DNA from: Ruminobacter sp.
Lineage (GTDB): Bacteria > Pseudomonadota > Gammaproteobacteria > Enterobacterales > Succinivibrionaceae
DNA length: 35,426 nt
Assembly (NCBI GenBank): GCA_017940385.1
Contig: JAGAYS010000011.1
Coordinates: forward strand, 1 to 35,426
Direction: 5' to 3'
The number at the start of each line of letters is the position of its first letter. Within the stretch, counting starts at the first letter, position 1. The position numbers and the translations under genes were made by a program. Under the pieces are notes generated by a model that ran no database searches, had not been told where the DNA came from, and saw nothing but the letters and a program-made list of their open reading frames with translations. Shown one piece after another: positions 1 through 35,426 of the stretch.

Positions 1-1
1 A

Positions 2-67
2 GACGAAGACGACAACATACAGTCATTGGACGAACTGGATATTATCCTAAGTGAAATCGAGAAATAG
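2..67 (+). CDS. C-terminal end of an unidentified protein (partial)
   Basis: An open frame enters from the left edge and ends at a TAG at 65-67. It encodes only 21 residues, rich in Asp and Glu, with the last residues SEIEK. A hairpin follows directly, as expected at the end of a gene. The fragment is too short to identify a family, and an acidic tail occurs in many proteins. The gene converges on tsf. The reading frame is visible, but that it is coding is inferred from the downstream hairpin and the absence of any competing frame. Confidence 0.45.
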   Translation, partial: DEDDNIQSLDELDIILSEIEK

Positions 68-68
68 A

Positions 69-103
69 AAGACCGAACCTCACGTTATTTGAAATTCGGT
101 CTT
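69..103 (+). terminator. Hairpin after the partial gene, possible terminator
   Basis: AAGACCGAA (69-77) pairs with TTCGGTCTT (95-103) across a 17-nt loop. It starts two bases after the stop codon of the partial gene. No clear T-run follows, so it is either a weak terminator or a 3'-end protective structure. Confidence 0.4.
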
Positions 104-150
104 ATGTGTCCTAAACATATGAATTACAACAAAGTTTAGGCAGGAAATTA

Positions 151-179
151 AAAAAGGCTGTACGGAGGACAGCCTTTTT
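151..179. terminator. Bidirectional intrinsic terminator, tsf end
   Basis: AAAAAGGCTGT (151-161) pairs with ACAGCCTTTTT (169-179) across a 7-nt loop. It carries an A-run on the left and a T-run on the right, so it can work on both strands. It lies 25 bp past the tsf stop codon and also faces the converging gene from the left edge. Confidence 0.85.
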
Positions 180-204
180 CATGACATTTAATCAAAAGTT
201 AAAA

Positions 205-1104
205 TTACTTCTGAGCGGCAGCAACCTGCTGAGCAACTTCAGTAGCAAAGTCAACAACCTGCTTTTCGATACCTTCGCCAACAACCATGCGAACGAATGA
301 CTTAACAACAGCGTTGTTCTTCTTAAGAAGATCACCAACGGTGATGCTGTCATCCTTAACGAAGTTCTGAGTGGTAAGAGATACTTCGCCGGTGTACTTA
401 GCCATACGACCGTTGATGATCTTTTCAACGATTTCAGCTGGCTTTGGCTTAGCAGCTTCAGCATTTTCTTTCATAGCGATTTCAAGCTGAACCTGACGTT
501 CATGTTCAACCTGTTCAGCAGGAACATCAGAAGGATTTACATACTGTGGAGCAAGACCGCAAACGTGCATTGCAACATCGTTTGCAAGAGCACTGTCACC
601 ACCTTCCATGTCAACTAAAACGCCGATACGCTTGTTGCCGTGAATGTATAAACCAACGTTACTACCCTTAATTGCGGATACACGACGGATTGACATGTTT
701 TCACCAATCTTGGCAATAAGATTGTTTAAGAAAACTTCAACGGTTTCACCGTTTGCATAGGTTAAAGCCTTGATTGCTTCAACATCGGTAACATTGTTTT
801 CAGCGGCAAGAGCAACAACGTTGTTGCAGAATTCATTGAAGCTTGCATCCTTTGCAACGAAGTCGGTTTCGCAGTTGATTTCAGCGATAAACACGCCGTT
901 AGCTGATGATGCAGAAACAATAACGCCTTCAGCGGTTACACGACCGGCCTTCTTTGCAGCCTTGGCCTGACCGTTCTTACGCATGTCGTCAATTGCCTTT
1001 TCGATGTCACCGTCAGCAGCAACCAATGCCTTCTTACAATCCATCATGCCTGCGCCGGTACGTTCACGCAGTTCCTTTACGAGAGCAGCAGTAATATTAG
1101 CCAT
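205..1104 (-). CDS. tsf: Elongation factor Ts
   Basis: EF-Ts is the cytoplasmic guanine-nucleotide exchange factor that recycles EF-Tu from the GDP form. The 299-residue product starts [20 protein letters not shown] and continues with MDCKKAL, the conserved N-terminal UBA-like domain. The TDFVAK stretch of the core that inserts into EF-Tu is also present, at about residues 80-86. The length is slightly above the E. coli protein (283). The ATG has an AGGGA ribosome site nearby. It lies 76 bp downstream of rpsB on the same strand, the standard rpsB-tsf operon, and a strong terminator follows. In many gammaproteobacteria pyrH follows tsf, but here the transcription unit ends and a convergent gene lies beyond. 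The family assignment is secure. Confidence 0.98.
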
Positions 1105-1135
1105 CTTTTTAATATTCCCTAAAATTCTTGAATAA

Positions 1136-1159
1136 ATGAGGAGAGGAACCTCTCCTCAT
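1136..1159 (-). promoter_or_regulatory. rpsB-tsf intergenic hairpin (attenuator-like)
   Basis: An 11-bp perfect inverted repeat (1136-1146 with 1149-1159) lies between rpsB and tsf. In the minus-strand mRNA it is followed only by a short U-poor stretch, so it would attenuate or stabilise the message rather than fully terminate. E. coli has a known hairpin at the same place between rpsB and tsf. That the role is the same here is inference. Confidence 0.6.
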
Positions 1160-1180
1160 AATTTACGAGTGAGTGTCAGA

Positions 1181-1903
1181 TTAAGCTTCGGCAGCTTCTT
1201 CCTTGGCACTTGCGGTAGTAGCAGCTTCACGAGCTTCGTTAACGGTTGCAGCTACGGCACTGAGGTAAAGGTTGATTGCACGAATGGCATCATCATTACC
1301 AGGAACTACATAGTTAACCTGATCTGGGTTTGAATTGGTATCAACAACTGCAACTACAGGAATACCGAGCTTGTTGGCTTCCTTGATTGCAATGTGTTCA
1401 ACTTCAGCATCGATTACGAACAGAACATCAGGTAAACCGCCCATATCCTTGATACCGCCAAGGCTCTTTTCGAGCTTAGCCATGTCACGGGTACGTTCAA
1501 GAGCTTCCTTCTTGGTAAGCTTGTCAAAAGTACCGTCGGTAGCCTGGGTTTCGAGTTCCTTGAGACGCTTGATTGACTGTCTTACGGTCTTCCAGTTGGT
1601 AAGCATACCGCCTAACCAACGGTGGTTAACGTAGAACTGTCCGCACTGAGAAGCAAATTCCTTAACCTGTTCAGAAGCTGCACGCTTGGTACCAACGAAT
1701 AATACCTTACCCTTATCTGCTGCCTTCTTGCTGATGAAGTTTAAAGCATCGTTGAAGAGAGCTTCAGTCTTGTCAAGGTTGATGATATGTACACCATTAC
1801 GTGAACCGTAAATGTACTGCTTCATCTTAGGATTCCAGTAACGGGTCTGGTGACCGAAATGTACACCAGCTTCGAACATTTCGTTAATTGAAACTTTAGC
1901 CAT
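1181..1903 (-). CDS. rpsB: 30S ribosomal protein S2
   Basis: S2 is a small-subunit protein that assembles late and contacts S1. The product has 240 residues against 241 in E. coli. It begins [20 protein letters not shown] and shows the family signatures [20 protein letters not shown] and the [15 protein letters not shown] stretch near residues 93-107, plus [12 protein letters not shown] in the C-terminal half. The start codon follows an AAGGA site at a normal distance. It is the first gene of the rpsB-tsf unit and is divergent from map, an arrangement shared with E. coli. The leader carries a consensus promoter, a terminator-like hairpin and a pseudoknot-capable structure, listed separately, so autoregulation by S2 is likely. 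Confidence 0.98.
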
Positions 1904-1920
1904 TTTATTAATTTCCTTAT

Positions 1921-1974
1921 GGGGTTATTCCTCCACCGAACGGGAATGTGAACTGATTACAGCACCCCCACATT
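1921..1974 (-). promoter_or_regulatory. Probable S2 (rpsB) mRNA leader with pseudoknot
   Basis: In the minus-strand mRNA, AAUGUG (plus positions 1969-1974) pairs with CACAUU (1945-1950). The loop of that stem holds GGGG (complement of 1965-1968), which can pair with CCCC (complement of 1921-1924) just upstream of the rpsB ribosome site. A hairpin whose loop reaches the region near the Shine-Dalgarno is the known design of the gammaproteobacterial rpsB leader (the t44 region in E. coli), where S2 represses its own translation. The pairing is seen in the sequence; the autoregulatory role is carried over from the family. Confidence 0.6.
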
Positions 1975-2006
1975 TACCTTTTTCATATCCGGTGTGTGTA
2001 TTAGAC

Positions 2007-2037
2007 AAAAAAACCTCCGGCACCTGCCGGACTTTTT
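2007..2037 (-). terminator. Terminator-like hairpin inside the rpsB leader
   Basis: TCCGGC (2016-2021) pairs with GCCGGA (2026-2031) around a 4-nt loop. On the minus strand it is followed after two Gs by seven Ts (complement of 2007-2013), the form of an intrinsic terminator. It lies between the rpsB promoter at 2064-2093 and the gene, about 25 nt into the expected transcript. It therefore looks like an attenuator rather than the end of a gene. On the plus strand it also has a T-run, so it could block antisense transcripts. Confidence 0.6.
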
Positions 2038-2063
2038 GTACAACTTGAACAAAAAGCGTGCAG

Positions 2064-2093
2064 ATTATACATTATTACGCTCATGTATTTCAA
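2064..2093 (-). promoter_or_regulatory. Sigma-70 promoter of rpsB-tsf
   Basis: Read on the minus strand, TTGAAA (2088-2093) and TATAAT (2064-2069) are separated by 18 bp. The -10 box is consensus and the -35 box matches 5 of 6. The bases after the -10 box are GC-rich (CTGCACGC), the kind of discriminator seen at stringently controlled ribosomal promoters. Confidence 0.75.
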
Positions 2094-2279
2094 TATTTTT
2101 TATTATATGACACAGATATGTACAAACCTCACCCAAAGCCAGCCCTAATATCTTCCGAAGGCCCGGGAACATTCACTTTTTCTGCTTTTTTGCTGTTAAA
2201 CGACAATCATTAATGTATATATTTACGGATAATAATTTTCAATATTCCAAATAAGAAAAACAATCCGTCACTCCAATGG

Positions 2280-2285
2280 TATAAT
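2280..2285 (+). promoter_or_regulatory. -10 box of the map promoter
   Basis: TATAAT stands 103 bp upstream of the map start codon, preceded by GG. No good -35 hexamer is seen 16-18 bp upstream (AAAACA-like sequence there), so the promoter may need an activator or be weak. It would give a leader of about 95 nt that contains the hairpins at 2307-2348. Confidence 0.45.
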
Positions 2286-2306
2286 ACGGCCGTGAATTTT
2301 ATTAAC

Positions 2307-2348
2307 AGCCTGAAAGTCAGGTGTCTCCTCAAGACATGGCGTAAGGCT
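2307..2348 (+). promoter_or_regulatory. Structured 5' leader of map (three-way-junction-like)
   Basis: AGCC (2307-2310) can close with GGCT (2345-2348). Inside are two small hairpins, CCTGA/TCAGG (2309-2313 with 2317-2321) and TGTCT/AGACA (2322-2326 with 2332-2336). The first hairpin competes with the closing stem for two bases. CTGAAAGT occurs twice, once on each side. I do not recognise a known riboswitch class here. Confidence 0.35.
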
Positions 2349-2388
2349 GAAAGTTATTAATCAGGTATTTATCAGTTAAGATGTAATT

Positions 2389-3192
2389 ATGGCCAGTAAC
2401 ATTATCATAAAAACCCCTGAGCAGATTGAAAAACTCAGGGTTGCAGGAAAAATCGCCGCCGAAGTTCTGGAAATGATTGAGCCTCATGTTCAGGCCGGAA
2501 TCACCACCGAGGAACTGGATGACATAATGCTCAGATTCATAGAAGACGACAAACAGTCGATTTCAGCATGTCTGGGATACCACGGTTATCCAAAGTGCAC
2601 CTGCATCTCAGTTAATGAAGTTGTGTGCCACGGCATTCCGGGAAAACACAAGCTTCACAACGGCGACATCGTAAACATTGACGTAACCGTAATCAAGGAC
2701 GGCTTTCACGGAGATACCAGCAAAATGTTTATCGTAGGCCAGACCTCCCCAAGAAATCATCAGTTGGTTAAAGTTACCCAGAACTGCCTCTATGAGGCCA
2801 TCCGTGCCATGGGTCCGGGAAAGAATCTGACTGAAGTAGGCAGGGTTATCGAAGGCATTGCCAAAAAAGAAGGATTTTCCATCGTCAGGGACTACTGCGG
2901 TCACGGTATCGGCGAAGGATTCCATGAAGAACCTCAGGTAGTTCATTACTATCCTAATCCGTACAGCGTAATTCTCAAGCCGGGAATGGTATTTACCATT
3001 GAGCCAATGTTAAATGCCGGAACATGGAGAGTTAAGGTTAACCGCAAGGACGGGTGGACCGTAACAACAGCCGACAAACAACCGTCAGCCCAGTTCGAAC
3101 ACACCATAGTGATAACCGAGACCGGATGCGAAGTACTGACATTGCGCCAGGAAGAGGAAGAAACTCTGGGACGCTATATAACGGCAAAATAA
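2389..3192 (+). CDS. map: Methionine aminopeptidase, type I
   Basis: The enzyme removes the initiator methionine from nascent proteins with a small second residue and uses two metal ions in the cytoplasm. The 267-residue product carries the five metal ligands in order: Asp in NIDVTV, Asp in GDTSKMF, His in CGHGIGEGFHEEP, Glu in TIEPM and Glu in QFEHT. The substrate-side His is in YHGYP. The length equals the usual bacterial type I enzyme (264 in E. coli), with no N-terminal zinc-finger extension. The ribosome site is weak (TAAG). The gene is divergent from rpsB and next to glnD, as in E. coli, but here glnD converges on it instead of following it. Confidence 0.97.
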   Translation: MASNIIIKTPEQIEKLRVAGKIAAEVLEMIEPHVQAGITTEELDDIMLRFIEDDKQSISACLGYHGYPKCTCISVNEVVCHGIPGKHKLHNGDIVNIDVTVIKDGFHGDTSKMFIVGQTSPRNHQLVKVTQNCLYEAIRAMGPGKNLTEVGRVIEGIAKKEGFSIVRDYCGHGIGEGFHEEPQVVHYYPNPYSVILKPGMVFTIEPMLNAGTWRVKVNRKDGWTVTTADKQPSAQFEHTIVITETGCEVLTLRQEEEETLGRYITAK

Positions 3193-3218
3193 CCATTCCG
3201 TAAATCTCAAATAAGCAA

Positions 3219-3263
3219 AGAAGCCGTAAAACACCATACTCAATGTGTTTTACGGCTTCTTTT
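3219..3263 (+). terminator. Intrinsic terminator of map
   Basis: A 16-bp perfect stem (3219-3234 with 3245-3260) with a 10-nt loop is followed by TTT. It lies 26 bp after the map stop and between the convergent map and glnD genes, so it may also stop glnD transcripts, though the T-run is poorer on that side. Confidence 0.85.
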
Positions 3264-3296
3264 ATCGTTACGTCATGTAACGGTAACGCCCAGCAA

Positions 3297-5912
3297 TTAA
3301 CCGCTCTGTGAATCTAGACGCAATACCAGCTGCTCCCTGAGTGACTCGCGGCATTCGGCAGATATGGCCTTCCCGTTCTTATCCGTCACGGAAAAGAAGT
3401 CATCAGCCCTCTCGCCGGTTGTGGTAATTTTGGCCGCATGGATTATCAGCTCATTCTCGCTGAATACCTGGGCAATTTTCGCCAGAAGTCCCGGAATATC
3501 CAGTGTGGTGATCTCAAATGAGGTCACGGCAGCGTTACCGTCATCGAGGAAGGTTATCGTCGTCGGGTGTCTGAACTGTTTCAGCTTCTGCGGCATCGGT
3601 TTAATCCTGGAAGGAATGAATTCCTCTGCGGCGAGTGCAGTGGACAGGGCCTTTCTGATGGCCGGTATTCTGTCAAAATCAATCTGACTGTCATTGTTAT
3701 CCACAAATGTGAAGGTATCCAGGGCATAATTATTGCCGGTATTTGAAATAATGGAGGCCAGTACGTTAAGATTTTTTTCCGCCAGTACCCCGGTTACCCT
3801 GGCAAACAGGCCGTTACTGTTTTTTGCGTACACAAAAAGCTCCGTACCGTTTGTCGACCTGTTCTGACCGAACAGAATCAGTGGACTGTCATCACCGGAA
3901 TGGTTAATGATATTCTGCGTATGCCAGGCAATCTGCTCAGGCTGATATCTTATAAAATATTCTGCCCCGAGATTAGTCCATATTTTGAATATGTCCAAAG
4001 GATTGTTACCCATTGCCGTGAGAATCTCCATTGCTCTTTTCTGATTCTCTCTTACATGAAGATTCAAATCAGGAGGATTCTCCAACCCTTTGCGAAGGGC
4101 ATCCCTGGTAGCAAAATACAGGGTTCTCAGCAGCGTATCCTTATAGCTGTTCCATTCCGTATCATTCGTTCCGCATATGTCTGCCACGGTAAGACAGTAA
4201 AGATAGTTAAGAAGATTCTCGTCACCTACGCGTCTTGCAAACTCAGCAACGACCTCCGGTGATGAAATATCTCTTCTCTGGGCAACAATTGACATGTAAA
4301 GATGATTACGCACAACCCAGGCAACCAGCTTGCTTTCGTAGCGGTTATATCCGTGAAGCTGACAGAAATAGAGAGCCTCGGGAGCTCCAAGTTCGGCGTG
4401 ATGCCCGCCCTGCCCCTTAGCTATGTCATGGAACAGAGCCGCAATAAACAGTAGTTCAGGCATGGTCAGATGGCTGTATATCTGACGGAAGAGGCTGAAT
4501 TCGGAATTTCTCTCGTGAGTAAATCTGTAAATATTCCTCAGTACCCTCATGGTATGCTCATCCACTGTGTAGGCATGAAACATGTCGAACTGCATGAGCC
4601 CCACTATCTTATCCCAATGAGGCATGTACAGTGACAGAATATGATGCTTGTGCATTATCGGCAGGGCCACTACGAGAGCCCTCGGCTGTCTGATTATTTT
4701 TTTAAAGGTTTCCCTGCACTCCTGCCTTTCATACAGATAATAGTTTATGCTTCGTCTGGCATTCCTTAGGTATCTTATGCAGTTTACGTGAATCCCCGTC
4801 AGCTCCTCCCTTTCCGTCAGAATAAGAAAAAGCTCGAGAATAATCTGAGGTCTGGTTACAAATATCTTTGGATCTATTACATCGATTAGGTTATCGCGGA
4901 AAAGAAAATACTGGTTAAAGATTTTCCCTTCAATCACTTTTTCCGGAAAGATCTTTTCATACATGAGCTGCATGGCAATTTCATTGAGCTCAACAACTCT
5001 GTGAAGGGTCTGGTAGAATCTTTTCATAAGAGTTTCAACCGGCGTGTTTCCATCCCCGGTGTAGCCAAGGTATGTTGCAACCTTCTGCTGCCTGTCAAAA
5101 GTAAGTCTGTTATCAGGCTTGTTGATTGACAGATGAAGAGCAAATCTTATTCTCCACAGAAAATCCTGACATTCCTTTAACTCCAGATATTCCATGCGTG
5201 TCAGAACACCGTTTGTATAAAGTTCCCTCAGTCCCGTGATGCCGAACCCCTTGTGAGCTATCCAAAGAATATTCTGAATATCCCTGAGTCCTCCCGGATT
5301 ATTCTTCAGATCCGGTTCAAGTTTATATATTGTGTCGTTGTGAGAAGAATGTCTGGCATTCTGCTCGGCCATTTTTGCCCTGTAGAATTCACGAATAGGC
5401 CAGAACATGTCGGACTCAACCCGTTCCTTAAACAGTCCGTAGGTTTCCTCGGATCCCGCAAGAAAACGTGATTCCAGATAATTGGTGGCAATAGTTACAT
5501 CCTTTGCCCCTTCCTCAAAGCACTCCTCTAGAGTACGGACGGACTGACCGATGTCAAGCCGCAAATCCCAGAGAAGGCTGGTAAACTCTGATATTCTTTC
5601 ATTAAGCTCGGCAGGTATGGGAAATCTGCTGATAAGAAGGATGTCTATATCGGAATGAGGCTGTAAATCAGCCCGTCCGTACCCTCCGACGGCAACCAGA
5701 CAGAGACTGCTGAATCGTTCGAAACCGAACTGACGGAAAAGTCTTCGCATAAGTTCATCAATAAATGAGGATCTGTTAAGAACCAGCTCATTAACGGTAA
5801 CACCGGCAAAGAAGGCTTCCTTCATGTCCTCAAACTGACGGGTGATGGCTTCACGCCCGTTCTGCATGTTTATTTCAGTTTCCTGCCAAAAACCGGTATT
5901 ACCGTCGTTCAT
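3297..5912 (-). CDS. glnD: PII uridylyltransferase / uridylyl-removing enzyme
   Basis: GlnD is the bifunctional nitrogen sensor. It uridylylates PII proteins when glutamine is low and removes UMP when glutamine is high, thereby steering glutamine synthetase and NtrBC. The 871-residue product has a nucleotidyltransferase core near residues 76-90 (GGYGRADLQPHSDIDIL, with the GG and the DxD metal-binding pair). An HD domain follows in the middle (FHDIAKGQGGHH), and two C-terminal ACT domains occupy the last 190 residues (one near VYAKNSNGLFARVTGVLAEK, one near LDIPGLLAKIAQVFSENEL). These are all the expected domains at full length (890 in E. coli). An AGGAT ribosome site precedes the ATG. It stands alone on the minus strand, convergent with map. 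Confidence 0.97.
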   Translation of the reverse strand: MNDGNTGFWQETEINMQNGREAITRQFEDMKEAFFAGVTVNELVLNRSSFIDELMRRLFRQFGFERFSSLCLVAVGGYGRADLQPHSDIDILLISRFPIPAELNERISEFTSLLWDLRLDIGQSVRTLEECFEEGAKDVTIATNYLESRFLAGSEETYGLFKERVESDMFWPIREFYRAKMAEQNARHSSHNDTIYKLEPDLKNNPGGLRDIQNILWIAHKGFGITGLRELYTNGVLTRMEYLELKECQDFLWRIRFALHLSINKPDNRLTFDRQQKVATYLGYTGDGNTPVETLMKRFYQTLHRVVELNEIAMQLMYEKIFPEKVIEGKIFNQYFLFRDNLIDVIDPKIFVTRPQIILELFLILTEREELTGIHVNCIRYLRNARRSINYYLYERQECRETFKKIIRQPRALVVALPIMHKHHILSLYMPHWDKIVGLMQFDMFHAYTVDEHTMRVLRNIYRFTHERNSEFSLFRQIYSHLTMPELLFIAALFHDIAKGQGGHHAELGAPEALYFCQLHGYNRYESKLVAWVVRNHLYMSIVAQRRDISSPEVVAEFARRVGDENLLNYLYCLTVADICGTNDTEWNSYKDTLLRTLYFATRDALRKGLENPPDLNLHVRENQKRAMEILTAMGNNPLDIFKIWTNLGAEYFIRYQPEQIAWHTQNIINHSGDDSPLILFGQNRSTNGTELFVYAKNSNGLFARVTGVLAEKNLNVLASIISNTGNNYALDTFTFVDNNDSQIDFDRIPAIRKALSTALAAEEFIPSRIKPMPQKLKQFRHPTTITFLDDGNAAVTSFEITTLDIPGLLAKIAQVFSENELIIHAAKITTTGERADDFFSVTDKNGKAISAECRESLREQLVLRLDSQSG

Positions 5913-6602
5913 AATTCAAATCCTGTTCACCACTGATTATTGTTTTTCCGGTCTTAAGCGAAAATGCACTCATATCCAGCCCGGATTCATTAATATATTG
6001 TTATCTCTACAAAATTCATGCCTGTTCAGAGGCTGTAACACAGCCGGATCAACTTCAGACATCCGCATATGACGAAACATTAGATATGAAAATTGTATAC
6101 CAATTTTTAAATATTACTCACGTACACGGCACAAATCTCCGCAAGAAATTAATCAAGCTCATAAAAACACGGGGGCCACTAAACTCCGGAAATTTTTAAA
6201 GCTTAAAGTCCCTCCTCTCAGCACGGGGAAACCAGACGGCATAATTAATAAAATTAAAGTGGTCATGTTATCACTGCGGGTACCGGAATGAAGAGTATTT
6301 CTTCACACAGGTTAAATGCCGTCATCACTCAATCTCCGTACAATTTCTGAAAGTACAGTAAGGAACAGTTAACACTCCTGAAATATTCTTCTTAAAAAAA
6401 TTGTTTTATTGTATGCACAACACATATGTAAATCCTTCAATCTGATATTATCAGTACATATTGGCGAACGGCAGAACGGTTTTATCTTTTTCAAAGTTTT
6501 ACACCAGAAATTATCCTGACCGACACAGCCTCACAGATATTTCTGACAAAACGGACTGCCAGTTTTTACGTCTTTCACCGAATGACCTGAGAGGTATCAG
6601 TC
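5913..6602. other. AT-rich gap between glnD and the subtilase unit
   Basis: This 690-bp gap separates two genes that diverge. I see no protein-coding frame with a ribosome site. The glnD leader side has a perfect small hairpin, GGCTGT/ACAGCC at 6031-6045. The right part should hold the promoter of the 6603 gene, and a TATTAT box at 6446-6451 is one candidate without a clear -35 box. Nothing else is supported. Confidence 0.5.
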
Positions 6603-7115
6603 TTGAATAACAGAATTATTTTTTCAGCAGTACTGGTCATATTTTTCTCATTCACGCTTATTTCCGCATCCCATGCGGAAGACAGTGTTATCAGAAATGG
6701 CGGCACGGTTATTTATACCGACGGTTTTAAAGTGGTTTCCCAGTCATCCGCCACTCACCGGATAACTGCAGATGCATCCGGAGATCCTCGGTCTGAATTT
6801 CCTTCTCTGCTCGGTACACTCGGGAAAAAGAAAGTAATAACCGGAAACAGGGAAAAGGGACACATAGCCTACGTCACCACAGCCACAGGACGAAGCTATA
6901 TCATCAGGGATGAGCTCATAGTCACCTGTGTCAGAAGCAGTCCTGACTGTCTTAACGATATGGCCGGCGCTGAAAAATTCTCCAAAAGATATTACAGAGT
7001 AAAAACAGACAGTTACGCAGAATGGCTCAAACTAAGGGAATCTCTTGAAAACCGACCGGATGTCTTCAGGGTATCTCCGACAATCGACTACGGCAACAGA
7101 GTGAAATTGCAGTAA
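6603..7115 (+). CDS. Secreted stand-alone subtilase prodomain-like protein
   Basis: The 170-residue product starts at a TTG placed 8 bp after a good GAGAGG site. Residues 1-25 form a signal peptide ending in SASHA, so the mature protein is periplasmic or exported. Residues 29-58 match in pattern the mature N-terminus of the protease encoded next (V-x-R-N-G motif, then S-x-x-A and I-T-x-D). The C-terminal half (about 97-165) resembles inhibitor I9-type propeptides of bacterial subtilases: a DELIV strand, then YYRVK, a helix with E-x-L-x-x-x-P-x-V, and a final strand ending in P-T-I-D-Y. Two cysteines (109, 116) could form a disulfide. It ends 13 bp before the protease start, so the two are probably cotranscribed. 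I infer an intramolecular-chaperone or inhibitor role delivered in trans. The fold match is by eye and not verified. Confidence 0.75.
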   Translation: MNNRIIFSAVLVIFFSFTLISASHAEDSVIRNGGTVIYTDGFKVVSQSSATHRITADASGDPRSEFPSLLGTLGKKKVITGNREKGHIAYVTTATGRSYIIRDELIVTCVRSSPDCLNDMAGAEKFSKRYYRVKTDSYAEWLKLRESLENRPDVFRVSPTIDYGNRVKLQ

Positions 7116-7128
7116 GGAAACAGTTTAT

Positions 7129-9396
7129 ATGAAATCCATCAAAATAAACAAATTAACCGTGACTGTGGCAACCGCGGTTGTTTCATCTCTCATTGTCTCC
7201 TGCGGCGACCACAATAAAGGCGATACTCCGGAGGAGGGTATTGTGGTGCGGAACGGGGATCTGATTAGCGGAAAGCCTTATGAAGTCAGGTCACCTGGAG
7301 CCTCGAACATAACTTCTGATATCGGTACAGTATCAAAAATCAATCCGGTGACCGGAGAGAAAGGGAAAGATGACATCTGGTTCTTTACCATACCTGAAGA
7401 ATTCTACACCTCATACAAAGCAACCTATGAACAGTTGGCAGGTATCCCTGTCGTATTCAGTGTCACGAACAGTAAGGGAGAAACCAGAGATTATAAAATT
7501 GACATCTCCGGAGGAGACACACTTCTTCCGGACATGTGGCACCTTTACAACATCGGGCAGAATCCGTTCGACGTGGACATAGCACCTACTGCCGGTGTTG
7601 ACCTGAATGTCATTCCGGCATGGAGAAAAGTAATTACCACCAATACCGGGAAAACCCTGGTGGACGGCAGCGGTGTAAAGATTGCAGTAATTGACACTCT
7701 CGTGGACTTTCTGAATCATGATCTTAAAGAAAGAGAATACACACCGGAGGATGCAGATCCTAAATTTATTAATATCAAGTTTAAGGATGACTGGATGAAG
7801 AATATCAATATTCTTCATCATGGAACATCTGTTGCCGGAATTATCGGTTCTACAGGAATGAACAGTGCCGGAGTCCGGGGTATTGCCTTCAAATCCATGA
7901 TTACGGGATTTGCCGTCGGAAAAATAGAAGACTATGGAGATGATGTCATGCCTGATACGCAATATGTGTCAGATTCCATATCATATATTGCCGGACATCC
8001 TGAATACAACGTTGGCAATGCCAGCTTTGGAGAAGACTCTTTTTCCTCATCAGCAAGTGAATATTCTTATTACGACGCATTATATGAAAACAACACCGCA
8101 CTGATCCATGCAGTAGGTAACAGCTACGATTATGACATTGAAGACTATCTTGAAGAACATCATCTTCCGGATGATTATGAAGAAAAGCTGGATCTCTGTG
8201 ACATTTATTCAACAGACTGTTTTTTCATGCTGACGGACACCATGTCACGGCACCCGTACGTCATAAATACGGCGGCCATGACAGCATCCGGAAAGAAGTC
8301 AACCTATTCCTCAACCTCCGCCGGTGTTTGGATTTCCGGTTTTGGGGGAGAATACGGCTATATTCCGAGACATTACAGCCAATTATCCGAAGCTGCGCTT
8401 GTTACCGCATTCAGCGGACAGGATAATGTTCCTGCAAATAAATACAGTGATACCGGCACGCCATGGTTAGAATCAGGTCCTGAAGAAAAAAAATATTATA
8501 CGGCCAAAATGAACGGTACCTCATCGGCAGCACCTTCTGTTACCGGAGCTGTCGCCCTGGCATATCAGGTTAAACCGGATATGACCGTGGGACAGCTCAG
8601 ATATATACTGGCAAAAACAGGCAGAAACGACAGTGTTTTCAGCAGTATGAAATACGATCCGATCATCGTGAATGACTCCGAAGGTGATCCGGTGATCACG
8701 GATCCGGGCTGGATTGATAATGCCGCCGGATTCCGTTTCTCCAACTTTTACGGCTTCGGACTGATAGATGCAGCCGCTCTGGTTAATCTCGCTGAATCAT
8801 GTAACGAAGACACGGCCTGCAATCAGCTTATGGACGTTCCTGATCATTACGTATCTACCGGCAGTAATCCGTGTGAACTAACGGCTGAAGGCAGTGTGGT
8901 CTGTACTCTCAGCGGTTTCCGACAGACTGACGCCAAAGATAACACCGGAGGTGAACTTGCAGGCACTGTCGTTATAGATGCTCTCACCTTGGATATTAAG
9001 GGACTTACCTACGCAACCACCCAAACAGCGGAAGACTGCTCCGGGCTGGAAACTCTCCCACAAAGCAACACGGAGGATGACGGCAGTGTACAGAAGTACC
9101 GCGGTAAGGTAATCCTTGCCAACACCAACATGCATATGACAGTCAACTCCCCTGCAGGAACAACAGGCGTTGTCAAGCCGCTCTATGCCATCTGGGATCT
9201 TAACTATGACATTGATGACACGCTGTACAGTTCTGAACCTGAAAGAGAAGCAAACATTCCAGTTTCACTTCTCTATCGTGAAGAGCTGAAACCAGGAGAC
9301 GCCATTACATTCACCTTTAAAAGTCAGTGTGCCATAAATATTGACATGCTGAACAGTTCAATTAAAGCAAATGTCTACGCCTATCCGAAACTCTGA
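7129..9396 (+). CDS. Kexin-like S8 subtilase, outer-membrane lipoprotein
   Basis: The 755-residue protein has a lipobox, IVSC, with the lipidated Cys at 25 followed by Gly. There is no Asp at +2, so outer-membrane sorting is expected. The serine-protease triad is intact: Asp189 in KIAVIDT, His231 in HHGTSVAGI and Ser465 in NGTSSAAPS, with oxyanion Asn331 in HAVGNS. The lead-in MWHLYNIGQ and DLNVIPAW (about 136-165) is typical of subtilases related to proprotein convertases. Residues 575-755 form a beta-rich C-terminal region with an NSPAGTTG motif that resembles the P domain of kexins, a weaker call. No I9-type propeptide is visible between residues 26 and 130. That stretch has a V-x-R-N-G motif shared with the upstream protein and a small beta-rich segment. 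It follows the upstream gene by 13 bp with an AAGGA site. Substrates are unknown. Confidence 0.9.
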   Translation: MKSIKINKLTVTVATAVVSSLIVSCGDHNKGDTPEEGIVVRNGDLISGKPYEVRSPGASNITSDIGTVSKINPVTGEKGKDDIWFFTIPEEFYTSYKATYEQLAGIPVVFSVTNSKGETRDYKIDISGGDTLLPDMWHLYNIGQNPFDVDIAPTAGVDLNVIPAWRKVITTNTGKTLVDGSGVKIAVIDTLVDFLNHDLKEREYTPEDADPKFINIKFKDDWMKNINILHHGTSVAGIIGSTGMNSAGVRGIAFKSMITGFAVGKIEDYGDDVMPDTQYVSDSISYIAGHPEYNVGNASFGEDSFSSSASEYSYYDALYENNTALIHAVGNSYDYDIEDYLEEHHLPDDYEEKLDLCDIYSTDCFFMLTDTMSRHPYVINTAAMTASGKKSTYSSTSAGVWISGFGGEYGYIPRHYSQLSEAALVTAFSGQDNVPANKYSDTGTPWLESGPEEKKYYTAKMNGTSSAAPSVTGAVALAYQVKPDMTVGQLRYILAKTGRNDSVFSSMKYDPIIVNDSEGDPVITDPGWIDNAAGFRFSNFYGFGLIDAAALVNLAESCNEDTACNQLMDVPDHYVSTGSNPCELTAEGSVVCTLSGFRQTDAKDNTGGELAGTVVIDALTLDIKGLTYATTQTAEDCSGLETLPQSNTEDDGSVQKYRGKVILANTNMHMTVNSPAGTTGVVKPLYAIWDLNYDIDDTLYSSEPEREANIPVSLLYREELKPGDAITFTFKSQCAINIDMLNSSIKANVYAYPKL

Positions 9397-9469
9397 CGGA
9401 AACATGCCTGAAAGGAAGTTAATTTTATTGAAAAAACTAATCACAACGTTCCTTACAGAAAAGCACTAA

Positions 9470-9495
9470 ATAAACCGGGCTCAGTCCCGGTTTAT
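9470..9495 (+). terminator. Terminator hairpin after the subtilase gene
   Basis: A 10-bp perfect stem (ATAAACCGGG 9470-9479 with CCCGGTTTAT 9486-9495) with a 6-nt loop lies 73 bp past the stop codon. The stem itself ends in T-rich sequence, but no long T-run follows. Confidence 0.65.
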
Positions 9496-9779
9496 AAGAT
9501 TAATGAGCATAAACAGAAAAATCAGTCTGGGCCGGAAATATATTTACCTCTCTCTACGACTTTCTGACAGAATAAACGGAGTAAAACCCCTTACTGATGC
9601 TCCCATAAGAGAACCTGTGCCGGACAATGTGTGCCGATGCGTACGGAACTGAACTTCCTGCCGGAGACTCCGGGGCGGTACCTGACAGCTTAACGGCAGG
9701 ATTTCTTTTGCGATTCTCTGAACATACATGTTTCGGACGGCAAGAAACAGTCCGTAATTAAATCCATAATATAAATAAC

Positions 9780-9813
9780 AAAAAGCCTCCGCTTTTGGAA
9801 GCGAAGGCTTTTT
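9780..9813 (-). terminator. Intrinsic terminator of the nqr operon
   Basis: AAAAAGCCT (9780-9788) pairs with AGGCTTTTT (9805-9813), and the stem continues for five more pairs after one mismatch to a TTGG loop. The minus-strand T-run marks the end of nqrF, 33 bp past its stop codon. It is symmetrical enough to work in both directions. Confidence 0.88.
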
Positions 9814-9845
9814 CAGTCACATGCTTAACATGTCAGCTGTCGGAA

Positions 9846-11072
9846 TTAACCGCCGAAGTTATCCAGAAGGATGTTTTCGTCTTCAACGCCGAGGCTGTGG
9901 AGCATGTCAATGGTTGACTTGGTCATCATTGGAGGACCGCACATGTAGAATTCACAGTCTTCAGGAGCCTTATGATTCTTAAGGTAGTTTTCATAAAGAA
10001 CATTGTGAATAAATCCAGTGTAACCGGTCCAGTTGTCCTCAGGCTGTGCATCACTTAAGGCTATATGCCATGTGAAGTTAGGATGTTCCTTAGCCAGCTG
10101 ATCAAATTCTTCCTGATAGAATACTTCCTTAAGTGAACGTGCACCGTACCAGAAGCTGATCTTACGGTTAGTCTTGATTCTCTTAAGCTGGTCAAAGATA
10201 TGTGAACGCATTGGAGCCATACCTGCACCACCGCCCACGAATACCATTTCAGCATCAGTTTCCTTGGCAAAGAATTCGCCGAACGGACCGGAAATGGTTA
10301 CCTTGTCACCCGGCTTTAAAGACCAGATGTATGAAGACATCTGTCCAGGAGGAAGGGTAAGATCACGAAGAGGAGGGGTAGCAATTCTCACATTCAGCAT
10401 GATAAGACCCTTTTCTTCAGGATATGAAGCCATTGAGTATGCACGCAGAATGTGGGTATCAACCTTGGAAACCAGATCACGAAGCTTGAACTTATCCCAG
10501 TCACTGAGATACTTTTCAGGAATATCAAAATCACGGTAGTTTACGGTATGAGGCTCAGCTTCAATCTGAATGTAACCGCCCGCTCTGAAAGGCACTTCCT
10601 CACCTTCAGGAATCTGAAGACGGAGTTCCTTAATGAAGGTGGCCACATTGTTATTGGAAATAACGGTACAGGTCCACTTCTTAACACCGAAAACTGAAGC
10701 AGGAAGTTCAATTTCCATATCCTGACGAACACCGACCTGACATGCAAGTCTCCAGCCTTCGCGAACCTCACGCTTGGTCAGATGACCGAGTTCGGTAGGA
10801 AGAACATCACCGCCGCCCTTGGTAACCTTACAACGGCACTGACCGCAGGCACCGCCGCCGCCACATGCTGATGGCACGAAAATTCCCTGACTGGCAAGAG
10901 CCGTTAACAGCTTGTCACCTGCAGGAACCTTTATTGCCTTTTCAGGATCGCCATTAATACCGATGGTTACATCACCGCTGTTTACCATGAAGTGCTTGGC
11001 AACCAGAATAGCCAGTACCAGACCCAACACGATAAGGATAAATAAACCAACACCATATAATACGGTTATCAT
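9846..11072 (-). CDS. nqrF: Na+-translocating NADH:quinone oxidoreductase subunit F
   Basis: NqrF is the NADH-oxidising entry subunit and passes electrons through FAD and a 2Fe-2S cluster. The 408-residue product has one N-terminal membrane helix (about 4-25). A plant-type ferredoxin domain follows with Cys70, Cys76, Cys79 and Cys111 ([12 protein letters not shown] motif). Next come a FAD site (RAYSMAS) and an NADH site ([12 protein letters not shown], then CGPPMM near the end), and the protein ends in DNFGG, the usual C-terminus. The size equals that of other NqrF proteins (about 408). It is the last gene of nqrABCDEF and is followed by a terminator. The neighbours nqrM and apbE, often found after nqrF in vibrios, are not here. 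Confidence 0.98.
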
Positions 11073-11087
11073 TTAACTTTATCCCCC

Positions 11088-11681
11088 TTAAAGCTTAATA
11101 CCAGAGAAAGACATAAAGCCCAAGGCAATAAGTCCCGCAGTTATAAACACGATACCTAAACCGTTAAGACCGTTAGGTGTATGAGCATACTTAAGCTTTT
11201 CACGGACCGCAGCCAGCAGAATCAGGGCAATGGCCCATGAAGTACCGGAACCGATACCATATACCACGGATTCCGTAAAGTTGTACTCACGCTGTACCAT
11301 GAATGATACACCACCGAAAATAGCACAGTTTACGGTAATCAGAGGAAGGAAAATACCCAGTGCGGAATAAAGGCTTGGCACATACTTATCCAGAAACATT
11401 TCCAGAATCTGAACAAGTGCGGCAATTACACCGATGTAGGTAATAAAACCTAAGAATGATAAATCAATACCTGGCTGAATGGCATTAGGCTTCAACACGT
11501 ATGTGTATACGAGATTGTTAACCGGAACGGCAATGGTCTGAACGACAATTACCGCAATACCCAAGCCGATAGCTGTCTTAACCTTCTTGGACACAGCCAG
11601 GAAGGTACACATGCCCAGAAAGAAACTGAGAGCAAGGTTTTCAATAAAGACAGACTTTATAAATAAATTAAGCAAATCCAT
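11088..11681 (-). CDS. nqrE: Na+-translocating NADH:quinone oxidoreductase subunit E
   Basis: NqrE is one of the two homologous membrane subunits (with NqrD) that sit back to back and bind an intramembrane iron centre. The 197-residue protein has about six hydrophobic helices and starts [20 protein letters not shown]. The conserved [14 protein letters not shown] stretch near residues 20-33 carries one iron-binding cysteine, and the GVxFxVQREY region near residues 125-134, shortly after the VNCAIFG cysteine, is also present. The length is typical (198 in Vibrio). Its ATG overlaps the nqrD stop codon, so translation is likely coupled. Confidence 0.97.
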
Positions 11682-12337
11682 TATGAAGCATCCTTACGTG
11701 ATGTGTCGTACTCAGGCTTGGTATTAATCTTGTAAACCTGATTGGTTAACCAGATTAACAGGCCGATTAAGAAGAATGCGCAAGGAGGCATAAGCATGAA
11801 ACCGTTAGGTACATACCAGCCGCCGTCATTTACGGTCTTTAACAGAGTGATGTCAAACCACTTACCTGAACCGAACAGTTCGCGAACAGTACCGAGGAAG
11901 CAGAGAATAATACCATAACCGATACCGTTGCCGAGACCGTCAAGGAAAGACAGAACCGGCGGATATTTCATGGCAAATGCCTCAGCACGACCCATAACTA
12001 TACAGTTGGTAATAATCAGTCCCACGAACACTGACAGTTGCTTTGAAAGATCATAGCTGAAAGCTTTCAGTAACTGGTCAACAATGATAACCAGTGAAGC
12101 AATAACCGTCATCTGGGCGATGATTCTCACACTGTTAGGGATATACTTGCGGATTGAAGAAATAATCAAGTTAGAGAATGCGGTTACGAAAGTTAATGCA
12201 AGACTCATAACGAGAGCAGTCTTCATGTTTGAGGATACTGCCAGTGATGAACAGATACCGAGTACCTGAATCATTACCGGATTATCCTTAATCAAAGGTC
12301 TTGTAAAAACCTCTTTTGCAGAAGGTAAATCACTCAT
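11681..12337 (-). CDS. nqrD: Na+-translocating NADH:quinone oxidoreductase subunit D
   Basis: NqrD is an integral membrane subunit homologous to NqrE and RnfA/E. The 218-residue protein has about six membrane helices. It carries the conserved [17 protein letters not shown] segment (about 19-35) and the [16 protein letters not shown] segment (about 107-122), each with the cysteine expected at the shared iron site. The C-terminus is about eight residues longer than in Vibrio. Start and stop codons overlap those of nqrC and nqrE, which indicates coupled translation. Confidence 0.97.
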
Positions 12338-13152
12338 TATTTCACCTCTTTATTCTTGAACTGCTTTAATAACGGTGCATATACCTCTTCAAACCAGTAC
12401 TTAACGGAGTTGTTAACACCGTCACTGGTAAGGGTGGCGCCGGAAATGGCATCAACCTGGTACTGGCTGTTACCGTCAGCATTTTTCTTAACTGCAAACT
12501 GATAGCTGCTGTTTTCATCGTAAAGCTTCTTGGAAATCCACTTTGCGGTGTAGTTAGGATTGGTAACTTCCGCACCGAGACCAGCAGTTTCACCCTGATT
12601 GTAGTACTTAAGGCCCTGAATGGTTGAACCGTCGGCACCAACGGCGAGATAACCGTACATGGTAGACCATAAGCCCTGACCATAGAACGGAAGCACAATC
12701 TGGGTAACTGATTTGTCTTCAGCCTTTACAAGGTATACCGGCATGTACTTGGCATGAGTCTTGATGCCTGCAAAATCCTTGGCAGGGTCGATGTCAGCGT
12801 TATGCCCCGGAAGCTTAGCTTCGGATACGAAATTATAAGAACCGGCACAGTCTGACGCAGACTTATTATCATCGCAACCTACAGCCTTCTTAACTTCTTC
12901 ATCGTTTAAGAATCTGTTGGATTCGAGGTCAAGAAGTCTGGCTTCAATCTTGGAATTAAATAAATCGGTAATGTCCTTACCACTGTAATCAATGCCTGCA
13001 GCCTCAAGTACGCTCTTCATGCGGTCAACATTGATTTCCTTTTCCTGGAAAGGCTTAAGGATAACAACAGCAAGACACACAAGAACTGAACATACGAAGC
13101 ACAATAAACCAATTACAGTGAATGTTCTCAATGTACTATCTTTGTTAGCCAT
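12337..13152 (-). CDS. nqrC: Na+-translocating NADH:quinone oxidoreductase subunit C
   Basis: NqrC carries a covalently bound FMN on the outer face of the membrane. The 271-residue product has one N-terminal helix (about 11-33) and an extracytoplasmic domain. The flavinylation motif SGAT lies at residues 237-240 inside [13 protein letters not shown], so Thr240 is the expected FMN-linked residue, added by an ApbE-type transferase that is not encoded in this window. The protein is somewhat longer than the Vibrio one (about 257). An insert with two cysteines (residues 93 and 102) may account for part of the difference. It overlaps nqrD at the stop codon. Confidence 0.97.
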
Positions 13153-13158
13153 TTCTTT

Positions 13159-14415
13159 TTACACTCCCTGTACGAACTTAGGTTTAGCCGCAATGCGCTT
13201 ACGACGGTTAATATTGAACTGTGACACACAGTAGTCAAATAACGGAGCCCAGCAGTTGGCAAAGAGAATTGCCAGCATCACGCCTTCAGGATATGCAGGA
13301 TTCAGTACACGAATCGTTACAACCATTGCACCGATAAGGATACCGTAGATCCACTTACCCTTTGACGTGAAAGCGGAAGATACAGGGTCGGTAGCCATGA
13401 AGAAGATACCGAAAGCAAAACCGCCAATGATAATGTGTTCGTAGAAATTCATCTTCAGCATGAGATTGGTTGTCTCAGGAGACACGAAAGTATTGCAGAT
13501 AACAGTCATTGCAATAAGACCTACAAAACCTCCGAGAACAATGCGCCATGAAGCAACCCCCATCCAAAGAAGAATAATGCCGCCGATGAGAATGCCTAAG
13601 GTTGAACCTTCACCGATACATCCAGGAAGATTTCCGAGGAAAGCATCAAGATGTGATACAGGCAGGTTACCGTTCTTTGAGAAGTAGCTGAGGGCAGTGG
13701 CTCCGGTATAACCGTCAACAGGAACCCATACTGCATCACCTGAAATCTGAGCTGGATAAGCAAAGAACAGGAATGCACGACCAACAAGAGCAGGGTTCAT
13801 GAAGTTACGGCCGGTACCGCCAAACACTTCCTTACCGATGATAACACCAAAGGTGATACCTAAAGCCACCTGCCATAAAGGAATGGTAGGAGGAACAATA
13901 AGGGCAAAGAAAAGTGAAGTAACGAAAAGCCCTTCATTTACTTCGTGCTTACGCACGATACAGAACAGAACTTCCCAAAATGCACCAACACCGAATGATA
14001 CGGCATAGATAGGCAGGAAGAAAATCGCTCCGATGAGCATCTTACTGTAAATACCCGCATCCTGTGCCAGAGAACCGCCAAGCAGCTGCACCAGCGCATA
14101 ATGCCAGTCGGCACTGAAAAGGCTGAAGGATGTTGAGGTGTATCTGATGAAATCAGCACTTGATGCTATTGCATTAATGGTCTGATTACCAACGTTGTAC
14201 CATCCCCAGAACATGCATGGGAACACAGCAAAGAACACCATAATCATCATACGTTTGAAATCAATGAAGTCACGTACGTGAGTGGTGGTGTTGTGAGTAA
14301 CTACGCCAGGAGTATAAAAGAAAGTTGAAGTACCTTCAAATAAAGGATAAAACTTCTCCAACTTACCGCCCTTCGCAAAGAGAGGTTCAAGCTTGTTAAT
14401 AATTGAAAGAATCAT
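13159..14415 (-). CDS. nqrB: Na+-translocating NADH:quinone oxidoreductase subunit B
   Basis: NqrB is the large membrane subunit. It holds riboflavin and a covalent FMN and provides the main Na+ path. The 418-residue product has about ten hydrophobic helices and the flavinylation motif TGAT at residues 237-240 ([10 protein letters not shown]), so Thr240 should carry FMN. The conserved [20 protein letters not shown] stretch (195-214) precedes it. The length is normal (about 415). It sits 3 bp after nqrA and 6 bp before nqrC in the operon. Confidence 0.98.
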
Positions 14416-14418
14416 CTG

Positions 14419-15771
14419 TTACCCCTCTAACTCAATCTTGGTTAAACACTTTCTGAGCAGTCTGCCATACTCGGTCTTACCAGGGCATACATAAGTACAT
14501 AAGGCCAGATCCTCTTCATCGAGCTCCATACATCCAAGTAACTTGGCTGCATCGGTATCTCCGATTTCAATTGCTCTCAGAAGCATGGCAGGAATAATGT
14601 CCAGAGGCATAACCTTGTCATAGCTTTCAATAGGAACCATTGCTCTCGAACCGCCGTTAACCGCGGTATTGATGTCATAATCTCTAGGAGGGAATAATCT
14701 GCTGAGAACGGTTCTGGTTACGGAATGCTTCTTGGCACCAGGCATAACCCAGCCTAAGAACTCACGCTTATTGCCTTCAGGAATAACGCTGATCTGCAGA
14801 TGGAATCTGCCGAGATAATCAAAGGCATCGACTGCGGTGTTACCATTGAATACGGAGCCTGAAATTACACGGTAGTTTGAACCTGAAAGTTCATTTGCGG
14901 TGATTTCTGACACACATGCACCCTGAATGGTTCTGAGCAGTCTAGGCTTAATTACGTTAGGGCCTGCAAGACTGATTACCCTTTCATTGTAAATATCACC
15001 TGTTCTGAACAGATGACCGATGGCAATTACATCCTGATAACCTATTGACCACATTACATGTTCTTCAGATGCTCTGTGAATAAAGTGAATATGGGTTCCG
15101 GCGAGACCGGCAGGATGCTTACCGATAAAGACTCTTTCCTGAATCTTATTGGATTTGTAATCGGTAGGCAGGGATGCTTCCCCCTTACAGATATATACGT
15201 TACCGCCGGTTAAGGCACTGATAACGTCAAGACCGTCGCAGAAATCCTTGGCGTGGCTACTGATTACAACCTTAGGATCGCCTGCCAGAGGGTTTGTATC
15301 CGTAGCGGTAACAAAGATGTGCTCAGGAACTGCGTCAACAGCAGGAGTTTTGCTGTAAGGACGGGTTCTGAACGCTGTCCATGCGCCTGATTCAATAAGC
15401 TGCTTTGCTACGGTTTCACGATCCAGTGTACTGAGATCCTCGTTAGGATAAGCATTAAACTTTCTGCTACCCACAATAGCAGAATCCATTTCGATAACTA
15501 AAGACTGGAACGCCCTTTTTTCACCGCGGTTAATGGCAACCACCTTGCCCGGAACGGGAGCCGTGTAGCAAACGCCAGGATTCTTCTTATCGGTAAAAAG
15601 AGTCTGACCTTTATCAACAACATCACCAACTTCCACCAGCATGGATGGCTTTAACCCAGGAAAATCAGTGCCTAATACGGCAACATGCTTTACGGCATTG
15701 TTACTTGCATTAATCACATTTTCCGGCTTACCGCTGATAGGGAGATCTAATCCTTTCTTGATATTTATCAT
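14419..15771 (-). CDS. nqrA: Na+-translocating NADH:quinone oxidoreductase subunit A
   Basis: NqrA is the peripheral cytoplasmic subunit of the Na+-pumping NADH dehydrogenase and has been linked to quinone binding. The 450-residue product starts MINIKKGLDLPISGKP, the family's usual N-terminus. It has the barrel-sandwich segment VEVGDVVDKGQTLFTDKKNPG near residues 45-65 and a C-terminal CTYVCPGKTEYG stretch. The length matches other NqrA proteins (about 446). It is the first gene of the operon. The leader upstream contains a terminator-like hairpin, so the operon may be controlled by attenuation. Confidence 0.98.
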   Translation of the reverse strand: MINIKKGLDLPISGKPENVINASNNAVKHVAVLGTDFPGLKPSMLVEVGDVVDKGQTLFTDKKNPGVCYTAPVPGKVVAINRGEKRAFQSLVIEMDSAIVGSRKFNAYPNEDLSTLDRETVAKQLIESGAWTAFRTRPYSKTPAVDAVPEHIFVTATDTNPLAGDPKVVISSHAKDFCDGLDVISALTGGNVYICKGEASLPTDYKSNKIQERVFIGKHPAGLAGTHIHFIHRASEEHVMWSIGYQDVIAIGHLFRTGDIYNERVISLAGPNVIKPRLLRTIQGACVSEITANELSGSNYRVISGSVFNGNTAVDAFDYLGRFHLQISVIPEGNKREFLGWVMPGAKKHSVTRTVLSRLFPPRDYDINTAVNGGSRAMVPIESYDKVMPLDIIPAMLLRAIEIGDTDAAKLLGCMELDEEDLALCTYVCPGKTEYGRLLRKCLTKIELEG

Positions 15772-15825
15772 TGTTTTTCCAAAGAATAAATTGCAAAAGA
15801 AAGCTCTATGTCATTACGACACACC

Positions 15826-15885
15826 CAAAAAAATCACGACCCCTCCGTCCCTTTGCAAGAAAGACAGAGTAATCGGAATTGTCGT
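15826..15885 (-). promoter_or_regulatory. Terminator-like hairpin in the nqrA leader (attenuator candidate)
   Basis: On the minus strand, CACGAC (complement of 15880-15885) pairs with GTCGTG (complement of 15834-15839). Inside, CTCTGTC pairs with GACGGAG around a small loop. One base past the closing stem is a run of seven Ts (complement of 15826-15832). The inner and outer helices are joined by an uneven internal loop, so the fold is imperfect. It lies 55 bp upstream of the nqrA start codon, inside the probable leader. Confidence 0.5.
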
Positions 15886-15983
15886 GTAGTTTATCACACA
15901 AGTGAATATTTTTGTTATTTTACTTACTCGGATAATTGATTATTTTTTGATTTTTACTTAAGGGAAAAATTATGAAAATCTCA

Positions 15984-16020
15984 AGAAAAAGAGAACCGGC
16001 TTTCGCATGCCGGCCCCTTT
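15984..16020 (-). terminator. Terminator of the ampG-like gene
   Basis: CCGGC (15996-16000) pairs with GCCGG (16009-16013) around an 8-nt loop. On the minus strand it is followed by TTCTCTTTTTC. It lies 18 bp beyond the permease stop codon and upstream of the nqr leader. Confidence 0.65.
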
Positions 16021-16037
16021 CAAATAAATGTAAAAGA

Positions 16038-17435
16038 TCAACCGCTGACAGACTCTGCCGCCTTTTTTCCGCTTTCGTCACCGTATGGAGCTATGTAGAT
16101 AAGCATCAGCATTCCGGGAATTGCCAGGGCATAGCAGATAATGAAGAAATTCTCATACCCGACACTGTTAATAATATATCCGGCTCTGGATGTGCATAGC
16201 GTTCTCGGTAGTGCCGACAATGCAGTCAGAAGTGCAAGTTGCGTGGCTATGTATTTTCCTTTTGTCTCCCTGCACATATATGCAACAAAACATGCGGTAC
16301 CGAGACCGGCACCGAGGTTCTCACCGCTTATAACAAGCGAAAGAAGCAAGGTATTCGGGAACTCAAATCCGGACGCCAAGTCAGAACGAAACCAGGTTAT
16401 TCCTATATTCCCGGCAATACCGTTTATAAAACCGTCGGCTGAAGCCAATATGTCGACAAACTCACCCTGATTCTGCCACACGTGAGTTATGAACACGAAT
16501 CCCAGAATAGTGACAATCTGAGCCAGACCGAACAGCCACAAAGCCTTATTAATACCTATTTTAAGCATTATTATTCCGCCGATGATACTGCCGGCCAGCA
16601 AAGCCCAGAACCCAACCACCTTGTTTACGGTTCCTATAACCGACTTTGTGTACCCCATGTCCATGTAGAACGGCGTGGCCAATGCCGTGGCCATATTGTC
16701 TCCGAACTTATACAGAAATATGAACAGAAGCATGCTCAGGAAACTCCAGACGCCTTTGCGACCTATAAATTCCTTCAATGGTTCAACAACGGACTCCTTC
16801 AGTGTTCTGGTTGAAACCTGACACTCTGCCTCCCTTATCATAAAGGTTGTACCAAGACCCACAAACATGAACATGGCGGTGAAAATTATGGTTATGCTCC
16901 AAGGCATTCTGTCACTCATATACAGAGACAGAGTTCCGGGAACCAGCCCTGCAAAACGATAGGCATTCACGAAAATGGAATTACCGAGACCCAATTCCTC
17001 GTCATCAAGAATCTCCCTTCTGAATGCATCTATGGCCACGTCCTGAGTGGCTGAAAAAAAAGCCACCATAAAATAAAGAATCATTATCAGATACAGATGA
17101 AAATCAATCTTGGGTGAACACAGTCCCATAAGTGCGAGGCAAATGAGAAGCACGGTCTGAGTAAGGAACATCCAGGTTCTTCGTCTGCCTATTTTCTTCA
17201 CGAAGAACAGATCAAGTGCCGGCGCCCAGACAAACTTCCATGCATAAGGCAGAGTAAGAAGAGAAAAAGCCCCGATGGTACTGATATTTATGCCCTCGTC
17301 CTTTAACCAGGCAGAAACAAGATTAAACAAAAAATAGAACGGCAGTCCCGAGCTGAACCCCAAAAAAATACAAAGAAGCATTCTTTTGGAAAATATTCGT
17401 TGCAATAAGGATTTTTGTGTATCTGATGCTGTCAT
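16038..17435 (-). CDS. ampG: AmpG-type muropeptide permease (MFS)
   Basis: AmpG imports anhydro-muropeptides released from the cell wall, feeding peptidoglycan recycling. The 465-residue protein has about 12-14 hydrophobic helices. Its N-terminus has the AmpG-typical FLGFSSGLPFYF segment, then SLLTLPYAWKFVWAPALDLF near residues 58-77, and SATQDVAIDAFRREIL near 128-143. The size is close to E. coli AmpG (491). It starts 12 residues before the first helix region and has a near-consensus promoter upstream. It forms a single-gene unit between the nqr operon and the solitary pilin. A related MFS sugar-peptide carrier cannot be excluded, but the motif set fits AmpG best. Confidence 0.88.
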   Translation of the reverse strand: MTASDTQKSLLQRIFSKRMLLCIFLGFSSGLPFYFLFNLVSAWLKDEGINISTIGAFSLLTLPYAWKFVWAPALDLFFVKKIGRRRTWMFLTQTVLLICLALMGLCSPKIDFHLYLIMILYFMVAFFSATQDVAIDAFRREILDDEELGLGNSIFVNAYRFAGLVPGTLSLYMSDRMPWSITIIFTAMFMFVGLGTTFMIREAECQVSTRTLKESVVEPLKEFIGRKGVWSFLSMLLFIFLYKFGDNMATALATPFYMDMGYTKSVIGTVNKVVGFWALLAGSIIGGIIMLKIGINKALWLFGLAQIVTILGFVFITHVWQNQGEFVDILASADGFINGIAGNIGITWFRSDLASGFEFPNTLLLSLVISGENLGAGLGTACFVAYMCRETKGKYIATQLALLTALSALPRTLCTSRAGYIINSVGYENFFIICYALAIPGMLMLIYIAPYGDESGKKAAESVSG

Positions 17436-17956
17436 GATTCGGTATTAGTGATTTTTCTGTTCAACGATTTCCGCTCAGGCGGCTCTACTTTCAACGATAT
17501 TATCCGTGCCGCATTATATGTCAAGTACTTAAGTCTTTTTATGGGAAACAATATGAATAAAACTCAGTATCCATTGATGTACACGCCGGTCGGAAGTAAT
17601 AATCGCATTCTGCCAGAACCCCACTTCAGCCCTCCAGCAGACTGACATGTATCCGGTTCATGCGCAATCTGTAATTCAACCAGTGAAATCATAAAACTGT
17701 ACAAAACATACATTCAGATAATTATGTTTTCAGGGAATCATGATTCATAAACCGATCTCTAAAGGCAAAAAACAACATATAATTCAAAAACGTTTATTTG
17801 GCAAAATAATATAAATTCTAAATTATGATATTGTCTCCGACTTTACGACACAGGAAGACTTACGGCTGATGATTTTTTGTTACAATTGAAGAAATGAGAA
17901 ACCGTGTCTTTTTTTAGATAACGTATTTCTGACCACGGATGGCAAGAGGCTTAACG
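17436..17956. other. Divergent gap between ampG and the solitary pilin
   Basis: This 520-bp gap holds the ampG promoter and leader on the left. The rest is AT-rich and without a credible gene. A 65-codon plus-strand frame at 17448-17645 has no ribosome site and no familiar content. A TACAAT box at 17881-17886, some 75 bp before the pilin start, is a possible -10 element but has no convincing -35 partner. Confidence 0.5.
17497..17524 (-). promoter_or_regulatory. Sigma-70 promoter of the ampG-like gene
   Basis: Read on the minus strand, TTGACA (complement of 17519-17524, a perfect -35 box) and TAATAT (complement of 17497-17502) are 16 bp apart. They lie about 60 bp upstream of the permease start codon. 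A short CCGC/GCGG hairpin (17471-17482) lies in the resulting leader. Confidence 0.55.
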
Positions 17957-18586
17957 ATGAAAAATAAAGGATTTACGCTGATAGAACTTGTAGTTGTTAT
18001 AATCATTCTGGGAATTCTTTCTGCGAGTGCTGCTCCGAAGTTCATGAATCTGAAATCAGAGGCACGCACCGCCACTCTCACGACTTTGGCCGGTTCAATC
18101 AAATCAGCCAACAATATGTTTCACGCAAAAGCCTTGGCTCAAGGGCTGACCAGTTCCACGGATTCGTACAATGACCAAAAAGCTTTTCTAGTCATCAACG
18201 GAGTTAAGTATAACCTGAAGTTTGGGTATGTTGACCGCAACAACATTGGATATCTTGTTGACGGCAGCAGCGCCATTCCGCCAGATGCCGGCAAGGAAGC
18301 TCCGGCCAGATCTGATAAATTCAAATGTTCAAGTATGAACACGGCATGTGAATATGATTGGTGTGACTGCTTTCCCGGGAAAGGTAAAGATCTTGAAGGA
18401 GCACTCTTGAAATTTCAGCACGGCTCGGGTGAAAATCTGCTGCAGCTGTTTATTCCTAACGGTTACGTTCCTGCAAATTATAAAAAAGACCAGTGTTTTG
18501 TGGCTTACAGGAGTGCACACCAGCTACCGGCTAAGACTGGTCCGATATTTCCGTCGGCCGTAAGGGTATTTGCTGACGGATGTTAA
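17957..18586 (+). CDS. Type IV prepilin, MSHA-like (MshA/MshB family)
   Basis: The protein begins MKNKG and then FTLIELVVVIIILGIL, a class III prepilin signal cut by prepilin peptidase after Gly5, with the Glu5 of the mature pilin present. The following SASAAPKFMNLKSEARTATL is the MSHA-pilin pattern. I chose the ATG at 17957 because an AAGAGG ribosome site lies 7 bp before it. An in-frame ATG at 17939 is upstream of that site and would add six residues with no ribosome site. The mature part is large (209 residues in all) and has a cluster of five cysteines in its second half (KCSS, TACEYDWCDC) plus a final Cys. No other msh gene is adjacent, so it is a lone pilin far from the minor-pilin operon at 29959-33225. 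Confidence 0.88.
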   Translation: MKNKGFTLIELVVVIIILGILSASAAPKFMNLKSEARTATLTTLAGSIKSANNMFHAKALAQGLTSSTDSYNDQKAFLVINGVKYNLKFGYVDRNNIGYLVDGSSAIPPDAGKEAPARSDKFKCSSMNTACEYDWCDCFPGKGKDLEGALLKFQHGSGENLLQLFIPNGYVPANYKKDQCFVAYRSAHQLPAKTGPIFPSAVRVFADGC

Positions 18587-18614
18587 CATATTGCGTAACG
18601 AACCTTAAAACGAA

Positions 18615-18644
18615 GAGGGGAACATACTAGTATGCAGAGCCCTC
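18615..18644 (+). repeat. Palindromic hairpin downstream of the pilin
   Basis: GAGGG (18615-18619) pairs with CCCTC (18640-18644) and encloses a perfect 12-bp palindrome, CATACTAGTATG (18623-18634). It lies 28 bp after the pilin stop codon. The role is unknown; it may protect the mRNA 3' end or bind a dimeric protein. Confidence 0.4.
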
Positions 18645-18678
18645 GGTAATTTGAACAGAAACAATTTACGATAATTTT

Positions 18679-18719
18679 AAGGTCGAATCCTAACTTCTCA
18701 AGGAGTTCGACCTTTTAAT
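18679..18719 (+). terminator. Intrinsic terminator of the MSHA-like pilin
   Basis: AAGGTCGAA (18679-18687) pairs with TTCGACCTT (18706-18714), followed by TT. Four more pairs (TCCT/AGGA) extend the stem past a one-base bulge. It stands between the convergent pilin and yajQ genes. Confidence 0.75.
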
Positions 18720-18832
18720 TTATCCGGAATTCTTTGAGTGTCGTAATACTCAATATATACTTCCATATTTTTCTGTATCGGCAACAGGCATTCCCATCCG
18801 CCGACTCATCGGGAAACATGAATCGTCCGAAT

Positions 18833-19321
18833 TTAATCCCTGAAATTGTTAAACTGGAACGGCTGACCGAGCTCGGCATTACGCACCAAAGCAATAACTT
18901 CCTGCAGGTCATCTCTCTTCTTTCCGGTCACACGTACTGTCTCGCCCTGAATCTGTGCGGTTACCTTAATCTTTGAATCTTTGATAAGCTTGACAACCTT
19001 CTTGGCCATTGTCTGATCAATTCCGCTCTTGAGCTTAACAAGCTCATTACATCTTTTTCCTGACGGTTCAGGATCCTGAAAATCCAGTGATGCAGGATCA
19101 ATGTTACGCTTAGACATCTTGTCACGAAGAATATCGTTCATCTGCTTAATCTGGAAATCGGCATCCGCAGCCAGCTTAATCTGCTTATCCTTTTCCACAA
19201 GGGTAAAAGAGGCATCAACACCTCTGAAATCAAAACGATTGGTAATTTCACGATTAGCATTGTCAACGGCATTCTGAACCTCATTCATCTGCAGTTCAGA
19301 AACAATGTCAAAAGAAGGCAT
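18833..19321 (-). CDS. yajQ: YajQ-family nucleotide-binding protein
   Basis: This family of small cytoplasmic proteins has two linked RNP-like folds. Members bind nucleotides, and some bind cyclic di-GMP. The product read from the ATG at 19321 has 162 residues, close to E. coli YajQ (163), and starts [20 protein letters not shown] as in the family. A GGAG ribosome site supports this start over an in-frame codon 16 residues earlier. The conserved [12 protein letters not shown] segment (about 22-33) and the C-terminal FQFNNFRD are present. It lies downstream of dxs on the same strand with a 114-bp gap that contains an 8-bp hairpin (19346-19366). In E. coli it belongs to the same neighbourhood, next to panE. 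Confidence 0.96.
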
Positions 19322-19435
19322 AAACACTCCACTTATATAACAGAAGGAATCGTGCGATACGATTCCCAACTCAAAACAAAAACAAAGGGACGCTCAATAT
19401 CATGTCTCACGGAACCACCCCGGTCCGACGAACAT

Positions 19436-21319
19436 TCATGAACGATTCAGAACCTTTTCATACCCCTTAAGAAAATCTTCACCTTTTTTAATGACTGAAT
19501 CCCCATCCATCCCGCACTGTTCGTAAATTTCGGCAGGTGATGCCTGATCAATAAACTCGTCAGGTATACCAACGTTCAGTACAGGGCATATCAGATAATG
19601 TTTACTGATAATTCGGGATACTTCCTCTCCGGCTCCCCCCTGAACCACTCCGTCCTCGAGGGTCACGATAACACGATGCGAACCCGCCATTCTGACGATT
19701 AAGTCCTCATCCATAGGCTTAACAAACCTCATATCCACTACGGAATACTCTTTACCGGAGTCATTAACGGATCTCAGGACATCATGAACAAGAGGTCCCC
19801 ACACTATGAAGCATATGTCCTTTCCTTCCTTCAGGACACACCCCTTCCCTATCTCAACCGTAGCATCGGTAATTTCATTATCTGTAATTCCCTTGCCTCT
19901 GGGGTAACGGACGGCGGCAGGATGTCCGTATGAAAGTGCCGTATTAAGCATCTTCCACTGCATTCCAAGAGAACTCGGAGTCATAAGTATCATGTTCGGA
20001 ACCGAACGGATAAAAGAAATATCGAAAACCCCCTGATGTGTAGGGCCGTCAGGGCCTACCACACCGGCACGGTCGATAGCCACCACGACCGGCACATCCT
20101 GTATGGCAAGATCATGAATTATCTGATCGTATGCTCTCTGGAGGAATGTTGAATATACACATACAACAGGGAGCATTCCGCCCACGGCAAGGCCGCTGGA
20201 AAGCAGCAGAGCATGCTGCTCCGCTATGGCCACGTCAAAATAGCGGGATGAGTATTTCCTTGAAAAAGGCACCATGCCAGAACCGGAACACATGGCCGGA
20301 GTTATCCCCAGCACCTTTTCATTGTGCTCTGCGGCATACATAAGCCAGTTTCCGAAATTCTCATCGAAGGTATTGCGTTTTTTCTCTGAGGTCTCAACAC
20401 CAACGGGAACTTCAAACTTCGGAACTCCGTGATAGGCAGTAGGATTCTCTTCTGCAGGCTGATACCCCTTACCCTTGGTGGTACCGATGTGCAGAATTCT
20501 CGGTCCTTTAATCTGTTTAAGGTTCTGAAGTACGGCAACAAGTGTTTCAATGTCATGTCCGTCTATCGGACCAACGTAATTAAACCCGAATTCCTCGAAC
20601 AGAGTTCCTGGAAGCATCATACCTTTCAGATGTTCATGGGTTCTTATTGCAAACTCTTTAATCTTAGGCAGGGAAGACAATGTCTTTCTGCCTTTTTTCA
20701 GGATATTGTTGTATGAAGGTGAGCTCAGCCACATGGCAAGATGCTTTGACAGACTGCCAACACTTTCAGATATGCTCATCTCATTATCGTTTAGAATAAT
20801 GAGTATATCCTCGTTAAGATCTCCCGCATGATTCAGGGCCTCAAAAGCCACCCCGCCGGTTAAGGCACCGTCACCTATTACCGCCACAACCTTTTTGTTG
20901 TTTTTCAGCATGCGGTTTGCTATGGCAAGCCCCAAAGCCTCACTTATGGATGTGCTGGCATGACCTGTGGAAAACACGTCATATTCACTTTCACTTCTCC
21001 ACAGGAAGGGATGTAACCCATCCTTCTGACGAATGGTCTGGAGTCTGTCTCTGCGGCCAGTCAGAATCTTATGCGGATACGCCTGATGCCCCACATCCCA
21101 GATAAGCTGATCGTACGGGGTATCAAAGACATAGTGGAGGGCTATTGTAAGTTCAACTGCTCCGAGACCTGAGGCAAAGTGTCCGCTTGTCTTGCTCACC
21201 GTACTTATTAGAAAATCCCTCAGCTCAGCGGCAAGGGGCGTCAGCTTGCTCACGGGTAATTTTTTCAAATCCTGTGGTGAATCGATCTTACTTAACAGAG
21301 GATACTGCTCATTACTCAT
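19436..21319 (-). CDS. dxs: 1-deoxy-D-xylulose-5-phosphate synthase
   Basis: Dxs condenses pyruvate and glyceraldehyde 3-phosphate with thiamine diphosphate, the first step of the MEP isoprenoid pathway. It also feeds thiamine and pyridoxal synthesis. The 627-residue product has SSGHFASGLG-like (here TSGHFASGLG) near residues 45-55, the TPP-binding GDGALTGGVAFEALNHAG, NDNEMSISE, and the transketolase-like DRAGVVGPDGPTHQG. I chose the ATG at 21319, which begins MSNEQYPLLSKI as in relatives. A TTG seven codons earlier would overlap ispA and has no better ribosome site. The ATG lies 4 bp after the ispA stop codon, with the AGGGA site inside the ispA end, so translation is likely coupled. Confidence 0.97.
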   Translation of the reverse strand: MSNEQYPLLSKIDSPQDLKKLPVSKLTPLAAELRDFLISTVSKTSGHFASGLGAVELTIALHYVFDTPYDQLIWDVGHQAYPHKILTGRRDRLQTIRQKDGLHPFLWRSESEYDVFSTGHASTSISEALGLAIANRMLKNNKKVVAVIGDGALTGGVAFEALNHAGDLNEDILIILNDNEMSISESVGSLSKHLAMWLSSPSYNNILKKGRKTLSSLPKIKEFAIRTHEHLKGMMLPGTLFEEFGFNYVGPIDGHDIETLVAVLQNLKQIKGPRILHIGTTKGKGYQPAEENPTAYHGVPKFEVPVGVETSEKKRNTFDENFGNWLMYAAEHNEKVLGITPAMCSGSGMVPFSRKYSSRYFDVAIAEQHALLLSSGLAVGGMLPVVCVYSTFLQRAYDQIIHDLAIQDVPVVVAIDRAGVVGPDGPTHQGVFDISFIRSVPNMILMTPSSLGMQWKMLNTALSYGHPAAVRYPRGKGITDNEITDATVEIGKGCVLKEGKDICFIVWGPLVHDVLRSVNDSGKEYSVVDMRFVKPMDEDLIVRMAGSHRVIVTLEDGVVQGGAGEEVSRIISKHYLICPVLNVGIPDEFIDQASPAEIYEQCGMDGDSVIKKGEDFLKGYEKVLNRS

Positions 21320-21323
21320 CTGA

Positions 21324-22214
21324 TTAGTGATCCCTTTCAACTATGTACATGGCAAACTCACGCAACACCGAAGTGTCGTAAGGAAGAGGCTTAAGAGCGT
21401 CTACTGCGGTTACGGCCAGTGATTTTGCATATTCTCTGGCCTTATCAAGCCCCATAAGCTTAGGATACGTGCTCTTGTTTGAATCAATGTCCGATCCCTG
21501 AGGCTTGCCCAGAGTCTCTGTATCGGAAATGATGTCAAGAACATCGTCCCATACCTGAAAAGCCAGCCCTATGCAGTGTGAATAAGTACGAAACGCCTTC
21601 CTGGTATTCTCGTCAATGTGATTAGTACACAGCAGTCCGAGATCCACGGCACTCTCAATAAGCGCACCGGTCTTGTACTGATGAACAGTTTCAAGTTCCT
21701 TCTGGGAAACCTGTCTGTTCTCAGCCTCAATATCCAGTTCCTGGCCGCCACACATTCCCTGATATCCGCTTCCTACGGCAAGAACCCTTAACATTTCAAG
21801 CTGATTGGAAATCATTGACTGTCCGAAGTCTGCACGGGCAAGGACCTCAAAAGCAAAAGCCTGAAGAGCATCGCCTGAAAGAACTCCAGTCGCTTCACCA
21901 TACTTCTTGTGCACGGTAGGGTGACCGCGTCTCAAGTCATCATCATCCATTGCCGGCAAATCATCATGTATCAGTGAATACGCATGTACGCACTCAATGG
22001 CAACGGCCGGTGCGTCGGCAATGCTTAAATCGGCACCCACAGTCTTAGCCGTGGCGTATACAAGAAACGGACGAACCCTCTTGCCGCCAAGCAGGGTTCC
22101 GTAACTCATTGCTTCTTTTAATTTCGGTGCAACGACAGGCAGATTATCAATGGCCTGCTTTAATCTATCATTAACCCTGTTCTGATATTCAGTTAAAACT
22201 TCCTTTAAAGTCAT
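21324..22214 (-). CDS. ispA: Farnesyl diphosphate synthase
   Basis: IspA is a cytoplasmic prenyltransferase that adds two isopentenyl units to dimethylallyl diphosphate to give farnesyl diphosphate. The 296-residue product has the first aspartate-rich motif DDLPAMD at 84-90 and the second, DDVLD, at 223-227. The substrate-binding GGKRVRP lies at 43-49. The length equals E. coli IspA (299). It lies between xseB and dxs in the same order as in E. coli, so it supplies the next steps of the pathway started by Dxs. Confidence 0.97.
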   Translation of the reverse strand: MTLKEVLTEYQNRVNDRLKQAIDNLPVVAPKLKEAMSYGTLLGGKRVRPFLVYATAKTVGADLSIADAPAVAIECVHAYSLIHDDLPAMDDDDLRRGHPTVHKKYGEATGVLSGDALQAFAFEVLARADFGQSMISNQLEMLRVLAVGSGYQGMCGGQELDIEAENRQVSQKELETVHQYKTGALIESAVDLGLLCTNHIDENTRKAFRTYSHCIGLAFQVWDDVLDIISDTETLGKPQGSDIDSNKSTYPKLMGLDKAREYAKSLAVTAVDALKPLPYDTSVLREFAMYIVERDH

Positions 22215-22293
22215 ATCATTTACCCGTCATGTACACATATCCGATCATGAAAATCCATCATGGATTATGCGGTCTTTTTATTAATAATCCAGT

Positions 22294-22545
22294 CTATATT
22301 CCCGCATCAAAGTCAGAAACGACATCATCACCCGTTTTCGACCCGTCAGCAAGAGACTGACTGTCCGTTAAAATCTTTACCTTGCCTTCTGCTTCCTTGA
22401 GGGCCTTTTCGCATCCCTTAATGAGCCCCACCCCCTGCTCAAACAGACTTAAGTGTTCCGACAACGGCAGATTTCCAGACTCCATCTTCTTTACAAGACT
22501 TTCAATCTGTTCAAGCATCTGTTCCAAAGTCTGAGGATTTTCCAT
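22294..22545 (-). CDS. xseB: Exodeoxyribonuclease VII small subunit
   Basis: XseB is the small helical subunit that coats the XseA arm in exonuclease VII, which degrades single-stranded DNA. The 83-residue product has the family pattern LEQMLEQIESLVKKMESGNL, then LPLSEHLSLFEQGVGLIKGC, with the usual length of about 80. The C-terminus after residue 60 is a variable tail. It is the first gene of xseB-ispA-dxs and has a 79-bp gap before ispA. xseA is not in this window, as in most genomes. Confidence 0.95.
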   Translation of the reverse strand: MENPQTLEQMLEQIESLVKKMESGNLPLSEHLSLFEQGVGLIKGCEKALKEAEGKVKILTDSQSLADGSKTGDDVVSDFDAGI

Positions 22546-22576
22546 AATTTCATTACCTGCCGATCACACAAAATAT

Positions 22577-22605
22577 TTACTAAAAGGAAGCAAGCGTCCT
22601 ATAAT
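22577..22605 (+). promoter_or_regulatory. Sigma-70 promoter of panE-yajL
   Basis: TTACTA (22577-22582) and TATAAT (22600-22605) are 17 bp apart, giving a start near 22612. It lies upstream of panE and faces away from xseB. Confidence 0.6.
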
Positions 22606-22712
22606 GCAATCCTTAAGAAAGGATGATTATAACACGGTATCAATATTCATGCGAATACATCAGATAAATGTGTTACATCCGCAGGATTATTCACAGCCCG
22701 ACCAGCACAGAC

Positions 22713-23666
22713 ATGAAAGCAATCAGATACCACGGAACATACCGAAAAACAGACAGCCGAGCCGAGTTGAAAGCATCTCACGGAAAACCAGTAGCCTGTA
22801 TTATCGGGGCCGGAAGCATCGGCCAGCTCACTGCGGAATTACTGAGACGCAGAGGGCTGTTTAAAACCTGTTTTATCGACACCAGAATTAAAAAAGCCAA
22901 AAGAGTGGCCTGTACCTGTGCCTCAATTCATGGTCAAAGCTCATACCGCTGTGCAAAAGGAGTTTACCCTGAATCATTTGTCAGGGATGCCGACCTGCTG
23001 ATTATTACAGTTAAAGCCTTCTCAGTTGCCAGAATTATTAGGGACATAGCCCCGCATCTCAGACACGACACACCGGTTGTTCTCATGGTTAACGGTTTTG
23101 GAGCTCAAGAAGAACTGAAAAAGCTCACTCATGAAAACAGACTGTATCTTGCCTCAACCTCAAACGGTGCTACGCACAAAAAATACAGCGTTGTGGAAAA
23201 AGGACTTGGAACGACATACATCGGCCCGCTGAAACACGCAAAGGAAATCAGTGTTATAAAATACTTCACCAAAAGCATGCCGTCAGGAAAGTATACCGCC
23301 TCTATCTATGACGAACTGCTCAGAAAACTGGCCGTCAATGCCGTAATAAATCCGGTTACGGCCATTCGAAACTGCGTTAATGCCGAAATTCTGAATGATC
23401 CCGATATCATAAGAGATATCATCACAGAAATTTCCCCCATACTGCATCATCTCGGGCTGAATGATTCTCCTGACAGTTTAATGCACAGGGTTCAAACAGT
23501 TGCGGCGAACACCGGAGCGAACTACTCATCAATGCAGCAGGACTATTATTACGGCAGATTATCAGAAATTGATTATATTTTAGGTATTTTAATCAAAAAG
23601 GCCAGATTTTATGGTATAAAAACCCCATGCATAGATAAACTTTATCAGCAACTGAAAAACATGTAG
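22713..23666 (+). CDS. panE: 2-dehydropantoate 2-reductase (ketopantoate reductase)
   Basis: PanE reduces ketopantoate to pantoate with NADPH in coenzyme A synthesis. Counting from the ATG at 22713 (317 residues), the Rossmann motif GAGSIG is at 32-37. The expected catalytic residues are Lys205 in RKLAVNAVINPVTAI and Glu285 in LSEIDYI, with Asn127 in VNGFG. The start is uncertain. PanE normally begins within a few residues of the Rossmann motif, but here about 28 extra residues precede it. Neither this ATG nor one at 22668 has a clear ribosome site, and a TTG at about 22773 would give a normal-length protein. yajL follows by 13 bp, so the two are probably cotranscribed. E. coli has the same panE-yajL pair. 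Confidence 0.9.
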   Translation: MKAIRYHGTYRKTDSRAELKASHGKPVACIIGAGSIGQLTAELLRRRGLFKTCFIDTRIKKAKRVACTCASIHGQSSYRCAKGVYPESFVRDADLLIITVKAFSVARIIRDIAPHLRHDTPVVLMVNGFGAQEELKKLTHENRLYLASTSNGATHKKYSVVEKGLGTTYIGPLKHAKEISVIKYFTKSMPSGKYTASIYDELLRKLAVNAVINPVTAIRNCVNAEILNDPDIIRDIITEISPILHHLGLNDSPDSLMHRVQTVAANTGANYSSMQQDYYYGRLSEIDYILGILIKKARFYGIKTPCIDKLYQQLKNM

Positions 23667-23679
23667 CTAAGGAGTTCCC

Positions 23680-24249
23680 ATGACATCAGCACTTGTTATT
23701 ATGGCTAACGGGGCGGAGGACATCGAAACAATTTCCGTTACGGACGTTCTGAACAGAGGCGGTATTAAAGTTACCGTCGCAGCCGTTTCCGACACTTCAA
23801 CAGAAATAAAAACCGCTCACGGTCTTACGGTAAAAGCCGACATTCTCCTTAAGGATGCCGCGGACAATTATGATGTCGTAGTGGTGCCGGGAGGATACGA
23901 CGGTTCCATGAACTGCCGAAAATCAGAACTTGTCGGAAAGGTTCTGAAAGCCCAAAAAGACCGCGGAGCCCTCATAGCCGCCATATGTGCCGCTCCGGGA
24001 TTTGTGCTGGCACATCACGGCATTCTTGATAAGAACACGGTTGCTACGGGATACCCTGGAACAACCAAAGACATTCCCGTAACCTCAGACAAGGATGTAG
24101 TCATCGACCCGGTTAATAGAATCATTACCGCTCAGGGACCGGCATTCGCAGCCAAATTCGGTCTGGCAATTCTCGCAGTACTCAAGGACGTGGAAACAGC
24201 CAAAAAAGTAGCTAAAGGCATGCTCTATCCGCCCGAATCTGTAATTTAA
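23680..24249 (+). CDS. yajL: YajL-like DJ-1/PfpI family protein
   Basis: YajL is a cytoplasmic DJ-1 superfamily protein associated with protection of proteins from oxidative and electrophile damage (deglycase or chaperone activity is debated). The 189-residue product has the conserved acidic residue Glu13 in NGAEDIE and the nucleophile Cys103 in AAICAAPGF, with His in LAHHG shortly after. VVVPGGYDG near 66-75 forms the expected strand-turn. The ribosome site AAGGAG is strong. It follows panE and ends in a terminator, as in the E. coli cluster. Confidence 0.95.
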   Translation: MTSALVIMANGAEDIETISVTDVLNRGGIKVTVAAVSDTSTEIKTAHGLTVKADILLKDAADNYDVVVVPGGYDGSMNCRKSELVGKVLKAQKDRGALIAAICAAPGFVLAHHGILDKNTVATGYPGTTKDIPVTSDKDVVIDPVNRIITAQGPAFAAKFGLAILAVLKDVETAKKVAKGMLYPPESVI

Positions 24250-24275
24250 CATTCGTATTTCGTGCACATAATCAA

Positions 24276-24300
24276 AGGGGAGCTTTCGCTCCCCTCTTTT
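24276..24300. terminator. Terminator between yajL and thiI
   Basis: AGGGGAGC (24276-24283) pairs with GCTCCCCT (24288-24295) around TTTC and is followed by CTTTT. It has AAA on the other side, so it may serve both converging genes. Confidence 0.85.
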
Positions 24301-24329
24301 GCGGTTTTACTACCTGCTTTAAAAATATT

Positions 24330-25820
24330 CTACAGTGCACAGCAACTCTGCTGCTTCTCTCTCTGACGGTAAACCTTTACGTTCTGGAATCCCTGATCCT
24401 TGAGATACATTGCCTGCATCTTACTCATTACGCCTTTCTCACAGTACAAAAGATATGTTTTGGTCTGATCAAGATCCTTAAATACTGAAGAAATCTTAAA
24501 GAAAGGAATGGTAAGATGCGGTTTATCAGTAATGAGAGGTTTGGCATCAATCTCATCCTGAGCCCTGATATCAACAACCACCTCATTGCTTGCGGCATAA
24601 TCGGTTATTTCCACGTCTCCGCCGATCATTTCCTTGGTATCTTCAGGAATATCCCTTATATCCATCCATTTGGACGCTTCAGCAAGCTCTTCAACGAGAG
24701 ACATGTCAATCTTGCTTTCTTCGGATTCCACAAAATTTATGTCTGCCTTTACGGTAGGACGATCGGAAATAACACCACAGTATTCAGGCATCGTTTCGGC
24801 AAAATGAATTGTGCCTATTTCCCTTGCCTTATCGATGATATCCTGCTTGTCGGTTACGGCCAAAGGTCTCAGTATGAGGGTATCGGTAACCCTGTCAATA
24901 ACAGACAGATTTGTCAGTGTCTGGCTGGATACCTGACCTACGCTCTCGCCGGTTACGAGTGCTCCAGCACCAAGCTTTTTGGCAATGATTGAAGCTATGC
25001 GCATCATCATGCGCTTTAAAATCACTCCCCTTACGCTGTGATCGGTCTTGGTCAGAATCTCTCCCACCATTTTCTCAAAAGGAACGCTGATAAAACGAAC
25101 CTTGTGTGATGAAGAGTATTTGTCCCAGATATAATAGCTTTCCTGCTTAACACCTATCTCGTGGGCATTTCCGCCCATATTAAAGAAAAGATAGTGCACG
25201 CGACAGCCGCGTCTGATGAACATATAAGAGGATACCCCGGAATCAAATCCTCCGGATATGAGACTCAAAACCTCTTCCTGAGTTGACAGAGGATACCCAC
25301 CCATACCCTGATAAACTGAGGTTATGAGGAACATTCGGTTATTGTCAATTTCAAGATTGATTACCATATCAGGATTTTTGAGCTTAACGCCTCGTGAACT
25401 GAAATTCTGATTGAGACCGCCACCAACGTATTTTTCCACATCAATGGACTTAAAATCCTGATTCCCTTTTCTCTTAACACGAACACAGAAAGTCTTATCC
25501 TGAATTTTAGAGCCGTAAACGGTAGCAACCTTTTCGTAAATGTCATGCATTGACTCATACTCGAACTCTTCTGATTCGAGAATTGCGTGAATTCCGGGAA
25601 TACGGCACAGAAACTCCGCAATTTCCTCAGGAGTTTTAGTGCATGGACATTCTTCATCAAGACGCACTACCAGCTTGTCCCAGCAGTCCTGTATTTTTAC
25701 CTTGACGGATACCCTGTTGAGAACATTTCTGATATTTCTCTGCAGGACCTTGGACATTTCCTGTCTTACGGATTTACTTTTAACGATTATTTCAGGAAAA
25801 AACTTAATTATGTATTTCAT
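24330..25820 (-). CDS. thiI: tRNA 4-thiouridine synthetase / thiamine sulfurtransferase
   Basis: ThiI makes 4-thiouridine-8 in tRNA and supplies sulfur for the thiazole of thiamine in gammaproteobacteria. I chose the ATG at 25820 because the protein then starts MKYIIKFFPEIIVKSKSVRQ like E. coli ThiI; an upstream in-frame start would add 20 residues. The 496-residue product has an N-terminal ferredoxin-like and THUMP region and the PP-loop SGGFDS at 189-194. Cys348 is in PEYCGVISDRPTVKA. A C-terminal rhodanese domain carries the sulfur-carrying Cys460 in LLYCEKGVMS. After the usual VKVYR end it has an extra tail of 11 residues ending in SCCAL. It is convergent with yajL. Confidence 0.97.
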   Translation of the reverse strand: MKYIIKFFPEIIVKSKSVRQEMSKVLQRNIRNVLNRVSVKVKIQDCWDKLVVRLDEECPCTKTPEEIAEFLCRIPGIHAILESEEFEYESMHDIYEKVATVYGSKIQDKTFCVRVKRKGNQDFKSIDVEKYVGGGLNQNFSSRGVKLKNPDMVINLEIDNNRMFLITSVYQGMGGYPLSTQEEVLSLISGGFDSGVSSYMFIRRGCRVHYLFFNMGGNAHEIGVKQESYYIWDKYSSSHKVRFISVPFEKMVGEILTKTDHSVRGVILKRMMMRIASIIAKKLGAGALVTGESVGQVSSQTLTNLSVIDRVTDTLILRPLAVTDKQDIIDKAREIGTIHFAETMPEYCGVISDRPTVKADINFVESEESKIDMSLVEELAEASKWMDIRDIPEDTKEMIGGDVEITDYAASNEVVVDIRAQDEIDAKPLITDKPHLTIPFFKISSVFKDLDQTKTYLLYCEKGVMSKMQAMYLKDQGFQNVKVYRQREKQQSCCAL

Positions 25821-25927
25821 AAAAAGGCGTATATCGTATTTATGCAGTAAAAACAAGGACACAAATATCTTGTGTCCCATTCAAATCTCCAGACTAGACG
25901 AATAATTCCAACTGTTCAATCAGGAAA

Positions 25928-26542
25928 TTACTCATGATCGTGATGATGGCAGCAACATTCGTGATCATCATCGTCATGGTCGTGATGGTGTCTGCCGCAG
26001 CATTCATGATCTTCATCATGATGATGCTTTCCACAGCATTCGTGTCCGTCTTCGTGATCATGTCCGTGACAGCAGCCGTGAGCACCGTGTACATGACCAT
26101 GTTCTATTTCCGAATCGGTTGCCTGCCTTACGTCTATAATATCCACAAGGAACTTCAGCGTCATGCCGGCAAGAGGATGATTACCGTCAACAACAACGGT
26201 ATTACCCTTAATTTCCTTAACAACGATAGGCTTCTTTCCCATATCGGTATCAGCTAGGAAGCTGTCACCAACGTTAAGTTCCATCCCCTCGAACATATTG
26301 ATGTCGATTTCCTGAATCAGTTCAGGATGTCTGATGCCGTAAGCACGATCAGGCTGTACCAGTACGTCAACCCTGTCTCCTTTTTCCTTTCCCATCAGAG
26401 CGTCTTCAAGACCCGGAACAATGTTGGAATGACCGATAAGAACTTCCATGGCATCCTGACCATTGGTTGTGTCAAGAACCTGTCCGTTTTCATCAGTAAC
26501 GATATAGTCAATTGACACTACAGTATTAGAGGTAATTTTCAT
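25928..26542 (-). CDS. slyD: FKBP-type peptidyl-prolyl isomerase with metal-binding tail (SlyD)
   Basis: SlyD is a cytoplasmic prolyl isomerase and chaperone that binds nickel and assists hydrogenase maturation. The 204-residue product has an FKBP core split by an insert-in-flap domain (residues about 72-130; core motifs VLIGHSNIVPGLEDALMG and GMTLKFLVDIIDVR). From residue 148 the tail is almost only His, Cys, Asp, Glu and Gly, with 21 His and 9 Cys. It includes three successive HECC units, two of them followed by G-x-HHHD and the last by C-HHHD. The length is close to E. coli SlyD (196). It has an extended -10 promoter upstream. Confidence 0.95.
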   Translation of the reverse strand: MKITSNTVVSIDYIVTDENGQVLDTTNGQDAMEVLIGHSNIVPGLEDALMGKEKGDRVDVLVQPDRAYGIRHPELIQEIDINMFEGMELNVGDSFLADTDMGKKPIVVKEIKGNTVVVDGNHPLAGMTLKFLVDIIDVRQATDSEIEHGHVHGAHGCCHGHDHEDGHECCGKHHHDEDHECCGRHHHDHDDDDHECCCHHHDHE

Positions 26543-26592
26543 AAATGAATAATCTCAGTAAAATCATCTAACAAATTAAACAAACCCAACAG

Positions 26593-26601
26593 ATTATATC
26601 A
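26593..26601 (-). promoter_or_regulatory. Extended -10 promoter of slyD
   Basis: Read on the minus strand, the sequence is TGATATAAT (TG, one base, then TATAAT), an extended -10 element that needs no good -35 box. It lies about 50 bp upstream of the slyD start codon. Confidence 0.55.
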
Positions 26602-26848
26602 TATCGATCCGTATAAATACGTTAAGTTCATGCTTTTAATTATAAGAACCTGTGCGAATTATTTGTTTTCAAATGAAAAATTACATTCTGTTTTAACGAA
26701 TACTCCTTATTTATCGGGATTCTTCACGGTTTTTCATTTCCTTGCGTGATTGGTGCGCATTTATAAAATTTCTGGTGGGATTTCTTAATCGTCATCGGAA
26801 AAGAGTAAATCATCTTTTATGGACAGTACCGGAAATATATATTAAACT

Positions 26849-26926
26849 CACTGAGGATACTGACGAACGCTGAAATTCAGAACAAGTACGTCTGACTCAT
26901 TATTTCAGCACCCGCAGGCCTCAGTG
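26849..26926. repeat. Nested inverted repeat (candidate structured RNA)
   Basis: CACTGAGG (26849-26856) pairs with CCTCAGTG (26919-26926). Inside it, GCTGAAAT (26869-26876) pairs with ATTTCAGC (26902-26909), and TCAG/CTGA (26877-26880 with 26892-26895) can extend the inner stem. Two perfect 8-bp helices nested in 78 bp are unlikely in random sequence. No T-run follows, so it is not a simple terminator. It could be part of the yheS leader or a small RNA. Confidence 0.45.
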
Positions 26927-27032
26927 TATTCCGGCGCATACGACGCTTTTTATCAGATTACGTAAACATCTGAGATCACGACTACGGCACGATCAGCAAA
27001 AGCTTATCACAAAATAACATTAAACAGACATC

Positions 27033-28979
27033 ATGATCTATATTAACAATCTGGAAATAATGCGTGGCACCACAACACTGCTTCAGGATGCCACGGCTAC
27101 CATATATCCGCATAAAAGGGTTGGACTTGTAGGCCGTAACGGATGCGGTAAATCAACTCTGTTTGCGGCAATCAAAGGCGAATTTACACCTGAAAACGGC
27201 GAAATCATTGTTCCCAGCGGTTGGGTTATCAGTTCCGTTGCTCAGGAGACTCCGGGGCTTGACCGGAGTGCAGTTGACTACGTAATGGATGGCGATAAAA
27301 AATACCGCAGCCTTCAGCGCAAGATGCAGGATGCCGAGGAAACCCACAATGGAATGGCCATTGCTGAAATCCATTCCGAACTGGAAAACATCGGGGCATA
27401 TACAATAAAAAGCCGTGCAGAGACACTGCTGACCGGTCTCGGATTCAGCCGTGACGAATATACAAAGCCTGTTAAGAACTTTTCCGGCGGATGGCGAATG
27501 AGACTTAATCTGGCTCAGGCTCTGCTCTGCCCTTCAGACCTTCTTCTTCTCGACGAACCCACAAACCATCTTGATCTTGATACCGTAATATGGCTCGAGG
27601 ACTGGCTTAAAAATTATCAGGGAACACTGATAATCATTTCTCATGACAGAGACTTTTTAGACAATATCTGTACCCATATCATTCATATGGAAAACCAGAA
27701 ACTTAACATGTATACCGGAAATTTCTCCGGTTTCGAAGAAGAACGAGCTCAGAAAATAAAGCTGCAGCAGGCTCTTTATGAAAAGCAGCAGGCTCAGCTT
27801 TCTCACCTTCAGGCTTTTGTGGATAAATTCAGATACAAGGCAACAAAAGCCAAACAGGCGCAAAGCCGTCTCAAAGCAATGGAAAAAATGGAAAGAATCG
27901 TGCTTGCTCACTACGATTCACCATTTTCCTTTGAATTCAGAGACAGTCCGGAACTGCCTCAGACTCTTGTTCGCATGGAAAATCTTAATGCCGGATACCC
28001 TGATAAGACCGTGCTTACGGATGTAAAAATAAACCTTGTTCCAGGATCAAGAATAGGCCTTCTCGGACGTAATGGTGCAGGTAAGTCCACCTTTATAAAA
28101 ACAATTGCCGGTATCCTGCCTCCTCTCGGAGGAACTGTCGAAATAGCCAAAGGGATAAGGGTAGGATACTTTGCCCAGCATCAGCTGGAATATCTGGACG
28201 ATGAGGGAACCCCTTTATCACACCTTACCCGCCTTGCCGAAAATCACAAGGAATTGGAACTAAGATCCTTCCTGGGAGGCTTTGGATTCAGCGGAGACAA
28301 GGCCCTGGACAAGGTTCGCCACTTCAGCGGCGGTGAAAAGGCACGTCTTGTACTTGCCCTAATTGTATGGCAGAGACCAAACCTCCTGCTTCTTGACGAA
28401 CCTACAAACCACCTTGACCTGAACATGAGAGAGGCAATAATTCTGGCACTTTCCGACTTTAAGGGAGCCCTGATTGTTGTCTCTCACGACAGACACCTGC
28501 TAAAAACAACCACAAATGAATTCTACCTTGTAAGCGAGGGAAGAGTTTCTCAGTTCAACGGAGATCTGGATGATTACCACGACTATCTGATTGAGCTTGA
28601 TAAGAAAACAGAACAGTTAAGAAAAGAGCAAACAAAGTCTCAGAATGAAATAAAAACCAATCAGAAGACATCATTTAAATCAAAAGAACAGAAAAAGCTT
28701 GAGGCTGAATTCAGAGAAAAGCTCCGTCCGCTGAAAAAGGAAATTGAAAACCTGGACAGAAAAATGACCCTGCTCACCTCTGAAAAGGAACAGTTGGAAG
28801 AAAGACTTGCTGACGAAAATCTCTACAGCCCTGAACATAAAGAAGAACTTCAGCAGATTCTGCTTAAACAGAGTCAGGTCACATCAAAGCTTGAGGAAAC
28901 AGAAATGATGTGGATGGAAAAAAGCGAGCTTCTGGAACAACAGACAAATGAATTCAATAAATCTCAGAACATGGATTAA
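27033..28979 (+). CDS. yheS: ABC-F ribosome-associated ATPase, YheS type
   Basis: ABC-F proteins have two ATPase domains and no membrane part. They act on the ribosome, where YheS is linked to relief of translational stalling. The 648-residue product has Walker A motifs GRNGCGKST (34-42) and GRNGAGKST, two LSGG-like signatures (FSGGWRMRLNLAQAL and FSGGEKARLVLAL) and two Walker B motifs (LLLDEPTNHLDLDT and LLLDEPTNHLDLNM). A P-site tRNA-interaction linker lies between the domains. The C-terminal 120 residues are a charged coiled coil, as in YheS. There is no obvious ribosome site before the ATG. rlmJ follows 18 bp later. Confidence 0.93.
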   Translation: MIYINNLEIMRGTTTLLQDATATIYPHKRVGLVGRNGCGKSTLFAAIKGEFTPENGEIIVPSGWVISSVAQETPGLDRSAVDYVMDGDKKYRSLQRKMQDAEETHNGMAIAEIHSELENIGAYTIKSRAETLLTGLGFSRDEYTKPVKNFSGGWRMRLNLAQALLCPSDLLLLDEPTNHLDLDTVIWLEDWLKNYQGTLIIISHDRDFLDNICTHIIHMENQKLNMYTGNFSGFEEERAQKIKLQQALYEKQQAQLSHLQAFVDKFRYKATKAKQAQSRLKAMEKMERIVLAHYDSPFSFEFRDSPELPQTLVRMENLNAGYPDKTVLTDVKINLVPGSRIGLLGRNGAGKSTFIKTIAGILPPLGGTVEIAKGIRVGYFAQHQLEYLDDEGTPLSHLTRLAENHKELELRSFLGGFGFSGDKALDKVRHFSGGEKARLVLALIVWQRPNLLLLDEPTNHLDLNMREAIILALSDFKGALIVVSHDRHLLKTTTNEFYLVSEGRVSQFNGDLDDYHDYLIELDKKTEQLRKEQTKSQNEIKTNQKTSFKSKEQKKLEAEFREKLRPLKKEIENLDRKMTLLTSEKEQLEERLADENLYSPEHKEELQQILLKQSQVTSKLEETEMMWMEKSELLEQQTNEFNKSQNMD

Positions 28980-28997
28980 ACCAACAGGAAATATAAT

Positions 28998-29852
28998 ATG
29001 CTGAGCTACAGACACGGCTTTCACGCCGGAAACCACGCCGACGTGTTAAAACACATGGTTTTATGTCTTATCCTGCGACATCTTAAGGCTAAAGGCAAAC
29101 CGTTAAGTTACATTGATACTCACTCCGGTGCCGGGGCATATTCACTTCAGAGTGCCTGGAGTCAGCAGACATCAGAATATAAGAACGGCGTTGAAAAGAT
29201 AATGAACAACCGGATTCTGATGGATGCCGTACCGGAATACTACAAAATCATAGACACGGTTAACGAAGGAGAGTCATCACTCAAATACTACCCGGGATCT
29301 CCGATGTTTACGGCTCAGATTCTTGACGATTCCGACAATGCCCACTTTATGGAGCTTCATCCAACGGAATACGACAACCTGAAATACAACCTCCACCACT
29401 ACGCGTACTGTCATGTTCATCACCGTGATGCGGAAGAAGGACTGCTCGCCCTACTGCCACCTGCAATCCGCCGTGGTCTGATTTTTATAGACCCATCCTA
29501 TGAACTTGAAAATGATTACAAAAACACCGTAAACATGGTCAAAAAGGCCCATCTCAAGTTTTCACAGGGAATTTATGCCATATGGTACCCACTTCTCGGT
29601 AAAGCAGCAGACAAAAGCTATGAATTGGTAAGAAATCTAACGAAGCTTAATATTAAAAGAACCATACGCGCAGAATTCACTGTATGTGCACAGGACTCTA
29701 TCATGGGAATGCACGGTTCAGGAATGATAATCTGTAATGCGCCATTTAATCTTATAGACGATCTTCGAAAGATACTGCCGGAAATAACAAGTTCCCTGGC
29801 ACTGGATGATACTGCAAAATACAGACTTGAAATGCTCACTGCCGAAGACTGA
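28998..29852 (+). CDS. rlmJ: 23S rRNA (adenine2030-N6)-methyltransferase
   Basis: RlmJ methylates A2030 of 23S rRNA using S-adenosylmethionine. The 284-residue product starts MLSYRHGFHAGNHADVLKHM, the diagnostic N-terminus. It has YIDTHSGAGAY for the cofactor site (about 38-48) and the catalytic DPSY motif at 165-168, a variant of DPPY. The length agrees with E. coli (280). It follows yheS by 18 bp with an AGGAA site, so the two are likely in one operon of ribosome-related genes, and a strong hairpin terminator follows. Confidence 0.96.
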   Translation: MLSYRHGFHAGNHADVLKHMVLCLILRHLKAKGKPLSYIDTHSGAGAYSLQSAWSQQTSEYKNGVEKIMNNRILMDAVPEYYKIIDTVNEGESSLKYYPGSPMFTAQILDDSDNAHFMELHPTEYDNLKYNLHHYAYCHVHHRDAEEGLLALLPPAIRRGLIFIDPSYELENDYKNTVNMVKKAHLKFSQGIYAIWYPLLGKAADKSYELVRNLTKLNIKRTIRAEFTVCAQDSIMGMHGSGMIICNAPFNLIDDLRKILPEITSSLALDDTAKYRLEMLTAED

Positions 29853-29875
29853 TTAAGTTAATAAGCCCAGACAGC

Positions 29876-29936
29876 AAAGTGCCCGGCTTCATAGCACGCA
29901 CCCTATATGGATATACTATGATGCCGGGCACTTTTA
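29876..29936. terminator. Long bidirectional terminator between rlmJ and pilE
   Basis: An 11-bp GC-rich stem (AAGTGCCCGGC 29877-29887 with 29923-29933) continues after one unpaired base with TCATAG/CTATGA (29889-29894 with 29916-29921). It is flanked by AAA on the left and TTT on the right, so it can stop both convergent genes. Confidence 0.85.
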
Positions 29937-29958
29937 ATATGTCAGATGAATTACAAAA

Positions 29959-30381
29959 CTACCAGCACTTATGCAGATCTGTAGTTAAAGCACTTTCATT
30001 GTTAAGAGAAAACTTTCTTCCCAAATGATTTATAGCCAACTGCTGACAGTTTTTCTTATCACGCTTTTGTGAATCTTTCGCAGTAACTATAAGCGTATAT
30101 GTATTTTCAGTATCATCTGTAAGATTCAGAGTGTAATGCTTAGCTATCTCAGCCGGCAGAGTGTAGTTTTGAAGACAGTCAGTATAATTGTTATTTAATG
30201 AATAACAATTTTCCATTCTGCTCGCAATCCTCATTAGTTCCTGCTCAGCCTCAGACCTTCTAGCCTGTGCAACATAATTTCCAAATGACGGAATGGCAAT
30301 CATGGCAAGGATACTGACAATGGCCATGGTTATAAGCAATTCAACTAAAGTAAAACCCTGTTTTTTTAATAATTTATTCAT
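29959..30381 (-). CDS. pilE: Type IV pilus minor pilin, PilE type
   Basis: The product read from the ATG at 30381 has 140 residues and starts MNKLLKKQG, then FTLVELLITMAIVSILAMIA, a standard prepilin signal cut after Gly9 with Glu5 of the mature protein. An AGGAT site supports this start; an earlier in-frame one would overlap pilX. The rest shows IPSFGNYVAQARRSEAEQEL and the family habit of four cysteines in the second half, ending in KCW. It is the last gene of the minor-pilin operon and is followed by a terminator. Such pilins prime pilus assembly at the tip. Confidence 0.85.
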   Translation of the reverse strand: MNKLLKKQGFTLVELLITMAIVSILAMIAIPSFGNYVAQARRSEAEQELMRIASRMENCYSLNNNYTDCLQNYTLPAEIAKHYTLNLTDDTENTYTLIVTAKDSQKRDKKNCQQLAINHLGRKFSLNNESALTTDLHKCW

Positions 30382-30391
30382 GACGTCTATC

Positions 30392-31039
30392 CTATAAAGT
30401 AGCTTTTTTGATTCTGACATTAGACTGAACAATGGATGCGGAACGCTGGTTGCCTACACTATCTAAACCTTTGGATGAAACTCGCAGATAACAATACTTA
30501 TAGTGAACCTGACTACCGGTTACAATTGACGCATTTGCCGAAGTGCAACCACGATATTCAGTAAGAACTGAGGTCGTACCATCATCCTTTACAGGAGCGC
30601 CGTTCTTAAGAACCACACACGATGGACAAGCGGCACGCTTCCAATTATCCTCATTTCTGTACCAAGGATCGGTATCACCATTCGCTCTCAGCTGACTATT
30701 TGGTTTAACCTGTATAGCTCCTCGGAAAAAAGCTGCTGTATCGTTAGCATTCAACGGTTGTCCACCAACTACCCAGTTCTCTTTTCCAGCGAATTGGGTC
30801 GAGAAGATCTCATCGTCATCTAACGTTGGACGTAAATCAGAAACAGTACCCACAAAATTTATGACTCTGTTTACGCCTGACACTGCATTACTTGTTCCTA
30901 AAACCCTTCCGTAATTGGAGTTATCGCTTCGCTGAGTCTTGGAAGACACACTGGCCAAAGTAATTGCCACGATGCCTATAATAACTGTTACCATCAAGGC
31001 GACTACAAGAGCAACACCTTTTTGTTTTTTTATAATCAT
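30392..31039 (-). CDS. pilX: Type IV pilus minor pilin, PilX type
   Basis: The 215-residue product starts MIIKKQKG, then VALVVALMVTVIIGIVAITL. Like PilX proteins it lacks the usual Glu5 and has a long hydrophobic stalk. The globular part is rich in Asn, Ser and Thr with cysteines near 138-141, 165 and 183. It lies 12 bp after pilW with a GAGGG site and 10 bp before pilE. In related operons a large pilY1 gene sits between pilX and pilE; it is missing here. Confidence 0.83.
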   Translation of the reverse strand: MIIKKQKGVALVVALMVTVIIGIVAITLASVSSKTQRSDNSNYGRVLGTSNAVSGVNRVINFVGTVSDLRPTLDDDEIFSTQFAGKENWVVGGQPLNANDTAAFFRGAIQVKPNSQLRANGDTDPWYRNEDNWKRAACPSCVVLKNGAPVKDDGTTSVLTEYRGCTSANASIVTGSQVHYKYCYLRVSSKGLDSVGNQRSASIVQSNVRIKKATL

Positions 31040-31051
31040 TATGCCACCCTC

Positions 31052-32020
31052 TTAATTGAAATTAGAACTATTAACCAATGAAACCGTCCCTGAAATCACC
31101 TTGTGCATATAAGACAGCTGATCATCAGGTATCTGATAACTGTTAAAATTTGCCTGCACATTACCAACGGTCTGATCACAGACAACAGCATAAACCAACC
31201 TGTCCTGCACTTCAGTCGTAGGGCAAGGGCTACTGTTCGTTACATAATCACCAGCACTAAAAAGAGTCTTGGTGGAGCCACGCTGAGCCTTTACGATATT
31301 CTGTGCTGTATTCTGAGCAGTAACGATAGAATACTTAACAAGATTAATATAAGGCCAATGTGTTTTTACTGAGGAGGCCGGATAAAATGCCCCGCCTCTG
31401 CCGTAAATCGTTGTCCCATATAAAATTCTCATGGCCTTGACGTTGGAATCAACAATCACAGGGTCATCAAGATCCCAATTTGATCCATCCTCTGATACCA
31501 ATGTCTTTTGATTGCACACTAAACCATCATCATTTACGGACAACTCAACTTCTAACATCACGGTATTAGGAACAACCTGTCCTCTGCAGTCAAAAATAAA
31601 TCCATTGGCTGTTTTGTCAGTCTCACCTGCCAAATCATCATCCAAAGAAGATCCATAAAATCTAAACTTTACCTTGCTGTTTCCGTTAGCTTCAGTTCCC
31701 CCGAGAATAAAGGAACCGTCTATCCAGTCACCGTCATTATAATAAGTCGCATCAGTTCCGAATTTGGATTGCTGTTTCACATAAAGTCTGTTTTGCATAA
31801 CATTTTTAATGTTTACAAAACCAGCCTGAAACAAAAGGTTGTTAACATAATTATCAACCTGTCGTGCACTTTTTCCTGAACGGGCAGTTGCACTTGATAT
31901 TCCAAAATTCAGCCAGCTTGATGAAAGCATCTTATACAGCCCCGCAACAATAATTGAGGCTACGAGAATGCTTATCATCAGTTCAATTAAACCAAAACCC
32001 TTTGTCTTAAAAGATCTCAT
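31052..32020 (-). CDS. pilW: Type IV pilus minor pilin, PilW type
   Basis: The 322-residue product starts MRSFKTKG, then FGLIELMISILVASIIVAGLY, the PilW version of the prepilin signal. It continues with a long globular domain having few cysteines until the end. PilW is the largest of these minor pilins, and the length fits. Its ATG overlaps the pilV stop codon (ATGA), so translation is likely coupled. It belongs to the set that, with PilV, PilX and FimT, forms the pilus tip complex. Confidence 0.85.
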   Translation of the reverse strand: MRSFKTKGFGLIELMISILVASIIVAGLYKMLSSSWLNFGISSATARSGKSARQVDNYVNNLLFQAGFVNIKNVMQNRLYVKQQSKFGTDATYYNDGDWIDGSFILGGTEANGNSKVKFRFYGSSLDDDLAGETDKTANGFIFDCRGQVVPNTVMLEVELSVNDDGLVCNQKTLVSEDGSNWDLDDPVIVDSNVKAMRILYGTTIYGRGGAFYPASSVKTHWPYINLVKYSIVTAQNTAQNIVKAQRGSTKTLFSAGDYVTNSSPCPTTEVQDRLVYAVVCDQTVGNVQANFNSYQIPDDQLSYMHKVISGTVSLVNSSNFN

Positions 32021-32628
32021 AACATCACCTCAACCCTGCTACATACAACACGATCCTTAATACGAGCTATATTCAGTTCATCGTCTACATCGCTGTCTTC
32101 ATCTCCGTCTAACGGACAATACCTAGCAACAGTAACTTTTACACGCTCATCAGGAGTCTGATCATCCTTCACACCAGCCTGCTTAGGTATGTACGCATAG
32201 CTAATCTTCAGCGAATAAGAGTTTAATGTTTGGAGAGTGGTAGGAGTTCTGGTGAGCCTAAATGCAATATCGTAAGCAATTATTCCTGAGGCGTTTTTTA
32301 CCTTATCGCATAAAACACCAACACCATCAGCCAGAACTGAAAGATCAGAATTATTCTTGTACTTCAGTTGGCCTGCACCTGTTGTACAGTTAAAATTAAT
32401 GGCGTTACCTTGGGCATCCCAGTTTAAAGATATAAGGGCACGATTACTTACCTGAAACAGCTTAATAAAATCGTTAAATATGGCTGTTTCTGATGTTCTG
32501 GCGAATGATCCGCTCAATGCTCTGGCACTGTGTGCCTGAAGCGCAGCAAAGCCAAGCATGGCTATGGAAACAATAAGCATTGAGACAAGAAGCTCAATAA
32601 GTGAGAATCCTTTTTGCTTTACTGACAT
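32017..32628 (-). CDS. pilV: Type IV pilus minor pilin, PilV type
   Basis: The 203-residue product starts MSVKQKG, then FSLIELLVSMLIVSIAMLGF and AALQAHSARAL, which is the PilV pattern. Three cysteines lie in the middle and two near the end. The ribosome site AGGAGGT at a good distance is strong and overlaps the fimT stop codon. It shares four bases with pilW. Confidence 0.86.
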   Translation of the reverse strand: MSVKQKGFSLIELLVSMLIVSIAMLGFAALQAHSARALSGSFARTSETAIFNDFIKLFQVSNRALISLNWDAQGNAINFNCTTGAGQLKYKNNSDLSVLADGVGVLCDKVKNASGIIAYDIAFRLTRTPTTLQTLNSYSLKISYAYIPKQAGVKDDQTPDERVKVTVARYCPLDGDEDSDVDDELNIARIKDRVVCSRVEVML

Positions 32629-32637
32629 AAATACCTC

Positions 32638-33225
32638 CTAGAGTCCAGCACATACACCGCAGTCGACACCTTGGCTCTTAACACAACGAGTTTTATCAAT
32701 ATCTCCTGATGTTCTCATTGTGATTCTCCAGGTATGTACTTTTCCTCCAATGACTCTGCACAGTCCTATAACAGCGTCTCCGCTGGCAGAGGTTTTACCA
32801 ACGGCAACTAAACCTGACATTCCGTTAGGAAGAAAACGAATATTACCTGCTGCATTATCACCAGCCGTGTCCAGAACTTCAAGTCTAATTTTGTCGTCAA
32901 TGGTATCAAACTGGGACAACAGATCACTGTCAGCTACCGTTGTCGGATCTGCACCGAATGAATCATTTACAAAAACCTGAAAACCTTTACTCCAACTGCC
33001 GTCTAAAGGCCTGATGGAAACCATTTTGTTCATCTGCTGAGCTGATGTTCTTGCCATGTCCAGTTCCGAAATCACCGCCTCAACTTTAGCAGCCAAATCC
33101 TGCTCCTGTTGCCAGTCTCTCATCGTAGGAATAGCCATCATCATTAGGATACAGGCAATACCTATTGCCACCATCATTTCGATCAGTGTAAAGCCCTTTT
33201 GAACACGGACTCTCTGTGACGACAT
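32638..33225 (-). CDS. fimT: Type IV pilus minor pseudopilin, FimT/GspH type
   Basis: I chose the ATG at 33225, which has a perfect AGGAGGT site 6 bp upstream and gives MSSQRVRVQKG, then FTLIEMMVAIGIACILMMMA. An earlier in-frame codon at 33318 would put 31 extra residues before the prepilin signal. The 195-residue product continues IPTMRDWQQEQDLAAKVEAV, then the GspH-like beta domain with ELDMARTSAQQMNKMVSI, and closes with a cysteine-containing tail (CVKSQGVDCGVCAGL). It is the first gene of fimT-pilV-pilW-pilX-pilE. FimT-type proteins in some species bind DNA for uptake; whether this one does cannot be seen. Confidence 0.85.
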   Translation of the reverse strand: MSSQRVRVQKGFTLIEMMVAIGIACILMMMAIPTMRDWQQEQDLAAKVEAVISELDMARTSAQQMNKMVSIRPLDGSWSKGFQVFVNDSFGADPTTVADSDLLSQFDTIDDKIRLEVLDTAGDNAAGNIRFLPNGMSGLVAVGKTSASGDAVIGLCRVIGGKVHTWRITMRTSGDIDKTRCVKSQGVDCGVCAGL

Positions 33226-33924
33226 GCTTCCACCTCCTGTGTACAACATACCCGCCTTATTCTGATAAGTCATAATAAACTCCGTTAGACTCAATTTATA
33301 ATAATCCACACTCTTCAATTTTAATTAGTTTTTTAATCTTTGTTACTCTTGAGTTAAATATTTGAGAGATAAATACAAAAAAAATCATAATATTGATAAC
33401 ATTATGTAAACGCTCCCATTGATTTATGCGAAACAAATCAATTTTTAAAAGGATTTCTTAATGATTCTCATATCATTATGTGATCTCCCCCCAAAAAACA
33501 GGTTATCATTATTATAACAAGCACATAATTGTCAATTATTCCTTGCCACCACGCTTCCCCAAACAGAATCCCTGGTGGTTTATTCAATCGTTTAAAAAAT
33601 TAGAAAAAAACACCTTTACTGCTCACCTAATTTATAATCCTCCGAACAGGCTTAGATTTTTACATTTATACATATATATGATTTATAATTAAATCTATAA
33701 TATTACGTTAAAAAACAGGTGTTTTATAAAAAAAAATAATTTTTTTCAGTTATCGAAAAATATTTATTGCACAAAATTACGTTTTTCACAATAATGCACA
33801 AACTAAAAAAAATTTAAGCTTTATCAGAGGCACTTTTATTAAAAATAGTCTCTTAAAGAAATGCTTCTGATAATAATCTTTTGGCAGGGGTGCAAACCCA
33901 TTTGTGAGGTGCTACTAGAAGCCC
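33226..33924. other. AT-rich gap between the pilin operon and the decarboxylase
   Basis: This 700-bp gap, very AT-rich over most of its length, separates divergent genes. The left end should hold the pilin promoter, for which I see no convincing -35/-10 pair. The right end has the decarboxylase promoter candidate (33767-33795), a TGCACAAA direct repeat and a leader with a short overlapping frame. The middle (33350-33750) shows no gene. Confidence 0.5.
33767..33795 (+). promoter_or_regulatory. Promoter candidate of the PLP decarboxylase
   Basis: TTGCAC (33767-33772) and AATAAT (33790-33795) are 17 bp apart. The -10 box matches 5 of 6 and the -35 box 3 of 6. The octamer TGCACAAA occurs at 33768-33775 and again at 33795-33802, a direct repeat with a 27-bp period that frames the promoter and could be an operator. 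Confidence 0.4.
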
Positions 33925-33947
33925 ATGAACAATTTATTCAATACTAA
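33861..33947 (+). other. Short overlapping upstream frame (possible leader peptide)
   Basis: A 28-codon ATG frame begins in the decarboxylase leader and runs out of frame 23 bp into the decarboxylase gene, ending in TAA. Its ribosome site (AAAGAA next to the ATG) is poor. GCTTCT at its start (33863-33868) can pair with AGAAGC (33917-33922), just before the decarboxylase ATG. It may be a regulatory leader or chance. Confidence 0.25.
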
Positions 33948-35076
33948 ACTTAATTACCGCGAACTTATCAATAAGCACGGTTCTCCTCTATTGATATTAG
34001 ATAAAGCCACAGTTCGTTTTCAGTATCAGGAACTCTCAAGAGCTCTGCCGGGCGTGACCCTTCATTATGCATTAAAACCGCTACCAAACAAAGACGTCGT
34101 TGCTTCTCTTCTTGAAGAAGGTGCCTGCTTTGATCTCGCTTCCAAGGGAGAAATTGACCTCGTAAGATCCTTAAACATTGATCCTCTGCAGTGTATTCAT
34201 ACACACCCAATCAAGAAAGATCTGGACATCAGATACTCTCTTGATTACGGTTGCAACACATTTGTAGTGGATAATGCCGAAGAAGCAAAAAAATTCATTC
34301 CGTACAAAAACGACGTTAAGCTTCTTATAAGGGTAAGCTTTCCTAATCCGGAAACTCCTGTGGATTTGTCAAAAAAATTCGGGGTTCTGCCAGGGGACTG
34401 TCTTGAACTCTTAAAGTTGGCAGGAAGTTTGGGATTGAATATTCACGGCCTGTCATTCCATGTAGGGTCTCAGGTTCCTAACGCCAACAGACATGTTGAA
34501 GCCATAAATGACTGTGCCCAGATTATTAAGGAAGCTGCCGATGCGGGTATCAACCTTAAGGTTCTTGATATCGGCGGTGGCTTCCCTGTAGATTACGAAA
34601 AGGCTGAAAGCACAAATATATACAGTTTCTGTGCCCCTATCCGTGAAGCGTTGAAGCAGATACCTGATGACATCAGGGTTATCGCAGAACCGGGAAGATT
34701 CCTTAGTGCTCCTGCTATGATTAATATCTGTACCGTTGTCGGCAAGGCCGAAAGATTCAACAAGCCTTGGTATTACCTTGACGACGGTGTGTACTGCAGC
34801 TACAGCGGTCAGATTTTCGACCATGTAATCTATCCTAAGTTTACTCCTTATGTTGACGGCGACAGGGAAGAATCGGTTCTGGCCGGACCTACCTGTGACA
34901 GCATAGACATCATTGCCGAAAATATCAAACTTCCAAAGCTTGATATCGGTGACATCGTTGTCGGTAAGATGATGGGAGCATACACCATCTCCACCGCAAC
35001 AGAATTCAACTTCATCAACAAGACAGACATTCTCGTTATCGATACCGAAAGGGATGCAGAATATCAGAATGCCTAA
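33925..35076 (+). CDS. Ornithine/lysine decarboxylase, fold-type III PLP enzyme
   Basis: The 383-residue product is a cytoplasmic PLP-dependent basic-amino-acid decarboxylase of the alanine-racemase fold, the group that includes eukaryotic ornithine decarboxylase and Pseudomonas LdcA. Visible residues are the PLP Lys51 in HYALKPLPN, His179 in SFHVGSQ, the phosphate-binding GGGFP (217-221), EPGR (255-258) and the second-subunit Cys324-Asp325 in GPTCDSID. The length equals LdcA (387). It makes putrescine from ornithine or cadaverine from lysine; the specificity cannot be told from sequence by eye. It stands alone with its own promoter candidate and a strong terminator. A GAGGTG element lies 13 bp before the ATG, longer than usual, and a potential stem (33863-33922) lies in between. 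Confidence 0.93.
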   Translation: MNNLFNTKLNYRELINKHGSPLLILDKATVRFQYQELSRALPGVTLHYALKPLPNKDVVASLLEEGACFDLASKGEIDLVRSLNIDPLQCIHTHPIKKDLDIRYSLDYGCNTFVVDNAEEAKKFIPYKNDVKLLIRVSFPNPETPVDLSKKFGVLPGDCLELLKLAGSLGLNIHGLSFHVGSQVPNANRHVEAINDCAQIIKEAADAGINLKVLDIGGGFPVDYEKAESTNIYSFCAPIREALKQIPDDIRVIAEPGRFLSAPAMINICTVVGKAERFNKPWYYLDDGVYCSYSGQIFDHVIYPKFTPYVDGDREESVLAGPTCDSIDIIAENIKLPKLDIGDIVVGKMMGAYTISTATEFNFINKTDILVIDTERDAEYQNA

Positions 35077-35109
35077 CGCAAGTTGACACCTGGACAAGCC
35101 ATAATCAGC

Positions 35110-35137
35110 AAAAACTGCCGAAAGGCAGTTTTTTTTT
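35110..35137 (+). terminator. Intrinsic terminator of the decarboxylase
   Basis: A perfect 10-bp stem (AAAAACTGCC 35110-35119 with GGCAGTTTTT 35124-35133) with a GAAA tetraloop is followed by a T-run that reaches 35137. It is among the clearest terminators in the window. Confidence 0.95.
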
Positions 35138-35330
35138 GCATCTTAGTCTAGATTGTTTTCAGTGAAAATCATTGAGGCCATGCAAACCGTCCTGCCGCAA
35201 TAACTTCAGGTCGGTGAATGCACCGTAAACCCATGAATAAAAAATCCTCCCGTCCGTAATTTCGCAACATGCGGAATCAGGACATGCCCAAATTTTGCGA
35301 GAATAGATAAGTACACAATACAAAAAACTC

Positions 35331-35367
35331 AAAGAAACACCATTTTTCAGTGGTGTTTCTTTGTTTT
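35331..35367 (+). terminator. Second intrinsic terminator near the right edge
   Basis: A 12-bp perfect stem (AAAGAAACACCA 35331-35342 with TGGTGTTTCTTT 35351-35362) and an 8-nt loop are followed by GTTTT. It lies almost 200 bp beyond the decarboxylase terminator, so a separate short transcript may end here. Confidence 0.8.
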
Positions 35368-35413
35368 ATCTGTTATACTAGATATGTTGTATTAATATCT
35401 ATCTAGGCCAATT

Positions 35414-35426
35414 ATGTTAGTTACTA
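35414..35426 (+). CDS. Start of an unidentified gene (partial)
   Basis: An ATG with an AGG-containing site 7 bp upstream and a TATACT -10-like box 35 bp upstream begins a frame MLVT that runs off the window. Only four codons are visible, so neither coding status nor family can be judged. The call rests on the spacing of these elements after a terminator. Confidence 0.3.

Follow-up and report, generated by a model that had tools for sequence, protein, structure and literature searches.

A lipoprotein subtilase of Ruminobacter and the small secreted protein encoded upstream of it: a probable divergent, order-reversed relative of the ASP/ORF2 pair

The DNA analysed here (the window) is a stretch of 35,426 nucleotides from a Ruminobacter sp. 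of the Succinivibrionaceae (GenBank assembly GCA_017940385.1, contig JAGAYS010000011.1), in which two genes on the + strand are separated by 13 bp. The upstream gene (6603..7115, +) starts with TTG and encodes a secreted protein of 170 amino acids, hereafter the partner, for which the role of an external chaperone/inhibitor is proposed. A candidate ribosome-binding site, GAGAGG (6589..6594, +), ends 8 nt 5' of the TTG at 6603, and residues 1–26 form the signal-peptide region (6603..6680, +), with cleavage placed by eye after ...SHA. The downstream gene (7129..9396, +) encodes a subtilase (S8) lipoprotein of 755 amino acids. Its likely ribosome-binding site, AAGGA (7114..7118, +), shares bases with the stop codon of the partner gene and ends 10 nt before the protease ATG, an overlap that would fit a translationally coupled operon. 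Genes on the opposite strand, named by eye, flank the pair: a glnD-like gene (3297–5912) and an nqrF-like gene (9846–11072), the latter convergent with the two-gene unit and separated from it by a terminator-like stem-loop (9780..9813, no strand assigned). A reading made earlier from the sequence alone (the sequence-only reading) had described a gene for a signal-peptide protein 13 bp upstream of a protease gene, and both ORFs were recovered with the same positions and lengths.

The catalytic domain of the protease was delimited by a match to PF00082 (residues 180–544, E = 4.8e-26; 7666..8760, +). Asp189, His231, Asn331 and Ser465 are invariant in an alignment of 35 members, which bears out the earlier description of an intact Asp189/His231/Ser465 triad. 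The lipoprotein signal described at the same time also stood: the lipobox LIVSC (7189..7203, +) ends in Cys25, the residue expected to be lipidated, which is conserved in at least 90% of the same 35-member alignment, and among the 52 long proteases that were not truncated, 40 carried a lipobox-like motif. Between lipobox and catalytic domain lies an N-terminal domain of about 100 residues (36–133; 7234..7527, +) that is conserved in the family. Among solved structures the protease was best matched by ASP (3hjr, E = 4.7e-26; 3wqb, E = 1.2e-25), with kexin at E = 2.6e-10. The C-terminal region (residues 560–755; 8806..9393, +) gave no match to the P domain PF01483 in a Pfam scan, and this domain was matched in 7 of 35 protease relatives; the P domain that follows the catalytic domain in the Kexin subfamily S8B was therefore not recognised in the window protease.

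Homologues of the protease were found in 18 of 59 relatives (E up to 0.001) and those of the partner in 14 of the 59 (E up to 0.01). With the partner profile (E up to 0.001), matches were obtained in 15 of 56 genomes of the Succinivibrionaceae, covering 6 of 14 genera, and an even draw across the order gave 10 matching genomes out of 394, all 10 from this family. The genome of the window itself holds nine such matches. Pairing was counted at loci fetched from the Succinivibrionaceae, using protease ORFs of at least 500 amino acids (n = 55). The gene pair, which the sequence-only reading had suggested looking for in related genomes, recurs widely among them: a same-strand partner lies within 200 bp of 38 of the 55, upstream in 31 (median gap 45 bp) and downstream in 7, with a 4-bp overlap in four of these seven. 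At L091 the downstream partner, 81 bp away, is a 416-amino-acid ORF containing masked letters, which might instead be paired with the following protease. Since 45 of 52 partner ORFs lie no more than 300 bp from a protease ORF on the same strand, the pairing is not due to chance.

Partner and protease have also diverged together. Distances between partners correlated with those between their proteases (r = 0.94, 36 pairs, with L093, L106, L012 and L091 left out), where the maximum after permutation was 0.32 and none of 2000 permutations reached the observed value. Within single genomes holding three or four pairs, r was 0.9 to 1.0 in seven of nine; the relationship failed in one genome (G021, −0.9) and was low in another (G027, 0.48), each with three pairs. 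The window pair belongs to a lineage-expanded family and is one of its many paralogous pairs.

The partner had no match in Pfam, NCBIfam or the PDB. A 45-member alignment, built from 45 of 46 candidate partners after the truncated one at L106 was left out, was used as the window-type partner profile. The only two cysteines of the window partner, Cys109 and Cys116 (codons within 6927..6950, +), are invariant in these 45 homologues and may form a disulfide, and the C-termini fall mostly within a few residues of one fixed alignment point. PF18492 (ORF_2_N) did not match the window partner; it was not among the families shown for the 45 partners, nor did it occur at partner positions at E up to 1. 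The prodomain family PF22148 likewise gave no partner match among the best 25 of 32 families shown for the 45.

A link to known proteins was obtained by comparing profiles. In a genome from another family of the order (G056), relatives of the protease have small secreted genes just downstream, and genes of this type together with further members gave an ORF2 family profile of 17 sequences, 15 of which adjoin a recognised protease. This profile retrieves ORF2 itself from the PDB (2mk4, E = 2.9e-7; 3wqb_B, E = 4e-7), and PF18492 is matched by 16 of its 17 members. Aligned with hhalign, the window-type partner profile matched the ORF2 family at P = 5.7e-6 (probability 85%, 68 columns). A bridge clade, made up of downstream partners from metagenome-assembled bacteria, was related to both, at P = 2.9e-7 to the window-type partners (82 columns) and at P = 1.7e-8 to the ORF2 family; searched alone or as a joint profile with the partners, it did not find ORF2 in the PDB. 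The ORF2-like region of the window partner accordingly spans residues 89–166 (6867..7100, +), the alignments covering residues 95–163 for the ORF2 family and 82–166 for the bridge clade. The parallel with ASP and ORF2 drawn in the sequence-only reading is thus upheld, the homology of partner and ORF2 resting on profile–profile comparison and context.

Two kinds of control were employed. The reversed ORF2 family profile and 200 column permutations of it scored at most 13, against 41 for the real one. Forty control families were drawn from flanking ORFs after removal of everything recognised by the protease, partner or ORF2 models, and 38 of them gave P values of at least 0.05. The other two scored well (P = 4e-5 and 6.6e-5). 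These come from Xanthomonas and from beta/gammaproteobacterial loci, and all 19 of the members listed adjoin a subtilase gene at its 3' end. The two families that seemed to be failed controls are thus in all likelihood additional partners, recovered blind.

Compared with Inhibitor_I9 proper, the window-type partner profile was only weakly matched (P = 0.018, probability 2.5%, 25 columns), and the alignment is confined to the last 25 residues, in the register expected for the end of the domain and ending in P-x-V. The ORF2 family was no nearer to I9 (P = 0.044). In sequence the partner is therefore closer to ORF2 than to I9 proper. Of the two resemblances that had been put up for comparison, that to ORF2 held and that to I9 did not extend beyond these last residues. 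The accompanying contrast, by which the partner would be a true prodomain and ORF2 not, was not upheld in that form: ORF2 is the nearer relative by sequence, and 4 of the 17 ORF2 family members match the fervidolysin prodomain PF22148 (best E = 1.1e-4), which would tie the ORF2 type to true prodomains. The partner is probably a divergent chaperone/inhibitor of the ORF2 type, its gene order reversed and its protease lipid-anchored, with fold and function predicted from these relationships.

A propeptide carried by the protease itself would change this picture, with an as yet unrecognised cis chaperone in residues 26–133 and the partner as an accessory subunit, as PrcB is of dentilisin. The conserved N-terminal domain between lipobox and catalytic domain would offer a place for it, and 4 of 35 relatives touch PF16361 (Peptidase_S8_N), marginally (best E = 0.012). 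The three PF16361 matches that could be located, however, comprise only the last 22–24 model positions and fall in the linker before the catalytic domain, and PF16361 was rejected as a hidden propeptide. Residues 36–133, represented by a 30-member alignment, were compared with five profiles and proved unrelated to those of the partner, ORF2, the bridge clade and I9 (P = 0.42 to 0.66). Their best match, to cadherin-like repeats, was weak (P = 0.0024, probability 12%), a faint cadherin/Ig-like resemblance; one relative (L123) has clear Big_9/cadherin repeats at the same place. Neither partner nor protease of the window matched I9 (PF05922) in Pfam, nor did I9 appear in any of 35 genomes of the Succinivibrionaceae searched; it was matched in 7 of 24 other genomes, outside that family. 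HMMs of the partner and of ORF2 found nothing significant in the protease ORFs examined (E at least 0.18), and across 80 named loci the listed matches to these HMMs were small ORFs and one 416-amino-acid partner ORF with masked letters, with no protease among them. The earlier statement that the protease has no propeptide of the I9 type agrees with these results, the window protease being without a recognisable propeptide, and a cis chaperone in the N-terminal domain is improbable.

It is somewhat easier to imagine, if still unlikely, that the partner serves solely as a dedicated periplasmic inhibitor, or immunity protein, of a protease that folds alone, perhaps by means of its N-terminal domain. 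ORF2, too, acts on mature ASP as an inhibitor (IC50 84 nM; PMC5638518), and partners and proteases can each be found apart. In the genome of the window, contig 61 carries two adjacent orphan partners and contig 23 a third, for which two further genomes of the genus have counterparts. Conversely, 17 of the 55 long protease ORFs lack a partner in the surrounding 200 bp. Five of these 17 are near contig ends and others are broken, masked or tandem copies; at seven loci (L088, L098, L099, L105, L109, L114 and L116) the surroundings are intact with no obvious partner-like neighbour, which suggests that some members of the protease family may do without. Against a purely inhibitory role, homology to ORF2 would imply chaperone activity as well, given that nascent ASP needs ORF2 to become active (PMC5638518), and no cis propeptide that could take over folding was detected by the profiles tried. 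That the partner is an unrelated secreted protein which shares the operon by accident would account for its having no direct database match; the pairing, the co-divergence and the profile link all speak against this, and we consider it very improbable.

The explanation that we prefer, with a probability of roughly three in four, is a split protease encoded by a two-gene operon: an ORF2-type external chaperone/inhibitor and a lipid-anchored enzyme. Both products would be exported to the periplasm by Sec. There the partner would stand in for the missing propeptide and aid folding of the catalytic domain, and its C-terminal tail (7092..7112, +), ending in Gln170 where most relatives have Lys or Arg, would then occupy the active site in the manner of a cleavage product and keep the protease inactive until the partner is shed or degraded. 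The same succession of folding, blocking by the tail and loss of the partner is suggested by the homology to ORF2, whose C-terminal Lys is located at the catalytic centre of ASP (PMC5638518). Lipidated at Cys25, the protease would end on the outer membrane, where it could digest dietary protein. Comparison with these relatives gives good support to the main idea, that of a folding partner encoded by a gene of its own.

The reversal of gene order relative to ASP/ORF2, also pointed out beforehand, was confirmed for the window and is reflected in the prevalence of upstream partners in the family. On a midpoint-rooted, single-gene tree of 76 pairs, without support values, parsimony places three changes of order. 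Pairs of the Succinivibrionaceae with the partner upstream cluster together on this tree, and the other upstream cases, L232 and L244, are both from Bdellovibrionota-type genomes.

The last residue of the partner was examined in 61 non-redundant pairs. L093, L106, L012 and L091 were excluded, and so were six named pairs with a partner that extends beyond the conserved end; one of the six had never been in the set. The last residues are Lys (14), Gln (10), Arg (9), Met (6), Leu (6), Asn (5), His (4), Glu (2), Tyr (2), Asp (1), Trp (1) and Pro (1); Lys or Arg thus accounts for 23 of the 61, and the window partner ends in Gln. Position 332 of the protease (Ser332, codon 8122..8124, +), next to the oxyanion residue Asn331, is presumably equivalent to subtilisin residue 156 in the S1 pocket. 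With an acidic residue at 332 the partner ends in Lys or Arg in 16 of 23 pairs, compared with 8 of 37 for non-acidic residues; the corresponding values were 13 of 18 versus 2 of 13 within the family and 6 of 10 versus 7 of 34 outside it. Column 332 ranked third of 149 tested, behind columns 441 and 439, and among 11 tree-independent contrasts the two sites changed together in three, in opposition in none and not at all in eight. Because of this rank and the small number of independent contrasts, the association with P1 is a lead and not a result, and the link between the last residue of the partner and the S1 site is suggestive only.

In the window, Ser332 and the Gln-ending partner argue weakly for a non-basic P1, in contrast to the dibasic sites after which enzymes of the Kexin subfamily S8B cleave. 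A broader interpretation, which we put forward tentatively and with some doubt, is that a separately encoded prodomain is the norm in the ASP-like subtilase clade and that the last residue of the partner copies the preferred P1 of its protease. If so, the specificity of each protease could be read from the genome, with cleavage after Lys or Arg expected for most Ruminobacter paralogues and after a neutral residue, Gln for instance, for the window protease.

According to PMC5911377, Ruminobacter amylophilus is highly proteolytic in the rumen, and on that account the paired subtilases may be its main proteases. Each such rumen protease would need two genes to reach its active form. The numerous pairs of a single cell, both cognate and non-cognate, would make these bacteria a natural system for testing chaperone specificity and, should the reading of P1 prove true, for predicting protease specificity from sequence as well. 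A literature search, which covered few subscription papers, found none on pairs in Ruminobacter or the Succinivibrionaceae. In a 2022 survey, ASP is still given as the exception among subtilases, which as a rule carry their own propeptide (PMC9549277), and a 2017 paper lists operons of this kind in four genera other than Aeromonas (PMC5638518). From the searches reported here, pairs of the ORF2 type seem to be far commoner than these papers indicate.

Of the systems with which the window pair can be compared, the propeptides of subtilisins (PF05922) share the expected role and the register and P-x-V end of the last 25 residues; they differ in that the window partner is a separate gene without a PF05922 match. 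The N-terminal prodomain of fervidolysin (PF22148), reached through the matching members of the ORF2 family, is a cis prodomain, unlike the separately encoded window partner. Pairs of the ORF2 type in Shewanella, Xanthomonas, Stenotrophomonas, Betaproteobacteria, Bdellovibrionota and Acidobacteria have the same composition, a subtilase and a small secreted neighbour, and the bridge clade joins both partner families; there, the partner is downstream in nearly all pairs recognised, L232 and L244 being the upstream cases.

The nearest counterpart is ASP/ORF2 (3hjr, 3wqb and 2mk4; PF18492). In both systems a subtilase without a recognised propeptide, for which ASP is the closest solved relative, is accompanied by a small secreted partner from the adjoining gene, the partner profile is related to the ORF2 family, and the tail of the window partner is proposed to lie in the active site, by analogy with ORF2. 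They differ in several respects: the partner gene is upstream in the window and downstream in ASP/ORF2; the window protease has a lipobox and an extra N-terminal domain, and no P-domain match; its partner is missed by PF18492, has two invariant cysteines and ends in Gln where ORF2 ends in Lys; and the window type occurs as many paralogous pairs per genome. The window pair does not represent a new kind of system. It is best read as a divergent, order-reversed, lipoprotein form of ASP/ORF2 expanded in rumen bacteria, in which an arrangement that is known but rarely noticed has been turned round and multiplied into many paralogous pairs within one bacterial family of the rumen.

An orphan partner-like gene, related to that for the small secreted protein paired with the window's lipobox-bearing subtilase, was found on contig 23 of the same genome (locus L137, positions 3254–3859, minus strand; E about 1e-11). 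The gene is conserved, with counterparts on contig 9 of G003 and contig 48 of G001, two other genomes of the genus (E about 1e-11), and its product is perhaps a free inhibitor or chaperone. An aroA-like gene adjoins it in the window's genome.

Two adjacent partner genes without a complete protease gene lie on contig 61 of that genome (L073:2040–2552 and 2719–3315, minus strand), adjoined only by a protease remnant of 28% identity that contains a TAG. At L012:2179–4374, also in the window's genome, a paralogous protease ORF is divided by a stop into parts of 153 and 573 aa, and the partner gene beside it is intact. At two further loci (L100:1421–6247 and L111:1177–6037), a single partner gene is followed by two consecutive protease genes, whereby one chaperone may serve two enzymes.

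Tandem subtilase genes were observed in seven Xanthomonas loci (L222, L228, L229, L231, L237, L238, and L239). The gene directly 3' of each is small, codes for a secreted protein, and matches the profile built from a 45-member alignment of window-type partners; among the matches listed, these genes were without a partner or ORF2 HMM match. For Stenotrophomonas (L241, L245, L246, L248, L252, L254, and other loci), a secreted ORF of 192–197 aa, terminating in ...EETK, overlaps the 3' end of the subtilase genes and is possibly a further partner of the type of ORF2, the external chaperone of Aeromonas sobria ASP.
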